NCBI GenBank assembly: GCA_021776785.1
Contig: JAJFFF010000052.1
Span: 186,001 to 250,000 of the forward strand
Source: Planctomycetota bacterium
GTDB lineage: Bacteria > Planctomycetota > PLA2
DNA length: 64,000 nt
Direction: 5' to 3'
The notes below the pieces were generated by a model that was not told where the DNA came from, did not search any database, and saw nothing but the letters and a program-made list of their open reading frames with translations. Position numbers and translations under genes: made by a program. Below are positions 1 to 64,000 of the stretch, in pieces; the stretch's first letter is position 1; every line of letters begins with the position of its first letter.

Positions 1-191
1 GGGAGTGGCTTGTCGGGGTCGCAGCAAAACGCGGCGAGGGTACTGGCGGCGGTGGCGACGGCGTTCTCGCCAATCGGCGGTCGTAACTGCAACGGCTCGT
101 CGACGCCAAGGTCGCTGGATCCGAGGCAGCCACCGGCGCAAAGCAGCGCGATGGCCCCGTAGCGGCGTAACACGTGGGATGAAAAAAACAT
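1..191 (-). CDS. Partial lipoprotein, N-terminus only, runs off the left edge
   Basis: Minus-strand reading from ATG at 191 gives MFFSSHVLRRYGAIALLCAGGCLGSSDLGVDEPLQLRPPIGENAVATAASTLAAFCCDPDKPL with a lipobox-like LCAGGC and no stop before the edge; absent from the ORF track because it is open at the boundary. Confidence 0.5.
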   Translation of the reverse strand, partial: MFFSSHVLRRYGAIALLCAGGCLGSSDLGVDEPLQLRPPIGENAVATAASTLAAFCCDPDKPL

Positions 192-436
192 TCGAAACTC
201 CAATGACGAAAAGGGAAGGCAGGGACATAGGGGCGCGCGGTCGTAACCAACGCGTCTACACCCAAGAACCGCGGCGCCGCGTCGAACCGGACAGGGCGCG
301 ACAAGAAAAAAGCGTCGGAACATTCCGACGCGGCGGGTGTCCGGAACCACCGACCGATGCCGTTCTTGCGTGTAGGCGCGTGGCTGCGCTTGCACGGCAG
401 CCACGCCTAGCCGTAGAGTTGCCGCAGGCGGAAAGC

Positions 437-3427
437 ATGAATCGCGACGAGTCACAGCCGGGAATCGAAGATCTGTTCGATCGTTATCTCGACGCATGCC
501 TTCGCGGCGACGACATCGAGGAGCCGCGCGCGTTCGCAGCGCGGTACGGCATCACCGATCGTGTTGTGTTGGACCGGCTCGAGGCGCTGCGCATCGCGGC
601 GCGGGGGCGAGTGCGCGCGCGCCAGCGCCGCGCGGCGCAAGATCTTCCGTTCGATCGGCTCGGCGAGTTTCGGCTGATCCGTCGTCTCGGTGCCGGCGGG
701 ATGGGCACGGTTTACGAAGCTGTGCAGGAGTCGCTCGGACGACGCGTGGCGCTCAAGGTGATCCGCGCGGAGTTGGCGACGTCACCCGGAATCGCGGAGC
801 GTTTTGAACGCGAGGCGCTCGCCATTGCGAAGCTAGGCCATCCCAACATCGTGGAGGTGTACGCACTCGGCGAAGACGACGGCGTGCGGTACATGGCGAT
901 GGAGCTTTTGACGGGCGAGAGTCTCGAGGTGCGACTGCAGTCGTCAGCGGCGGCGCCGCTACCGGTGAACCAACTGCTGACGTGGACCGCGACGCTCGCA
1001 CGCGCCCTGCATCATGCACACCAGCACGGCGTGGTTCATCGCGACGTGAAACCGTCCAACATTCACATTGCACCGGACGACCGCGTGCTGCTGCTCGACT
1101 TCGGCATTGCGCGGGACACGCAAACGGTTCAGGGCACGTTGACGCGCACGTTCGCCGGCTCGCCGCTGTACGCGGCGCCGGAACAAGTCATGGGTCAGCC
1201 GATCGATGGGCGGGCTGACGTGTACGGCTTAGGGATCACGCTCTACCGCGCGTTGACCGGGCGCGTTCCGTTCGAAGGCGGCGCCTTGGATCAGGTGATC
1301 GCGCGTGCGCTCACGGAGATCGCGCTTGCCCCCCGCAAGCTCAACGCTTCGATTCCGCGCGACCTCGAAACCGTCGTGCTCAAAGCGATCGAAAAGGAAC
1401 CGGGCCGCCGGTACGCGTCGGCCGCGCAGTTCGCGGACGACCTCGACGCGGTGCTGGAAAATCGGCCGACGTTGGCGCGACCGCCGGGGCGCGTGCGCCG
1501 CGTTGCCCAGTGGGCGCAGCGTCGTCCCGCGTTGGCGACCGGCCTGGTGGCATCGGTCCTGGTCGTTGCGGGCGCCTTACTCTATTTCGAGTCGGAGCGC
1601 CGCGACGAGCGGGACCGCCGCGCGCAACAAGCCGTCCAGAAAATGGCCGAGGCGCTGCAACGGATCGAAGCGTACGCCGCGCAACGCGAGCGCACGGGGG
1701 TGGAGCGCGTGGAGCTCAAGCGTTTGCAGCAGGCGATGGAGTCGGTCGGATTTACGCGCGAGAATGAGCGCCGCCTCGACGCGTTGGAAGAGCGGTACAC
1801 CGACCATCAGCGACAGCGCGACACGGCGTATCACGAAGTGCTCGAGCTGATTCGCGCGGCTCAGGAGTGGGATCCCGCGGTGGCCGGCGTTGAAGCCGCG
1901 AAGGCCGCGATTCATTTCGAGCGCTACCGCGAGGCGCTAACGGCGCGGGATCGCACGGGTCAAGAGTACTACGAGGCGCTGGTGAATCGACACGATCGCA
2001 CGGGTCAGTTCGCGCGCACCGTGGCCAAACCGGAGTGGACCAGGGTTCGTGTCGAGCCGGCGGACGCGGCGCTTTATCTGTTTCGCTTTGCGCGTCATGC
2101 CGACGTCGCTGAGGGAGGGAGCCAGCGGCTTGTTCCGGTTCCGTTTCGCGACGGCGCGGCCGCGATTTCTTACGGCGCGCGTTGCCTCCGCGTTGTGAGT
2201 CCGGTCGGTGATTTAGAGCACGGCGATCTGATCGTGTCGCTGCAGGGGCAAGCGGTGGATGAGCGCATGCTCGTCGCTCGCGGGCGGGCGCCGGTTCAAC
2301 GATTGGATCGCTTGCTTCGCGTCGGCGACGTCGACCTTCCGAGTCCGTTGGACGTGTCGGAGCGAACCGAAGATGTCGAGATCGAGTTCGAGCGTGGGGC
2401 GCGGCGTTACGTCGTGAAAAGTAAGAGCCTGGCGACGCTCGGCGTGACGTTGATGACGGCGGCCGAGTGCGCATCGGCAGGCAACGTGACGGCGCGCGTG
2501 CTGCGTGACGAGACGTGGCACGACATCGAGTTGCCGGCCGGTGCTGTTGTGCGACCGACCGCGCAGCCGTTACTCGGATGGCGACATGCGCGCATGGACG
2601 GGACGGCGTGGGATGTTCCCAAGGGTGCGTACTTGCTCGTGGCGCGGCGCGACGGGTACGAGGACCTTCGCTATACGTTTACTGGCGGCAGTTCGCAGAC
2701 GACGCCGCTCCTGCAGATGGTGCGGCGCGGAGCAACGCCGAGAAATTTCGTGCATGTTCCCGCGCGCGACAACCTGCCCGCGTTTCAGATCATGGAGCGC
2801 GAGGTGAACTGCGGCGACTACTTGGAGTTTTTGCAGGACGCGGCGACGCGTGCACGCTTGGCACGCGCGACAGAACCCGAGCTGGTTCCGCGCGACGGCT
2901 CGAATCGCAATGCCGGAGGCTATTGGTCGTACGACCCGGCTCAGCCGGTCGCGATCGCTGCGCCCTGGACCAAGGCGTGGCCGATTCTCGGTGTGAGTTG
3001 GCGCGACGCGAAGGCATATGCGGCGTGGGCCACGCAACGTGCGCGTTTGCGCGGGGAGAGGGCGACCTTTGATTTGCCGACGCGTCAGGAGTGGATGGTC
3101 GCGGCGGCGTCGGGCTTTGGCTGGGAGTACGCCTGGGGCCGCACGTTTCGGCCGCGTTGGTGCAACGGCTGTCGCTCGCGCAGCCACGCATTTCCCGAGC
3201 CATCGTTTCGCTACGCTGTGGACGAATCTGCCTACGGCGTCTTTGATGCGACCGGCAACGCGTCCGAGTGGCTTGCCGACTTCGAGGACGAGACGCGCGG
3301 CATTCGCGTTCTCGCCGGCGGAAACTGGGGCACCAGTAGCCCCGCGTCCTTTCACCTCTTCGGTGCTGGGTTTGGCGAAACGCGCGTAGTCGGGTCGTTT
3401 GGATTTCGACTTGTGAGGCGGCCGTGA
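437..3427 (+). CDS. Ser/Thr protein kinase with TM segment and C-terminal FGE/SUMF1-like domain
   Basis: ORF 5..3427; likely start at ATG 437 (MNRDESQPGIEDLF). GAGGMGTVYEAV, VALKVI, HRDVKPSNIHI, LLDFGIA kinase motifs; C-terminal EVNCGDYLEFL...GNASEWLADF...GGNWG...GFRLV. Confidence 0.9.
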   Translation: MNRDESQPGIEDLFDRYLDACLRGDDIEEPRAFAARYGITDRVVLDRLEALRIAARGRVRARQRRAAQDLPFDRLGEFRLIRRLGAGGMGTVYEAVQESLGRRVALKVIRAELATSPGIAERFEREALAIAKLGHPNIVEVYALGEDDGVRYMAMELLTGESLEVRLQSSAAAPLPVNQLLTWTATLARALHHAHQHGVVHRDVKPSNIHIAPDDRVLLLDFGIARDTQTVQGTLTRTFAGSPLYAAPEQVMGQPIDGRADVYGLGITLYRALTGRVPFEGGALDQVIARALTEIALAPRKLNASIPRDLETVVLKAIEKEPGRRYASAAQFADDLDAVLENRPTLARPPGRVRRVAQWAQRRPALATGLVASVLVVAGALLYFESERRDERDRRAQQAVQKMAEALQRIEAYAAQRERTGVERVELKRLQQAMESVGFTRENERRLDALEERYTDHQRQRDTAYHEVLELIRAAQEWDPAVAGVEAAKAAIHFERYREALTARDRTGQEYYEALVNRHDRTGQFARTVAKPEWTRVRVEPADAALYLFRFARHADVAEGGSQRLVPVPFRDGAAAISYGARCLRVVSPVGDLEHGDLIVSLQGQAVDERMLVARGRAPVQRLDRLLRVGDVDLPSPLDVSERTEDVEIEFERGARRYVVKSKSLATLGVTLMTAAECASAGNVTARVLRDETWHDIELPAGAVVRPTAQPLLGWRHARMDGTAWDVPKGAYLLVARRDGYEDLRYTFTGGSSQTTPLLQMVRRGATPRNFVHVPARDNLPAFQIMEREVNCGDYLEFLQDAATRARLARATEPELVPRDGSNRNAGGYWSYDPAQPVAIAAPWTKAWPILGVSWRDAKAYAAWATQRARLRGERATFDLPTRQEWMVAAASGFGWEYAWGRTFRPRWCNGCRSRSHAFPEPSFRYAVDESAYGVFDATGNASEWLADFEDETRGIRVLAGGNWGTSSPASFHLFGAGFGETRVVGSFGFRLVRRP

Positions 3428-3978
3428 CGGAGCCCAACCTGGCGTCGTTGCTCGAGCTGTTTGACGCGGAGCTTCGTACGTTTGTTCGCTATCGCGCCGG
3501 GCGGCTCTTGCGTTATGAAACCGCGGACGATCTAGTATCGGGTGTCCACATCCGTGTCTTGGAGCGTGGCGCCGGGTTCGACTATCGCGGCGACGACGCG
3601 TTCGTCGGTTGGCTGCGTACCGTCGCGAAGTCGTACTTGGCGGATCGTGTCGGCTACTGGACGGCGTTGCGCCGCAAACCGACCGCGCTGTTGCGACTCA
3701 CGGGCATCGGCTCCGACACCGGCGCGCCGGGCATCGAGCCGGTTGCCGATGCGACGGGGCCGATCACCTTTGCGCAGCGCCGCGAACGGCTGGACGTGGC
3801 GGTCCGCGCGCTGGACCTGTTGCTGCCGCGCGACCGCCGCATCGTCTTGTTGCTCCGCGAGGGCTATACGGCAACCGACCTCGCCAACCAGTTCGAACTG
3901 AGCCAAGCCGCAGCAGAAAAAGCCCGAACCAGAGCCCTCGACAGATTCCGCAGAGCCTACGAACTGCTCAACGAGTAG
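3424..3978 (+). CDS. ECF-like sigma-70 family factor (kinase-coupled)
   Basis: 184 aa; region 2-like YRAGRLLRYETADDLVSGVHIRVLE and region 4-like LLPRDRRIVLLLREGYTATDLANQFELSQAAAEKARTRALDRFR; GTGA overlap with upstream kinase. Confidence 0.8.
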   Translation: MTEPNLASLLELFDAELRTFVRYRAGRLLRYETADDLVSGVHIRVLERGAGFDYRGDDAFVGWLRTVAKSYLADRVGYWTALRRKPTALLRLTGIGSDTGAPGIEPVADATGPITFAQRRERLDVAVRALDLLLPRDRRIVLLLREGYTATDLANQFELSQAAAEKARTRALDRFRRAYELLNE

Positions 3979-4037
3979 GTGACCAAGCGCGAGTCGGCGA
4001 GCCGTGAAGAGTCGAGACCGAAGCGGGACCACGACGC

Positions 4038-4340
4038 GGGACCAGGTCCCACCCGTGGCGCGCATAAATCGTTTGTGGAGCTTGAGATAGAGAAGTTGAG
4101 TGCGGGATCGCGCCCGCACTCGCGCTTATCCGGCGCGAATCGCGCGCGGCACGCATCGCGAGCCCATATCGGCGCAGAAACAACGGCCAACAGGCCCCAA
4201 CCCCACAAAAAACTAAACAAGTTCTCCACATCGGCAACCAAGCGGGACCAGGTCCCGCTTGTGGCGCGTATAGGTTGTTTTGGGGGCTTGGGTTATGTGA
4301 TTTGGGTGCGGGAGTTTTCGCGCATGCGCCCGCTCTTTTG
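4038..4340. repeat. Degenerate member(s) of the GGGACC palindromic repeat family
   Basis: GGGACCAGGTCCC at 4038-4050 and within CAAGCGGGACCAGGTCCCGCTTG at 4239-4261 (11-bp arms, central A), each followed by GTGGCGCGYATA; GTTCTCCACA at 4221-4230; perfect hairpin GAGTGCGGG-ATCGCG-CCCGCACTC at 4098-4121. Confidence 0.6.
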
Positions 4341-4393
4341 CGCCTGGTTGCGCCCGTGGCCGCGCCTGGGGGATAATCCACGCTGGGCGTAGC

Positions 4394-7369
4394 GTGTTAC
4401 CGGAAAAGCCAAGCCATTCTGCTTCGAGCGAGGAGCTGTACGACCTCTACATCGACGCGTGTCTCGAGGGCGGCGCGGTGGAGTCGCCGGATGCGTTCTG
4501 TGCGCGCCACGGCGTGGGCGACCCGCGCGTCGTTGAGCAGTTACGGCAGCTTCACGAGGCATCGACTCGTCGCGCCGTACCGCAACCGCAACCACGCGTT
4601 CCGTTCACCCGCCTCGGCGAGTTCCGGCTCGTGCGCCCGCTCGACGAGGGCGGCATGGGCGTCGTCTACGAAGCCGTCCAGGAGTCGTTAGGCCGCCGCG
4701 TCGCCCTCAAACTCGTGCGGCCCGAATACGCGTCGTCCGAGCAGGTCGATAAGCGCTTTCGCCGCGAAGCGCTCGCGATCGGCAAGCTCCGCCACCCCAA
4801 CATCGTCGACGTGTTCGGCTCCGGCGAAGACAACGGCGTGCGCTACATCGCGATGGAGTTGCTCACCGGCGAAACATTGGAGCAACGGCTGGAGCGACGG
4901 CGCGCGCGGGACGAAACCGTTCCGATGCGACAGTTGCTTGAGTGGTTCGTCGCGTTGGCGCGCGCCCTCCAGCACGCGCACGACGCAGGCATCGTGCACC
5001 GCGACGTGAAGCCGAGCAACATCCACATCACGCCCGACGACAGGCCGCTGCTACTGGACTTCGGGATCGCACGCGATACACGCGCGCAGACCGGAACGTT
5101 GACGCGCACGTTCGCAGGATCCGCCCACTACGCGGCGCCCGAACAGATCATGGGGCGCGACGACGTCGATGGCCGCGTCGACGTGTACGCGCTCGGCGTG
5201 TCGCTGTATCGCGCGCTGACCGGCCGCGTTCCGTTCGAGGGCGGCAGCTTGGACGGCGTCGTGAAGCGCGTGTTGTCCGACGACCCGCTGGCGCCGCGCC
5301 GCCTCAACCCGGCCGTGTCGCGGGACCTCGAGACGGTCATCCTCAAAGCCATCGAACGCGAGAGCGCGCGCCGCTACCGAACGGCCGCCGCGTTCGCGGA
5401 CGACATGCTGGCGGTGCTCGAAGATCGCCCGGTCCAAGCCCGCCGCGCGTCGTGGCGGACGCGGGCGACGCGATGGTGTCGCCGCCACCGCGCCGCGGCG
5501 ACCGCGATCGCAACCGGCGTCGTCATGTTGATCGCCTCACTCGTCTACGTGCGCGTGCAACGGCACCGCGACATGCGCGGCCTTCTGCAAGACGCGCAAA
5601 ACGAAATCACGACGTACCGCGAACGCCGCGAAGCCACGCGCTTACAGCAAGTCGAGCTCGCGCAACTGCAGCGCGATATGACGCGCGTAGGGTTCGCCGG
5701 CGCGAAAGAAAGGCGCCTCAACGAGCTGGAGCGTGGCGCCGAACAGTTCCGGCGTTCGCGCGAACGCATCTATCACGCCGTGTTGGACACGATTCGCAAC
5801 GCCGAAGCGCTCGGCGCGTCGCCACGTACAGCCAACGGATTGCGCGCCCAGCTCTACATGGAGCGTTGGGACGAAGCAAAGGCGGCGGGCGATACGGTCG
5901 CCGAGGAGCACTACGCGTTGTTGGTCCGTCGTTGGGACGACGAAAAACGATTCGCGGACAAGTTGGGCGGCGTGCACACGCTTGAGATTCGGATCACGCA
6001 AAGCGACGCGGAAATCTATCTGTTCCGTTGCGTGTTGCAGTCCGACATCGAGCCGAATGGCGAGCCGCGTCTCGTCTACGTTCCGTTCCGCGGCGCAACG
6101 CCCGTCGTCCCCTACGGCACGCATGCGCTGCGCGTGCTGCGTGATTTCGAATCGATGCGTGAGGACGACCTCATCGTCGAGCTCAACGGTTACGGCTTAG
6201 AAGACGTGTGGTTCGTGGACGAAGCGCGCGCGCCCGTGCGGCGCGGCGACCGTTTCGTGCGCGCCGGCGACGAGGACTACCCCACACCGTTCGTCGGGGA
6301 TCGCCAAGACGACATCGAATTCGAGTTCGAACGCGACGGACAACCGCTACTCGTGCGCGGCAAGACACTCGCCGCGCTCGGCGTGACGTTGGCAACACCG
6401 ATGGCGCTTGCCAAGCGAGGCGGGATGCGGGCGACCGTCGTGCGCGCCGGCAAGAAACTTACGATGACGCTGCCGAGTGATGTTCCGACGCGGCCGACCG
6501 CGCGACCGTTCCTGGCGTGGGCGCAAGCCCGCGTGACCGGCGCGAAGGCCGAGGTGGAGAAGGGCCACTATGTCGTGGTCGCGAAGAAGCGAGGCTACGT
6601 CACGTTGCGCGCACTCAGCCGTCCGGGAATGCGTCGCACGCCGCCGATGACGATGGTGCGCCGCGCGGACGCACACGACGGGTTTGTGCACGTGCCGCGC
6701 ACGTTCAAACAAGCCCCGTTTTGGATCATGGAGCGCGAAGTCTCGATCGCGGAGTACCTCGAGTTTCTCCGCGACCCAGAAGTCCGGCGCGCCATCGACG
6801 CCTCCCAAGACGCGATCTACTTCCCGCGATTTTCGCGCAACACCAAGCCCGGCGGATACCTGCCCTACCGGGCGGGCGAACCGATCGAGCTGCCGTTTAC
6901 GTGGGCGCCCGATTGGCCCGCCCTCGGCGTCTCATGGCATGACGCGCAGGCGTTCGCCGCGTGGAAAACCCGCCGTGCCCGTGCGGCTGGACGCGCGGTG
7001 ACGTACCAACTGCCGACGTACGATCAGTGGATGCTGGCGACGGGCGGCGTAACCGGTTGGGACTACCCGTGGGGCGAATCGTTCCGGCCGCGTTACTGCA
7101 ACGGATGTCGATCGCATCAGCACGCGTTCGCGGAACCGTCGCTGCAATACCCCGTGGACGAAACCGTGTACGGGCTCTTCGATTGCACCGGCAACGTGTC
7201 GGAATGGCTGCTGGAGTACTACGACAAGACGCGCGACCTCCGGCGGTTGGGAGGCGGCAACTGGGGAGCGACGCAACCGATCAGTTTCAGGATCAATGGA
7301 AGTGGCGGCGACCCCAACGGGGCAACGGGCACGTACGGGTTTCGGCTCGTGGCGCTGGAGGCGAAATGA
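4394..7369 (+). CDS. Ser/Thr protein kinase with TM segment and C-terminal FGE/SUMF1-like domain (paralog of 437..3427)
   Basis: 991 aa, GTG start; EGGMGVVYEAVQESLGRRVALKLV, HRDVKPSNIHITPDD, LLDFGIARDT; C-terminal WIMEREVSIAEYLEFL...GNVSEWLLEYYD...GGNWGATQP...YGFRLV. Confidence 0.9.
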   Translation: MLPEKPSHSASSEELYDLYIDACLEGGAVESPDAFCARHGVGDPRVVEQLRQLHEASTRRAVPQPQPRVPFTRLGEFRLVRPLDEGGMGVVYEAVQESLGRRVALKLVRPEYASSEQVDKRFRREALAIGKLRHPNIVDVFGSGEDNGVRYIAMELLTGETLEQRLERRRARDETVPMRQLLEWFVALARALQHAHDAGIVHRDVKPSNIHITPDDRPLLLDFGIARDTRAQTGTLTRTFAGSAHYAAPEQIMGRDDVDGRVDVYALGVSLYRALTGRVPFEGGSLDGVVKRVLSDDPLAPRRLNPAVSRDLETVILKAIERESARRYRTAAAFADDMLAVLEDRPVQARRASWRTRATRWCRRHRAAATAIATGVVMLIASLVYVRVQRHRDMRGLLQDAQNEITTYRERREATRLQQVELAQLQRDMTRVGFAGAKERRLNELERGAEQFRRSRERIYHAVLDTIRNAEALGASPRTANGLRAQLYMERWDEAKAAGDTVAEEHYALLVRRWDDEKRFADKLGGVHTLEIRITQSDAEIYLFRCVLQSDIEPNGEPRLVYVPFRGATPVVPYGTHALRVLRDFESMREDDLIVELNGYGLEDVWFVDEARAPVRRGDRFVRAGDEDYPTPFVGDRQDDIEFEFERDGQPLLVRGKTLAALGVTLATPMALAKRGGMRATVVRAGKKLTMTLPSDVPTRPTARPFLAWAQARVTGAKAEVEKGHYVVVAKKRGYVTLRALSRPGMRRTPPMTMVRRADAHDGFVHVPRTFKQAPFWIMEREVSIAEYLEFLRDPEVRRAIDASQDAIYFPRFSRNTKPGGYLPYRAGEPIELPFTWAPDWPALGVSWHDAQAFAAWKTRRARAAGRAVTYQLPTYDQWMLATGGVTGWDYPWGESFRPRYCNGCRSHQHAFAEPSLQYPVDETVYGLFDCTGNVSEWLLEYYDKTRDLRRLGGGNWGATQPISFRINGSGGDPNGATGTYGFRLVALEAK

Positions 7370-7926
7370 GCCGGCGACTTCCCGAGCTGCTTGACGAACA
7401 TCGAAGCGACCTCCATCGCTACCTGCAGCGTCGCGCGGGGCGATTGCTGCGTTACGAGAGCAGCGAGGATCTCGTGCAGGGCGTGCACCTGCGCGCCATC
7501 GAGCGCGGGAAAGGATTCGAGTACAGGAACCGCGAAGCGTTTCTCAAGTGGCTGCACACGGTCGCCAACAGCTACCTCGTCGATCGAGTTGCGTATTGGA
7601 CCGCGCTGCGACGTCGCCCCGGACTGCTCCTGCGGCTGACGGCGCAGGCCTCGACGCCCTTCCCCGGCGCCGTCGCCGAGCCGCCGACCAAAAACACCGG
7701 ACCGATCACGTTTGCCCAGCGGCGCGAGCAAGTGGACGCGGCGATCCGCGCGCTCGACTTGTTGATGCCGCGCGACCGGCGCATCGTCTTGCTCAAACGC
7801 GAAGGGATGTCGATCGAAGAGATCGGGAAGCGCGTTGACCTCAACTACAACGCCGCCGAACGCGCCCACGCGCGCGCGGTCGAACGCTACCGGAAAGCCT
7901 TTCGACTCTGCGGCGGCGAACTCTAG
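7366..7926 (+). CDS. ECF-like sigma-70 family factor (paralog of 3424..3978)
   Basis: Start at ATG 7366 (ATGA overlap) inside ORF 6961..7926; MSRRLPELLDEHRSDLHRYLQRRAGRLLRYESSEDLVQGVHLRAIERG...LLMPRDRRIVLLKREGMSIEEIGKRVDLNYNAAERAHARAVERYRKAF. Confidence 0.8.
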   Translation: MSRRLPELLDEHRSDLHRYLQRRAGRLLRYESSEDLVQGVHLRAIERGKGFEYRNREAFLKWLHTVANSYLVDRVAYWTALRRRPGLLLRLTAQASTPFPGAVAEPPTKNTGPITFAQRREQVDAAIRALDLLMPRDRRIVLLKREGMSIEEIGKRVDLNYNAAERAHARAVERYRKAFRLCGGEL

Positions 7927-8127
7927 TGCCGTAAGAACGCCCACCGCACCGACCGCGCGCAGCTCTGCCGCCGACGGTCTCGTCACCAATTTCACGTCGA
8001 ACGCCGACGTGGGCGCGTCCAGGGATCGAACTTCGACGAAGCGGTATCGACGAGAGACCACAAGCAAGCGGCACAAGGCTCCTGCGGATGACGCGGCCGT
8101 TCGCCGCGGCTGTTTCTGAGATAGGGT

Positions 8128-9414
8128 CTAGCGCAACGCGGACTTAAGCCACGCTGCGAACTCGGTCGGGCGCAGGAAGCCGACGTGGCGCGCGATCTCG
8201 GCCCCGCGGTTGTCCACGATGACGTACGTCGGCGTCCCGTCCACGCGATACTTCACCGTGTCCGCCTCGCCCTGCTTGAATCCGATCTTGGCGCAGACGA
8301 AGCGCTTGGTGAGTTGGAACACTTCGCGATCGCGCATGGTCATCGTGTTCATCGCGTGGCAATGCGGACAGGTCCGCTGCGTGAAATCGAGCAGAACGCG
8401 GTTCGGCGTCTGATCCTTGGCGGCAATCTCGATCGCGTAGTCGGCGCCTTTGCCGACGATCCAATCGACCTTTTTGTCGGCGGCGATCTTGGGTCGCATG
8501 GGATCGAGGTTGCGCGCGCGTTCGGCGGGATCTTGTCGCGCCTTGTAGATCTTTTCGAAGTACTGGCGCTCGGTTTCTTTTGCCGGCGTGACGCTGAGCG
8601 TGAGCTTACGCCCGGCCGCGTCGATCCCCTTCACCTCGACCGTCCATTTCTGGTCGGCGCTCCACGACGGGAAGATCATCTTGCGCGTCGCGTCGCGGCT
8701 GAGCATCTGTTCGCGCGGAACCGAGGCCGCACGAACCACCCAACTGTCACCGGTCGAGAATTGACCGTCGCTGTCGTCGTCGATGACCGCGATCCGGAAC
8801 TCCCCGTCGCCGAGTTTGAGGGAACCCTCGCGCCACCCGTCACGCTCCAACATGACATGCTTCGGCGGCGCGGCTTTGCTGCCGGGCAAGACGAAGTAGA
8901 CAACGCACGGATACGTCTCCTTCTCGTTTTTGCCGGCGATCTTGTAGGGCAACTCCAAGGACACGCCCAAGAACTCGATCAGTTTGGACTCGTTCGTCCA
9001 CAGCGTGCGAATACGTGCGGGAATCGGATCGCCATCGTTGGTCAGATCGAGGTCGCGGTTCTTGTCCAAGTACAAGAGATCGTGATAGAGCGCGCCTTTG
9101 GACTTGTCGAGCGCGCCGTAAAACGGAACGCCTTCGGTCTCGCCGAGCGCGACGCGGAAAAACGCCGGGTCGTCGCAGGCAAACTTCGGGACCTCGAACA
9201 AAAAGCGCGGCACGGCCATCTCGACCGCCATGCGACGCGGGCTTGAGTACCCCAGGCGAACCTTCTCCGTGGGGCTCGCGCTCTTGAGCTCGACGACGAT
9301 CTCAGCGGGCTCGGCGGGCTCCGCGATCGCCTCCTCGCCCTCGGCGAGCGCACGCTGACCCAATCCGGGAATGGTCAAAACAACGAGACTGAGCCAAAAA
9401 TGCCACTGACGCAT
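8128..9414 (-). CDS. Exported thioredoxin-like protein
   Basis: Signal peptide MRQWHFWLSLVVLTIPGLGQRALA; C-terminal TCPHCHAMNTMTM...GTPTYVIVDNRGAEIARHVGF thioredoxin fold motifs. Confidence 0.8.
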   Translation of the reverse strand: MRQWHFWLSLVVLTIPGLGQRALAEGEEAIAEPAEPAEIVVELKSASPTEKVRLGYSSPRRMAVEMAVPRFLFEVPKFACDDPAFFRVALGETEGVPFYGALDKSKGALYHDLLYLDKNRDLDLTNDGDPIPARIRTLWTNESKLIEFLGVSLELPYKIAGKNEKETYPCVVYFVLPGSKAAPPKHVMLERDGWREGSLKLGDGEFRIAVIDDDSDGQFSTGDSWVVRAASVPREQMLSRDATRKMIFPSWSADQKWTVEVKGIDAAGRKLTLSVTPAKETERQYFEKIYKARQDPAERARNLDPMRPKIAADKKVDWIVGKGADYAIEIAAKDQTPNRVLLDFTQRTCPHCHAMNTMTMRDREVFQLTKRFVCAKIGFKQGEADTVKYRVDGTPTYVIVDNRGAEIARHVGFLRPTEFAAWLKSALR

Positions 9415-9562
9415 GGGGATCTCCTGAACCTGGCTCTGCCTGAGAATGGGCCTGCATGCGGTTCGCCTCGGTGAGGCGGCCCATGTTCAGACGGAGCCTA
9501 ATGATCTTACTCTCCTTTTCCAAACGCAGCCCGGCGTCCCCCCTCAAGGGCAGAATCGCTGA

Positions 9563-11857
9563 GTGACGTCGATTCCGAAGGCCTCCCTCCCGCTCGGCGA
9601 GGTGATCGAGCGCCTCCGCTCCGATCCGCGCTACGCCGAAAACGTCGTTACTTGGCGGACATTTCCCGCCAAGGAGCCGGTGTGGACGGACTATCCGGAT
9701 TGGGTGCACAACGACTTAAAGCGCACGTTACAAGACTATCGATTTGAGCGCCTGTACACCCATCAGCGCCAGGCCGCGGATCTGGCGCATGCGGGCAAGC
9801 ACGCCTGCGTGGTGACGCCGACGGCGTCCGGGAAGACGCTTTGCTACAACCTGCCCGTTTTGGACGCCATGGTGCGGAAGACGGGCGCGCGCGCGTTGTA
9901 TCTGTTTCCGACCAAGGCGCTGTCGCAGGACCAAGTCGCTGAGGTCAACGCGATTGTCGAGCGGCTACCCCAAGGGATCGCGGCGTACACGTATGACGGG
10001 GACACGCCGTCTTCTACGCGCGCCGTGTTGCGGCAAACCGGCGAAATCATCGTCACCAACCCGTACATGCTCCATTCGGGCATCCTGCCCAACCACGTCA
10101 AGTGGACGGACCTGTTCCAAGGGCTCCAATACATCGTCGTGGACGAACTGCACGCGTACCGGGGCGTGTTTGGGAGCCACGTCGCCAACGTCTTTCGCCG
10201 TTTGCGGCGGATCGCGCGCCACTACGGCGCGGACCCGGTATTTCTTACGTGCTCCGCGACGATTCGCAATCCGGCCGAGCACGCCAAAGCGCTCTTGGGC
10301 GTAGACGTCGAACTGGTCACGGAGTCCGGCGCGCCGCGTGGCGAGAAGCACTTCGCGCTTTACAACCCGCCGGTTGTCAACCGCGCTCTCGGGTTGCGGG
10401 CGAACGCGCTCGAAGAAGTGCGGCGCGTCTCGTCGCTGTTTGCGGGCGGTGCGGTGCAGTCGATTTACTTCGTGCGCTCGCGTCAGATGGTCGAGGTGTT
10501 GACGAAATATCTCAAGGACCGCAACAAGGAGCGCGGGTTTCCGACCGAGTCGATCTGTGCTTATCGCGGCGGGTACCTGCCGAAGTTGCGCCGGACCATC
10601 GAGCGCGGCCTACGCGAAGGGGACATTCACGAAGTGGTGTCTACCAATGCGCTGGAGTTGGGCGTCGATATCGGGTCGCTCGACGTGGCCGTGTTGACGG
10701 GTTATCCGGGGACGATTGCATCGATGATGCAGCAGGCGGGGCGTGCTGGACGGCGCAACTCGATGAGCCTGGCGATCATGGTGTGTCGCTCCACAGCACT
10801 CGATCAGTACGTGGCGACGCATCCCGAGTACGTGTTGGAGCGTCCGCAGGAAGGCGCGGTCATCGACGCGGACAACCTGATCATTTTTGTGAACCACCTG
10901 AAGTGTGCGGCGTTTGAGCTGCCGTTCGACGAAGGCGTGTTGTTTGGCGACAACCCGATCACGACCGACGTGCTGGATTATCTCGCGCGCGAGGCGCGCA
11001 TCCTGCACAAGGCGGGCGGGCGCTACCACTGGATGGCGGAAGCGTATCCGGCCGAAGACATCAGCTTGTCGGCGGCCGACATCGATTATTTCGTCGTGAT
11101 CGACGAGGACAAAAACATCGTCATGGCGGAGGTGGATCGACCCGACGCGATGACGCAGATTCATGAGGGCGCGATCTACGGGTTCCAGGGGGAGCAGTTC
11201 CTGATCACGCGGTTGGAGTACGAAGATCGCCGCGCGTACGCCAAGCGCATCAATCCGGACTACTTCACGGAAGTCGAGGTCGACACCGACGTGCGTGTGA
11301 TCCACGCGGATGCGGAAACGACGGGTCCCGGCTACCGCCTGTGGCGCGGTGAGGTCGGCGTCAAGACGATCGCGACGGTGTTTAAGAAGATCAAGTTTTA
11401 CACGCGCGAAAACGTCGGTGCGGGAGATATCGAGCTGCCCGCCGAAGAGATGGACACCACGGCCGTGTGGATGCTGATGGATCAACCCGTCGCCTTGGAA
11501 CTGGGCCTCACGGATCCGCGGTTCGCGGGCGGCTGGAGCGGCGTCGGCTATTTGTTGCAGCACCTGTTGCCGGTCTACCTCGGTTGCAGCGTCGGCGACG
11601 TGCGGAAAAAGAGCGAGATCAAGAGCGCGGAGTTTGATTGTCCGTCGCTCTTCTTGGTCGATAACGTTCCGGGTGGCGTGGGGCTGGCGGAAAAGATCTT
11701 CGAACTGTGGCCCAAGCTCATGCACAGCGCGCGTGAGATGTTGGATTCGTGCGCGTGCGCTGCCGGTTGTCCGGCGTGCATTGGGCCGGCGCGGCATGTC
11801 GGATCGGTGGGCAAGGAAGTCGCCCGCCGCATACTAAAACGATGCTCCGCTCCCTAG
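9563..11857 (+). CDS. mrfA: DEAD/DEAH-box helicase with DUF1998-type C-terminus, MrfA/YprA-like
   Basis: PTASGKTLCYNLP, VDELHAYRGVFGSH, STNALELGVDIGSLD, QQAGRAGRR; C-terminal Cys cluster DSCACAAGCPACIGP. Confidence 0.85.
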   Translation: MTSIPKASLPLGEVIERLRSDPRYAENVVTWRTFPAKEPVWTDYPDWVHNDLKRTLQDYRFERLYTHQRQAADLAHAGKHACVVTPTASGKTLCYNLPVLDAMVRKTGARALYLFPTKALSQDQVAEVNAIVERLPQGIAAYTYDGDTPSSTRAVLRQTGEIIVTNPYMLHSGILPNHVKWTDLFQGLQYIVVDELHAYRGVFGSHVANVFRRLRRIARHYGADPVFLTCSATIRNPAEHAKALLGVDVELVTESGAPRGEKHFALYNPPVVNRALGLRANALEEVRRVSSLFAGGAVQSIYFVRSRQMVEVLTKYLKDRNKERGFPTESICAYRGGYLPKLRRTIERGLREGDIHEVVSTNALELGVDIGSLDVAVLTGYPGTIASMMQQAGRAGRRNSMSLAIMVCRSTALDQYVATHPEYVLERPQEGAVIDADNLIIFVNHLKCAAFELPFDEGVLFGDNPITTDVLDYLAREARILHKAGGRYHWMAEAYPAEDISLSAADIDYFVVIDEDKNIVMAEVDRPDAMTQIHEGAIYGFQGEQFLITRLEYEDRRAYAKRINPDYFTEVEVDTDVRVIHADAETTGPGYRLWRGEVGVKTIATVFKKIKFYTRENVGAGDIELPAEEMDTTAVWMLMDQPVALELGLTDPRFAGGWSGVGYLLQHLLPVYLGCSVGDVRKKSEIKSAEFDCPSLFLVDNVPGGVGLAEKIFELWPKLMHSAREMLDSCACAAGCPACIGPARHVGSVGKEVARRILKRCSAP

Positions 11858-12573
11858 CACTCTTGGTGAGCGGCTTCGTCGCCGCGTATCTGCCGCTGAT
11901 GATGCGGTGGCCGGACCTTCCCGTGTGGGTACCGCTCGCGTTACTCGTGCTTGGGTTGGCCGGCGCGATCACGTGCACGTTTAAGAAGCGCGGCGAGCCC
12001 GGGCGGTGGCGTCTCCCCGTCACGGTGATCCTCGGTTTGGCCGTCGCGTTCCATGTCGTTTGGTTAGTCAGCCTGTCGTCTTATGGTTCGCCCGCGTTCT
12101 CAGCGCCGGCGGTCGGGGCGACGGCGCCCGACGTGGTCGGTGTGCGCGTGCGCGACGGAGCGCCGTTTCAGTTGGCTGCACAGCGCGAGTACGAAACGCT
12201 ACTCGTGTTTTTTCGCGGTCCATGGTGACCGTACTGCGTACGCGAGCTCGTGGAGCTCGCCGACAAACGGGATGCCTGGGCGCGGCTCGGTGTGCGCGTC
12301 ATCGCGTTCTGCATCGATGACCCCGACGACCTCAAAGAGCTCCAAGACGAGCTTGGCTTCGGCGTGACCTTGATCGCCGATCCCACGGCCGCGGCCACCA
12401 AGGCGTTTGGGATGCTCGATCCCAAGCCGTTTCCGGACCGCATCCAGGCGCGGGCGGGCCTGTTTTGGTTGAACACGAGCCGGGAGGTGCGGGCCCGCTG
12501 GCTGCCGGACCGCTATCGCGCCCGCCCCGATCTCGACGAGGTCCGGGCCACGGTGCGTGCGGGGCTGGAGTAG
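11842..12573 (+). CDS. Membrane-anchored AhpC/TSA-type redoxin, predicted selenoprotein (Sec129, TGA 12226-12228)
   Basis: Two ORF-track pieces (..12228 and 12250..12573) are in one frame: ...LLVFFRGPW-U-PYCVRELVELADKRDAWARLGVRVIAFCIDDPDDLKELQDELGFGVTLIADP...; three N-terminal hydrophobic segments; TGA replaces the first Cys of the WCPYC motif. Confidence 0.85.
12242..12260 (+). promoter_or_regulatory. Candidate bacterial SECIS hairpin
   Basis: GCGAGCTC-GTG-GAGCTCGC, perfect 8-bp stem, 3-nt loop starting with G; 21 nt between UGA and the loop. Confidence 0.75.
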
Positions 12574-12810
12574 CGCCAGTGCCGGTCGGAGCGGGCGACC
12601 CACGGCCATGCCATTTCCCGGCGGCTTGGGGTTTTTGGGGCGGGTTCGTGGGCGTGGGCGGCCTTCGACGCGCTTCGACAGGATCTTGTAGGGCGCGCGT
12701 CATGACCCCCAAGGGGTAGTGGTCGCGCCCGCTAACCTGTTGATCCGCCCATGCTTACGTCGAGCCGGGTGCACGCAGGGCGTCCCCGCGATCCGTAGGA
12801 TGACCGCGGG

Positions 12811-14010
12811 ATGCGGCTCCACGAAAAACTCCGTCGAATAGCGGCCCCGGCCGCGGTCCGGGTGGCCAAGCCGGCGGTCGCGGTGGCGTTGCCTGGAGCG
12901 CACACCGACAGCGTGTTGGGCAAGGTTTGGGTCCGTCGCGTGGCGCTCCCGTTGACCCATCGCCATGGACGGTTCACGCTGGCGGAGATCGCCGCGCAGT
13001 CTCTTGCGCCGTTAGCCGAGATCGCGCGGGACCCAAATCTTTTACAGTTCGACTGGAAGCGGGCGATCTTTTTTGACACCGAGACCACATCGCTCGGCGG
13101 CGGCGTCGGGACGTATGTGTTTTTGCTTGGTGCGGCGTATTTCGAAAAGGATGCGTTTGTCGTCGAGCAGTTTTTTTTGGACGACGTCACTGAAGAGCGC
13201 GCGCTGCTTCACATGATCAACGAGCGCTTCGCGCGGTTCGACGTTGCCGTTTCGTTTCACGGGAAGCATTTCGATGCGCCGCGGTTGACCGGTCGTCTTG
13301 TGTTTCATCGGATGAAACTGGCGTTGCCCGCTTCACACCTCGACCTTTGCGTCGTGGGTCGGAGCCTGTATCGCGGCGCATTCGAGAACTGCCGCTTGCA
13401 GACGTTCGAGAAAGAAATCGTTGGATTTGAGCGGCAAGACGACTTGCCGGGAGCGGATTGTCCGCGCGCGTTCTTCGATCACTTGCAAGGCGATAGCACG
13501 CTGATCCCGCGCGTGTTCGAACACAACCTCTACGATGTTTTGACCATGCCCGCTGTGGCGCACCGGTTTGCGCAGTCGGTCGCGGAGCCGGACCACCCGG
13601 TTGTGCGCGCCAACCTTGGTTCGTTTTACGAGTCGGTGGGCCGGCAGCGTGAGGCGCGTGAAAACTACGAAGAGGCGCTGCTTGGATTGCGCACGACCAA
13701 CCATGCGCACCTACCGCGCGCTCTGGAGAGGTTGGCGTTGCTGGAGCGCCGGGCGGGGCGTCACGCCGTCTCGGCACAACTGCTGCTGGAGCGGTGCGCC
13801 ATCCACCCCCACGCGCTCCAACCGCTGGAAGATCTGGCCAAGTACTACGAACACCGTGCGCGTGATCTGTCCATGGCGCTGGCGACGACGATGGACGCGC
13901 GCTCGCGGCTGCTCACCGGGAAGATCGAAGTCGATCGTCACACCCGCGCGCGTCACCTCGCAGCCTTGGACCACCGTCGACAGCGTCTGGAGCGGCGTGA
14001 CGATGCGTGA
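12811..14010 (+). CDS. mrfB: RNase H-like exonuclease with C-terminal TPR-like region, MrfB/YprB-like
   Basis: FFDTETTSLGGGVGTYVFLLGAAYF, SFHGKHFDAPRL, HNLYDVLTMPAVAHRF; follows the MrfA-like helicase. Confidence 0.8.
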   Translation: MRLHEKLRRIAAPAAVRVAKPAVAVALPGAHTDSVLGKVWVRRVALPLTHRHGRFTLAEIAAQSLAPLAEIARDPNLLQFDWKRAIFFDTETTSLGGGVGTYVFLLGAAYFEKDAFVVEQFFLDDVTEERALLHMINERFARFDVAVSFHGKHFDAPRLTGRLVFHRMKLALPASHLDLCVVGRSLYRGAFENCRLQTFEKEIVGFERQDDLPGADCPRAFFDHLQGDSTLIPRVFEHNLYDVLTMPAVAHRFAQSVAEPDHPVVRANLGSFYESVGRQREARENYEEALLGLRTTNHAHLPRALERLALLERRAGRHAVSAQLLLERCAIHPHALQPLEDLAKYYEHRARDLSMALATTMDARSRLLTGKIEVDRHTRARHLAALDHRRQRLERRDDA

Positions 14011-14072
14011 GTTGTTTTTGTGCGGCTGCAAGGGCAGCGAAGTGAGAAGGTTTGGGATACCCTTACGGGCTC

Positions 14073-15086
14073 ATGACGGCGAATGATTCCGAATCGCTCA
14101 CGCGCTTTCTAAGCGAGTTCCGCATCTACCCGCAGGGCTTGGACCCGGAGTCCTTGGCGCAGCGAACGGGGTTGGATCCTGCAGACCTTTTACCTCTGCG
14201 CCGCCGCTTGGAGGAAGACGGGTTTGGGTTCGCGGAAGACTACGAGGGGCGCTGGGTCCTCGAGACGCATCCCAATCGTTTGTACGGCTACTGGGTGCAG
14301 GCGGGGTTGCGCTGCGACCGCCTCGGCTGCCAGGTGTATTACAAGGACGAGGTCGCGTCGACGCAAGACATCGCGTTCGAGTTGATGGTCGAAGGGCGTC
14401 CGCACGGCACGCTCGTCGTCGCCGAACATCAGACCGGTGGGCGTGGGCGACAGGATCGAGCGTGGCACTCGACGCCGCACGAGTGCTTGCTGTTTTCGCT
14501 CCTACTCGACTTGGAGCCCCCGGAAACGTTTGCGTCGGTTCTGACGATCGCGACGGCGACCGCATTGGCGCGTTCGATTCAAGACATTGCAGGTGTGCCC
14601 GCGCGCATCAAGTTCCCTAACGATATTTTGGTGCGCGGCAAAAAGGTCGCCGGCGTGCTGCTGGAAGTGCGCGACTACGGTGTGCCCCGTCGTGCCGTCG
14701 CCGGCATCGGCGTCAACGTCAATCAGCTGGTGGACGCGTTCCCCGATGATCTCAAGGAGATCGCCACGAGCCTGCGTATGGAGCGTCGCGACCAGGAGCC
14801 GGTGCGTCGCTCGCGCTTGTTGCGCTACACGTTGCGCGAACTCGAAAAATGGTTGGAGCGGATTGCCGCCGGCGAGTTTTCCGATCTCGAGAATGCGTGG
14901 AACCGATTTAGCGGCATGGAAGGCCGTGAGGTTTCGTTCCGCTGCGGCAACGAGGATGTCGAGGGGCGGATCAACGTGGCCAGCGTCAAGGACGGCCTGC
15001 TTGTGCGTATGACCGGCGGCGGTGAGCGCCAGTTCCGCTTGGAGCACATCACGCAGTTTCTGTATCGCGACGAAGAGAGCACGTAG
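14073..15086 (+). CDS. birA: Biotin--[acetyl-CoA-carboxylase] ligase with N-terminal HTH
   Basis: DEVASTQDIAFE, TGGRGRQDRAWHS, RIKFPNDILVRGKKVAGVLLE, GIGVNVNQ; start ATG 14073 preferred over 14052. Confidence 0.9.
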   Translation: MTANDSESLTRFLSEFRIYPQGLDPESLAQRTGLDPADLLPLRRRLEEDGFGFAEDYEGRWVLETHPNRLYGYWVQAGLRCDRLGCQVYYKDEVASTQDIAFELMVEGRPHGTLVVAEHQTGGRGRQDRAWHSTPHECLLFSLLLDLEPPETFASVLTIATATALARSIQDIAGVPARIKFPNDILVRGKKVAGVLLEVRDYGVPRRAVAGIGVNVNQLVDAFPDDLKEIATSLRMERRDQEPVRRSRLLRYTLRELEKWLERIAAGEFSDLENAWNRFSGMEGREVSFRCGNEDVEGRINVASVKDGLLVRMTGGGERQFRLEHITQFLYRDEEST

Positions 15087-15092
15087 CCCGCT

Positions 15093-15109
15093 CGTTGCGC
15101 GACGCAACG
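15093..15109. other. Small inverted repeat (weak terminator or operator)
   Basis: CGTTGCG-CGA-CGCAACG followed by gtgacTTTTTC, after birA and before the histidine kinase. Confidence 0.35.
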
Positions 15110-15177
15110 GTGACTTTTTCACCGGGAACGGCGTTCGATTACCCGCCTGTGACCGCTAGCCTCCATAGAATGGGCGG

Positions 15178-17091
15178 GTGTACTGGCTGCGCCGCATTCC
15201 CGCCGAGACTCGCATCGTGGTGCTCGTCGTCTTCTTGGCGCTGCTACAGGCGATCCTCCTGTCGGTGTTTGGACTCCTCGCGATTCGGGGCGAGCGTAAG
15301 GAAGCGCAGCGGCGCATCGACGGGGAGGCGCGGCAGTTTCTGATCCACAACGTGTCGGGCCGTACTCTGCACGCGTTGCGCGACGTCGCGGACGCGGCAC
15401 TGACCGCCGCCTTTGACGACGGTCGCTCCGACTGGCGCGATGCGCTCGCTCCCGTGGATGCGCCCCTGTTCACCGATGCGTTTGTTGCTTCGACGGATGG
15501 CGGCGTTCGTTCGGCGGGCGGCGAGTTGTTGTGGGTTCCCGCTTCGCGATTCGGTCCGCACCAGCAGGCGATGGACGAAGCGTTGGCGCGCTTGCGACAG
15601 GACTTTCGCAAGAGTGCGATCTCGCGGGACGAAAAGTCCGATCGCGACCTCGCGCTCGCAGAGCAGTTTCCGTTCGCGCGCGACGCAGACGGCGGTTCGC
15701 TAGCGTTGCTGCTGGCCGCGTCGCCGCTTCCGATCGTTGGCGCGCGTAAGCCGCCGACGATCGAGACTTTGCTGACGATTCGGTGGATCTGCGTTCTCAA
15801 TCGTTTGAGCGGGTACGCGCCTTCGCATGAAGTGACGCGCCTCCTGCATCTCGTCGAGTCCGCTGTCGCGAGCGACCAGCGCGACGCGTTTGCGGCCGAG
15901 CAAAAGCGTCAAGAGCGGCGCGCGCGTGTTCTTGATGTGCTTGTGCGCGAATTGCCGTCGATCCCTGGCCGCGGGTCCAACGGCATGCGTCGTAATGTCG
16001 TGTCCGTGGACGGGCCGTCGTTTTACTTGCGCTATCGACGCGGCGAGCGGCATCTCCTCGCGGTCGATTCCTTAGCGCTCGGCGCGTTCCTGCGTCGCCA
16101 ACTGCAGTTTGCGACCGCTGAATCGGATGCGGAGATTACGCCGCGCCTCGTCGCCCGCGCCGTGCGCCGTGACGAGGCGATTCCCGCCGTCGCCATGGAG
16201 GGAATACCGGGCTGGAGCGTGATCGCCGAATCGACCAACCGCCGCGCGCTTGAAGGGCCGCAGGGCCGCGAGCGCATGTACTGGTACATCATCGGGTTTT
16301 CCGTGCTTGGCATTTTGGCGGGTGGTGTGCTCACCGCGCGCGTGGTTTCGCGCGAAGTGCGATTGGCAAAACTGAAGTCGGGTTTCGTGAGCAACGTTTC
16401 GCACGGCCTGAAAACCCCGCTAACTTCGATTCGCATGTTCTCCGACATGTTGCGCAACGGCCACGTTGACTCGGAAGAGGAGCAGCGCGAGTGTTTGGAC
16501 GTGATTGCACAGGAGACCAACCGCCTCGAGCGCCTCATTCAACAGGTGCTCGATTTCGGTCGCCTGGAAGCGCGCCGTCGGCCCTTTCAGTGGCGGACCG
16601 CCTCGCTCGCGCCACTCGTGGAGCGCGAAGTCGAACGTTTCCGGCGCGCGACCGGTATGGCCACCGATGCGATCGACATCCAGGTCGCGGTCAACCTGCC
16701 CGCCGCGACGTTTGACCCCGACGCGTTCACCGAGGTTGTGGCCAACTTGATGTCGAACGCGTTTAAGTACAGCCCGCCTCAGGACCGGCGCTTAGCGGTC
16801 ACGCTGGGGCCCTCGCGCGGTCGTGTCGTATTCGCGGTTGAAGACAACGGCCGCGGCGTGCCGCCCCGTGAGCGTCGTAAGATTTTTGAACAGTTTTATC
16901 GCGTCGATGACCTGTTGGCCCAAGAGGTCGAGGGCACCGGCTTGGGGCTCGCCATCGTACGCGGTATCGTGCGCGCCCACGGCGGGCGCATCTACGTCGA
17001 GGACTCCGCGCTGGGCGGTAGTCGGTTCGTCGTCGAAATTCCGGCCGCGCCGCGTCAACGCAAAGCGGCGGCCTCCGCGGAGACATCATGA
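15178..17091 (+). CDS. Sensor histidine kinase
   Basis: TM segments, H-box VSHGLKTPLTSIRMFSDML, N-box VVANLMSNAFKYSPP, G-box EDNGRGVPPRERRKIFEQFYR...GTGLGLAIV. Confidence 0.9.
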   Translation: MYWLRRIPAETRIVVLVVFLALLQAILLSVFGLLAIRGERKEAQRRIDGEARQFLIHNVSGRTLHALRDVADAALTAAFDDGRSDWRDALAPVDAPLFTDAFVASTDGGVRSAGGELLWVPASRFGPHQQAMDEALARLRQDFRKSAISRDEKSDRDLALAEQFPFARDADGGSLALLLAASPLPIVGARKPPTIETLLTIRWICVLNRLSGYAPSHEVTRLLHLVESAVASDQRDAFAAEQKRQERRARVLDVLVRELPSIPGRGSNGMRRNVVSVDGPSFYLRYRRGERHLLAVDSLALGAFLRRQLQFATAESDAEITPRLVARAVRRDEAIPAVAMEGIPGWSVIAESTNRRALEGPQGRERMYWYIIGFSVLGILAGGVLTARVVSREVRLAKLKSGFVSNVSHGLKTPLTSIRMFSDMLRNGHVDSEEEQRECLDVIAQETNRLERLIQQVLDFGRLEARRRPFQWRTASLAPLVEREVERFRRATGMATDAIDIQVAVNLPAATFDPDAFTEVVANLMSNAFKYSPPQDRRLAVTLGPSRGRVVFAVEDNGRGVPPRERRKIFEQFYRVDDLLAQEVEGTGLGLAIVRGIVRAHGGRIYVEDSALGGSRFVVEIPAAPRQRKAAASAETS

Positions 17092-17780
17092 GTGACAAAC
17101 AGGCGACCATTCTCGTCGTCGAAGACGATCCCGCGATTCGGCTCGGCTTGAAAAAGAGCCTCGGGTTCGAGGGCTACAACGTGATCGAAGCTGCGGATGG
17201 CGAGCGTGGTCTTGAGGCCGTGTTCGAATCGCGGCCCGATCTCATCGTGCTGGATCTCATGTTGCCGCGCGTCAACGGCTACGAGGTGTGCCGCACGATT
17301 CGAAAACATGACCGCACCATTCCGATCATCATCTTGAGCGCGAAAGACCTCGAGGCCGACATGATCATGGGGCTCGATCTGGGCGCCGACGACTACATGA
17401 CCAAACCGTTTTCCACGCGCGAACTCTCGGCGCGGATCAAGGCGGCTTTGCGGCGCACGATGGTCGTTGACGAACCTTCGACCGTGCATGAGTTCGGCCC
17501 CGTCGCGGTGGACGTCCCGGGTCAAACCCTCACCGTTCACGGTCGGCCGGTCGAGGTGTCCAACCGCGAGTTTCGCCTGCTGCGTTACCTCATCGAGAAC
17601 CGTGGTCGCGTGTTGAGCCGCGATCAGATTCTCAACAAGGTCTGGGGTTACGACTACGAGGGCACGGCCCGCACGATCGACAACTTCATCAACAAGCTCC
17701 GTTCCAAGATCGAAGAGGATCCGACCGAGCCGCTCTACATCGTCACGGTGCGCGGGGTTGGATACAAGTTCCGCGACTGA
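17088..17780 (+). CDS. OmpR/PhoB-family response regulator
   Basis: REC (ILVVEDDPAIRLGLK..LIVLDLMLPRVNGYEVC) plus winged helix (SNREFRLLRYLIENRGRVLSRDQILNKVWGYDYEGTARTIDNFINKLR); ATGA overlap with kinase. Confidence 0.95.
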   Translation: MSDKQATILVVEDDPAIRLGLKKSLGFEGYNVIEAADGERGLEAVFESRPDLIVLDLMLPRVNGYEVCRTIRKHDRTIPIIILSAKDLEADMIMGLDLGADDYMTKPFSTRELSARIKAALRRTMVVDEPSTVHEFGPVAVDVPGQTLTVHGRPVEVSNREFRLLRYLIENRGRVLSRDQILNKVWGYDYEGTARTIDNFINKLRSKIEEDPTEPLYIVTVRGVGYKFRD

Positions 17781-17838
17781 CTCAAGCCGTTGCAGCGCAA
17801 CGAGTTGGGGCATGGCGGTGTGCTAAAATAGGAGGGTT

Positions 17839-18216
17839 GTGCCGCACGCGCCGATCAACGATCCCTCCCGCGGCGATAACCTCGCGGATCGATCCGTCGC
17901 GTATGTGCGTTCGAGCCGCCTCCTCCGCGTCTGCTTGGGATTCACGGTTGTGGACCACCTGGTGGCGGTTGGTTTGGTTGTCGCGGGCGAGATGCCGATT
18001 TCTTTGGCCGGTTTCTTGGGCCTGATGAGCGTTCTCTCTTGGTTTTTCGCCGTGTGCCTGCCGCTCATGAATCGCAGTCTGCGCACGCACATCGGGCGCC
18101 CGCGGCGCACCGAGTGGACCGAAGCGCTGGAGCTCTTTTTCCGCGTTATCTTGGCTCTCCAGACCGGTCTTTACACACTGCTGCTTACCCAAACGGTCTT
18201 GGCGGTCATCTACTGA
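17839..18216 (+). CDS. Small integral membrane protein, unknown function
   Basis: 125 aa, several hydrophobic segments, GTG start. Confidence 0.55.
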   Translation: MPHAPINDPSRGDNLADRSVAYVRSSRLLRVCLGFTVVDHLVAVGLVVAGEMPISLAGFLGLMSVLSWFFAVCLPLMNRSLRTHIGRPRRTEWTEALELFFRVILALQTGLYTLLLTQTVLAVIY

Positions 18217-18270
18217 CGCGCGGGGTGATCTTTTGCGGGGATGTGGCCGATGGATTCGGTAGCGGCGCTA

Positions 18271-18371
18271 ACAGCCCGCTGAAAAAGTCACATGGGCTGC
18301 GAGCGGGCCTCGAAGGCGATTTCTGCGTCGCGAATCCTCGCTCTCGCTATTCGACTTCTTCAACGGGCTGT
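18271..18371. mobile_element. MITE-like element with 19-bp terminal inverted repeats
   Basis: ACAGCCCGCTGAAAAAGTC (18271-18289) versus GACTTCTTCAACGGGCTGT (18353-18371), 17/19 complementary; ~101 bp, intergenic. Confidence 0.55.
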
Positions 18372-18463
18372 GGTGTAGGGTTGCCATAGTCGTTGGGGGG
18401 GTTTACGGTTAATCCCCCTAGGTCTAGTTGTCCCCGTCTCGCAGTTTTCCCGGAGGTCAGAGT

Positions 18464-19378
18464 ATGCGCGCAGGGTTTGCGCTATTTTTGTGCGTGGTCG
18501 GATGCAGGACGATTCCCGTTCCTGAGAACACCGAGACGCACGCCGCACTGCCGACGAGCACGCTCGTCGCTGTGCCCTCGCTCGCTGCGGACCTCGACCT
18601 CGCCTATGAAGGCGAGGCGGATGGCTTCATTAAGTTGGTGTCCCCTCCCGACCACGTCATGCTCGTGCCGGATTCCAGGCGCGCGTATGTCAACGGTCGC
18701 AACGTTGAAATGACCTACCCGTGCATGTGGCGCGGCCAAGACTATGTCTTGAGCAACGGTGACGCTGCGCTCGTGCGCCGGACGCTCCTGGCGACCCGGT
18801 CCCGCCGCGCTGTGCCGCTCAAGCGGCCCCCGCCGTTGGTCGTCAAGCCGCGGGTTGCCCCCGTTGTGCGGCGTGCGCCTTCCGGCTTGCCGCTGCGTTG
18901 GCGTCCGCGCCAGGACGCCAACCCGGTGAACTGGAAATACATCGTCGTTCATCACATGGCGTCCGGCAGCGGTTCGGCAGCGGCGATTCACCGCCTTCAC
19001 CTGCAGCGCGGTTTCGACGGGATGGGCTACCACTTCGTCATCGGAAATGGCTCGCTTACATCCGACGGTCAGGTGGAAGTGGGGTACCGATGGAAAAACC
19101 AGATCCACGGCGCTCACGCCAAAGCCCGCGAGGGTGATCCGCGGCGCGAGAGCAATTACTACAACCGGTTCGGCATCGGCATCTGCTTGGTCGGATACTT
19201 CAGCGATGACGGCCCGTCGCGCGCGCAGATGACGGCGCTTCACGACCTTGTGGCCCGTCTGCGCACCGCGTACGACATCCCCGCCCGCAACGTCGTTCCG
19301 CACCGCTCGGTGAGTCAAACGCGGTGCCCGGGCGTGCGGTTCCCCTGGAAGCGATTTAGCGACGGCCTGCGTCGCTGA
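18464..19378 (+). CDS. N-acetylmuramoyl-L-alanine amidase / PGRP-domain lipoprotein
   Basis: MRAGFALFLCVVGCRT lipoprotein signal; YIVVHHMASGSGSAAAIHRLHLQRGFDGMGYHFVIGNG...VVPHRSVSQTRCPGVRFPW. Confidence 0.85.
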   Translation: MRAGFALFLCVVGCRTIPVPENTETHAALPTSTLVAVPSLAADLDLAYEGEADGFIKLVSPPDHVMLVPDSRRAYVNGRNVEMTYPCMWRGQDYVLSNGDAALVRRTLLATRSRRAVPLKRPPPLVVKPRVAPVVRRAPSGLPLRWRPRQDANPVNWKYIVVHHMASGSGSAAAIHRLHLQRGFDGMGYHFVIGNGSLTSDGQVEVGYRWKNQIHGAHAKAREGDPRRESNYYNRFGIGICLVGYFSDDGPSRAQMTALHDLVARLRTAYDIPARNVVPHRSVSQTRCPGVRFPWKRFSDGLRR

Positions 19379-19447
19379 CAGCCGGTTTCGACGCCTGGCG
19401 GCGGCGAGACCTTGCCGCCCGAAAGGCGTAGCACCAATTCGATGGCC

Positions 19448-19470
19448 CGACGCCGCCTCGGGCGGCGTCG
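19448..19470. terminator. GC-rich hairpin downstream of amidase
   Basis: CGACGCCGCC-TCG-GGCGGCGTCG, perfect 10-bp stem, no T-tract. Confidence 0.4.
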
Positions 19471-19533
19471 GCGGTCGCGTGCCCCAATGCCGACCCAAAA
19501 AAACGCAGGACCAACCCAAGTGCGGAACCAAAA

Positions 19534-19740
19534 AATGCGGGACCAGGTTCCGGTGGATAACGTTGTAAGTGCTTGTGACGTCTTTGGTTATGCGCGCCAC
19601 GTGCGGGATTTCTCGCGCAAATCGGGCGTGATGTGGCACCTTTGGGAACGAATCTGCGCGAGAAATCCCGCACGTGGCGTCCATAAGTAGCGCGCTTACA
19701 ATGGTTTATGGAGTTATCCACCGGGGCCTGGTCCCGCATT
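19534..19740 (+). repeat. Palindromic repeat element copy A (DnaA-box-like caps)
   Basis: Outer arms 19534-19561 / 19713-19740 (26/28 paired), inner arms 19588-19619 / 19655-19686 (30/32 paired); gaps 26, 35, 26 nt. Confidence 0.85.
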
Positions 19741-19777
19741 TGGGGCCTGGTTTTGGCCTGTCGTTAGAATTCGGCCC

Positions 19778-20587
19778 GTGCCGCTTGCCGTGCTTCGTAA
19801 TGGTCTCTCTCTCTTCTATGAGGAGCACGGCGCCGGTGAGCCCCTTTTGCTCCTGATGGGGACCGGCGCGAGCCACGCTTTTTGGGGCGCCCAAGTACCC
19901 GCCTACGCGGAGCATTGGCGCACGATCGTTTTCGATTCGCGCGGCGTGGGGCGTTCGACCGTGCCGGACGATCCGACGACGTGCACGATGGCCGCGATGG
20001 CCGACGACGCCGCGCAGTTGCTCGATGCGCTCGGGATCGAGAGCGCGCACATCTCCGGCCTGAGCCTCGGCTCGACCGTGGCGCAGGAGATGGCGCTCCG
20101 CCATCCGACGCGCGTGCGCACCGCGCAACTGCACGGCACCTGGGCTCAGTCGGACGAGTGGTTCGTGCGCATGATCGAGACGCTCGAGTACCCGATCCGC
20201 GCGGGCGATCACGCTGCGTTCATTCGCTATGCGCTGATGTGGATCACAAGCCCCACCTTCCTGCGCGAGCAAGGGGAAGTGGTGGCCGGGATGGAGGCCG
20301 CGTTTCTCGCGGAGCCGCCGGCGGCGCTCGGGGTGTTGGGTCACATTCACGCCGACAAGACGCACGATGCGCTGGACCGGCTGGCGGCGATTCGCTGCCC
20401 GGTGCTGGTGACCGCGGGCGAACAGGATGTGCAGGTCCCGCCGCGGTACGGCTCGGTTGTGGCGAAAACAATTCCGGGCGCGGCGTACCACCTGTTCACG
20501 GGCCCGCACGCAAGTCACCTCGCGTGCGTCGAGATGGCCGATGAATTCAACCGCGTGACGTCGGAGTGGTTGCTAGCCCACCCGTGA
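19778..20587 (+). CDS. Alpha/beta hydrolase
   Basis: LLLLMGTGASHAFW, FDSRGVGRST, ISGLSLGSTVAQEMAL nucleophile elbow, C-terminal GPHASHL. Confidence 0.85.
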   Translation: MPLAVLRNGLSLFYEEHGAGEPLLLLMGTGASHAFWGAQVPAYAEHWRTIVFDSRGVGRSTVPDDPTTCTMAAMADDAAQLLDALGIESAHISGLSLGSTVAQEMALRHPTRVRTAQLHGTWAQSDEWFVRMIETLEYPIRAGDHAAFIRYALMWITSPTFLREQGEVVAGMEAAFLAEPPAALGVLGHIHADKTHDALDRLAAIRCPVLVTAGEQDVQVPPRYGSVVAKTIPGAAYHLFTGPHASHLACVEMADEFNRVTSEWLLAHP

Positions 20588-20693
20588 ACACGACCAGGGC
20601 CTGTCTAAGCAACGCCGTCGCAACGAGGGCGAGCCGCTGCGCGAAGAGCCAGCGGTGATACGGCGGGCCGCCGGCAGGATTTCCCGACCGACC

Positions 20694-21170
20694 TTAGCGG
20701 TTGGGTAAGTAGTCCACGCTCTCCAAGCGAAGCAGGAACTCTTTCCAAGTTGTTCCGCCGCCGAACCCGCCGAGTCGCCGTTGGGCGGCCAGCACGCGAT
20801 GACAGGGAATGATGAGGGGAAGATCGTTGGCGCCGACCGCGTTGCCGACAGCGCGCGCCGCGCGCGGGCGGCCGACGAGATCGGCAAGCGCGCCGTACGA
20901 AATTGTCTCGCCGAAAGCGATGTTGGCGACCGCATGCAAGACGTCACGCGAGAACGGCGTGCCGTGCACCGCGAAGGGCAGATCGAACGTGCGGCGCTCG
21001 CCCGCGAAGTATTGCTGCAGCTGGCGCTTGGTCTCTCGGTCCAGCGGCGTCCGCCTTCCCTCGTCGTGGCGCACGTCGCCCAAGCGAACTTCGCGAACGA
21101 ATTCTCCGTCGGTGCCGTAGCTGACAGGCCCTTGTGCCGATGTAAGGGAGGAATAGAGCAGACGTCCCAC
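20694..21170 (-). CDS. ogt: Methylated-DNA--protein-cysteine S-methyltransferase
   Basis: GETISYGALADLVGRPRAARAVGNAVGANDLPLIIPCHRVLA active-site PCHRV. Confidence 0.92.
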   Translation of the reverse strand: MGRLLYSSLTSAQGPVSYGTDGEFVREVRLGDVRHDEGRRTPLDRETKRQLQQYFAGERRTFDLPFAVHGTPFSRDVLHAVANIAFGETISYGALADLVGRPRAARAVGNAVGANDLPLIIPCHRVLAAQRRLGGFGGGTTWKEFLLRLESVDYLPNR

Positions 21171-21193
21171 TCGGATAGCATGGCCGAACCAAG

Positions 21194-22261
21194 ATGGACC
21201 GCAAAGTATTCATATCTCTTCTCCTCGCCCTCGCGGTCGTCGGGCTGGTGTGGCTGACGTTCGCGATCTTTCACCCGTTCCTGTTGGCCATGCTTTGGGC
21301 GGCGGCGATCGCGAGCGTCTCGTACGCGCCCTACCTGCGCCTCAAAGCGTGGATGGGCGGGCGGCGTAACCTGTCCGCGACGGTGATGTCGATCGTCGTG
21401 TTGGTCGTGATCGTCGGCCCGTTCGGAACGATGGCAGTCGCGTTGTTTGAAGATGCAACCGGATTGGTCGCGAACCTCCACCCCGAGAATTTGGAGGCGC
21501 GCCTGAAGAACGTGATTTCGCATCGCTGGGTCGAGTCCACCTTGGACTGGGTGTACGGCACCGCGGGCCCGGAATTCGAACGGCGCGACGCACTCGCCGC
21601 GGTCGCCAAAAAGGTAAGCGGTCCGATCGCGCGTTGGACCGCCGACGCGCTGACGTTCTTGCTGTCGTTGCTCGTCGGGCTGGGAACGGTGATGGTCTCG
21701 ATCTTCTTCTTTTTTCGAGACGGACCCGACCTGGTGCAAGTCGTGCGCGAGCTCATACCTCTGCGCGAGGCGGATCGCGAAGCCGTGATCGGCGACATCC
21801 ACGGGGCGACCGTCGCGGCGATTCGCGGTGGGTTTTTAACCGCACTCGCGCAAGGCGCACTCGGCTTCATCATCTTGTTCATTTTGAACGTGGACAACGC
21901 GCTGTTATGGACCGCGGCGATGGCGCTCGCGAGTTTGATCCCGTTGGTGGGAACCGCATTGATCTGGCTACCGATCGCCTTGGTGATGGTCGCCGACGGT
22001 CAGGTGGGGCGCGCCGTGGCGTTGGTCGGGTACGGCGTACTCGTCATCGGCATGGCGGACAACTTCTTGCGCCCGATGCTGGTGGGCCAACACATGGAAG
22101 CGCACCCGCTGCTTTTGTTTTTCGGAACGATGGGCGGCATCATGATGTTTGGGTTTGGCGGCATCATCCTCGGCCCCGTCGCGGTCGCGCTCCTCGGCGT
22201 GACGACGCGGATCTTTCGTCGCGAGGTGCGCGGGATGGCACCCGACTCGCAAGCCGCGTGA
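21194..22261 (+). CDS. AI-2E family transporter (PerM/YdiK-like)
   Basis: Multi-TM 355 aa protein; LIPLVGTALIWLPIALVMV, DNFLRPMLVGQHMEAHPLLLFFGTMGGIMMFGFGGIILGPV. Confidence 0.88.
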   Translation: MDRKVFISLLLALAVVGLVWLTFAIFHPFLLAMLWAAAIASVSYAPYLRLKAWMGGRRNLSATVMSIVVLVVIVGPFGTMAVALFEDATGLVANLHPENLEARLKNVISHRWVESTLDWVYGTAGPEFERRDALAAVAKKVSGPIARWTADALTFLLSLLVGLGTVMVSIFFFFRDGPDLVQVVRELIPLREADREAVIGDIHGATVAAIRGGFLTALAQGALGFIILFILNVDNALLWTAAMALASLIPLVGTALIWLPIALVMVADGQVGRAVALVGYGVLVIGMADNFLRPMLVGQHMEAHPLLLFFGTMGGIMMFGFGGIILGPVAVALLGVTTRIFRREVRGMAPDSQAA

Positions 22262-22298
22262 CCAAAAAAAAGCGTCGGCCCCGAGGGGACCGACGCTT
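22262..22298 (-). terminator. Rho-independent terminator for the minus-strand TPR gene
   Basis: AAGCGTCGG...CCGACGCTT stem; on the minus strand followed by TTTTTTTT. Confidence 0.75.
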
Positions 22299-22314
22299 CT
22301 CAAAATCGTGTCGG

Positions 22315-23955
22315 TTAGCCGGCTTTCTTGAGCTTGGCGTTGGCACGCGCGAGCGCGGCCTTGGCGCGCGCCATCATGCCGGCGCGCGCGTTCGGAAGTT
22401 CTTGCGGCTGGCCTCCGCCGACCGGAGCGATCGGGCTCTTGCCCTGCTCCATCGCGCCGAGCACGCCGTCTGCGTAGTCCGCCAATGTCTGCCAGTCGCC
22501 GGTGCGCGAACACAGGCGGTTGAGTCCGGAGAACGCATCGCGATACGTGTAGTCACTGAGGTCGAGCGAGCGCGTGAAGTACATCTTCGCTTTCTTCGCG
22601 TCGAAGTTGACCGGGTAGAACTCGAACAGGAGTCCCGTGTCGCTTTGCACCTGCGGGTCCTTGGGCATCAACGCGGCGGCCTCTTCGTACACTTGGGCGG
22701 ACTTCTTAATCCGTCGTGCCGCGTCGGGCGGCGGCGCGTCCTTGGTCGCGCCGCGCCGCTCCGCCCAGTTGCGCAAAATCAGCGCGTAGTTGTTGCGGAA
22801 CCAGCCCGTGTTCGGCGCGAGCTTGCGTAGTTCGTCGAAGTGCTTTTCCTGCCCGTCGATGTCGCGCGGGAGGTTGGTCGCCCACTGGTCTACCGCCAGC
22901 TTATAGTCCGGCGCCGCTTGGAGTGACTTGCGATACGCGCCGAATGCCTTGTCCATCTTGCCTAGTTTCTGGTGGCAGTGTCCGGCATAGAAGTGATTGC
23001 GCGCGTCCTTTGGCGTAATCGCGGCCGCCTTAGAAAACGCAGGAAGCGCCTCTTCGAAGCGGCTGTTGGCGTACAGCGTGTAGCCGTAATAAAACCAAGT
23101 GTTCATCGACTTTGGCGCGCGCGTCGTAGCTTCCTTCATGACGTCCACGCCCTGCGCCCATTTTCCGCCAAACGCATACTTGAGCCCGCCCGAAATGGCG
23201 ATGCCGTTGTCGGGGTGGGCGGCCAGCCCGCTCAGGTACGCTTCCTTCGCCTTCGTCTTTTCGCCGATCGCTAAGTAGCAGTGTCCATAGCGGATGAAAT
23301 CCATCACGTCTGACTTATCGAGCTTCGTTGACGTCGCGTACTTGTCGATCGCGGCGCGATACTTTTCGAGCGCCGCGTTCTCTTTGCGCGCGCGCCGGAG
23401 GTTGGTGCCCGCGACATAGAACATGTACGCCTGAAACGCGTGCGCCTTACCCATTTTCGGGTCGGCCATCAGCGCCTTGCCGACGTATTCCTGCGCTTTG
23501 ACCCCATATTCGGGTTTATCGCCGCTTAGGTTGTAGTTCGCTCGCGCGCGTCCAAACAATGCCGTGGACGAGTTCTTGTCGATCTTGAGCGCCTCGGAGT
23601 ACGAGCGATCCGCGTCCATGTAGTGGCTGCGAATGGCTGTGCCGTCGCCCCGTTCGGCCGCAAGTTTTTTTGCGACGGCCAAAAAGACGTCGCCCATCTT
23701 GACGTGAAGCGCCGCAGACCCGGCGTTTTTTTCCAACGCGCCCTCCACGAGGCTCCACGCCTCGTGCGGGTCGCCGCCGGCTACCCACGCGTCGGCGAGC
23801 ACAAGCCAGGACGCGACATCGGTGGCGTCTTTCTCGACCGCTTTTTGCGCGACTTCGATGGCTTTCTCGAAGTCGCCTTTGTCGAGTAAGGCTTGCGCCT
23901 TGGGGTTGGCCAAGGCCGTCGTGGTCAAGATGAGAGTCAGGATTGCGGTTCGCAT
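22315..23955 (-). CDS. Exported TPR-repeat protein
   Basis: Signal peptide MRTAILTLILTTTALA; repeated TPR units (NPKAQALLDKGDFEKAIEVAQKAVEKDATDVASWLVLADAW). Confidence 0.8.
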   Translation of the reverse strand: MRTAILTLILTTTALANPKAQALLDKGDFEKAIEVAQKAVEKDATDVASWLVLADAWVAGGDPHEAWSLVEGALEKNAGSAALHVKMGDVFLAVAKKLAAERGDGTAIRSHYMDADRSYSEALKIDKNSSTALFGRARANYNLSGDKPEYGVKAQEYVGKALMADPKMGKAHAFQAYMFYVAGTNLRRARKENAALEKYRAAIDKYATSTKLDKSDVMDFIRYGHCYLAIGEKTKAKEAYLSGLAAHPDNGIAISGGLKYAFGGKWAQGVDVMKEATTRAPKSMNTWFYYGYTLYANSRFEEALPAFSKAAAITPKDARNHFYAGHCHQKLGKMDKAFGAYRKSLQAAPDYKLAVDQWATNLPRDIDGQEKHFDELRKLAPNTGWFRNNYALILRNWAERRGATKDAPPPDAARRIKKSAQVYEEAAALMPKDPQVQSDTGLLFEFYPVNFDAKKAKMYFTRSLDLSDYTYRDAFSGLNRLCSRTGDWQTLADYADGVLGAMEQGKSPIAPVGGGQPQELPNARAGMMARAKAALARANAKLKKAG

Positions 23956-24228
23956 GGGGGACTTCCTCCGTGGTTTTTCCGTACCACAAACGTGGAGGCT
24001 CGATTCAACCACCACTATCGCTCAGCATCAACAGTGCCGAGCGGGCAATTCGCGTAAATTCCGCGCTTTTCAGGAATTGGGTGTCACCGATTGGAAACAC
24101 CGGAACGCTTCCTGTGTCAATCACCGCACGTGGGGCGCCTCCTGCGGCCCCGCGCGGACGCCCGGTAAGAGTTCCTGTCAAGCGCGGTACGGCATCGTCC
24201 CGATAGGAGGTGCGAAGGGGAAAATGAC

Positions 24229-25380
24229 ATGGAACCGCGTACGGGAAATACGCGCGTCCGAGTCGCAGGGACTTTGCTCGTCGCCATCGCGATGGGCCTT
24301 CTTTGCAATTCGGCCCGCGCGGACGATGAGGGCTTTTCACTCGAAAGCCTGGGCGCCATGGAGGAGCCGGAGGCCTCTCCGGAGGCTGCCATCGAAGCTC
24401 CGGAACGCGACGTCTGGGAGCGCATGACAGACAACTTGCGCGTAGCGATCGATCTCAGCGCGCGGGGCATCGCCCGAACGAACACGGGACGCGCGTCGAC
24501 CGTCTTGTTCGCGGGCATCGACGTCTACAAGGTGTTCTCGTTGCCGCAAGGCGACTGGGGCACGTTGATCGCGCAGGTGTACCTAACGCGCGTGGACAAC
24601 GCGCCGGGCCCGCCCGCGCCTTTTTTCGAGAGTGGAGACGACACCGAAGTCGTGTTCCGAATCTTCAACTTCAACTACACGGGATTGTCTTCACGGCAAC
24701 ATCTCAACTTTCGCTTCGGGCACTTTGAGGTGCCGTACGGTCTTGAGCAGACGCTGAACACGAACGGCACACTCCGCCAATACACACACGGAGCCAACCT
24801 CGGCGTAAAGGCCGACTGGGGTGCTTCGGTGAATGGCGTTACAAAGACGTGGGAGTATGAGTTCGGGGTTACGCGCGGGACAGGCAACGAATGGTCAAGT
24901 CGCGGTAGCCCCTACGTCTTGGCGGGACGTGTCGGAACCGCCGCGGATCAAAACTGGTTCGCCGGACTTTCCTGTATGCAAGGCGAGGTGCTCAATCCCC
25001 CGAGCGTCGTGCGCGCATCACGCGTCGGGACAATCGTGCGCCGCTGGCGCCTCGGTTTCGACGCGATGGCGCAAGCCGGACCCGTGAACTTCCTCGTGGA
25101 GGTTTCGGTCGGCCAAGACTTCAGTCAGGAGATTTTGAACCTGTTCGGGGAAGTTCACGTCCAGAACGCTCGCGAGAATCTGCTCGTGTACGCGCAGGTC
25201 CGAAGCTTCCACCAAAACCTCGCCACTGGTTGGGAAGACACGTCGTCCGCAACGATCGGTGCACGTTTCTATGTGGACAACCACTGGACGGTCAGCGTCC
25301 AGTTCACGCAGGCGCTCTCAACGTTTACGAATTCCGAACGGAACGGTGCTGTTTCGTTCCAAGCACGGTACCGGTTTTAG
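24229..25380 (+). CDS. Outer-membrane beta-barrel (porin-like) protein
   Basis: Signal-like N-terminus; alternating amphipathic segments, C-terminal ...GAVSFQARYRF; upstream AGGAGG. Confidence 0.55.
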   Translation: MEPRTGNTRVRVAGTLLVAIAMGLLCNSARADDEGFSLESLGAMEEPEASPEAAIEAPERDVWERMTDNLRVAIDLSARGIARTNTGRASTVLFAGIDVYKVFSLPQGDWGTLIAQVYLTRVDNAPGPPAPFFESGDDTEVVFRIFNFNYTGLSSRQHLNFRFGHFEVPYGLEQTLNTNGTLRQYTHGANLGVKADWGASVNGVTKTWEYEFGVTRGTGNEWSSRGSPYVLAGRVGTAADQNWFAGLSCMQGEVLNPPSVVRASRVGTIVRRWRLGFDAMAQAGPVNFLVEVSVGQDFSQEILNLFGEVHVQNARENLLVYAQVRSFHQNLATGWEDTSSATIGARFYVDNHWTVSVQFTQALSTFTNSERNGAVSFQARYRF

Positions 25381-25388
25381 GGTTGGCC

Positions 25389-26393
25389 ATGAAACATCTC
25401 ATCTTTTCTCTTGCGGCACTCACCGCAGTGGTGTCGACCGCGGCGGCGCAATCGGAGGCGTTTTGCGCGCTTCGAGATCCGGTGCGCCAGATCTATCTCA
25501 TCTATCCGGGTGCGGACGCGCACCGATCGATCGTGCGTTCGGTCGGTCCCAAGGCGCGCCACGAGGTGGCGAGCCAACTTCCGTTCGGGTTGCACTTCAA
25601 CGAGCTCGGCAAACACACGCTGTATGTGGCGGCTAAGTCGGGACGCCCGATGGGGTTGATTCACGTCCGGTCTGAAGTGGGACGATGGGGCCTGATGGAG
25701 ATCGCGTGGGCCCTCGATCTCGATCTTCGCGTGCGCGACTTCACCTTCCAGCGGTGCCGGAGCCGGCAACGCAAGAAATTGTCGACCAAAGCGTTTCGCG
25801 CCAACCTGATCGGAAAGAACCTAAGTGAGCTCGGCGCCCTGCTCACAAAGTCTGGCAAGTCGAGCAGTGCGTTGAAGGCGCCGCGCGGCACAGAAGGACT
25901 CGCAGCTGCGCTCGTGCGCAGTGCCATGAAGACGATCGTGGTTACCGAGTCGGTCTGGAAGGCCGACCTCCGCATCCTCCGGCTGCTCGACCAAGGGCTA
26001 CGTGGGTTTGAAGGGGGCGCGTCGGTGCAACCGGTCAAGCAGGTGTACACGCAGGACGTGCTGCACGAGTTGCGCGATCGACTTGCTGGCAACGGATCTG
26101 TCTTTGACCGAGCCACCGTGGCGGTCTTGCGTGTGATCAACAAAGACAAGAAGCAGATCGGGATCGTTGTCCGGACCGACTGGCTGGTCGGCGCCAAGAA
26201 AACCGTCATCCTGTGGCGGATCGATATGAGCGGCAAGCTGCTCGCGATCAACGCGGCGGGGGCGGAAACGCTGCCATCGGAATTCAAGGCGCTGAAAGGT
26301 CGTGCCCTGGGGTCGTTTGAAGACTGCGCCAGTCCGACCGAACTCGCGGCGGTCGAAGTTCTTACACTGAGCGAGCTTCACGCAAAAAGATAG
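25389..26393 (+). CDS. Exported protein of unknown function
   Basis: Signal peptide MKHLIFSLAALTAVVSTAAA; no recognised family. Confidence 0.55.
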   Translation: MKHLIFSLAALTAVVSTAAAQSEAFCALRDPVRQIYLIYPGADAHRSIVRSVGPKARHEVASQLPFGLHFNELGKHTLYVAAKSGRPMGLIHVRSEVGRWGLMEIAWALDLDLRVRDFTFQRCRSRQRKKLSTKAFRANLIGKNLSELGALLTKSGKSSSALKAPRGTEGLAAALVRSAMKTIVVTESVWKADLRILRLLDQGLRGFEGGASVQPVKQVYTQDVLHELRDRLAGNGSVFDRATVAVLRVINKDKKQIGIVVRTDWLVGAKKTVILWRIDMSGKLLAINAAGAETLPSEFKALKGRALGSFEDCASPTELAAVEVLTLSELHAKR

Positions 26394-26399
26394 ACAGCT

Positions 26400-28763
26400 G
26401 TGCGCGTCGGCCATCACGTTCTCCTTCTCGTCGTCGTGTGCTCGTTTGGAGGTCTGGCGCTCGCAACGGGGCTGATACGTGGATACCACGATATCGACAA
26501 GGAGCAGCGTCTGCTCGGCGAGAGCTCGCTCACGCTCAAAGACGTTGATCGCCTCAACGAGCAGATCAGCCAGTGGTTGCTCACCTGCGACATGGTGTTG
26601 GGCTCCAACGTCACGTATCTCGTTTCGTCCGCGTCCGATCAAGCGAATCAGGTGCAACGCACGATCGATGAACTTCTCAAGGATCCGTTGACGCGGCCAA
26701 TGCGCGGCGACCTGGGCCGTGTTGGGAAGAGTGTTGCTCAGGCTCAGGCGCTGGCGATGAAGGGTGCGTCGGTTTCCGGAGAAAACCGGAATGCGGAAGT
26801 CGGCGCCATCTTTGATGAATTCGACAAGGTGACCGAGCCACTCGTCTTCGACTTGGAGAACATCGGCAACCGCTTGAAGGCCTCCGCCGATTGGGCTCGG
26901 GCGGAGCTGGCGAAGCGTCGTGAAAGACTGCGTCACGTCGCGTGGTTGCTCGGTTGCCTGTACTTGGTTGTTGTATTGCTTGTGTGGCGCTGGACGGTTC
27001 GGAGAACGATTCAACCGCTGCGAAGTCTGACGTTGCGCGCGCAACGGACGCTACGCGAGGGGGCCATTTTTGAGTTGGAGCAAAGCGGTCCTCTGGAAGT
27101 GCGACAGCTCACGAACAGTGTCGCGTCTCTCGTCGCGAGTCTCCAAACGGCAAACGAGGAGATGGAGCGAAAAGTCGACGTGCGGACGGCCGAGGTTGTC
27201 GCCGCGAACAATGCTAAGAGCGAATTCCTTGCGCAGATGAGTCATGAAATTCGAACGCCGATGAACGGCGTGATCGGGATGACGGGTCTGCTCCTGGATA
27301 CGTCCCTGGGGCGAGAGCAGCGCGAGTTCGTGGAGACGATCCAGAACTCCGGCGACGCCCTTCTCTGCATCATCAACGACATTCTCGACTTCTCGAAGAT
27401 CGAAGCGGGGCGGCTCGATCTGGAGACCATCGACTTCGAATTGCGCACCGCGGTGGAAGGCGTGGCGGAATTGCTTGCGGAGAAGGCGCATCTGAAGGGA
27501 GTCGAGATCGCCGCGCACGTGGCGCCGGACGTCCCGGACATGCTCGGAGGCGATCCCGGCCGGCTTCGCCAGATCCTGACGAACCTAGCGGGCAACGCGG
27601 TGAAGTTCACCGAGCACGGAGAGGTTGTTATCTCCGTGGCGTTGGCCGACGAGTCCGACTCGACCTTGCTGCGTTTCGAAGTGACCGACACAGGGATCGG
27701 TATCTCGTCCGAGGCGCAGACGCGTCTGTTCCAGTCGTTTAGCCAGGCGGATCAATCCACCACGCGGCGATATGGCGGAACAGGGCTCGGCCTTGCGATT
27801 TCGAAACAGCTTGCGGAGTTGATGGAGGGCGAGGTCGGTATCGAATCCGAGCCCGGGTCGGGCAGTAAGTTTTGGTTTACGGCGCGGTTCTGCGCCTCCG
27901 ACGGCGTGGGCGAGGCGGCAAAACCCGTGGTGGCGGTCGACGGCGTTCGTGTCCTGTGCGTGGACGACAACGCGACCGCGCGTCTCGTTCTGGAATCGCA
28001 CCTTGCGGGCTGGGGCATGAAGGTAACGACCGTTGCTTCGGCGCTTGAGGCGCAGCGCGTGTTGCGGGACGCCGTCGCGGCCGGCTCGCCGTTCGAGATG
28101 GCGTTTCTGGACGCCGTAATGCCCGGCCAGGGCGGCTTGGATCTCGCGCGGGAACTCTGCGCGCCCGATGCGGCCCGACCCGACCGAGTGATTTTGATGA
28201 CGCCGCTTGGACGTCGTGTGGATTCGCGTCAGGCGAAACAAGCGCGGATCGACGCGACGGTCAGCAAGCCCGTGAAGCAGCATCATCTGGCGGCGGCCAT
28301 CGCGCGCGCGCGGGGGTCGGCCACCGAGAAGACCGAATCGAAGTCGATGGAGTCGACGACGATCTCCGCCCGCATCCTCGTCGTCGAAGACAACATCGTG
28401 AACCAGCGCGTCGCCACGCGCATGCTCCAGAAGCTGGGGTGCCGCGCCGATGTCGCCGCCAACGGATTGGAAGCGCTGAGCGCGCATGCGCGGGTCGCGT
28501 ACGACGTCATCTTTATGGACTGCATGATGCCGGAGATGGATGGGTATCAGGCGACCCACGCGATCCGGGAGCGCGAGGGCGATGACGAGCGCACGCCGAT
28601 CATCGCCCTCACGGCCAACGCGCTTCAGGGCGACCGTGATCGATGTCTCGCGTCCGGAATGGACGACTTCGTCACGAAGCCGGTGAGCAGCAAGGCCCTT
28701 GCTGACGCTGTGCGTCGATGGCTCCGTCCGGCGCCTCCGGTGGCCTCCGATTCGCCGTCGTAG
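26400..28763 (+). CDS. Hybrid sensor histidine kinase with two receiver domains
   Basis: GTG start; [44 protein letters not shown]1 [25 protein letters not shown]2 [31 protein letters not shown]. Confidence 0.93.
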
Positions 28764-28792
28764 GGGGTCGATGCGCTCCAAAAGCCCCAATA

Positions 28793-28810
28793 TTCGGGGG
28801 GTCCCCCGAA
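28793..28810. terminator. Hairpin after hybrid kinase
   Basis: TTCGGGGG-GT-CCCCCGAA followed by AAAA. Confidence 0.35.
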
Positions 28811-28906
28811 AAAACGCGCTGTATGGAGTGGAAAAGGTGCCACCGGCGCCCGTGAGATGACGCCAGAGGAAGGCTTTGGTCTTTACTCCCGCGGCTCCGC
28901 TGGTCG

Positions 28907-30055
28907 ATGAGAAAGACGATTTTGGTGGGTTTACGGACTTTGCTCCTAACCGGGTTCCTCACAGGAATCCTGGCGGCGGCTCCCGATGAGCGGGCGGCGG
29001 AGGAGCTTCGTAGCCTGAAGGAGCGCTTCCATTCCGTCAAAAAATCCGTGCAAGACGGGATCTTGCCGCGCGAGCGGCGACTCGCTCCGCTGCGGGAAAT
29101 CGCGCGTCTCGGAACCACGGAGGCGGAGCAGTTCCTGATCGGCATCATTCGGCGCGGTGACGATGAGTTGCACGGCGAAGTGTTGAAGTTGCTCGAGCGC
29201 TTCTACGATGACTCGGTCCTTACGGCCGACGTGTTTCGCGGCCATCTCGATGCCCGCAATCCCTACCGCGCTATGGCGCGCTCGTACCTGGTGCGGGCGA
29301 GCAAGCAAAACGGAGATGCGACGTGGTTCGAGAACTTGTTCGCGCAAAACATTGGGGATGATCGGTTTGTCGCGCTGCGCGGTCTCGGCGAACTGCGAGC
29401 GAAGTCGACGCTGCGCTACGCGATGGAATTGATCCTCGACAAGACGTGGGAGCCGGATCATCGCTTGGCGACGCACTGCGGCACGATTGCGACCTCGGTT
29501 GAGGACTTCGAAGGGCCGAAGGCGGCGCGCGTGTTGTTGCTATTGCAACGCGACCCGCGCTTCACCAAGCGCGACCGACCGGCGTTTCGTGATGCGACGC
29601 GCCTTTGGAGAGAGCGTCATCTCGAACGCTACATCCGTATCGAGTTGCTTGCGGCGCCGGATCGTGCGGAGCGGATCGACGCGGCGCGATTCATGGGGAA
29701 AGCGAAGATTGAAAAGGCGCGCGCGCCGCTCACGGCGATTGCCCGCAACCCCAACGAAGACGTGATCGTGCGCTCGGCGGCCCTGGAAGCGCTCGGTGGC
29801 CTGGAGTTGTCGCGTCCCGCCACGGTGGAGTTCTTGGCTCGTTATGCCAAAGGAACCGACGCTACGCTGCGTGCGGGCGCGATCCGTGGACTATCGCAAT
29901 TGCGCACGCGGGCGGCCGCGAAGCTGCTGGTCGAGTTGCTGGATGGCGTGGGCGAACCGAGCGCGCGCGCCGCGTTGGTGGAGATCGCCGGCGAGCCGGT
30001 AGGCGACTGGCGTGCTTGGCTCGCCACGAGCGCCGCGTTGAAAGACGACGCGTAG
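28907..30055 (+). CDS. Exported HEAT-repeat protein
   Basis: Signal peptide; repeated ALRGLGELRAKSTLRYAME / ALEALGGLELSRPATVEFLARYAKGTDATLRAGAIRGLSQLRTRAAAKLLVELL. Confidence 0.75.
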   Translation: MRKTILVGLRTLLLTGFLTGILAAAPDERAAEELRSLKERFHSVKKSVQDGILPRERRLAPLREIARLGTTEAEQFLIGIIRRGDDELHGEVLKLLERFYDDSVLTADVFRGHLDARNPYRAMARSYLVRASKQNGDATWFENLFAQNIGDDRFVALRGLGELRAKSTLRYAMELILDKTWEPDHRLATHCGTIATSVEDFEGPKAARVLLLLQRDPRFTKRDRPAFRDATRLWRERHLERYIRIELLAAPDRAERIDAARFMGKAKIEKARAPLTAIARNPNEDVIVRSAALEALGGLELSRPATVEFLARYAKGTDATLRAGAIRGLSQLRTRAAAKLLVELLDGVGEPSARAALVEIAGEPVGDWRAWLATSAALKDDA

Positions 30056-30057
30056 GG

Positions 30058-30864
30058 ATGCCCGCGCTGGCGCAGCTTCTTTTTGTAGGCACAGCACTCC
30101 TTGCGATCGGCGTGCTGCTGTATCGCGTGTTGCAGCTTGAGTACGACGACTTGCGGGCGGCGTCGCACGAGCGGACGCGGATCCAGCCGGCGCCGGATCC
30201 GATTTCCGAGGACGCATGGCTCGACGCCGAACTTCTGATGTCTCCGCTGTCGCTTTTGCTTGCGGAGTGCCGTCTGGGCCACGATGGCCTGAACGCCGAA
30301 GGTGTCGCGCGCATCGAGCGCTACGCGCGTCGCATCGAGGCGATCGTGGCGCGCGACGGTACGCAGGCGGAAGCGCATCGTCGCGCGCAACGCGAACGAT
30401 TAGATCCGCGCGCGAGTCTCCGCGCCGTGGTCGATGAACTAAAAGAGCATGCGGACGCACGCGGTGTGACGGTGCACTACTTTGCCGAGCCCACCGCCGA
30501 CATCGAAGTGGAAGCTTCGCTCCTCCGGCACGCGCTCCGCCATCTCGTCCGCGCTGCTATCGATGCAGCGCCGGCCGAACACGGCGACGTGACGATCGCG
30601 ATGGGCGAAATCGACGGCCATGCGTTGTTCGCGGTGGCTGACGACGGGCCGGGGTTGGACGCACACGAACTCGCGATGATCTTTGAACCCGGCGCCGCGC
30701 CGTTTGGATACGCCGTTGTCAGTACGCTCGCGCAGGCTTTTGGCGGCACGTTCGTGTTGGAAACCGGGCCGGGCGAGGGCGCGCGCGCGACGCTGAAGAT
30801 TCCGGTTGTTGCAAGAACTTCCGTCCCGACGGACCCGGTGTCGGCGCCGACCGTCTCAGTCTGA
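30058..30864 (+). CDS. Membrane-anchored HATPase-domain protein (degenerate sensor kinase)
   Basis: N-terminal TM; LRHALRHLVRAAIDAAP, ADDGPGLDAHELAMIFEPGAAPFGYAVVSTLAQAFGGTFVLETGPGEGARATLKIPV; no obvious H-box phosphoacceptor consensus. Confidence 0.65.
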   Translation: MPALAQLLFVGTALLAIGVLLYRVLQLEYDDLRAASHERTRIQPAPDPISEDAWLDAELLMSPLSLLLAECRLGHDGLNAEGVARIERYARRIEAIVARDGTQAEAHRRAQRERLDPRASLRAVVDELKEHADARGVTVHYFAEPTADIEVEASLLRHALRHLVRAAIDAAPAEHGDVTIAMGEIDGHALFAVADDGPGLDAHELAMIFEPGAAPFGYAVVSTLAQAFGGTFVLETGPGEGARATLKIPVVARTSVPTDPVSAPTVSV

Positions 30865-30913
30865 GACAAATCAGAAAATGGGGCCCGGCGCCTCGCGCCG
30901 AACCCCGGTGTGG

Positions 30914-30984
30914 AGCGGCTGATGGGAATCGGACCCACGTAGCTGGCTTGGGAAGCCAGTGCTCTACCATTGAGCTACAGCCGC
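30914..30984 (-). tRNA. tRNA-Gly (anticodon CCC)
   Basis: Minus-strand GCGGCTGTAGCTCAATGGTAGAGCACTGGCTTCCCAAGCCAGCTACGTGGGTCCGATTCCCATCAGCCGCT folds as a cloverleaf; anticodon loop TTCCCAA. Confidence 0.95.
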
Positions 30985-31159
30985 ATCGCGCTCCCCAATC
31001 TACCAAGCGCGCGGCGTGTCCGGAAAAAGTCGCGGTGAGACTCGGGAACTCCTTGCATCGCTTGTCACTGGGCTAGCCTTCTCGCGAGAGCGTGCGGCCC
31101 CCCTGCGGGATGACGGGCCGTTGAAACGAGACCGGGTGAAATCCCCGGCAGAGGTAGAG

Positions 31160-33292
31160 ATGCAATCATTCAGACGCGCCTGGGCGGGCGTTGTGCTGGC
31201 GCTGGCCATGGTTGGCTGCGGCGGTAGCAGCGGCCCTTCGTTTGCGATCACAGCTCTGGGTCTCGTCGGCGGCGATCTCGAAGCCACGGCGGCCGGTGAA
31301 ATCACGGGCAACGAAGTGTTTACGATCCGCGGCGTCGGGTTCGACCCAGCCTCGGAGTTCTATTTTGGGGCCACCGCCGCGCCAACGTTGGTGTTTGTGT
31401 CGGCCACCGAATTGCGGGTCACGACGCCACCGATGCCGGAGGGCGTGGTTGACATTCGCATCGTGAATCCGGATGGAGCCGAGACGACGTTGGAGGGTGC
31501 GTTCACGTTCGCGGTGGCGCCGACTCTGGCGGCGGTAGTGGCCTTGGACGGTCCGGGCGTCGGCACGTCGCTGGCGTTGGTGGACGACAGGACCGCGCTT
31601 GAGCTGACGGGCACCGGCTTTAAGACGGGCGCAACGGTTTGGATCGACGGCATCGAAGTCGTCGGCACATTTGTCAATGCGACGACGCTGCAGTGCGCCG
31701 CCCCCAATCTGCCGACCGAGCGCGTGGCGGACGTCGCCGTGCGCAACCCCGAGGGGCTGCGCGCGACGCTTGTCGAAACGCTCACGTACACCCAGCGCTA
31801 TAGCTTAGCTCCGCAGCCCGGCGGCCTGAGTGAGGATCAAGTCCGCCATCTTTTGCGTCGCGCCGGCTTCGGCGCTTCGGACACGAGCGTGCTCGCCTTG
31901 CGCAACCGTACCGGTTCTTCCATCGCCGACTCGCTTCTCAACATTCGCGCGGACGCCGCGCTTAACGCGGTCGAGAGCAACGCGTTTGCGATCTTTGAAG
32001 ACACGCCTCCGCCGAGCGCGGAGATCAATGCGCGCACGTATCAGGAGTGGCACATTCACCTCCTGCGCAACAACGAGAAGACGCTCCAAGAGCGTCTCGC
32101 GTGGTTCCTGCACAACCACTTTGCGACCAGCCAAACGGCGCTGGGCGGCGGCGAGCGCTGGTGGATTTACGAGCAGATTCAATTGCTCCGTTCGTTTGGC
32201 AAGCCGATCGGCGAGGGCGGGCTTGATTTCAACTGGCGCGAACTGTGCATTCGGATCTGTAAAGACCGTGCCATGCTGCGTTGGCTCGACGGGATCAACT
32301 CGCGCAACGGCGCACCCAACGAGAACTTCCCGCGCGAGCTGTGGGAATTGTTCATGTTGGGCGAGGGCCGCGGCTACACCCAAGAAGACATCGTTCAGGC
32401 GTCGCGGGCGTTCACGGGCTTTCGCCGCGTCGATGTCGAGGGCCAGGAGTACGACACGGTTCGCTACGAAAAGAACGGCCACGACGCCGCCGATCCCAAG
32501 ACCATTTTCGGCGTGACCGGCAACTTCGGCTACGACTCCGTGTCTCCGTATCACGAAGATGGAGCCGGGATTGACGTCGACGATCGTGACACGGACGGCG
32601 GCATCGTCGCCTTGACGTTGCGCGAACGCCCGGTCGAGGCGTCGACGTTTATCTGCCGCAAGCTTGCCGAGACGTTTTTGTACGACGACGTTTCGGACGC
32701 CTTGGTGGAAGAACTCGCCCAGATGCTCCGCGACAACGACTGGAACATGCGTCCCGTGCTGCGTGCGATGATCGGTAGCAAAGCGATGTTTTCGGCGCAC
32801 ACGCGCAAGTCGCAGATCAAGCAGCCGGTCGAGTTCGTGCTGCAGTTCCTGCGCAACACCGACATCGACGCGACCGAGAGTCGTATTCGCGGCGCGCTGG
32901 ACTCGCTTCAGCAAGAACCCCTTGAGCCCCCGGGCGTCGAGGGATGGCCGCGCGGTTCCGCGTGGATGGGCGGCCAAGCGATGTTGGAACGCATCAACTT
33001 CTTGCGCGACGTCGTCCGCGATCTCGACGACACACCGACACAAATCAATCCGATCCTTCCGCCCGTGGGACAGCGTTCACCCGGCGAGATCGTGGATCAC
33101 TTGGCGCGACTCATTGGCGTGGAGCTCACCGTGTTCGCACGGACCGCCATGATCGAGTATGTGACGACGGAGCTCTCCGGCGACGTCGTCGTGCCCTTCG
33201 ATTTCGATCCGACCGACGAACGCGACTTGCGCATGAAAACCCGCGGCCTGCTCTATCTGCTGGCCCAATACCACGACGGCCACCGCCAGTAA
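31160..33292 (+). CDS. DUF1800 family lipoprotein with N-terminal IPT/TIG domains
   Basis: MQSFRRAWAGVVLALAMVGCGG signal; TIG-like repeats; RHLLRRAGFGAS, WWIYEQIQLLRSF, NENFPRELWELFMLGEGRGYTQEDIVQASRAFTGF, FICRKLAETF. Confidence 0.85.
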   Translation: MQSFRRAWAGVVLALAMVGCGGSSGPSFAITALGLVGGDLEATAAGEITGNEVFTIRGVGFDPASEFYFGATAAPTLVFVSATELRVTTPPMPEGVVDIRIVNPDGAETTLEGAFTFAVAPTLAAVVALDGPGVGTSLALVDDRTALELTGTGFKTGATVWIDGIEVVGTFVNATTLQCAAPNLPTERVADVAVRNPEGLRATLVETLTYTQRYSLAPQPGGLSEDQVRHLLRRAGFGASDTSVLALRNRTGSSIADSLLNIRADAALNAVESNAFAIFEDTPPPSAEINARTYQEWHIHLLRNNEKTLQERLAWFLHNHFATSQTALGGGERWWIYEQIQLLRSFGKPIGEGGLDFNWRELCIRICKDRAMLRWLDGINSRNGAPNENFPRELWELFMLGEGRGYTQEDIVQASRAFTGFRRVDVEGQEYDTVRYEKNGHDAADPKTIFGVTGNFGYDSVSPYHEDGAGIDVDDRDTDGGIVALTLRERPVEASTFICRKLAETFLYDDVSDALVEELAQMLRDNDWNMRPVLRAMIGSKAMFSAHTRKSQIKQPVEFVLQFLRNTDIDATESRIRGALDSLQQEPLEPPGVEGWPRGSAWMGGQAMLERINFLRDVVRDLDDTPTQINPILPPVGQRSPGEIVDHLARLIGVELTVFARTAMIEYVTTELSGDVVVPFDFDPTDERDLRMKTRGLLYLLAQYHDGHRQ

Positions 33293-33309
33293 GGCAAGGA
33301 GCAGAAACG

Positions 33310-34569
33310 ATGACAAAAGTCACAAGACGAAGCATCCTGCGCGGCGCGATGTGCGGCGCGGCGGCACTTACGATTACTCCGATCCGCGGACTCTCGCGCG
33401 CGGCGATGGCTGCCAGCGAAGCCACGGCGAATGGAAAGTTCGTCGTCCTCGTCAATCTGTTTGGCGGCAACGATGGACTGAACACCGTGATTCCGAGCCA
33501 CCTGACGCCCTACACCGAGCGGCGCCCGACGCTTTCGCTCACCGAAGGCCTGCACGATCTCACCGGCGGTTGGGCGTTGCACCCCAACCTGACGTCTTGT
33601 AAAGGGCTGTGGGATGCGGGCCAAATGCATGTCGTGCAAAAGGTCGGGTATCCCAACGAGAACCTGTCGCACTTTACGAGTCAAAACATCTACTCGTACG
33701 GTGTGCGCGACATCGGCACCAACGGGGACGGCCGCGGCTGGCTCGGCCGTTTCGCCGACACCTACTGCACCAACCCGGTCGAACCGCTCGGCGTGGTTTC
33801 TGTCGGTGCGGGGCGCCGCCTCGATTTCGAGGCGAACGCCGGTGAGGCGTTGGTTCTCGACAGCGTTCCGAACTTCAACTTCGACGTCGACACCGATTTT
33901 CGTTCCGACCACGAGCTGCGTCAGCGCACCGCGCGCGCCATCGTGGACACCGAGACGGCACCCGGATCGGGCAGCGGGCTCACGATCTTCAACACGTCAA
34001 AGCAAGCCCACGAGCTAGTGGATCGCGTGCAAGCCGGCGTTGTCGGTTGGCAGGATCCTCTGACGTACGCCGACAACACGTTCGGCCGCCGCCTCAAGGA
34101 AGTTTCGCGACTGCTTCACGCACGAGACGAGTTCGGCACGAAGGTGTTCTATACCGGGTTCGGCGGCTTCGACACGCACAGCGGTCAGTTGACCCGGCAC
34201 GCCGATCTCATGTCCCAGCTCGACGTGAACCTCGGTGCGTTCGTCGCCGATATGCAGGCGCGTTCGATGTGGGATGACTGTGTCGTGATCGTCATCTCGG
34301 AATTCGGGCGTCGCAACTTCGAGAACGGGAGCTTCGGCACCGATCACGGCCACGGCAACGCGTTCATGGTGATGGGCGGCGGAGTCGACGGCGGCAAGAT
34401 CACCGGCGACATGAACGAGGAAGATCTCAACCGCAACCAACCCGCGTTTGGATACGACTTCCGCGAACTCTACGCGGACGTGATCGACAACCATCTCGGC
34501 CTGGCGTCCGCGCCAATTTTCCCCGAGTCTTATCAAAACACGGGCGATATCCGACTGCTCAAGACGTAG
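33310..34569 (+). CDS. DUF1501 family protein (Tat-type signal)
   Basis: MTKVTRRSILRGAMCGAAALTITP twin-arginine signal; NLFGGNDGLNTVIP, TGFGGFDTHSGQLTRHADLMSQL, VIVISEFGRRNFENGSFGTDHGHGNAFMVMGGGV. Confidence 0.9.
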   Translation: MTKVTRRSILRGAMCGAAALTITPIRGLSRAAMAASEATANGKFVVLVNLFGGNDGLNTVIPSHLTPYTERRPTLSLTEGLHDLTGGWALHPNLTSCKGLWDAGQMHVVQKVGYPNENLSHFTSQNIYSYGVRDIGTNGDGRGWLGRFADTYCTNPVEPLGVVSVGAGRRLDFEANAGEALVLDSVPNFNFDVDTDFRSDHELRQRTARAIVDTETAPGSGSGLTIFNTSKQAHELVDRVQAGVVGWQDPLTYADNTFGRRLKEVSRLLHARDEFGTKVFYTGFGGFDTHSGQLTRHADLMSQLDVNLGAFVADMQARSMWDDCVVIVISEFGRRNFENGSFGTDHGHGNAFMVMGGGVDGGKITGDMNEEDLNRNQPAFGYDFRELYADVIDNHLGLASAPIFPESYQNTGDIRLLKT

Positions 34570-34618
34570 CGGATGCCTGTCCCTGTTTTGAGGCTGTGAG
34601 CCTCATCCACGTCGCCAC

Positions 34619-34646
34619 GGGCGGGTCGTTTGACCCGCCCTTTTTT
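34619..34646 (+). terminator. Rho-independent terminator
   Basis: GGGCGGGTC-GTTT-GACCCGCCC-TTTTTT. Confidence 0.9.
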
Positions 34647-34866
34647 CGATTTGTCGTGCGATCCATCCTGCACGCGGTCGCCGAAAAGTTCAGCGATTCA
34701 GAGCGGCTTAGTTGGACAATCCCGACTTCGATGTCCCACGTACCCAAAATAATCGCTAAGCTAGTTACCAGTCGCTCATCCCTCGGGCCCTTGCGTCAGA
34801 CACGCGAGGGGATGGGCCTAGGCACGTATGTGGGTGTCTAACGGCGACACCCACAGGAGGAATCCG

Positions 34867-37065
34867 ATGGGTGGACGACGGCAATTCGGAGTCACTGCAA
34901 TTCTCGCAGTGGCCTTACTTGGCCTACCGGCTTGCGGTGGCGGAGGTGGCGGAGGCGCACCCCCGACCCTGCAAGTCATACTGAACGCGCTTGAGGTCTT
35001 AACGCAACCTGCGGGCCCCTCGTCGCCGTTTGGGTCAACGGTAGGCGGCGACCGGGTGCGCATCACCGGCCAAAATTTCGCGACAGGAACGACCGCTACT
35101 TTTAACGGCGTTGCGGCCGGAATTGAATCCATTGCGCCGACTGCGATTGTTGTGGTTTCCCCGGCGGGCGCCGAGGGCGCCGCGGACGTGGCGGTCACGG
35201 TGCCGGGCGCTGGTTCCGCGACGTTGACCGGCGTGTTCCAGTTCATCGCGCCGCCGGTGATCCTCTCGATCGCCGCCCTGACGGGGCCGACTTCGGGCGA
35301 GAACCGGGCGCCGATCGCCGGCAACGAGACCATGGAAGTGCGCGGTCAAAACCTGCGCGCGCCGCTCGTTGTGCGTGTCGGGACGACCAACATCACGGCG
35401 ACGGTGGTGGATCCCAACACCGCGACGTTTGCCGTGCCGAGCCAGTCGAACGAGGGCGCGCTCGACATCATGGTGACGACGCCGGAGGGCATGTCGTCGA
35501 CGTTGACGCGCGGCCTTCTCTATACCCAAGAGTTTTCGTTGGATCGTCAAAACGACTCGCTCACGGTCGAGCGTGCGACGCACCTCTACCGTCGTGCTGG
35601 ATTTGGCGCGCCGCCGGACGTGATCAACGCCGCGGTCGCACAGGGTCTAACGGCCACGATTAACCAGCTCACCACGTTCACGAACGATAGTGCGGTTGAG
35701 GTCGAGGCCGACGAGGCTTACGGCAGGTTGGTCCTGCCGACGAACCTGGGTACGCGCCCCAACAAAGAGTGGTGGATCCACCTTCTCCAACACAACCCCA
35801 ACCCGTTGCAGGAACGTCTCGCGTTTTTCTTGCACGATCACTTTGCCACGAGCGAACGCGACATGGCATCGACGTTTCGCTGGACGCTAAACCGTCAGGT
35901 CAATTCGTTCCGTCGCTTCACGCTCGCGACCACCGACACGCTCAACAACGGCGATGCGGGACTCGGCTGGAGTTGGCGCCAGATTCTGATTGAGATGGGT
36001 CGCGACCGCGCGATGCTGGATTGGTTGGACGGCCGCGTTTCGCAGCGCGGACGCCCGAACGAGAACTACGCGCGCGAGCTCTGGGAACTGTTCATGCTGG
36101 GCGAAGGTGTCGGATACACCGAGCAAGACGTCCAGGAGGCAGCGCGCGCCTTCACCGGTTTCTACTGGTTCAACGACCGCACCGATACCACCAACGCGTT
36201 CCTCGATATTGCGTACCGTCTCACGCGGCACGACGCGGAAGAGAAGACGATCTTCGGGGTTACCGGTTTCTTCGGATACGACAACATCGCACCGTTCCTC
36301 GAGGGCGATCCGGCGGCAACGACGGATTCGCGCGACACCGACGGCGGCATCGTCGCGCTGACTCTTCAGGAACGCCCGCAGGAGGCGTCGGAGTTTATCT
36401 GCCGCAAGCTGGCGCAGTTTTTCCTCTACGACGCCCCGCACGAGTCCGTGGTTGACGAACTCGCGACCGCACTTCGCGCACCGGGTCCGAATCAGTGGAA
36501 CTTAAAGCCGATTGTCGAAATGATCTTGCGGAGCAAGGCCATGTATTCGTCGGCGGCGATGAAGAGTCAGGTCAAGAGCCCGGTGGATTACACCATCGGA
36601 TTCCTGCGCTCGACGGGCATTGATCTGGGCGAGAACGTGACGCAGAGCGCATCGCGCGTCCGGATACTGCTCGGCGAGATCGGCCAGCTCCCCTTGGAGC
36701 CGCCCGACGTGAACGGTTGGCCCAGCGGCCTGCTGTGGATGGGCGCTCAGTCCATGCTGGAGCGCGTGAACTTCTTGCGCGACGCCATCTTGACGCTCGA
36801 CGACGTCTCTGCCGACATTGACCCGCTGTTGCCGCCCGCCGGCCAGCGTTCCCCGGCGCAGTTGGTCGATCACCTGGCATCGATCTTGGGCGTGCAGCTT
36901 TCGGGCAACGCGCGCACGCAATTTATAAATTACGTTACGTCGCAGTTGTCAGGGGACACGGTGGTCGCGTTCGCGTTCGACCCCGCCAATGACGCCCATC
37001 TGCGGATGAAGACGCGCGGCCTGATCTGGATGATCGCGCAGTTCTATGACGGACACCTCAACTAG
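34867..37065 (+). CDS. DUF1800 family lipoprotein with IPT/TIG domains (paralog of 31160..33292)
   Basis: MGGRRQFGVTAILAVALLGLPACGGGGGGG; THLYRRAGFGAPPD, NENYARELWELFMLGEGVGYTEQDVQEAARAFTGFYWF, FICRKLAQFF. Confidence 0.85.
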   Translation: MGGRRQFGVTAILAVALLGLPACGGGGGGGAPPTLQVILNALEVLTQPAGPSSPFGSTVGGDRVRITGQNFATGTTATFNGVAAGIESIAPTAIVVVSPAGAEGAADVAVTVPGAGSATLTGVFQFIAPPVILSIAALTGPTSGENRAPIAGNETMEVRGQNLRAPLVVRVGTTNITATVVDPNTATFAVPSQSNEGALDIMVTTPEGMSSTLTRGLLYTQEFSLDRQNDSLTVERATHLYRRAGFGAPPDVINAAVAQGLTATINQLTTFTNDSAVEVEADEAYGRLVLPTNLGTRPNKEWWIHLLQHNPNPLQERLAFFLHDHFATSERDMASTFRWTLNRQVNSFRRFTLATTDTLNNGDAGLGWSWRQILIEMGRDRAMLDWLDGRVSQRGRPNENYARELWELFMLGEGVGYTEQDVQEAARAFTGFYWFNDRTDTTNAFLDIAYRLTRHDAEEKTIFGVTGFFGYDNIAPFLEGDPAATTDSRDTDGGIVALTLQERPQEASEFICRKLAQFFLYDAPHESVVDELATALRAPGPNQWNLKPIVEMILRSKAMYSSAAMKSQVKSPVDYTIGFLRSTGIDLGENVTQSASRVRILLGEIGQLPLEPPDVNGWPSGLLWMGAQSMLERVNFLRDAILTLDDVSADIDPLLPPAGQRSPAQLVDHLASILGVQLSGNARTQFINYVTSQLSGDTVVAFAFDPANDAHLRMKTRGLIWMIAQFYDGHLN

Positions 37066-37074
37066 GGAGCAGTG

Positions 37075-38394
37075 ATGAGTCGCAAACGCAGAATCTCCCG
37101 TCGCAGCGTACTTCGCGGTGCGGCGCTTGGGGCGGCATCCATCGCCGTTACCCCGATCTTGAGCATGAACCGGCGTGTGAGCGCGGCGCAGACCGGCATC
37201 CCAGGTCGCTTCGTCGTCGTCATCAACATGCTGGGCGGCGCGGATGGCCTGAACATGGTGATCCCGAGCCACCTCTCGCCGTACGTCGATCGCCGCGCCA
37301 ACATTAACCTGGCGAATGAAGCCGGGTCCGGCGGTGGTCGTCCGGTGGGCGCATCCAACCACGATCTCGATGGTCGGTTCCAGCTCCACTACAACATGGG
37401 CAACATCAAGTCGATGTGGGACGAGAATGATCTCCACATCGTGAACAAGGTCAGTTACCCGAACCCGAACCAGTCACACTTCACGAGCCAAGACATCTTC
37501 TCGTTTGGCGTGCGCGACAACTTCAGCGATGGAGACGGTCGCGGCTGGCTCGGTCGCTTCGCCGACCTGCACTGCTCCAACCCGTCCGAACCGCTCGGCG
37601 TGATCTCCGTCGGTTTGGGTCGACGGCCGGACTTCAACTCGGCCACGACCGCGCCGTTGATTCTGCGCAACGTGGCTTCGTTCCAGGTCGACCCCGACAC
37701 GGAGTTTACGGATGACCACGCGCTCCGCGAGAAGGTCATGCGCGATACGTTGGGCGCGGAGGTGCCGCCGCCGGGGAACCCGACGCTCACGATCTTCGAC
37801 ACGTCGAAGCAAGCGTACGAACTCATTGATCGCGTCCAGAGTGAGACCGCCGAATGGGTCGATCCGGGCACGTATCCGACTTCGACTCTGGGCAACTATC
37901 TCAAGACCACGTCGCAACTGCTGCAGGGTCAGTCGTCGTTCGGCACGAAGGTGTTTTACACCGGGTTCGGCGGCTTCGATACGCACAGCAACGAGATCGG
38001 TCGTCATGCCAACTTGATGACGCAGCTCAACGACGCGGTCGGTGCGTTCCGCAACGACATGGTCGCCAAGAACAAATGGAACGACTGCATGATTGTGGTC
38101 ATCTCCGAGTTCGGACGTCGCGTGTTTGAGAACGGCAGCTTCGGTACCGACCACGGCCACGGCAACGCGTTTCTGCTCATGGGCGGCCGCGTAAAGGGTC
38201 GCTTGGATGCGGGTAGCGGATTGTCGGCAGAGATCATCGAGTCCGATATCGACACGGAGAACTTCGTCCCGTTCGCGGTGGACTTCCGCGACATCTATTC
38301 GGAGCTTCTCCTCGATCACCTGGGCGTGGATCCGTCGGGGATCTTCCCGGATCCGACGTTTACGCCGGACCCGTCCGCCCTCAATATCGTTTAG
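37075..38394 (+). CDS. DUF1501 family protein (Tat-type signal; paralog of 33310..34569)
   Basis: MSRKRRISRRSVLRGAALGAASIAVTP; NMLGGADGLNMVIPSHLSPY, TGFGGFDTHSNEIGRHANLMTQL, VVISEFGRRVFENGSFGTDHGHGNAFLLMGG. Confidence 0.9.
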   Translation: MSRKRRISRRSVLRGAALGAASIAVTPILSMNRRVSAAQTGIPGRFVVVINMLGGADGLNMVIPSHLSPYVDRRANINLANEAGSGGGRPVGASNHDLDGRFQLHYNMGNIKSMWDENDLHIVNKVSYPNPNQSHFTSQDIFSFGVRDNFSDGDGRGWLGRFADLHCSNPSEPLGVISVGLGRRPDFNSATTAPLILRNVASFQVDPDTEFTDDHALREKVMRDTLGAEVPPPGNPTLTIFDTSKQAYELIDRVQSETAEWVDPGTYPTSTLGNYLKTTSQLLQGQSSFGTKVFYTGFGGFDTHSNEIGRHANLMTQLNDAVGAFRNDMVAKNKWNDCMIVVISEFGRRVFENGSFGTDHGHGNAFLLMGGRVKGRLDAGSGLSAEIIESDIDTENFVPFAVDFRDIYSELLLDHLGVDPSGIFPDPTFTPDPSALNIV

Positions 38395-38433
38395 ACGTAA
38401 GGCGAGCTGAGTAGCTTCGATGCTGGCTCGTTA

Positions 38434-38472
38434 GAAGCCGGAGACACCGCATGTGTTTCCGGCTTCTTCTTT
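38434..38472 (+). terminator. Rho-independent terminator
   Basis: GAAGCCGGAGACAC...GTGTTTCCGGCTTC followed by TTCTTTT. Confidence 0.8.
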
Positions 38473-38509
38473 TGATGTCGCCGGTCGCGGCGCTGAGTAG
38501 ACTACGGCG

Positions 38510-39028
38510 ATGAAGCGGCGCATTGTGATCCTCTCGACCGGCGGCACGATCGAGAAGACTTACGACGAGCTCCAGGGTGTGTTGCACAACAGGCTAAGCG
38601 TGCTCGACATCATGCTCGCGACCTTGCAGTTGGAAGGCGTGGAGATCGTGCGCGTCCCCTTGATGAACAAGGACAGCTTGGAGATGACGGCCTCCGACCA
38701 CACGCTGATCGCAGAGACCGCGCAGAGCATGACGAAGGAACACGACGGCGTCGTCATCGTGCACGGCACCGATCGGCTCGCGCAAACCGGCGAACGTTGT
38801 GTCGCGGTGATGAGCGTGCCGCGCGTTCCGGTCGTCTTGACCGGTGCGATGAAGCCCTACATCATGCGCACTTCGGACGCGGCGCAAAATCTGACCGAGG
38901 CGCTCTTGGCCGTGCAGATCGTCGCGCCGGGCGTCTATGTCGCGATGCACAACAAGGTCCTTGCGTTCCCGGGTGTGACGAAAGATCGCGCCCATGGGAC
39001 GTTCGTGAAGGCCGACCCGCAGCCGTAG
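38510..39028 (+). CDS. Short asparaginase-domain protein
   Basis: RRIVILSTGGTIEKTYDE, GVVIVHGTDRLAQTGE, VVLTGAMKPYIMRTSDAAQNLTEAL; 172 aa only. Confidence 0.8.
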   Translation: MKRRIVILSTGGTIEKTYDELQGVLHNRLSVLDIMLATLQLEGVEIVRVPLMNKDSLEMTASDHTLIAETAQSMTKEHDGVVIVHGTDRLAQTGERCVAVMSVPRVPVVLTGAMKPYIMRTSDAAQNLTEALLAVQIVAPGVYVAMHNKVLAFPGVTKDRAHGTFVKADPQP

Positions 39029-39128
39029 ATCGCGAGGACCTCAGCGATTTTTCGGCGCCATTTGCCTATGTCGTCAACCGGTTCCCTTGGTCGTTAAGAT
39101 TGGCGCGGTCTTAAAGAAGGAGAACCAA

Positions 39129-39689
39129 ATGAGTAAGTCAGCACTATGGATGGTCGCCCTGCTTATCGGCAGCGGCGTTTGGGTCGGCGTATCGGTCGCC
39201 GAAGAGAAAGAAAAAGAAGAGGAGATGGCCGGCGCCGGCATGCCGGAATGGGTCAAGCTCACAGACGATCACAACGAGCTCAAGAAGTTCGTCGGCAAAT
39301 GGAAAGCGTCGAGCCCCATGATGAGCGGGACGTCCAAGACGGAAATGATGCACGGCGGTCGTTTTGTCCGCGCGCACTTCAGCGGAACGGCTGAGGGTTT
39401 TGAGATGAAGGGCGAGTGGACGTGTGGCTACAGCCCGGCGCTCAAGAAGTTTCAGTCGGTTTGGATGGACTCGTTTTCCCCGCACGTCTACACCGCGACC
39501 GGCGTGAAAGGCGAAGACGGGAAGATCACGTTCATGGGCACCGACCCGGACATGATGACCGGCGCGATGGGGCCCGCGAAGATGGTGATCGAATGGAAAG
39601 ACAAAGACACCTATGTCATGTCGTTTTTCGTGACGAAAGACGGCGAACTCGCCCCGCATGGAATGTTCACGTACACGCGTGTGAAGTAG
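39129..39689 (+). CDS. Exported DUF1579-like protein
   Basis: Signal peptide then LKKFVGKWKASSPMMSGTSKTEMMHGGRFVRAHFSGTAEG... Confidence 0.65.
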   Translation: MSKSALWMVALLIGSGVWVGVSVAEEKEKEEEMAGAGMPEWVKLTDDHNELKKFVGKWKASSPMMSGTSKTEMMHGGRFVRAHFSGTAEGFEMKGEWTCGYSPALKKFQSVWMDSFSPHVYTATGVKGEDGKITFMGTDPDMMTGAMGPAKMVIEWKDKDTYVMSFFVTKDGELAPHGMFTYTRVK

Positions 39690-39710
39690 ACGCGAGCGTT
39701 GTTCGTTTTG

Positions 39711-39749
39711 AAATGGACGCCCGGCGATATGCCAGGCGTCCATTTTTTT
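39711..39749. terminator. Terminator between convergent genes
   Basis: AAATGGACGCC...GGCGTCCATTTTTTT stem with T-tract on the plus strand and A-tract usable on the minus strand. Confidence 0.85.
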
Positions 39750-39759
39750 GTTCGCGCCG

Positions 39760-40554
39760 TCAATACGCAAAGATGGGCAGATCGGAAGCAGCGAACACGC
39801 CCTCGGCGCGCCCAAAAGCGAGTAACTGTTCCACCGCACTTTTGTCGAGGTGTTTGGTGTACTCGTTCACGTAGAGCTCGATGTGACGGCGAATCACCTG
39901 CGGCTCCATCTCTTGCGCGTGCTGGCGGACATATTCGATGGTCCCGTCCGGACGTCGAAAGGCCTGTTCGACGCTCGCTCGAATCGTTTGGTCGATGTCT
40001 TCCGCCACTTCGGGTCCGAGCGCGCGGCGAATGGCGATCGCGCCCAGCGGCAACGGCGCCTTGGTGCGCGCCTCCCACACTTCGCCCAGGTCGGCGAGCT
40101 GGCAGAGACCGCGTTCTGCAAACGTGAAGCGCCCCTCGTGGATCAAAACGCCGGCCGCCACGTCGCCGGTGCGCACGGCGTCTTCGATCTTGTCGAAGCG
40201 CATCGGCACGGTTTCGAACACGCCGAGTTGCCGCAACAACAACGCGGCGGTCGTGCGTTCGCCGGGGATCGCGACCGGGCTCACTACGGGCCCCGGTTCG
40301 CGCCCGACGACTAAGGGGCCCACGCCGAACCCCGCCGCACCGCCGGCGTAAAGGAGCGCGTAGTCCTCTTGGATACGCGGGTAGGCGGCGACCGAAATCT
40401 TGGTGATGTCGGCTTCGCCCCGCTCCGCCCGCTGGTTGAGTTCTTCGACGTCTTCTAAGACGAAGTGATACGCGCCGCTCTGAACCAACTGATGAAACGC
40501 AAACGTGTCGTTGGGGCACGGCGAGATGGCGATGGTCAGCACGATTCGATCCAC
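39760..40554 (-). CDS. mqnD: 1,4-dihydroxy-6-naphthoate synthase (futalosine pathway)
   Basis: ITIAISPCPNDTFAFHQLV, DITKISVAAYPRIQEDYALLYAGGAAGFGVGPLVV, GVLIHEGRFTFAERGL; GTG start, overlaps upstream mqnB. Confidence 0.9.
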   Translation of the reverse strand: MDRIVLTIAISPCPNDTFAFHQLVQSGAYHFVLEDVEELNQRAERGEADITKISVAAYPRIQEDYALLYAGGAAGFGVGPLVVGREPGPVVSPVAIPGERTTAALLLRQLGVFETVPMRFDKIEDAVRTGDVAAGVLIHEGRFTFAERGLCQLADLGEVWEARTKAPLPLGAIAIRRALGPEVAEDIDQTIRASVEQAFRRPDGTIEYVRQHAQEMEPQVIRRHIELYVNEYTKHLDKSAVEQLLAFGRAEGVFAASDLPIFAY

Positions 40555-41159
40555 GCGAGCAACGAACGCTGCGCCGCGTCCGCAGCCTCTTGCAGTCGCC
40601 ACTTGTCGCGATCGCGGTCGCCGACCGGGTTGGAGATGCCGCGCAGTTCGCCGCACAACGATCCAAACTCGCGCGCGATCTCCACGACCGCCGCACCCTC
40701 CATCGATTCGACCGCGCCGCCCGTGCGGTTCACCATCAACCGTGCCGTGGCGTCGGTGCCGGTGCAGGTGGCGCGCGTGACAAACGGAACCCGCCGTCCG
40801 CCAAGATCGATCTCGAGCGGATACATGCGTTCGGCAAAACCGAGGTCGGAGGCGTGGAGAAAACCGTCCGGCGTTTCGGCGCCCAGGTCGGCGAACTGTT
40901 CGCTCGCGGCGCACGCAACGTCCAGCACCTGGAGACCCGATCCGGGATACGCGCCGCCGACGCCGCAGATCACGACGCGGGCGCTTGGCCTCTCGAGGAG
41001 CGCGCGCGTGACCGCGGAGGCGGCGCGGACCGGGCCGACGCCAGTGCGGACAAGCCTCACGAAAACGCCGCCGACGCGACCGCCGTTTTCTCCGAGCGCG
41101 GCTCGCAACAACCCGTCTTCAAGGGCGGTCGCAGTGCAGATCAACAGCGAATCGTCCAC
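40536..41159 (-). CDS. mqnB: Futalosine hydrolase
   Basis: TGVGPVRAASAVTRALLE, GVGGAYPGSGLQVLDVACAASEQFADLGAETPDGF, ESMEGAAVVEIAREFG, RGISNPVGDRDRDKW. Confidence 0.88.
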   Translation of the reverse strand: MDDSLLICTATALEDGLLRAALGENGGRVGGVFVRLVRTGVGPVRAASAVTRALLERPSARVVICGVGGAYPGSGLQVLDVACAASEQFADLGAETPDGFLHASDLGFAERMYPLEIDLGGRRVPFVTRATCTGTDATARLMVNRTGGAVESMEGAAVVEIAREFGSLCGELRGISNPVGDRDRDKWRLQEAADAAQRSLLAWIESC

Positions 41160-41386
41160 GGTGCCACCTTACCTGGGTGCTCGTACGCCCTCGATTTTTA
41201 CGGGGGTGCCCCAAAACGAGGACGCGACTGAACGGACCCAAATGCCGATAGATGAACGGCCACCTGGCCTCGATGGTGTCGGAATTCGACATCGAGCAGT
41301 CGCCATCAAAGAGGCGGCCCAGACGTAGACAGGGCGTTCTGGCCGCGGTCGCGAATAGAGGTAGGCCTAAGTTGGAGATCTAAGGA

Positions 41387-42112
41387 ATGAGCAAACTACT
41401 ATTGGTACTCGCCCTCTTTGCGGCCCCCGGCTGCGGCGCGGCGGCTCTGGTGCTCTTTGGCGCCGTCGAAGCCGACGCTTTGGTCGATAACTTCGAAGCC
41501 GGCATCGAAGCCCAACAACTCATGACGGAGTACGTCATGCTGATTGGGCGCGGCGAAATTGACGTCGCCTCGATCGAGGGTGCTGTGTATGTGGCGCCGT
41601 CTGCCGAGAACAACTGGGTGGGCTCGCTGGATGTCACCGGCGGCACGTTCCCGTTCGGCGTTGGCGACTTCAACCTTGCGTTCACGTCTGCCGGTGACGG
41701 CGGTCCCGTCGATCCGTTGACGACGGATCTATCCGACGACGTCAACGTCACGATCGATGCGGACTTCGGTTTCATCGGTCGCAGCCTCGGCGACGAGTCG
41801 CTGAGTGCGACGGGAACGTTTGATGTGACGTCGATCCAGAACACGGTCGACGACTTGGACGCCACCATCGATGGCGTGTTCAACCTGCGGCACGACGGGT
41901 ACGAGTTCGACCTTGTCGCCAACCAGGTGGACGTCGGCCTCGACATCATCGCGGGCAGCCTGACCGATATCACCGGTCGGCTCAACGGCAGCGTGGACAT
42001 CCCGAACTTCGCGTTTGATGCGGACTTCACGCTGGACGGCGTGGGCGACGCGTTCCATGTTGCGATCGACGCGGCCGCCACGACGATCGGCTACACGCTC
42101 AACATCTTCTAA
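41387..42112 (+). CDS. Putative lipoprotein, unknown function
   Basis: MSKLLLVLALFAAPGCG lipobox; 241 aa, Asp/Gly/Val-rich. Confidence 0.6.
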   Translation: MSKLLLVLALFAAPGCGAAALVLFGAVEADALVDNFEAGIEAQQLMTEYVMLIGRGEIDVASIEGAVYVAPSAENNWVGSLDVTGGTFPFGVGDFNLAFTSAGDGGPVDPLTTDLSDDVNVTIDADFGFIGRSLGDESLSATGTFDVTSIQNTVDDLDATIDGVFNLRHDGYEFDLVANQVDVGLDIIAGSLTDITGRLNGSVDIPNFAFDADFTLDGVGDAFHVAIDAAATTIGYTLNIF

Positions 42113-42152
42113 CAGCCATAGACGGCGGGGTCCGCCCCCGAATCGTAGAGCG

Positions 42153-42180
42153 CGCCGCGCGGCCCTCCGGTCGCGCGGCG
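42153..42180. terminator. Bidirectional terminator-like hairpin
   Basis: CGCCGCGCG-GCCCTCCGGT-CGCGCGGCG between convergent genes. Confidence 0.6.
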
Positions 42181-42201
42181 TTGGCATTTCTCCGACTGGC
42201 C

Positions 42202-42639
42202 CTAGGCGTCGTCGCGGATCAGGATGGACTCAAGCGCCGCGCGGATGTGCGGCGGCGGAGGCGTCGGGCGGAACGTGTCCATGTTGACGCATGCGGTCAC
42301 GACGTCGGCCTGGCAGTGCACCTTATTCGTTTCGCGGTTGACGAAGCGGTAGCGAATCGTGACCGACGTTGTGCCGATGCGCGCGATGCCGACGTGGATG
42401 TCTACGGGATCTCCGAACGTGACCGGGATCTTGAAGTCGGAGTCGATGTGAACGGCGGGGAACCCGATCTTGTCCTCTTGGATGACGACGTGATACGGCC
42501 GCCCGATGCTGTCCCACCACTGTTCCATGGCCACGTGAAACGCGTGGAAAAAACGCGGGTAGTAAAAGATCCCCGCGTTGTCGACATCGGCGAATCGCAC
42601 GTCGTAAGGCGTCACGAACATGGCCGCCATTATCCCCAC
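42202..42639 (-). CDS. Acyl-CoA thioesterase, 4-hydroxybenzoyl-CoA thioesterase-like hotdog fold
   Basis: VRFADVDNAGIFYYPRFFHAFHVAMEQWWDSIGRPY; start may be slightly internal (MAAMFVTPYDV). Confidence 0.85.
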   Translation of the reverse strand: MGIMAAMFVTPYDVRFADVDNAGIFYYPRFFHAFHVAMEQWWDSIGRPYHVVIQEDKIGFPAVHIDSDFKIPVTFGDPVDIHVGIARIGTTSVTIRYRFVNRETNKVHCQADVVTACVNMDTFRPTPPPPHIRAALESILIRDDA

Positions 42640-42655
42640 GGTCTAAGGTATCGGC

Positions 42656-43276
42656 ATGCAAATCGATCCTGCGTCTCTCGATCGCGTCGCGACGTATCGG
42701 CTCATGATTTCGGCGATCGTGCCGCGTCCGATTGCGTGGGTCTCGACGCTCAGCCGGGACGGCGTGGCTAACGCGGCGCCGTTCTCGTATTTTCAAGCGC
42801 TTGGGAGCAACCCGCCTTCGCTGATGATCGCCGCGGGAAATCGGCGCAGCGGCGAACCCAAGGACACGGTGCGCAACATCGTGGCGACGGGTGAATTCGT
42901 CGTCAATGTCGTGAGTGAGGCATCGGCGGTCTCGATGGTTCACACGTCGGTGGACTTCGATCCGCAGACGAGCGAATTCGACGAAGTGGGCTTGCAGCGT
43001 GAGCCGAGTATCAAGGTGGCGCCGCCGCGCATCCGCGAGTGCCTGGTGTCGATGGAGTGCGAGCTTGATCGTGTCCTTGAGATTGCGGGCAGCAACGTGT
43101 GCGTCGGGCGCATCGTGTTGTTCCATGTTGCCGACGGCCTTCTCGACGACAACCACACGATTGATGCGGCCAAGCTGCGGCCGCTCGGCCGGCTCGGCGG
43201 TAGCGGGTACGCGCCTTTGCGCGAGGTCTTAGAGATCGATCGTGAGCGGCGCGTGGCGTCGCGGCCCGTTGAGTAG
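42656..43276 (+). CDS. Flavin reductase-like domain protein
   Basis: YRLMISAIVPRPIAWVSTLSRDGVANAAPFSYFQALGSNPPSLMIAAG, DTVRNIVATGEFVVNVVSE. Confidence 0.88.
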   Translation: MQIDPASLDRVATYRLMISAIVPRPIAWVSTLSRDGVANAAPFSYFQALGSNPPSLMIAAGNRRSGEPKDTVRNIVATGEFVVNVVSEASAVSMVHTSVDFDPQTSEFDEVGLQREPSIKVAPPRIRECLVSMECELDRVLEIAGSNVCVGRIVLFHVADGLLDDNHTIDAAKLRPLGRLGGSGYAPLREVLEIDRERRVASRPVE

Positions 43277-43281
43277 CGACC

Positions 43282-44430
43282 CTACTTCGCGGGATCGTCT
43301 TCGGCCGACGCTTCGTCGGGCGCGCGTGCGGCGACGATCTGGCGCGCCAGCAGCTCGCCCAACGCCTTGGCGCCGGCCGGGCGGAGGTGCACGTGGTCGG
43401 CGAAGTGCTTCAATTGTCCGGACAGGGAGCGTGCGTCGAGGATCTGCCGCGCCGGCACGACCTCGTCGATTATCCGATACGCTTCGTCGTACGCGCGGAC
43501 GTGGGCGTCGTAGTCCATCCCGTGAAAGTGCACCATGCACTTCGCGCGTGCGCTTTTCGGTAGTGTCGCCGTAATCAGCGTGCCCTGCTTCACGACGTAG
43601 AGTTCAAATTCCAGCGGTTCTTGCGCCGCCACGAACAGCTCCAGGTTGTCGCGCAAGATCGCAGGACCCTGCGGTCCGTATGATTGGGCCAGCGCCTTCC
43701 CGCTCCGTGCCGCACCCACCTCGCCGCGAAGCGGTTCTCCGAACCAGCGCCGAACACGACAGTACAGGTGCGACCACTCCAGCCAGTTGTCAATGCCGTA
43801 GCGTTTGATGCGGCGTTGAATAAACGGGCGCTCGAACGACCAGCTTTTTTTGCGGTCGATGACGTGGCGCTCGTACTGGCGATGAGGCGTGAGGTAGTAC
43901 CCCATGTCGTTCCATGCGTGATAAACGACGACAATGTCGGGCTCGAAGAATCGGAGGCGGCTCCACAGGCGCGCGTATGACTCGAATGTCGTGTAGCCCG
44001 GGAGCCCCGCGTTGATGAATTCGATGGGGCGGTCGGGCCATTGTCGTCGCAGCTCTTCGGCGGCGACCCACGGCCACGTTTGGTCGTCGGGCAAGTTGGG
44101 GGATGTGCACGCCGTGGATGAACCGCCCAAGAACGCGACGCGCAGTGTGCCCGGTGTTTTTTCGGCCGCGATCGGCGGTGTCGAGATGAACCCGTGTTCG
44201 TTGATTGTCTTGCGTCCGAGATCGAGGTACTCGCCGGGGATGCCGCGATAGGCCGCGAAGGCATCGACTTGGGCCCAGTCGGCCATCGGATGCGTGCCGG
44301 CACGCTTACCGGTCTGCGTCTTTAGGTCGATGGGCGGTGACGTCAGCCGAAGGGTGATCTCCATGGCCGCAAAAGCAGCCAGGAACCCCAACGAGACGGC
44401 AAGAACCCGAAACCCCCAAACACGACGCAC
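43282..44430 (-). CDS. Membrane-anchored SGNH/GDSL-like hydrolase
   Basis: N-terminal TM; VAFLGGSSTACTS, VVYHAWNDMGYYL, HFADHVHLRPAGAKALGELLA. Confidence 0.75.
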   Translation of the reverse strand: MRRVWGFRVLAVSLGFLAAFAAMEITLRLTSPPIDLKTQTGKRAGTHPMADWAQVDAFAAYRGIPGEYLDLGRKTINEHGFISTPPIAAEKTPGTLRVAFLGGSSTACTSPNLPDDQTWPWVAAEELRRQWPDRPIEFINAGLPGYTTFESYARLWSRLRFFEPDIVVVYHAWNDMGYYLTPHRQYERHVIDRKKSWSFERPFIQRRIKRYGIDNWLEWSHLYCRVRRWFGEPLRGEVGAARSGKALAQSYGPQGPAILRDNLELFVAAQEPLEFELYVVKQGTLITATLPKSARAKCMVHFHGMDYDAHVRAYDEAYRIIDEVVPARQILDARSLSGQLKHFADHVHLRPAGAKALGELLARQIVAARAPDEASAEDDPAK

Positions 44431-44510
44431 ACCAAGTTATCGGGGAACAAAACCAAAAACCTAAAGCCGGGACCAGGCCAAAACCGGGACCCAAAGCCGG
44501 GACCCAAAGC

Positions 44511-44709
44511 CGGGACCAGGTCTCGGTGGATAACTTTGTAAGTTGTTGTAATCCAACAGCTTATGCGCGCCAGCTGCGGGATTTTTCGCGCAGATCAGAG
44601 GCTGATGTCGCGAAACCCGCCTCAAAGTGCGCGAGAAGTCCCGCAGCTGGCGCGCATAAACACCGTTGCCTACTGAATTTATAGAGTTATCCACCGAGAC
44701 CTGGTCCCG
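44511..44709 (+). repeat. Palindromic repeat element copy B (DnaA-box-like caps)
   Basis: Outer arms CGGGACCAGGTCTCGGTGGATAAC 44511-44534 / 44686-44709 (24/24 paired), inner arms 44561-44592 / 44628-44659 (30/32 paired); gaps 26, 35, 26 nt. Confidence 0.9.
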
Positions 44710-45183
44710 ACTGCCGGTCCCGACTGCCGGGTCCCGAGCGGGTTTCGAGCTATGGTCCCGGGCGACGGGTCCCCACAGACGCCCGTCCTACGTGGTCCCG
44801 TCCGAGGTCCGGACGCCGAGCGGGTCGCTTGATTGAGCGTGGTCGAGGGGGCTCTGCTGGTGGCACGCTAGCCCGTCACAGGAGCCGTTGGCCGTCGAGG
44901 CCCGCGTGAGCCGGCTCAGTCGCGCGTCTCGCGGCTAGACGTGATGTGCGCGCCAACGGATTGGCGTCGAAGCGCGCGGCCGTCAGCGCCAAAGACGGCC
45001 CCGTTGGGCCGAGAAGACGCTCGCGCAATCAAATGAGATTGCCAGGCATCCCATGCTGGATGCGACATGGATCCCTCGTAGTCGAGTCGAGTCGCGCGCC
45101 TGCTGCGGCACCACATCGTCAGGCCTAACCCCCACCGCGTATTGCAGAAGAGTCATCCGGGGCTTAACGCCGCAGGCGACGCC

Positions 45184-45253
45184 CGTGCAGTTACATCCGT
45201 GCAGTGACGTCTGCGCAGTAACGTCCGCGCAGTGACATTCGCGAAGTGACATT
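45184..45253. repeat. 14-bp tandem repeat x5
   Basis: CGTGCAGTTACATC CGTGCAGTGACGTC TGCGCAGTAACGTC CGCGCAGTGACATT CGCGAAGTGACATT. Confidence 0.8.
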
Positions 45254-45268
45254 CGTCCCGAAGCGCCC

Positions 45269-45332
45269 GAGCGTCAGGGTCCAAGCGCGTGAGGGCCCAA
45301 GCGTGTCAGGGCCCAACATCGTCAGGAGTTGG
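45269..45332. repeat. 16-bp tandem repeat x3 plus a degenerate fourth
   Basis: GAGCGTCAGGGTCCAA GCGCGTGAGGGCCCAA GCGTGTCAGGGCCCAA CATCGTCAGGAGTTGG. Confidence 0.75.
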
Positions 45333-45352
45333 GCCAAGAAGACACACCGACC

Positions 45353-45601
45353 CTAGAGGTCGATTCTTTCTTCGATCAACATGTTCGGGATCCCGTCTTC
45401 AACGACGTACACACAACCGCCGTCTTCCCGAACCAGGCCCTCTTCGATCGGGCGCGACACGGCCTGGCCCTGACGATTGCGAAGTGCGCCCGCGGAGACC
45501 TTGCCATTGAGCGTGTCGATCAGGCTGCGTTCGGCCGGGCTGACCCTTTGATGCGTCTCCGGGCAAACGAGAATTTCGAGAAGTTTTTCGTCAATCGGCA
45601 T
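45353..45601 (-). CDS. Trm112-like / UPF0434 family protein
   Basis: MPIDEKLLEILVCPETHQRVSPAE...REDGGCVYVVEDGIPNMLIEERIDL. Confidence 0.85.
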   Translation of the reverse strand: MPIDEKLLEILVCPETHQRVSPAERSLIDTLNGKVSAGALRNRQGQAVSRPIEEGLVREDGGCVYVVEDGIPNMLIEERIDL

Positions 45602-45615
45602 AAGTGCACCCGTGC

Positions 45616-45861
45616 CTAGAAAACCTGGACGACCTCGCGGACCCAGGGCAGCTTTTCTTTTAAGAAGTTCTCGATCCCGATCTTGAGCGTGGCCGTCGAC
45701 GACGGGCAGCCGCCGCACGCACCGACGAATCGGAGCTGAACCGTGCCGTCGTCCTCAACGCCGATGAGTTCGCAGTCGCCGCCATCCCCTTGGAGGTACG
45801 GACGGATCTCGTCGATGACAGGTTGGACAACTTCGATGGTCATTTCGGCGGACTCGCTCAT
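45616..45861 (-). CDS. NifU C-terminal-domain (Nfu) Fe-S protein
   Basis: [58 protein letters not shown], CxxC. Confidence 0.9.
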
Positions 45862-46018
45862 AACCCCAGCATTTTAGCACCGGAGCCGAGCAGTCGCGCG
45901 CGAGATCGTGCAAGGGCGCGCTCCGTTTTCGTGGACGCCCGCGCGCTGGCGGGGTATCCGGCGGCCCGACCCAACCCGAGGCTAGCGTTTGGGCGGGCGA
46001 GACGGCAACATTGGGGCC

Positions 46019-46849
46019 ATGGAGATCAAAACCATCCTGGCGATGACCGACCTGGAGACCGACAGCCTGACCGGGCTCCGCGGCGCGTTTCATCTTGCGA
46101 AGTCCCACAACGCGAAGGTCGTCGTCGGCCACGTCTTGGTGCCCCGCACGCTCGACAACAGCGACGTCAAAGAGTTCCTCGAAGAGCACGGCTTCGATCC
46201 GAAGTCCGTGTCGATCGAGATCGAGGTCGATGCGGACGTACATTCCGGCATCGACTTGATCGTCGGCGAATCGCACCCGGACTTGATTGTAATTTCCTCG
46301 CATCGAAAGCGCGGACTGAAGCGACTGATGTGGGCAAGTGTTCCGGTGGGGCTGGTCGGCGAAACGACGGCGCCGGTGCTTGCGTTGCACTCGGACAAAG
46401 ACCACTTCGAGTTTCGCCGAGCGATTGTGTGTTGCGACGGCACAGACCAGAGCCAGGAGTTGATCGACGCGGCCGCCAAGCTCGTCGGGCGAGACGGCGA
46501 GATCGTGAGCTTGATGGTGATCGAAGACTCGCCCATCGTGATCGGTGGGTTTTCGATCGGTAACTATAGCGACGAGACGCTGAACAAGGCGCGCGCGGCG
46601 GCGACCAAGTTCCTCAACAAGCTGCGCATCAACCGCAGTGACGTGTCCATGCGTACGGATGTGCGCGTGGGCAACGTTGTCGAACAAATCAAGGAAGCCG
46701 GCGAGCAACATGACGCGGACCTAGTTGTGGTGGGGACCGGCGGCGTCGGCGGCAAGGCGAAGTTCTTCATCGACTCGGTGAGTGAGGAAGTCACGCGCCA
46801 AGTGGATGTGGCCACGCTGGTCGTGCCCACGAACAAACCCACGTCTTGA
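46019..46849 (+). CDS. Universal stress protein with tandem Usp domains
   Basis: HPDLIVISSHRKRGLKRLMWASVPVGLVGETTAPVLAL and DADLVVVGTGGVGGKAKFFIDSVSEEVTRQVDVATLVVP. Confidence 0.85.
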   Translation: MEIKTILAMTDLETDSLTGLRGAFHLAKSHNAKVVVGHVLVPRTLDNSDVKEFLEEHGFDPKSVSIEIEVDADVHSGIDLIVGESHPDLIVISSHRKRGLKRLMWASVPVGLVGETTAPVLALHSDKDHFEFRRAIVCCDGTDQSQELIDAAAKLVGRDGEIVSLMVIEDSPIVIGGFSIGNYSDETLNKARAAATKFLNKLRINRSDVSMRTDVRVGNVVEQIKEAGEQHDADLVVVGTGGVGGKAKFFIDSVSEEVTRQVDVATLVVPTNKPTS

Positions 46850-48180
46850 TGGAGCGCGCGAGCGGCCTCCTGCTTCACGTGACGTCGCTTCCCCAGGAGG
46901 CGTCCGGCGGAAGTTTGGGCCGCGGCGCGCGTCGCTTCATTGATTTTTGCGCGCGCGCCCGCCAGAGGTACTGGCAGGTGCTGCCCTTTCACCCACCGGA
47001 TCCGTGGGGTTCGCCGTACGCGGCGTTGAGCGCGTTCGCAGGCGATGACGCGTTGCTGCCGAACGGGACGGCGCGCGTCGATGCGGCGGAGTTCGACGCG
47101 TTTTGCAAACGGGAAGCCGCGTGGCTGGAAGACTATGCATTGTTTCGCGCGTTGCGCGCGGCGCACGACGGCGCGGCTTGGACGGAGTGGCCGATCGGTT
47201 TGCGTGATCGAACGCGCTCGGCGCTCACCGCGGCGCGCTCGCGTCACGCGGAAGCCGTCCTTCGGCACAAGCGCCGCCAGTTCGTGTTTGACCGCGACTG
47301 GCGAGCATTGCGCACGTATGGCGCCGCGCGCGGCGTGGAGCTGATCGGCGACATGCCGCTCTTTGTTGCGCACGACAGTGCGGACGTATGGGCCCATCGA
47401 TCGCTGTTTCGATTGCAGCGCAACGGAAAGCCGTCGATCGTGACGGGTGTGCCGCCTGACTACTTCAACGCCGAGGGGCAACGCTGGGGCAATCCGCACT
47501 ACGACTGGCGCGCGATGCGGCGTGCGCGTTTTGCGTGGTGGGTGGCACGTTTGCGGCGGTTGCTCGCGTTGGTTGCCGTCGTGCGTGTGGATCACTTCTT
47601 GGGATTGGTGCGCGCGTGGGAAATCGCCGCGCGGGCGAAGACGGGTCGGCGCGGGACGTTTGCGCCGGCTCCCGGCGACGTTTTGCTGAGTGCGTTGCGT
47701 GACGAATTTGGCGCGTTGCCTCTGATTGCGGAGGATCTCGGCCTGGTTACGGACGAGGCGCACGCGTTGCGCCGACAGTTTGGCCTGCCGGGGATGAAGG
47801 TGATGCACTTCAGCTTTGGCCCGAACCCGGCGGACCGGCCGCACACCTTTGATCGCGATACGGTTGTGTACACGGGTACGCACGACAACGATACGACGGT
47901 GGGGTGGGCGCGGTCGCACAGGGCGGACGCCGAGCGTGCGCTGACGTATGTGGGCGGGACGCGGCGCGACCTTGCGTGGAACATGGTGCGCGCCGCGTGG
48001 ACCTCGCCGGCTCAGCTCGCCATCGCGCCCGTGCAAGACCTGCTTGGTTTGGGGCAACGTGCTCGCATGAACACGCCCGGTGCGAAGGATGGCAACTGGC
48101 GCTGGCGGTTGCAGCGCGGCCAACTCAAAGCGGCACATGCGCGCCGGCTCGCCGCACTCACGGAAGTGAGCGGCCGATGA
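46849..48180 (+). CDS. malQ: 4-alpha-glucanotransferase (amylomaltase)
   Basis: RASGLLLHVTSLP, YWQVLPFHPPDPWGSPYAALSAFAGD, GDMPLFVAHDSADVWAH, VRVDHFLGL, TGTHDNDTTVGW. Confidence 0.95.
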   Translation: MERASGLLLHVTSLPQEASGGSLGRGARRFIDFCARARQRYWQVLPFHPPDPWGSPYAALSAFAGDDALLPNGTARVDAAEFDAFCKREAAWLEDYALFRALRAAHDGAAWTEWPIGLRDRTRSALTAARSRHAEAVLRHKRRQFVFDRDWRALRTYGAARGVELIGDMPLFVAHDSADVWAHRSLFRLQRNGKPSIVTGVPPDYFNAEGQRWGNPHYDWRAMRRARFAWWVARLRRLLALVAVVRVDHFLGLVRAWEIAARAKTGRRGTFAPAPGDVLLSALRDEFGALPLIAEDLGLVTDEAHALRRQFGLPGMKVMHFSFGPNPADRPHTFDRDTVVYTGTHDNDTTVGWARSHRADAERALTYVGGTRRDLAWNMVRAAWTSPAQLAIAPVQDLLGLGQRARMNTPGAKDGNWRWRLQRGQLKAAHARRLAALTEVSGR

Positions 48181-49013
48181 CCGGCATCGAAAAGCGTGTC
48201 GTGTTCTTGCCCGATCGTTCCCTTTCCCGCCCCGGCGATATGTTTCACGATCTTGTCGCCAAACTCGGCCTTTCGAACTTTGCGATCGACGATGAAGTCG
48301 CGCAAGCAGACGTGGTCGCGTACATCGGGAAAGAGCGTGCTCACGAGGAGTTTGGCGAACGTCTCAAGAGCGGTCCGACCGGCAAGAAGCTGGGATCCGC
48401 TGACGTGTACGTGTTGCCGAGCACCGCACCCGAGGATCGTCGTCGGTTTTTCGAGGGCGTGTGGCGCAACTTCGCGGCTTACGTTTTGGGCCGCGATCTC
48501 GCTGTGCGCGATGAATACAAGGGGCATGCACCCGAAGAAGTGAAGGCCGCCCTCGACAAGAAGCGGTTTCCGTTTTCTGTGTGTTGTGCCAACGTCGTCT
48601 ACGACTTCAACCTCGGTTCGATCATCCGAACCGCCAACGCGTTTTTGGCGCGCGAGGTGTGGATTTACGGCCACCGCAAAGTGGACCTACGCGGCGCGAT
48701 GGGCAGCTATAACTACGAAACGATCGTAAAGCTGGGCAACGCCGAAGAGTTCGCGCAACACGCCGCCCAAACAGGCGCGAGCGTTGTCGTCTTGGAAGAG
48801 ACAAAAGACGCGATCCCCATCCACGAATTCAAGTGGCCCCATAACCCGGTGATGGTGTTCGGCCAGGAAGGCCCGGGCGTCCCGAGCGAACTAAGAGCGC
48901 TCGCGGACCAAACGGTCTTCATTCAGCAGCACGGCTCGATCAGAAGCCTAAACGTGGGCGTGGCAGCAGGAATAGCAATGCAAAGCTGGCACAACCAAAA
49001 CCCAAACCAGTAA
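48177..49013 (+). CDS. SpoU/TrmH-family RNA methyltransferase
   Basis: VCCANVVYDFNLGSIIRTANAFLAREVWIYG, PVMVFGQEGPGVPSELRALADQTVFIQQHGSIRSLNVGVAAGIAM. Confidence 0.9.
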   Translation: MTGIEKRVVFLPDRSLSRPGDMFHDLVAKLGLSNFAIDDEVAQADVVAYIGKERAHEEFGERLKSGPTGKKLGSADVYVLPSTAPEDRRRFFEGVWRNFAAYVLGRDLAVRDEYKGHAPEEVKAALDKKRFPFSVCCANVVYDFNLGSIIRTANAFLAREVWIYGHRKVDLRGAMGSYNYETIVKLGNAEEFAQHAAQTGASVVVLEETKDAIPIHEFKWPHNPVMVFGQEGPGVPSELRALADQTVFIQQHGSIRSLNVGVAAGIAMQSWHNQNPNQ

Positions 49014-49081
49014 CCCAATCGCGCGGGCCCCAAGGTGCGGCCAAACACGGGACCCGCTTCCCGCGCGACCCGCCTCCCAAG

Positions 49082-49282
49082 GCGGTACCGGGTTCCTGTG
49101 GATAACGTTTCAAGTAGTTGATACTGCTGGAGTTATGGCGGCGATGTGCGGGATTTTGGGCGCAAAAAGGGGGTAATAGGTGTCATCGAGCCGTGGGTTT
49201 GCGCGAGAAATCCCGCAGACCGCCTCCATAACCAACGGCCATATAACAGGTTGCGAGGTTATCCACAGGAACCTGGTCCCGC
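49082..49282 (+). repeat. Palindromic repeat element copy C (perfect DnaA-box consensus caps)
   Basis: Outer arms 49082-49106 / 49258-49282 (23/25 paired) containing TGTGGATAA (49097-49105) and TTATCCACA (49259-49267); inner arms 49133-49164 / 49200-49231; gaps 26, 35, 26 nt. Confidence 0.88.
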
Positions 49283-49890
49283 ATTTGTTTGGTCTCGTGC
49301 GCTTGTTGGGTTTGGCTCTTTGATTGGCTTGCTTCTAGTTTGAGTTTGGGTTCGGTTCACAAGGTTTTGTTGGTGCGATTTCGCCCGTCGTAATCGAGCC
49401 TCCCTCCGATCGCGATGGTTCCACGCGGAAGACGTTTCGCTCGTCGCGCTCCACGTCGATCCGTCGTGACCCCGGAAGCACATCTTCGGCTGGCCTGTTT
49501 CGAACATGGACCCGTGCCAGCGTGCGGGAGCCGGCCGCCCGTTGGCTCAAGCAGCGCCGCTCGTTGCGGGCGAACGAACCGCACGCGAGAGGTTGGATGC
49601 GCCGCGTTTCTGCGCCGCACGCCCGGCCGCAGCGATTGCGGTGAGTCGTTCGATCGGCCCACGTAGGTACGAATCGATCGCGACGTGGACCGTCGCGATC
49701 CCCGTTTCGTCGGATCACCGTTTTGTCATCGCGGCGAAGGCCCGGCCATCGGACGCGCTCGCGTGGCCGGAACCGGGGGCTTCGATCAGGTTCTCGAACA
49801 CCGCGTCCTTTACACTGGTGGGCGCGAACGGCATCTTCTAGCTCGCCCCGGCGCGCGCCCGTTCGTCCCCCCTGTCCTTGAGGTAACCGT

Positions 49891-50196
49891 ATGTACATCG
49901 CGATGAACCGCTTCTCCATTGCCCCAGGACGCGAGGACGAGTTCGAAACAGTGTGGCGCGAACGCGAGAGTCATTTGGACGACGTGCCTGGATTCAAGAG
50001 TTTTCAACTGCTGCGCGGCCAACGCGGCGAAGCCGTGACGATGTTCATTTCACATTCGTTGTGGGCTTCGCGCGCAGCGTTCTCGGCGTGGACCGAAAGT
50101 GAAGCGTTTACGAAAGCGCACCGGCGCGGTCGCTCGCCCGAGGGACTCGTGTTGAAGCACCCGGACTTTGAAGGCTACGAGGTTGTCGATCTCTAG
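49891..50196 (+). CDS. Antibiotic biosynthesis monooxygenase (ABM) / IsdG-like protein
   Basis: MYIAMNRFSIAPGREDEFETVWRERESHLDDVPGFKSFQLLRG...HSLWASRAAFSAWTESEAFTKAHR. Confidence 0.85.
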   Translation: MYIAMNRFSIAPGREDEFETVWRERESHLDDVPGFKSFQLLRGQRGEAVTMFISHSLWASRAAFSAWTESEAFTKAHRRGRSPEGLVLKHPDFEGYEVVDL

Positions 50197-50356
50197 GCTC
50201 TGCCTAAGCAAAGACTGTCGAACCGAACGCGCGCCGATTCGCCGCGGGTTGAGCCCCGACGCGGATACGTCTAAACAGAGACACTTCGCCGCTGCTGGAT
50301 CCGGGAGATGCAGGAAGAGGGCGGCGCGAAGATTCGGCGGGGAAGCGGCCGGTCGC

Positions 50357-52519
50357 ATGAAAGGTGTTCCGACAGCGTCTAACGCCGCGAGTCTGCTCGG
50401 CGTCCTCGTCGTGTTGTGGACCGGAGCGACGGCGCACGCGGATCCGGCCGACGTGTTTCCCGCGGAGACACTGGCGTACGTCGCGGTGGATCCGACGCCG
50501 CTACAGGAGGGCGCGCACGAACTCGACTTCGGCAAGCTCCTGGCGGACCCCGCCCTCAAGAAGTTCTTAGCGCCCACGTTCGCGCGCCTCAACGTGAAGC
50601 CCGACAACGTGTTGTCGAGCCTCCTCGAGCGCATGTCGATGCCCGGATTGTGGCGCGGTCCCGCGGCGTTTGGTCTGCGCGGTTACGAAGTACGCATCGT
50701 GCAAAACGACGGCAAGGTGCAGCGCATTCGCTTCGGCGCAAAGCAAGCGGGCGCGACGCAGATTCGTCAGATCGTCGGCGCGATGCTCTCGGTTCCGTTC
50801 GGGAAAAAGCCGCGCTTCGAGGTGACGCTCGACTTCTTGTGCATCGTTGAGCCAGGCCCCGAACTCGAAGCGTACCTCAAGGCGCTGCTCGAACTCGCGG
50901 TTGAAACAACAGACGTGACGGTCGCCGGCAAGAAGCTGACGCGCGTTCGATTCGCGTCCTACCACTTGTTCGGCGAAGTCGACTTCCAACAAACGCTGTT
51001 TGTGGAGCGGACCGGAAAGCGATGGGTGCTGGCGAGCGATCCGGAGCTGACGCGCTTGCAGCCGCGCGTACCCCTGTCGGCGACGAAGCGGTGGCGTCAG
51101 AGTCGCGATCGCCTGCTCGTGGCGCACAAGCCGATCGTGTTCGGTTACTGGGATGCGCACCAGACGTGGCGCACATTTCGCAACCTCTGGCCGCTTGCGT
51201 TGGTGGAAGTCGCCGAGGACGCGGGGCTCGCCCATTGGCAAAGTTTGGCGTGCGCGGTTGAGTTGCACGATGGCGGCCTGCGCGAAAGTGTTGGCATATT
51301 GATCGACAAGGAGGCGGTCGGGTTTTGGACGCTCCTCGATGCGTTGCCGCCTGGCATGCGTTCACCGACGTTTACGCCGCCCGGCGCGTTGATGTTTCTT
51401 GGCACAAAGCACGAGGTGCGTGTGTTCCGCGAGCGGCTCAAGTCCGTCATGGACACCGTCGCACCCGGCAGCTTCCCGGCCATGGAAGACGCGATGAAGA
51501 AGTTCGTCGCGACGGGCGGGTACGACTGGCAAAAGGACCTGCTGCGCGCGCCGGGCGACGAGATTGCGGTCATGCTGATGCCGCCGCTTGAAGCGGGAGG
51601 GCTGCCGCGCTTTGTGCTGGGCGCCGACTACACCGACGAAGAAGCGATGCGCAGCGTGATGGTGAAGTTTCGCCGACAGATGAAAAACTGGGCGTCGTAC
51701 GACAGCCAGGACGTCGCATTGCCCAACGGGTTGCGCGGCATCCAGTTGCTCGCACCAATCCCGATGCATCTGACGGTCGCCCTCGGACGCGGCCACCTGT
51801 TTGGGTCCAGCGATCCCCGGACGTTGGTGCGCGTGCTGGAGCAGTGGGGTAAGCCCGGTGCGAAGTCGCTTGTAGGCGACGACCCGGTGTTTCGTCGCAG
51901 CCTGCGCGGGGTGTGCGGCGGCGAGCCGACCGAGTGCATCGCGCTGGGGTACATCAACGTGCCCGCCTCGTTGGCTCTGATCCACGGTTGGAACAAGGGC
52001 TTTTGGCCGCGCGCCTGGTTCGATCGCAACGCCTTGCGCGACATTTCGGATGTCACGCGCCATCTCAAGGGCGTGGCCGCGGGGCTGCGGCGCCACGAGG
52101 ATGGTGTGACGCTGGACGCGCAATCGCCGTTCGGCTTGTTGCTCCCGACGTTTAGTTGGTGGCTGCACGATCGTATCGAGCGGTTCCAAGCGCGCCGCGT
52201 CGCAGAAGCACAAGCGCGCGAACGCGAACGGCTCGCGGCCCAATCACTCGCGCCCGACGCGCCGTACCTTGGCGTGACGTTGCAGCGTGCTCCGGTCACC
52301 GTGTTGTCCGCGGCCGAGAACTCGCCAGGCAAACGGGGCGGACTCGAAAAAGGCGACGTGATCGTCAAGGCGGCCGGCGAAGACGTCCGCAACCTCGATG
52401 ACTTGCGCCGCGTGATGCTGCGCTACAAACCGGGTGACGAAGTTCCGTTCATCGTGAAGCGCGCCGAGAAAAGCGTGACCCTTGCGATTCAGCTGGGACG
52501 CCGTGGAGACTTCCGATGA
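50357..52519 (+). CDS. Large exported protein with C-terminal PDZ domain
   Basis: Signal peptide MKGVPTASNAASLLGVLVVLWTGATAHA; C-terminal PYLGVTLQRAPVTVLSAAENSPGKRGGLEKGDVIVKAAGEDVRNLDDLRRVMLRYKPGDEVPFIVKR. Confidence 0.75.
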   Translation: MKGVPTASNAASLLGVLVVLWTGATAHADPADVFPAETLAYVAVDPTPLQEGAHELDFGKLLADPALKKFLAPTFARLNVKPDNVLSSLLERMSMPGLWRGPAAFGLRGYEVRIVQNDGKVQRIRFGAKQAGATQIRQIVGAMLSVPFGKKPRFEVTLDFLCIVEPGPELEAYLKALLELAVETTDVTVAGKKLTRVRFASYHLFGEVDFQQTLFVERTGKRWVLASDPELTRLQPRVPLSATKRWRQSRDRLLVAHKPIVFGYWDAHQTWRTFRNLWPLALVEVAEDAGLAHWQSLACAVELHDGGLRESVGILIDKEAVGFWTLLDALPPGMRSPTFTPPGALMFLGTKHEVRVFRERLKSVMDTVAPGSFPAMEDAMKKFVATGGYDWQKDLLRAPGDEIAVMLMPPLEAGGLPRFVLGADYTDEEAMRSVMVKFRRQMKNWASYDSQDVALPNGLRGIQLLAPIPMHLTVALGRGHLFGSSDPRTLVRVLEQWGKPGAKSLVGDDPVFRRSLRGVCGGEPTECIALGYINVPASLALIHGWNKGFWPRAWFDRNALRDISDVTRHLKGVAAGLRRHEDGVTLDAQSPFGLLLPTFSWWLHDRIERFQARRVAEAQARERERLAAQSLAPDAPYLGVTLQRAPVTVLSAAENSPGKRGGLEKGDVIVKAAGEDVRNLDDLRRVMLRYKPGDEVPFIVKRAEKSVTLAIQLGRRGDFR

Positions 52520-52893
52520 CCGAGCCGATGCGCGCTCTCACCCACGAGCTGCAGCCGTTGGTGCGAATGGAACTCAACGAAGCAGCCCTAGACGCGTTGA
52601 CGTGGCGTGATTTCGGCAAGGGCGTCGAGCTCGCCAAACTTGCCCGCGAGGGGAAAGCGGGCCTCGTGCTGTACCGCGTGGCGGCGGACGCGCCCCGAGA
52701 TGCGTTCGCGAGGCACCGACACACCGGCGGGGAGGCCTACGTCGTCCTCAAGGGCGTAATCGGCGACCAGTACGGTCGCTACCCCGCGGGCTCGTTCGTG
52801 TGGCTGCCGCCGACGTCAGAACACGAACCGTGGGCCGAAGGCGAAACGATCGTGCTGGTGCTGTGGCCCGAGGGCGTCCAAGTCACTTCGTGA
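52516..52893 (+). CDS. ChrR-like cupin-domain protein
   Basis: LVLYRVAADAPRDAFARHRHTGGEAYVVLKGVIGDQYGRYPAGSFVWLPPTSEHEPWAEGETIVLV; ATGA overlap with upstream gene. Confidence 0.85.
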   Translation: MTEPMRALTHELQPLVRMELNEAALDALTWRDFGKGVELAKLAREGKAGLVLYRVAADAPRDAFARHRHTGGEAYVVLKGVIGDQYGRYPAGSFVWLPPTSEHEPWAEGETIVLVLWPEGVQVTS

Positions 52894-52911
52894 ATTCTTG
52901 ATTGACGGCAA

Positions 52912-52934
52912 GTGTATTAGATGTACTAATACAC
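52912..52934. promoter_or_regulatory. Predicted GntR/YtrA operator overlapping a promoter
   Basis: GTGTATTAG-ATGTA-CTAATACAC, perfect 9-bp arms, 8 bp upstream of the regulator ATG; TTGACG at 52902-52907 and TACTAA at 52924-52929 (16-nt spacer). Confidence 0.85.
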
Positions 52935-52941
52935 ATCGTAC

Positions 52942-53337
52942 ATGCGCTGGCGCGTCGATCCCTCCCATGCGGGGCCGATCTTTCAACAGATCGTGCAGCT
53001 TGTAGTGCGTGGCGTCGCAACCGGGCGACTTGCGGTCGGCGAAAAGTTGCCGTCCGTGCGGGATCTAGCGCGCGAGCTCGTGATCAACCCAAACACGATC
53101 GCGAAGGCGTACCGCGAGCTGGAAGCCGACGGTGTGGTCGAGTCGCGACGGGGTTCCGGCACGTTCGTTGCGCCGCGCCGCGTCGTCTTTAAGTCGGACG
53201 AACGGCGGCGGCGTTTTCGCGCTGCGCTCGAAGTCGCTCTCTTGGAAGCGGTGTCGTTGGGATTAACGCCGCGTGAGGTGGACGAGGCCTACAAGTCGCT
53301 GCGCAAGCGGCTGCGCCTTGTGGAGGTCAAAAAATGA
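52942..53337 (+). CDS. GntR-family regulator, YtrA subfamily
   Basis: GPIFQQIVQLVVRGVATGRLAVGEKLPSVRDLARELVINPNTIAKAYRELEADGVVESRRGSGTFV. Confidence 0.92.
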   Translation: MRWRVDPSHAGPIFQQIVQLVVRGVATGRLAVGEKLPSVRDLARELVINPNTIAKAYRELEADGVVESRRGSGTFVAPRRVVFKSDERRRRFRAALEVALLEAVSLGLTPREVDEAYKSLRKRLRLVEVKK

Positions 53338-54230
53338 ACGACTCGACCCATCCGATCGAGTTCTGCGGACTGACGCACTACTACGGCGATCACTGCGCGA
53401 TTCACGAGTTAAACTTGCGCGTGCCTCGCGGGTCGATTTTCGCTCTGCTCGGTCGCAATGGTGCGGGGAAATCTACCGCGCTGCGGTGTTTGCTCGGGCT
53501 GCAGGAGCCGACGCGCGGGACGACGCGAGTCCTCGGCCACGATTCTCATGCGATGCCGCCGTCTTTGCGCAACCGCATCGGTTTTGTGTCCGAAAACCAC
53601 GGGCTGGTGGGTTGGATGCGCGTCCGCCACTTGATCCGTTTTCAGGCCGCTAGTTTCGCTTCGTTTGATGCGAACGCGTGCCGGGAGCAGGTCGCGCGCC
53701 TTGGAATTTCGGAAAAGCACCGCGTTTCGAAGCTCTCGCGCGGGCAGCGTGCGCAACTCGCGCTGGCGCTGGTAATCGCGCAGCAGCCCGAGGTCGTCGT
53801 GCTCGACGACCCGGCGTTGGGACTGGACGCTGTGATCCGGCGCGAGTTTTTGGAGACGATGATTGAGCTCATCCAGGAGGAGGGCCGCACGTTGCTGTTC
53901 ACGTCGCACTTGCTGGGTGATGTCGAGCGCGTCTGCGACCACGTGGCGATCCTCGACCAGGGTGTGTTGCGCGTGGATGCACCGCTCGACGTTGTGAAGC
54001 AGCGCGTGACGCGTGTGCGCGCGCAGTTTTCGGATACGCCGCCGGATGTGCCGGACCCGCCCGGCCTGGTTCATGCGCGCGAATTTCGCAACGAGCTGTC
54101 GTTCACGATGCTCGACGGAAACGGCGCGCTGGAGGATCAGCTCCGCGAACTCGGGGCGCGTGAAGTGCAGCGCGAGCCGCTGAGCTTGGAAGAGATCTTT
54201 GTGGACTACACGTCGGAGTCGCGCGCATGA
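53334..54230 (+). CDS. ABC transporter ATP-binding protein
   Basis: LLGRNGAGKSTALRCLLGL Walker A, KLSRGQRAQLALALVIAQQPEVVVLDDPALGLD. Confidence 0.95.
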   Translation: MNDSTHPIEFCGLTHYYGDHCAIHELNLRVPRGSIFALLGRNGAGKSTALRCLLGLQEPTRGTTRVLGHDSHAMPPSLRNRIGFVSENHGLVGWMRVRHLIRFQAASFASFDANACREQVARLGISEKHRVSKLSRGQRAQLALALVIAQQPEVVVLDDPALGLDAVIRREFLETMIELIQEEGRTLLFTSHLLGDVERVCDHVAILDQGVLRVDAPLDVVKQRVTRVRAQFSDTPPDVPDPPGLVHAREFRNELSFTMLDGNGALEDQLRELGAREVQREPLSLEEIFVDYTSESRA

Positions 54231-54829
54231 TCCCCGTGTTCCTAAAGACGCTTTGCGAACTCTCGATCGTCGCGATTCCGATGTACATCGTTGCCGCCGT
54301 TGCCCAGTGGCAGATTGGCGCAACTCTGGCAAGCGGGCCGGGTTGGTCGATCATCGCCGGGATTGTTACGGGCGCCGTCCACGGTGTCGGTACGCGCAGC
54401 CGCCGTAACGATTTGTTCTGGGCCCATCGTCCGGTATCGGCTGTGCGGATGCACACGGCCGAAGCTCTTGCGGCCGTTCTCGTTTGCTTCGTGTTCGCAT
54501 TCATCCTTGTTGCCGTAGGCCAGTGGGTTGCGACCGATCCGGTGATGGTCGTGAAGTACGGGCGCGTTGTGCGAGCCGACATGCCGCTTCCATGGTCGGA
54601 GTTTCTTGTGCTCGGTGTGGTTGCGACTGCCGCGTGGTCTGTCGTGTGGTTGGGATTGGGATCGCGTAGCGCCATACTCGGAATCGCTACGGTCGTGGTC
54701 GTCGGCGTCGCGGTGTACGACCTGGGGACGCACGCGCGTACGACAGCGATGGCAGCGACGACGCTGGCCCTCGCGGCCATCGTCATCGCCGGCGTGCGCA
54801 TCACGAGGCTAGCGCGGGGGCGCGTGTGA
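54227..54829 (+). CDS. Integral membrane protein, probable ABC permease component
   Basis: 200 aa, about six hydrophobic segments; ATGA overlap with ATPase gene. Confidence 0.7.
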   Translation: MIPVFLKTLCELSIVAIPMYIVAAVAQWQIGATLASGPGWSIIAGIVTGAVHGVGTRSRRNDLFWAHRPVSAVRMHTAEALAAVLVCFVFAFILVAVGQWVATDPVMVVKYGRVVRADMPLPWSEFLVLGVVATAAWSVVWLGLGSRSAILGIATVVVVGVAVYDLGTHARTTAMAATTLALAAIVIAGVRITRLARGRV

Positions 54830-56028
54830 TGAGGGTTCGCGATTGGTTGCTCGGTGTGTTGTTGCTCGGAACCGCGCTCGTTTGGGCACGGACCGGACGT
54901 CTCGCCGCGACGGCTCGCTTTCACTTTGGGCGTCCCGAATGGAAGGGCAACCCGCTGGAGTACCAGGAGTTTGCACCCGCTAACGGGAACCGTCCGGGGC
55001 GTGATGTCGCCGCGGGTCTAAAGAGCGACGGCGGCTTGCTCCAACGAAAGTCGCCCGACTACGATCCTCCGCGTACGCCCATCGCGCGGCGCATGACCGC
55101 CCGCAGCCGTGTGCTTCGCTACAGGCCCGGTGAGGAGATGTTCGCAGTGCCCGGCACCTGGACGTTTAAGGACGGGATCTTCGAGTATCGCGACGCGGCG
55201 GGGAAACTGCTGCAGCGCTTCGGAGCAGAGACCCGTCCCGGCGGTGAGGTCGTTGCGTTCGGCGATGTCGAAGAGATCGGTCGGTCGAGGCTGCTCGATC
55301 GAAAGCAAAAACGGCTGCACTGGGTCTTAGAGGACTATTCGCGTCCAATCGCCATGGGGGAGCCTCGGCGCTATCGTGTCGAGAAGATCGACATCGGAGG
55401 CTCGGGTCCGCTCGAGTTTCTTCGGGGTAACATCATCTGGAACGGGAAAGAGCTTGTGCTTCTTGGCCGTCCGCCAGAGTCGTTTCGCATTCCGTGGCGG
55501 CTCTCCGATGCCGAGCCTCTCGTGGTTCGTGCCAGCGCGACCCATGGCGTCCTGCGCAGCGTCCGTACGCCGCTCCATCCGACGGACCTTTGCTTTCAAG
55601 ATCACGTGTTTTCCGGTGGCCAGGTGACGCAATACGAGTTGCGGTCGCCCAATTCATCGCGCGCACTCACCGCACGATGGGCACTGCGCGGCCTGTCGTT
55701 GGTCCATCCGCCGTTGGGATCTCTCATGTCGCACTTCACCGCAGGGCCAAGGAACTGGCGCGACCTACGCGGGCGGCTGTGGCTCGATCCGTACGTGGCC
55801 CAACGCGCGCAACCGCTGTGGTGCTGGCTCGCCTTTGCGCTCGGCCTCGTCTGCGCCTCCTACGCTTTTAGGTTCGCTCCGTCGCAGCGCGCTGTGTGGG
55901 CGTTAGCGGCGGTGTGCTTCGGGCTCGTCGCGTTGGCGTGGCTGCTCTTGTCGGTCGCACGCAGTCCGCGACGTGTGCCGGCCAGCGCACGCCAATCGTT
56001 GCCGACACTCTTTGGGGCGCACGTGTGA
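54829..56028 (+). CDS. Membrane protein with large exported domain, ABC operon
   Basis: N-terminal TM; C-terminal SLMSHFTAGPRNWRDLRGRLWLDPYVAQRAQPLWCWLAFALGLVCASYAFR; TGATG overlap. Confidence 0.7.
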   Translation: MRVRDWLLGVLLLGTALVWARTGRLAATARFHFGRPEWKGNPLEYQEFAPANGNRPGRDVAAGLKSDGGLLQRKSPDYDPPRTPIARRMTARSRVLRYRPGEEMFAVPGTWTFKDGIFEYRDAAGKLLQRFGAETRPGGEVVAFGDVEEIGRSRLLDRKQKRLHWVLEDYSRPIAMGEPRRYRVEKIDIGGSGPLEFLRGNIIWNGKELVLLGRPPESFRIPWRLSDAEPLVVRASATHGVLRSVRTPLHPTDLCFQDHVFSGGQVTQYELRSPNSSRALTARWALRGLSLVHPPLGSLMSHFTAGPRNWRDLRGRLWLDPYVAQRAQPLWCWLAFALGLVCASYAFRFAPSQRAVWALAAVCFGLVALAWLLLSVARSPRRVPASARQSLPTLFGAHV

Positions 56029-57272
56029 GACACATCCTCGGACTCCTTCTCCTGCTGGGAACTTGGGCGCTGTGTACACGCGCCTGGCGCGTCGTCGCCT
56101 TTGTGCATCACTATCAGGGCGCTCAATCGTGGGCCGGCGAACTCGGCTCGCCGAGGACATGGTCTGCCGAGCGGGAACTCATGCAGCTGCTCCAGCGGCG
56201 CGGCGGTTGGCAGTGGTTTGGGGCGAATCTCCCGCGCTACGCTGGTGGTACACGTGGCGCCAAGGCCGATCTCGCGGTTGCGGGATTGAACGGGCGCGAA
56301 GTCGCACGAATGCGTGGTGTCATCCGTACGTCGCGCGGGCCTTCGCGCGACCCACAGTTTGTCTGGTCGCTGGAAAGGGGACTGTTCGTCTGCAGAAATC
56401 TATCGGGCGCCGTCGTCTCGACGATCGGCGCGACCGGGCAGGATGTCGACTCGCCTCAGCCGTTCGCCTCTATTCATCCAACCCACATCGTGGGCGTACA
56501 CTTCGATCGCGAAGCCGGTCGAGCGTATTGGACTCGGCCCGATCTTACGCGTGGCGATGTGAAGGATCGTCCGATTCGGATGCTCGTCACGTCGAAACCG
56601 GTGGGCGTCAAGAACTTCGACGTGCGACTCGTGGATCCCGCCATGGTGGCGATTGGCAGCCACGAGATCGTTGGTACAACCGAGGAGCCCGGCTTCTGGC
56701 GAGTTCCTTGGAACATCGATCGCGAGTGGCCGTTCGGAACCCATGTCTCCAAGGGTACGCGCTGGATTCGAAGCATCGAGGCGCCGCTGCGTCCGCTCGC
56801 CATCAAGTTTCGCGAACACTCGTGGACAAACGGTGCGCATCGAGTTCGCGATCTGTTGATGGTTCCCGCGCGCCAATACCGTTGGAGTGCCGTCGGGCTG
56901 TACGCCACCGCGATTTTGCAACCACCGCTGGCAAGTGTTGTATCCGCGTTCACGGCCGGGCCGCGCAATCTGGACACGATGTTGCGCAGGACGTGGCGCG
57001 ACCCGATGGTTGCGGAAGGCGCGGACCCGCTTCTCGTTTGGATCTCGATCACGCTCGGCTTGCTGTGTGCGTATTGGGCGTGGCGTCAAGCGCGCGTGCA
57101 GTGTCCGCATGCTCGTTGGTTCTGGGTCGGAGCGTGCACGTTGCTCGGACCGATCGGGCTCTTGTGGATGCGCCTTTGTGTCTCCAAGGTGGCGGTCGTC
57201 GGCGCGCGTTCGGTTCGGTTCGTAGAACCGTCGCGTGCGGCGCCGACGACCGTGCTTTCTGTGTGCGACTAG
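56025..57272 (+). CDS. Membrane protein with large exported domain (paralog of 54829..56028)
   Basis: GTG start; C-terminal SVVSAFTAGPRNLDTMLRRTWRDPMVAEGADPLLVWISITLGLLCAYWAWR shares the FTAGPRN..W.DP.VA..A.PL motif. Confidence 0.7.
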   Translation: MRHILGLLLLLGTWALCTRAWRVVAFVHHYQGAQSWAGELGSPRTWSAERELMQLLQRRGGWQWFGANLPRYAGGTRGAKADLAVAGLNGREVARMRGVIRTSRGPSRDPQFVWSLERGLFVCRNLSGAVVSTIGATGQDVDSPQPFASIHPTHIVGVHFDREAGRAYWTRPDLTRGDVKDRPIRMLVTSKPVGVKNFDVRLVDPAMVAIGSHEIVGTTEEPGFWRVPWNIDREWPFGTHVSKGTRWIRSIEAPLRPLAIKFREHSWTNGAHRVRDLLMVPARQYRWSAVGLYATAILQPPLASVVSAFTAGPRNLDTMLRRTWRDPMVAEGADPLLVWISITLGLLCAYWAWRQARVQCPHARWFWVGACTLLGPIGLLWMRLCVSKVAVVGARSVRFVEPSRAAPTTVLSVCD

Positions 57273-57275
57273 CTG

Positions 57276-57839
57276 CTACTTGCCGTCGTCTTTTTTGTGA
57301 TCGTCGTCTTCGTGGTCATGGCCGTCTTCGTCATGGTCGTCATGGTCGTCGTGATCGCCATCCTCGCCATCCTCGTGGTCATGATCATGGTCGTCCTCGT
57401 CATGATCCGCATGGTCGTGATCATGATCGTCTTCCCACTTCGCGTTGTACGTCTTGCCGCCGATCGCGATAACAAAGCGCGCGCCCTCCGGCTCGTCCTT
57501 CAATGCCGCATCGGTAAACGTCCAGGCATGCCCGGACCCGGCGCCCTTGATCTGCTTCGGACCCGCTTTGGTCTTTAGGTTGAGCGTCGGCGGGGACGTG
57601 AGCTTGGTGTCTTTCATCTCCTCGCCCATGTACGCCCAAATCATGACCTTGCCGGCTTTGTGGTCGACTTTGACCTCCAAGAAACCCTCGTGCTGGCCGA
57701 GCTCAATCAAGTGCCCGCCGTGCTTGGGGTTGTGCGCGTGGTCATCGTGCCCGCAACCCTCGCCGTTGTGGTCATGGTCGTCTTTGCCGCAGCCCATGAC
57801 TGCAAGACTCACCAGCGTGAGTGTGATCCATCGAATCAT
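57276..57839 (-). CDS. His/Asp-rich lipoprotein, putative metal-binding
   Basis: MIRWITLTLVSLAVMGCGKDDHDHNGEGCGHDDHAHN...; ~45-residue tail DDHDHDHADHDEDDHDHDHEDGEDGDHDDHDDHDEDGHDHEDDDHKK. Confidence 0.85.
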   Translation of the reverse strand: MIRWITLTLVSLAVMGCGKDDHDHNGEGCGHDDHAHNPKHGGHLIELGQHEGFLEVKVDHKAGKVMIWAYMGEEMKDTKLTSPPTLNLKTKAGPKQIKGAGSGHAWTFTDAALKDEPEGARFVIAIGGKTYNAKWEDDHDHDHADHDEDDHDHDHEDGEDGDHDDHDDHDEDGHDHEDDDHKKDDGK

Positions 57840-60800
57840 TTCATATCTCCTTTGTGCGATGTGTCTTGCGCGACGACCGACTCGGCGGCGGCGCGTCCAA
57901 ATACTCGAAAGATGCCCGGTGTCATCAAGACGTCGAGCAGTGTTGTCGAAACTAAGCCGCCGACGATCACGCTGGCGACGGGATACAAAAGCTCGCGTCC
58001 CGGCTCCCCCGGCGCCATCACCAACGGTACCAGTGCGATGCCGCTTGTCAGGGCGGTCATCAACACGGGCACGATACGCTCCTGCCCGGCTCGGACGACC
58101 ATCGCGTCTCCGAACTCCTCGCCCTCCTCCCGCATCAGGTGCAGGTAGTGGTCCAGAAGCAGGATTTTGTTGCGGACGGCGATGCCTGCCAGCGAAATCA
58201 ACCCCACAAGCGTGGCGATGGACATCGTTTGATTCGTCATCAGCAAAAACGCGGTGGCGCCGATGAACGCCATCGGAAGATCCACGAGCGCCTGGAGCGC
58301 CAAGTTCAGCGACCGGAAGTGCGAGTAAATCAAAAGAAACATCACGCCGAGCGAAAGAAACGACAGCAGTGTGATCACCTGCGACGCTTTTTCCTGCGCT
58401 TCGAACTGGCCGCTGACGCGAATCGAGTAACCCGGTTTGAGCTTTTTTCGGACGGTGTTGAGTGCGCGCTCCACGTCGCCCACGACTTCGCCGAGCGCAC
58501 GGCCCGCGACGTTGTGCTTCACGACGATGCGCCGCGAAACGGCTTCGCGGTTGATCGTGTTTGGCGTGCGCGTCAACCCGACTTGGGCAATGTCGCCCAG
58601 GCGGTGATGCTGGCCCCCTTCGTCGAGCACCAAGAGGTTGCGAAGTGCGGGCACGTCCTTGCGGTCTTTCGCTTCCAATCGTAAGACGATCGGATAGGCA
58701 AACGATCCGACGTACAGGCGCGAAACTTCTTCGCCCTCCAGCGCCAGTTCGACGGTTTCGGCGATGTCGGCGATCGCGACGCCGCGCCGCGCCATTTCGT
58801 CGCGGAGTGGTTGCACCTCGACTTGTTCGACCAACACTTGTTGCTCAACGTTGAGATCGACCACGCCCTCGATCGACTGAATCGACGATTGGATCTCCTG
58901 CGCGGTTTGGCGGAGCAGGACGAGGTCGGGGCCGAACACTTTGATCGCGACCTGCGCGGTCACACCGGACAACAGATGCGAGAGCAGGTGTGCGATCGGT
59001 TGTTCGACCGAAGTCGCGACTCCCGGGAACGTGTCCGCGAGCTTCTCGCGGATCTCGGCGAGCACTTCTTGGCGCGTGCGTCCCGATGCCGGGTCGAACG
59101 AGACGATGATCTCGCTCATGTTCACGCCCTCGGCGTGCTCGTCGCCCTCGGCGCGTCCGGTTCGGCGCCCCGCGGTTTGAATGCCCTTCACGCCGATGAT
59201 GAGCTTCTCAAGGCGTCGCCCGAACTCATCCGACGTTTCCAAACTGGTTCCCGGCGGCAGCATCAAGTTGATCTGCGCCGAGCCTTCGTTGAACGGCGGC
59301 AAGAACTCGGACCCGCGGTGGTACAGGATGAACCCGCCGCCGATCGCGAGCGCCAACACCAGCGATGCGATGACACGAATGTGGCGCAAGCTGATGCCGA
59401 TGAGCCACGCCGCGCCGCTCTTGAGCTTGCGCACCAGCCACCCCTCGTCGGCGGCGGTTGCCGACGCGTTCGGCAGCAGCAGCGAGCACAGGACCGGGGT
59501 TACGGTGAGCGCGACGAGCAGCGACGCGAGGATGCTCACGATGTACGCCACGCCGATCGGCGAGAACAATTTGCCTTCCATACCGGAGAGCGCAAACAGC
59601 GGCAAGTACACCGCCGCGACCACGAGCGTACCGATCAGGATCGGTCCGCGCACTTCGCACGACGCTTGATACACGACTTGAAGGGCGGGTAAGGGCGTTG
59701 TTGCAGCCCGGTTTTGCCGCAATCTTCGAAACACGTTTTCGACATCGACGATCGCGTCGTCCACCAGCGCGCCGATGGCGACCGCCAGGCCGCCTAATGT
59801 CATCGTGTTGATCGAAACGCCGACCAACTTAAAGACCAAGATCGTGACACCGATCGAAAGCGGGATCGCGGTGAGCGTGATGAGCGTCGTGCGGAAGTTT
59901 AGAAGAAACAAGAACAGCACGATCACGACGAGGATGGATCCGTCGATGACCGCGTCGGTTACGTTCTCGATCGCTCGGTCGATGAAGTCCGCTTGCCGGT
60001 AAACAGCGGACAGGATCTCGAGGTCTTGCGGCAGCGTGAGCCGCATCGCTTCGAGCTCGGTTTCGATCCGATGCGATAGGTCGGTCGTATCGACGCCGGG
60101 CTGTTTGAACACGACCACGATCACGCCGCGTGAGCCGTTGACGCCCGCGTCGCCGGTGCGCACCGACGCCGGACCGAAGTCCACGCGTGCGACGTCGCTC
60201 ACGAGTATGGGACGTCCTTGGTCGCGGCGAATCACGCCGCGTTCAATGTCGGCCGCGGTTTCGGCGAGCCCCGTGACCTGGACGAGCGGACCCTTGGGGC
60301 CGAGGTTTAGAAACCCGCCGGACGCATTGGCGTTCGTGCGCTCGATGGCGTGTGCGACTTCTTGGAGGCTGACGCGATTGGCGCGCAGCTTGTCGCTGTC
60401 CATCATCACTTGCAGTTGCTTTTGCGCGCCGCCGATGGCGACGACTTGGGCCACGCCGCGAATCGAGAGCAAGCGCAACTTGACCGTCTGATCGACGAAC
60501 GCGCGAATCGCGGTCGGATCGGTCTTCCCCTCGACGCTGCGAACGCCGATTAACTGGATCTGCCCCATGATGCTCGAGATGGGAGCCATCTGGGGTTCGA
60601 TGCCGGGCGGCAACTGTGCGCGCGCGAGCTGCAGTTTTTCCTGCACGATCTGGCGGCAGCGATAGATGTCGACGTTCCAGTCGAACTCGACGAAGACGAC
60701 GCTGAGGCCGAGGCCGGATGTCGAGCGCACGCGCACAACAGCAGTCGCGCCGTTGACCGATTGCTCGATCGGACGCGTGATGAGTTGTTCTACGGATTCG

Positions 60801-60973
60801 GGGACGAGCCCGTGCGCTTCCGTGAGGATCGTGACGGTCGGACGGTTTAAGTCCGGCAACACGTCGATGGGAAGCTGCCCGGCGGTGTACGCGCCGTACG
60901 CGGCCACGCCGAGCGCCAACAAGATGACCGTTAAGCGGTTGGATAGAGAGAAACCGATGAGGCGATTGAGCAC
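57836..60973 (-). CDS. czcA: Heavy-metal efflux RND transporter, CzcA/CusA family
   Basis: 1045 aa; LIGFSLSNRLTVILLALGVAAYGAYTAGQLPIDVLPDLNRPTVTILTEA, DDAIVDVENVFRRL, GEGSAQINLMLPPGTSLE-type motifs. Confidence 0.93.
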   Translation of the reverse strand: MLNRLIGFSLSNRLTVILLALGVAAYGAYTAGQLPIDVLPDLNRPTVTILTEAHGLVPESVEQLITRPIEQSVNGATAVVRVRSTSGLGLSVVFVEFDWNVDIYRCRQIVQEKLQLARAQLPPGIEPQMAPISSIMGQIQLIGVRSVEGKTDPTAIRAFVDQTVKLRLLSIRGVAQVVAIGGAQKQLQVMMDSDKLRANRVSLQEVAHAIERTNANASGGFLNLGPKGPLVQVTGLAETAADIERGVIRRDQGRPILVSDVARVDFGPASVRTGDAGVNGSRGVIVVVFKQPGVDTTDLSHRIETELEAMRLTLPQDLEILSAVYRQADFIDRAIENVTDAVIDGSILVVIVLFLFLLNFRTTLITLTAIPLSIGVTILVFKLVGVSINTMTLGGLAVAIGALVDDAIVDVENVFRRLRQNRAATTPLPALQVVYQASCEVRGPILIGTLVVAAVYLPLFALSGMEGKLFSPIGVAYIVSILASLLVALTVTPVLCSLLLPNASATAADEGWLVRKLKSGAAWLIGISLRHIRVIASLVLALAIGGGFILYHRGSEFLPPFNEGSAQINLMLPPGTSLETSDEFGRRLEKLIIGVKGIQTAGRRTGRAEGDEHAEGVNMSEIIVSFDPASGRTRQEVLAEIREKLADTFPGVATSVEQPIAHLLSHLLSGVTAQVAIKVFGPDLVLLRQTAQEIQSSIQSIEGVVDLNVEQQVLVEQVEVQPLRDEMARRGVAIADIAETVELALEGEEVSRLYVGSFAYPIVLRLEAKDRKDVPALRNLLVLDEGGQHHRLGDIAQVGLTRTPNTINREAVSRRIVVKHNVAGRALGEVVGDVERALNTVRKKLKPGYSIRVSGQFEAQEKASQVITLLSFLSLGVMFLLIYSHFRSLNLALQALVDLPMAFIGATAFLLMTNQTMSIATLVGLISLAGIAVRNKILLLDHYLHLMREEGEEFGDAMVVRAGQERIVPVLMTALTSGIALVPLVMAPGEPGRELLYPVASVIVGGLVSTTLLDVLMTPGIFRVFGRAAAESVVAQDTSHKGDMK

Positions 60974-60981
60974 AGCTTCTC

Positions 60982-62595
60982 CTAGTCGTGGTTGTGTCCG
61001 GCGTGCGGGTCAGCCGCACCGGTGCCGGCTTGCATGGCGAGCCCGAGCGCAAACGCGCCCGTGCGGACGAGTTCATCGCCGGGAAAAATGGCGCCGTCGT
61101 GTGCGATGACCGCGGTGGTCTCATCGCGAAACTCAACGGTGACGGGAATGGCGCGAAACGTCTTGCCGTCGGGGACGTACACGACGCGGTCGGGGCCGCG
61201 GTCGGTCAGCGCGCTCGCAGGGAGGACGAACCGATCGTTCCACGTCGCGATCGGGACGTGTACGAAGTAGCGCATCCCCTTGCGAAGTCGCCAGCTGCGG
61301 GCGCCGTCGCGGACAACCGGCTGATTCGACGCGACAATCGTGGCGAGGCCGGTGTCGTCGTCACGTTGCGCCGCGAGTCGGTGAATCGTGAGATCCAAAA
61401 GCATCGGTCCGGTGTCGGCGACCAAAGGCTCGGCGCGCAACGTCGTCTTGGCTTCGAAGGCAGAGATCACAACGCCCGATTCGTTCCCGACGGGTTCGAT
61501 TCGGAGCCACATCGCGCGCGCGTCATGCAGGGCGGCGACGGCGGCACCGGCTTCGAGGCGTTGCCCGGTGCGGACTGCGAGTGTCGCTACGTCCCAGTCG
61601 GGAGCGGAGTCGGGCGCACGCAGTGTGACGATGGGCTCGAGCGCGCCGGAGTCGGCGAGCAAGCGGGTGTGCGTGATCGTGTGGCCGGCAAGAAGCAGCG
61701 CGGCCACCGACACGAACTCCCGGCGCATCAGCTTCGATGTCTTGAGTGCGTCGGCCAGTGCGTCGGTCGCCATGCCCGCGGCGGAAAGTTCGCCGATCGC
61801 GGCGATGGTCCACGGGCGCGTTTGCACGTCGCCTTCGAGTGCCCCGTGAATGCGCGTCTCCGTGGCGCCCCAAAGGTCGTGTTCGCGGAGGGCGCGCTGC
61901 CATAAGCGGCGATTGCCTGGCGCGCGACCGCCTTGGCGCACGTCTTCGATTTCTTCGGGGGACAGGCCGTGCCGTTGCAGCTCCATTTCGGCGTTGGCTT
62001 TGGCCAGCGCGGCGCGTTTGAGGTCGTAGCCGCGATCGATCAGCGTTTGTTTGGGCACCACGGGGAGCCCGTCCTCGGCGGCATCGGCGATGGCTTTGAT
62101 GCGCGCAAACTCGGCGCTGGCGATTTCATGCTGCGCGGTCGCATCGCGGAGGGCGGCGACCGACTGGTGTAGGTTCTCACTCACCGACGTGAGGATGTCG
62201 GCGGTCAGTGTCAGCTCCGGGCGCGCAATGGGCGCGCGCGCCAAACTCACCACCGCGTCGCCGGCTTTTACGATCTGACCCGGTGTGACGTGAATTTTTG
62301 TGACGATGCCGCCTAAAGGCGCCGTCAGATCATGGAAGTTGAGCGGCGCTTCCATGACGGTGGCTTGCACGCGCAGCGTACGCGTGTACGTGCTGAGCTC
62401 GGCCTTCCCGACCGTCACGCCGAGGTTTTTTAGTGTCTGTGAGGAAAGTTCCTCGACGGCGGCGGCGGTCGCGCCGTGACCGTCGTCACCTTCACCCGCG
62501 TCCGTTTGGTTTTGCGCGGCGGCGAACCATCCCGCGGCGGCGCCGATGACGGTGATAACGAGGCTCGTTAGAACCCAGAGAAGTGTTTGTTTCAT
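60982..62595 (-). CDS. czcB: RND efflux periplasmic adaptor (CzcB-like)
   Basis: N-terminal TM, LTAPLGGIVTKIHVTPGQIVKAGDAVVSLARAPI barrel-sandwich motif, His-containing tail DPHAGHNHD. Confidence 0.85.
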   Translation of the reverse strand: MKQTLLWVLTSLVITVIGAAAGWFAAAQNQTDAGEGDDGHGATAAAVEELSSQTLKNLGVTVGKAELSTYTRTLRVQATVMEAPLNFHDLTAPLGGIVTKIHVTPGQIVKAGDAVVSLARAPIARPELTLTADILTSVSENLHQSVAALRDATAQHEIASAEFARIKAIADAAEDGLPVVPKQTLIDRGYDLKRAALAKANAEMELQRHGLSPEEIEDVRQGGRAPGNRRLWQRALREHDLWGATETRIHGALEGDVQTRPWTIAAIGELSAAGMATDALADALKTSKLMRREFVSVAALLLAGHTITHTRLLADSGALEPIVTLRAPDSAPDWDVATLAVRTGQRLEAGAAVAALHDARAMWLRIEPVGNESGVVISAFEAKTTLRAEPLVADTGPMLLDLTIHRLAAQRDDDTGLATIVASNQPVVRDGARSWRLRKGMRYFVHVPIATWNDRFVLPASALTDRGPDRVVYVPDGKTFRAIPVTVEFRDETTAVIAHDGAIFPGDELVRTGAFALGLAMQAGTGAADPHAGHNHD

Positions 62596-63938
62596 TTCGT
62601 TTCCCCGTTCGTTTGGGGTTTAGCGGAAAGAGACTCGGGTGCATTGGGAAAGAGCAGCAGCGGTGCACCACACGCGGCTTCCAAGTCAGCCCAGGCTCCG
62701 TACAGCGCGGCGCGGGCGTCGATGCGTTCCAGTTCGACTTCGCCGCGGCGGCGCAACGCGTCGAGGAGGCGGAGTGCATCCGCTTGGCCGGACTCCAAGG
62801 CGCGCGAGACCAGATCGACGCTGCGTTGCGCGAGCGGCGCCACACGCGTCTCCAAAAACTGAAAACGTTGCTGCTGGGCGAGAACGGCATGTCGTGCGGC
62901 CGCGATGGCGTCGATGCCACGCGCGACCGCTTCGCCGAACTGCGCGCGCTGCCGTTCGCGTGTTGCGCGGGCCGCCGCGATCCCGGTTTGGTTGCGATCG
63001 AATAGAGGAATCTCGATGCCGATTTCGAGTCCCCACTTGTTTTCGCCGCCTTCCCGTTCCAGAAGCGGCCCGAGATGAAGCTCGGGAAACTGTTGCGCGA
63101 GTTCGAGGCGGACGTCTTTCTCCGCCACGCGGTACATAGCGCGTCGGTGCGCCAGCTGCGAGTCGTGCTCGAGGAAGAGCGCATGCAGCGCGGCCTCGCT
63201 CGGGACTTTTTGCGGGAGGGGCGGGAGCTCGTCGAGCTGCCAGGGGCGGACCGCGATGCCGAGGCGCGCCGACAAAGCAAGCAGGCTCACTTGCGTAGCG
63301 GCCTGGGCTGCCACCACATCTCCTTCGCGCCGCACATGTTCCAACTGCGCCGCGTGGAGATCGAGTGCCGTGCCCGACCCGGCTTCGGCGAGACGTTTCA
63401 CAACGTCGGTTGTGCGTTGCGCCTCGTCGCGCAGCCGCGCACGTGCCGCGACTCGCGCGCGCGCCGCGTGCACGGCCATCAGATCGCGTCGCAATCCGAG
63501 GTAGTGCGTGCGCTCCACGCCGGCGACGTGAATCTTGGCCGCGTCGGCTTCTAATGCCTTTCGTTCATTCGTCAGGCGTCGCGTTCCGCGCAAGGGAAGC
63601 GCCCATCCCAGCGAAAGCTCAAAGCCCGTGCTCGGACTGGCGCTCGAAAGTCGTGTCGGCGCTACCGACAAACTCGGATTGGGAAGCGGTTTCGCAACAT
63701 CCGCCCAACGGCGCGTGGCGTTGTACTCGGCGCGAGCTTCCCGCACGTCGGGGTTGTGCGTGGCCATGATGCCGCCCGCGTGAAACAACGTGAGCGACTC
63801 GGCCGCGACGCTCGCGCGACGGGCGACGGTTTCTTGGAGAGTAGTTTCAGGCGCGAGGGGGGATGCCTGATAGGTCTGACATGCGGTCAGACACAAACAG
63901 AGAAGGACCCCACCACGCCCCGTGTGATGTGTGAACAA
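62592..63938 (-). CDS. czcC: TolC-family outer membrane efflux lipoprotein (CzcC-like)
   Basis: GGVLLCLCLTACQTYQ lipobox; NPDVREARAEYNATRRWADVAKPLPNPSLSVAPTRL, WGLEIGIEIPLFDRNQTGIAAARATRER. Confidence 0.87.
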   Translation of the reverse strand: MFTHHTGRGGVLLCLCLTACQTYQASPLAPETTLQETVARRASVAAESLTLFHAGGIMATHNPDVREARAEYNATRRWADVAKPLPNPSLSVAPTRLSSASPSTGFELSLGWALPLRGTRRLTNERKALEADAAKIHVAGVERTHYLGLRRDLMAVHAARARVAARARLRDEAQRTTDVVKRLAEAGSGTALDLHAAQLEHVRREGDVVAAQAATQVSLLALSARLGIAVRPWQLDELPPLPQKVPSEAALHALFLEHDSQLAHRRAMYRVAEKDVRLELAQQFPELHLGPLLEREGGENKWGLEIGIEIPLFDRNQTGIAAARATRERQRAQFGEAVARGIDAIAAARHAVLAQQQRFQFLETRVAPLAQRSVDLVSRALESGQADALRLLDALRRRGEVELERIDARAALYGAWADLEAACGAPLLLFPNAPESLSAKPQTNGETK

Positions 63939-64000
63939 GAGTGACTCCTAAAGACGGGGACGCGTGTGCGGAGGCAGAACGCGCGGTCTTAGAGTCTTAA

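Follow-up and report, generated by a model that had tools for sequence, protein, structure and literature searches.

An open reading frame in this planctomycetal genome is broken by a TGA codon at the active site of a redoxin, and the question raised by the locus is whether that codon ends the gene or specifies selenocysteine (Sec). The original prediction, made for the window (the whole 64 kb stretch of DNA analysed here), was of an unannotated selenoprotein. Our analysis supports that reading, which survived every one of its named refutations that could be tested: the gene at 11842–12573 very probably encodes a selenoprotein in which the UGA at codon 129 is read as Sec. Features of the window described below lie on the forward strand except where the reverse strand is named.

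A single reading frame spans the TGA codon

The TGA at 12226–12228 is codon 129 of a frame that is open from an ATG at 11842 to a TAG at 12571–12573. The expectation of one 243-codon coding sequence (11842–12573) with a single in-frame UGA, the putative Sec129 of a W-U-P-Y-C motif, therefore holds. The ATG overlaps the 3' end of the upstream helicase gene by 16 nt. GC content by codon position is alike on either side of the TGA (0.68/0.51/0.78 before and 0.73/0.47/0.86 after), and, among the TGAs in the window that are flanked by coding-like sequence, only 12226–12228 proved to lie inside a recognisable protein.

The UGA falls in the active site of a redoxin domain with a predicted membrane anchor

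Residues 91–200 of the translated product match PF00578 (AhpC-TSA; score 64.8 bits, cut-off 26; E 9.2e-18), with a further match to PF08534 (Redoxin; E 4.2e-14), whereas no NCBIfam redoxin cut-off was reached by any of the five members tested. In the AlphaFold2 model (input: the window protein and the proteins of related loci; mean pLDDT 83), the domain adopts a thioredoxin fold in which a helix at 130–141 starts directly after residue 129. Three membrane helices are predicted at residues 2–22, 29–48 and 60–80 by both hydropathy and AlphaFold2, forming an N-terminal anchor (11845–12081). The original prediction mentioned neither this anchor nor the MrfA/MrfB neighbourhood. At least two hydrophobic N-terminal segments are seen in most relatives, and a single one in L116 and in L120; L073 (the L021 gene) is truncated by the end of its contig. 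Helices 2 and 3 are joined by a positively charged loop, from which the positive-inside rule predicts that the redoxin domain (12112–12573; Pfam and Foldseek matches) should be located outside the inner membrane.

The active-site motif is FFRGPW-U-PYC, of which U129-P-Y-C132 is a UxxC motif. Cys132 (12235–12237), the proposed resolving residue, is invariant in the alignments of relatives. The best relatives in the PDB are Bcp/PrxQ-like, namely 2ywn by sequence and Bcp4 by fold (3hjp; Foldseek, TMt 0.86). The original prediction had placed Sec at the catalytic cysteine of the redoxin signature; its position within the W-U-P-Y-C active site stands, but the details require refinement, since alignment to the classical peroxiredoxin 2ywn puts Sec at the conserved Thr and Cys132 at the peroxidatic Cys. 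The peroxidatic motif PxxxTxxC (or TxxU) is absent, its Thr position being taken by Sec within R-G-x-W-U-P-x-C. With these two residues so placed, the site is closer to a WCxxC thiol-disulfide centre than to the active site of a classical peroxiredoxin, and for this reason we favour a predicted activity of thiol-disulfide exchange, or of peroxide reduction via a selenenylsulfide, in which a thioredoxin-like protein would serve as reductant. The protein could instead be a selenoprotein that acts as a true peroxiredoxin (i.e. a peroxidase rather than a thiol-disulfide oxidoreductase), an alternative which concerns the chemistry only, is compatible with the Sec reading, and to which we give appreciable weight while considering it the less probable of the two. 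Its attractions are the AhpC-TSA/Redoxin matches, Bcp4 as the best fold match and the location of Cys132 in the place of the peroxidatic residue; set against these are the loss of PxxxTxxC, the thioredoxin-like WUxxC created by Sec at the Thr position, and the naming of known UxxC members as Prx-like thiol:disulfide oxidoreductases (PMC13188914).

The TGA is conserved within the family and across the phylum

A search of the taxonomic order recovered four orthologues from the same family (36–48% protein identity), all four of which have TGA at the aligned codon and a frame that runs on for 105–115 codons beyond it. Pairwise amino acid identity across the five family genomes is 43% before the TGA and 47% after it, with third codon positions varying most on both sides. 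Conserved coding sequence thus lies on either side of an in-frame UGA, as expected of a bacterial selenoprotein gene. When 392 genomes of the phylum were searched with a profile of the five family members, there were 42 matches at E≤1e-20, 38 of which contain a TGA. Among the 25 best further phylum loci outside the family, the TGA is exactly at the active-site position in 24; the exception (L126) has a different architecture and TGC. Since the same codon is TGA in 5/5 family genomes and in 24/25 further members of the phylum, chance is ruled out as an explanation. It had been asked whether homologues carry Cys at residue 129, and distant homologues from other phyla do (L045–L054), as do L126 and L077.

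The distribution of SelB follows that of the TGA: it is present in 26 of the 28 genomes in which a TGA version was verified and in 4 of the 12 whose match lacks the TGA (Fisher p 2e-4). Extending the latter group by eight genomes that have no match at all changes the comparison to 26/28 against 8/20 (Fisher p 2e-4). The two TGA genomes without a SelB match are 77% and 84% complete.

These observations weigh heavily against the possibility that the TGA is a true stop, which would make the gene a pseudogene or leave a truncated three-helix membrane peptide with a relict 3' half. Standard ORF calling without knowledge of Sec does break the gene at 12228, as had been foreseen. However, across five genomes the 3' half is as well conserved as the 5' half and varies most at third positions, the frame continues in all of the close relatives rather than stopping at the TGA, the 29 checked loci all have TGA at the active-site codon rather than scattered stops, and truncation would delete Cys132 together with most of the redoxin fold. 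We regard a true stop as very improbable. An assembly or sequencing error that made TGA from a TGC or TGT Cys codon is less probable still: although single-base errors occur in metagenome assemblies, the same TGA recurs in these 29 loci, each in a different assembled genome and most of them followed by a SECIS-like hairpin, a recurrence that such an error does not explain.

A SECIS-like hairpin follows the UGA

A bacterial SECIS-like hairpin, GCGAGCTC-GTG-GAGCTCGC, is found at 12242–12260, with a perfect 8-bp stem and a GUG loop that starts 21 nt after the UGA, exactly as originally described. No other inverted repeat of 8 bp around a 3-nt loop occurs in the region 11500–12900, and the whole 64 kb has five such hairpins in all. 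The hairpin alone has a folding energy of -12.8 kcal/mol, and a 45-nt fold one of -18.4 kcal/mol (z -2.2). Published rules for bSECIS elements specify an apical loop of 3–9 nt with G in the first two positions, a stem of 4–16 bp, a distance of 16–37 nt from the UGA and an MFE of -7.5 or below (PMC13188914), and the loop, stem, spacing and energy of the window hairpin all fall within these ranges.

Covariation was analysed in 12 sequences from relatives, which were picked for equal loop spacing, a selection that favours the result. Within this set the seven stem pairs are 98.8% standard, compared with 25–41% when the register is slid by 1–3 columns, and 15 cells show two-sided changes in the stem, where shuffles give 6.5. 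Column 33, the synonymous third position of a Leu codon, varies together with column 19, the first position of a Glu/Gln codon: G accompanies C in 8 sequences and C accompanies G in 4. Synonymous recoding of the TGA loci is a fairer test. For the window sequence alone, 13% of recodings fold into a hairpin of equal stability (p 0.13), so the significance of the hairpin comes only from many relatives together; the combined value for 34 TGA loci is p 2e-9, the sequences not being independent of one another. A hairpin of -7.5 kcal/mol or below is present in 24 of these 34 loci and lacking in 10, and two Cys homologues in the recoding test gave p 0.57 and 0.63. An Rfam search of the region returned no RNA family matching the hairpin, the only hit being a chance miRNA match.

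A sister family in the same order has a different, lipoprotein-like redoxin with a FYRGKWUPYC-type Sec (L023, L026, L027, L031, L037 and L041), and in several of these the close hairpin is replaced by a strong one, CGGCAG-GUC-CUGCCG, located 36 nt downstream. Other relatives within the order (L038, L043, L033 and L042) have in-frame TGAs at redox sites, in TPG-U peroxiredoxins and in W-U-PPC and TW-U-GPC proteins, which suggests a sizeable selenoproteome.

The genome encodes the Sec insertion machinery

The original prediction would have been undermined by a lack of SelA, SelB or tRNA-Sec, and proposed that these be looked for together with SelD. All four are present in the genome to which the window belongs (5.0 Mb in size and 93% complete): tRNA-Sec (70.8 bits; anticodon tca by ARAGORN), SelA (495 bits), SelD (365 bits) and SelB (287 bits, or 311 bits with the C-terminal part), with selB, selA and selD adjacent on C27:129483–133766. 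Reading of the TGA as Trp or Cys through a changed code or natural suppression has a negligible probability, since, although such codes would leave the frame open, TGA is the ordinary stop of 6 out of 10 neighbouring genes and the code is therefore not reassigned, homologues have Cys rather than Trp, and a tRNA-Sec with anticodon tca accompanies SelA, SelB and SelD.

SelD, too, is a selenoprotein in this genome, with a Sec-UGA of its own (GGUAAKLG; C27:132870, L063), and a hairpin, UCCCAG-GUC-CUGGGA, is located 33 nt after its UGA. A second selenoprotein candidate, thioredoxin-like with the motif FTGDW-U-PAC (G000:C45:93495, minus strand; L064, L001), is found approximately 340 bp upstream of tRNA-Sec; a short scan found no simple SECIS-like hairpin for this candidate. 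A genome-wide scan with the pattern TGGTGANNNNNNTGY was too unspecific, giving 98 matches versus 56 in a reversed control, but it nonetheless flagged a second candidate.

The redoxin gene separates an MrfA/MrfB-like pair in one family

The upstream neighbour (9563–11857) is an MrfA/YprA-like DEAD/DEAH helicase with an MrfA Zn-binding domain (PF00270, PF09369), and the downstream neighbour (12811–14010) is an RNase_H_2 exonuclease resembling MrfB/YprB (PF13482). In Bacillus subtilis, the MrfA helicase and the MrfB exonuclease act in mitomycin repair (PMC11194089). The helicase is in the same place in the window genome and three relatives, the contig of the fourth ending before it, and the exonuclease is found in the same order in all five family genomes. 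Wherever the arrangement is visible within the family, the Sec-redoxin splits this pair. A divergent neighbour on the reverse strand (8128–9414) has a C-terminal thioredoxin-like CPHC domain (PF13098) and occupies the same place in 4/5 genomes, the fifth contig being cut; it is a possible candidate for the redox partner. The gene order of the family is Trx-like protein, MrfA-like helicase, Sec-redoxin, RNase_H_2 exonuclease, biotin ligase, histidine kinase and response regulator, the first two being hidden by a contig end in one genome.

This arrangement raises the idea of a role for the redoxin in MrfA/MrfB repair. In f2, the sister family, the two genes of the pair are adjacent and leave too little room for a redoxin in the loci showing both, and the phylum-wide redoxins have no helicase or exonuclease within ~1.5 kb. 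Both observations weaken the idea, and a DNA-repair role for the Sec-redoxin is unsupported. Given that the f2 pair occurs without a redoxin, and that elsewhere the redoxin is not beside the pair, the placement is a family-level trait. Searches for plasmid and phage families found nothing close. As for taxonomic markers, the nearby ECF sigma factor has a Planctomycetaceae subfamily model as its best match, at a score under the cut-off, and the partial 16S differs by 1 mismatch from the general EUB338 target and by 2 from the Planctomycetes PLA46 target; from these markers an origin in Planctomycetota is probable.

A model for Sec insertion and catalysis

The frame, the conservation of the UGA, the hairpin, the domain and the Sec machinery can be read directly in the sequence, and from them we infer how Sec insertion, membrane orientation, chemistry and partner may fit together. 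SelB with Sec-tRNA-Sec (anticodon UCA) would recognise the stem-loop just 3' of the UGA, and Sec would be inserted at codon 129 in translation. The three-helix membrane protein most likely exposes its Prx-like redoxin domain on the outer side of the inner membrane, where Sec129-Pro-Tyr-Cys132 is probably a thiol-disulfide redox centre. The selenolate would attack a disulfide or peroxide, Cys132 would resolve the intermediate as a selenenylsulfide, and a thioredoxin-like partner would reduce this bond.

Relationship to known selenoproteins and redoxins

Catalogues of selenoproteins have included UxxC Prx-like members for years, as 'Prx-like 1' in the GOS survey (PMC2398784) and as 'Prx-like thiol:disulfide oxidoreductase' and 'Redoxin family protein' (PMC13188914 Table 1), and selenoproteins have been reported in Planctomycetes before (PMC4807772). 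The window protein resembles the Prx-like thiol:disulfide oxidoreductase selenoproteins (representative WP_010940744.1) in its PF00578 domain, Sec in UxxC, bacterial origin and SECIS inside the gene, but differs in having three N-terminal membrane helices. Its best NCBIfam match is to SelL/SelL-related proteins (NF040769), with which it shares a redoxin fold and a selenium redox motif; however, it scores 33.8 bits against a cut-off of 120, and its motif is UxxC whereas that of SelL is UxxU. N-terminal membrane attachment, a WCxxC-type site and a probably extracytoplasmic location are features in common with ResA/TlpA (NF002854), but those proteins have Cys rather than Sec and a single anchor, and the window protein reaches 23.9 bits against a cut-off of 170. 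Finally, the fold is shared with the classical peroxiredoxins PrxQ/Bcp and with Sec-Prx (PrxU, TxxU), from which the window protein departs in having its Sec three residues earlier and no TxxC/TxxU.

The apparent mid-gene stop almost certainly encodes the active-site Sec of a membrane-anchored redox enzyme. The UxxC Prx-like selenoproteins are already known and the window gene adds a well-supported member to them, while the phylum-wide, three-helix-anchored and nearly all-Sec subfamily appears to be undescribed; no description of the three-helix form was found in the literature searched, the coverage of which was incomplete. On balance, we lean towards a distinct, uncurated subfamily spread across the phylum, consisting of three-helix inner-membrane proteins with an extracytoplasmic Prx-like domain, nearly always with Sec (UxxC) in full-length members, that carry out a selenium-based redox step in the envelope and that in one family have become fixed inside the MrfA–MrfB DNA-repair gene pair.

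Reading through the TGA restores a gene that would otherwise be split, or labelled a pseudogene, by standard annotation, and the locus provides firm evidence for the use of Sec in this lineage. The related loci make up a large, nearly all-Sec subfamily of membrane-anchored redoxins for which no curated model was found. A profile of this subfamily would recover many truncated genes throughout the phylum, and would permit tests of why the envelope keeps Sec over Cys.
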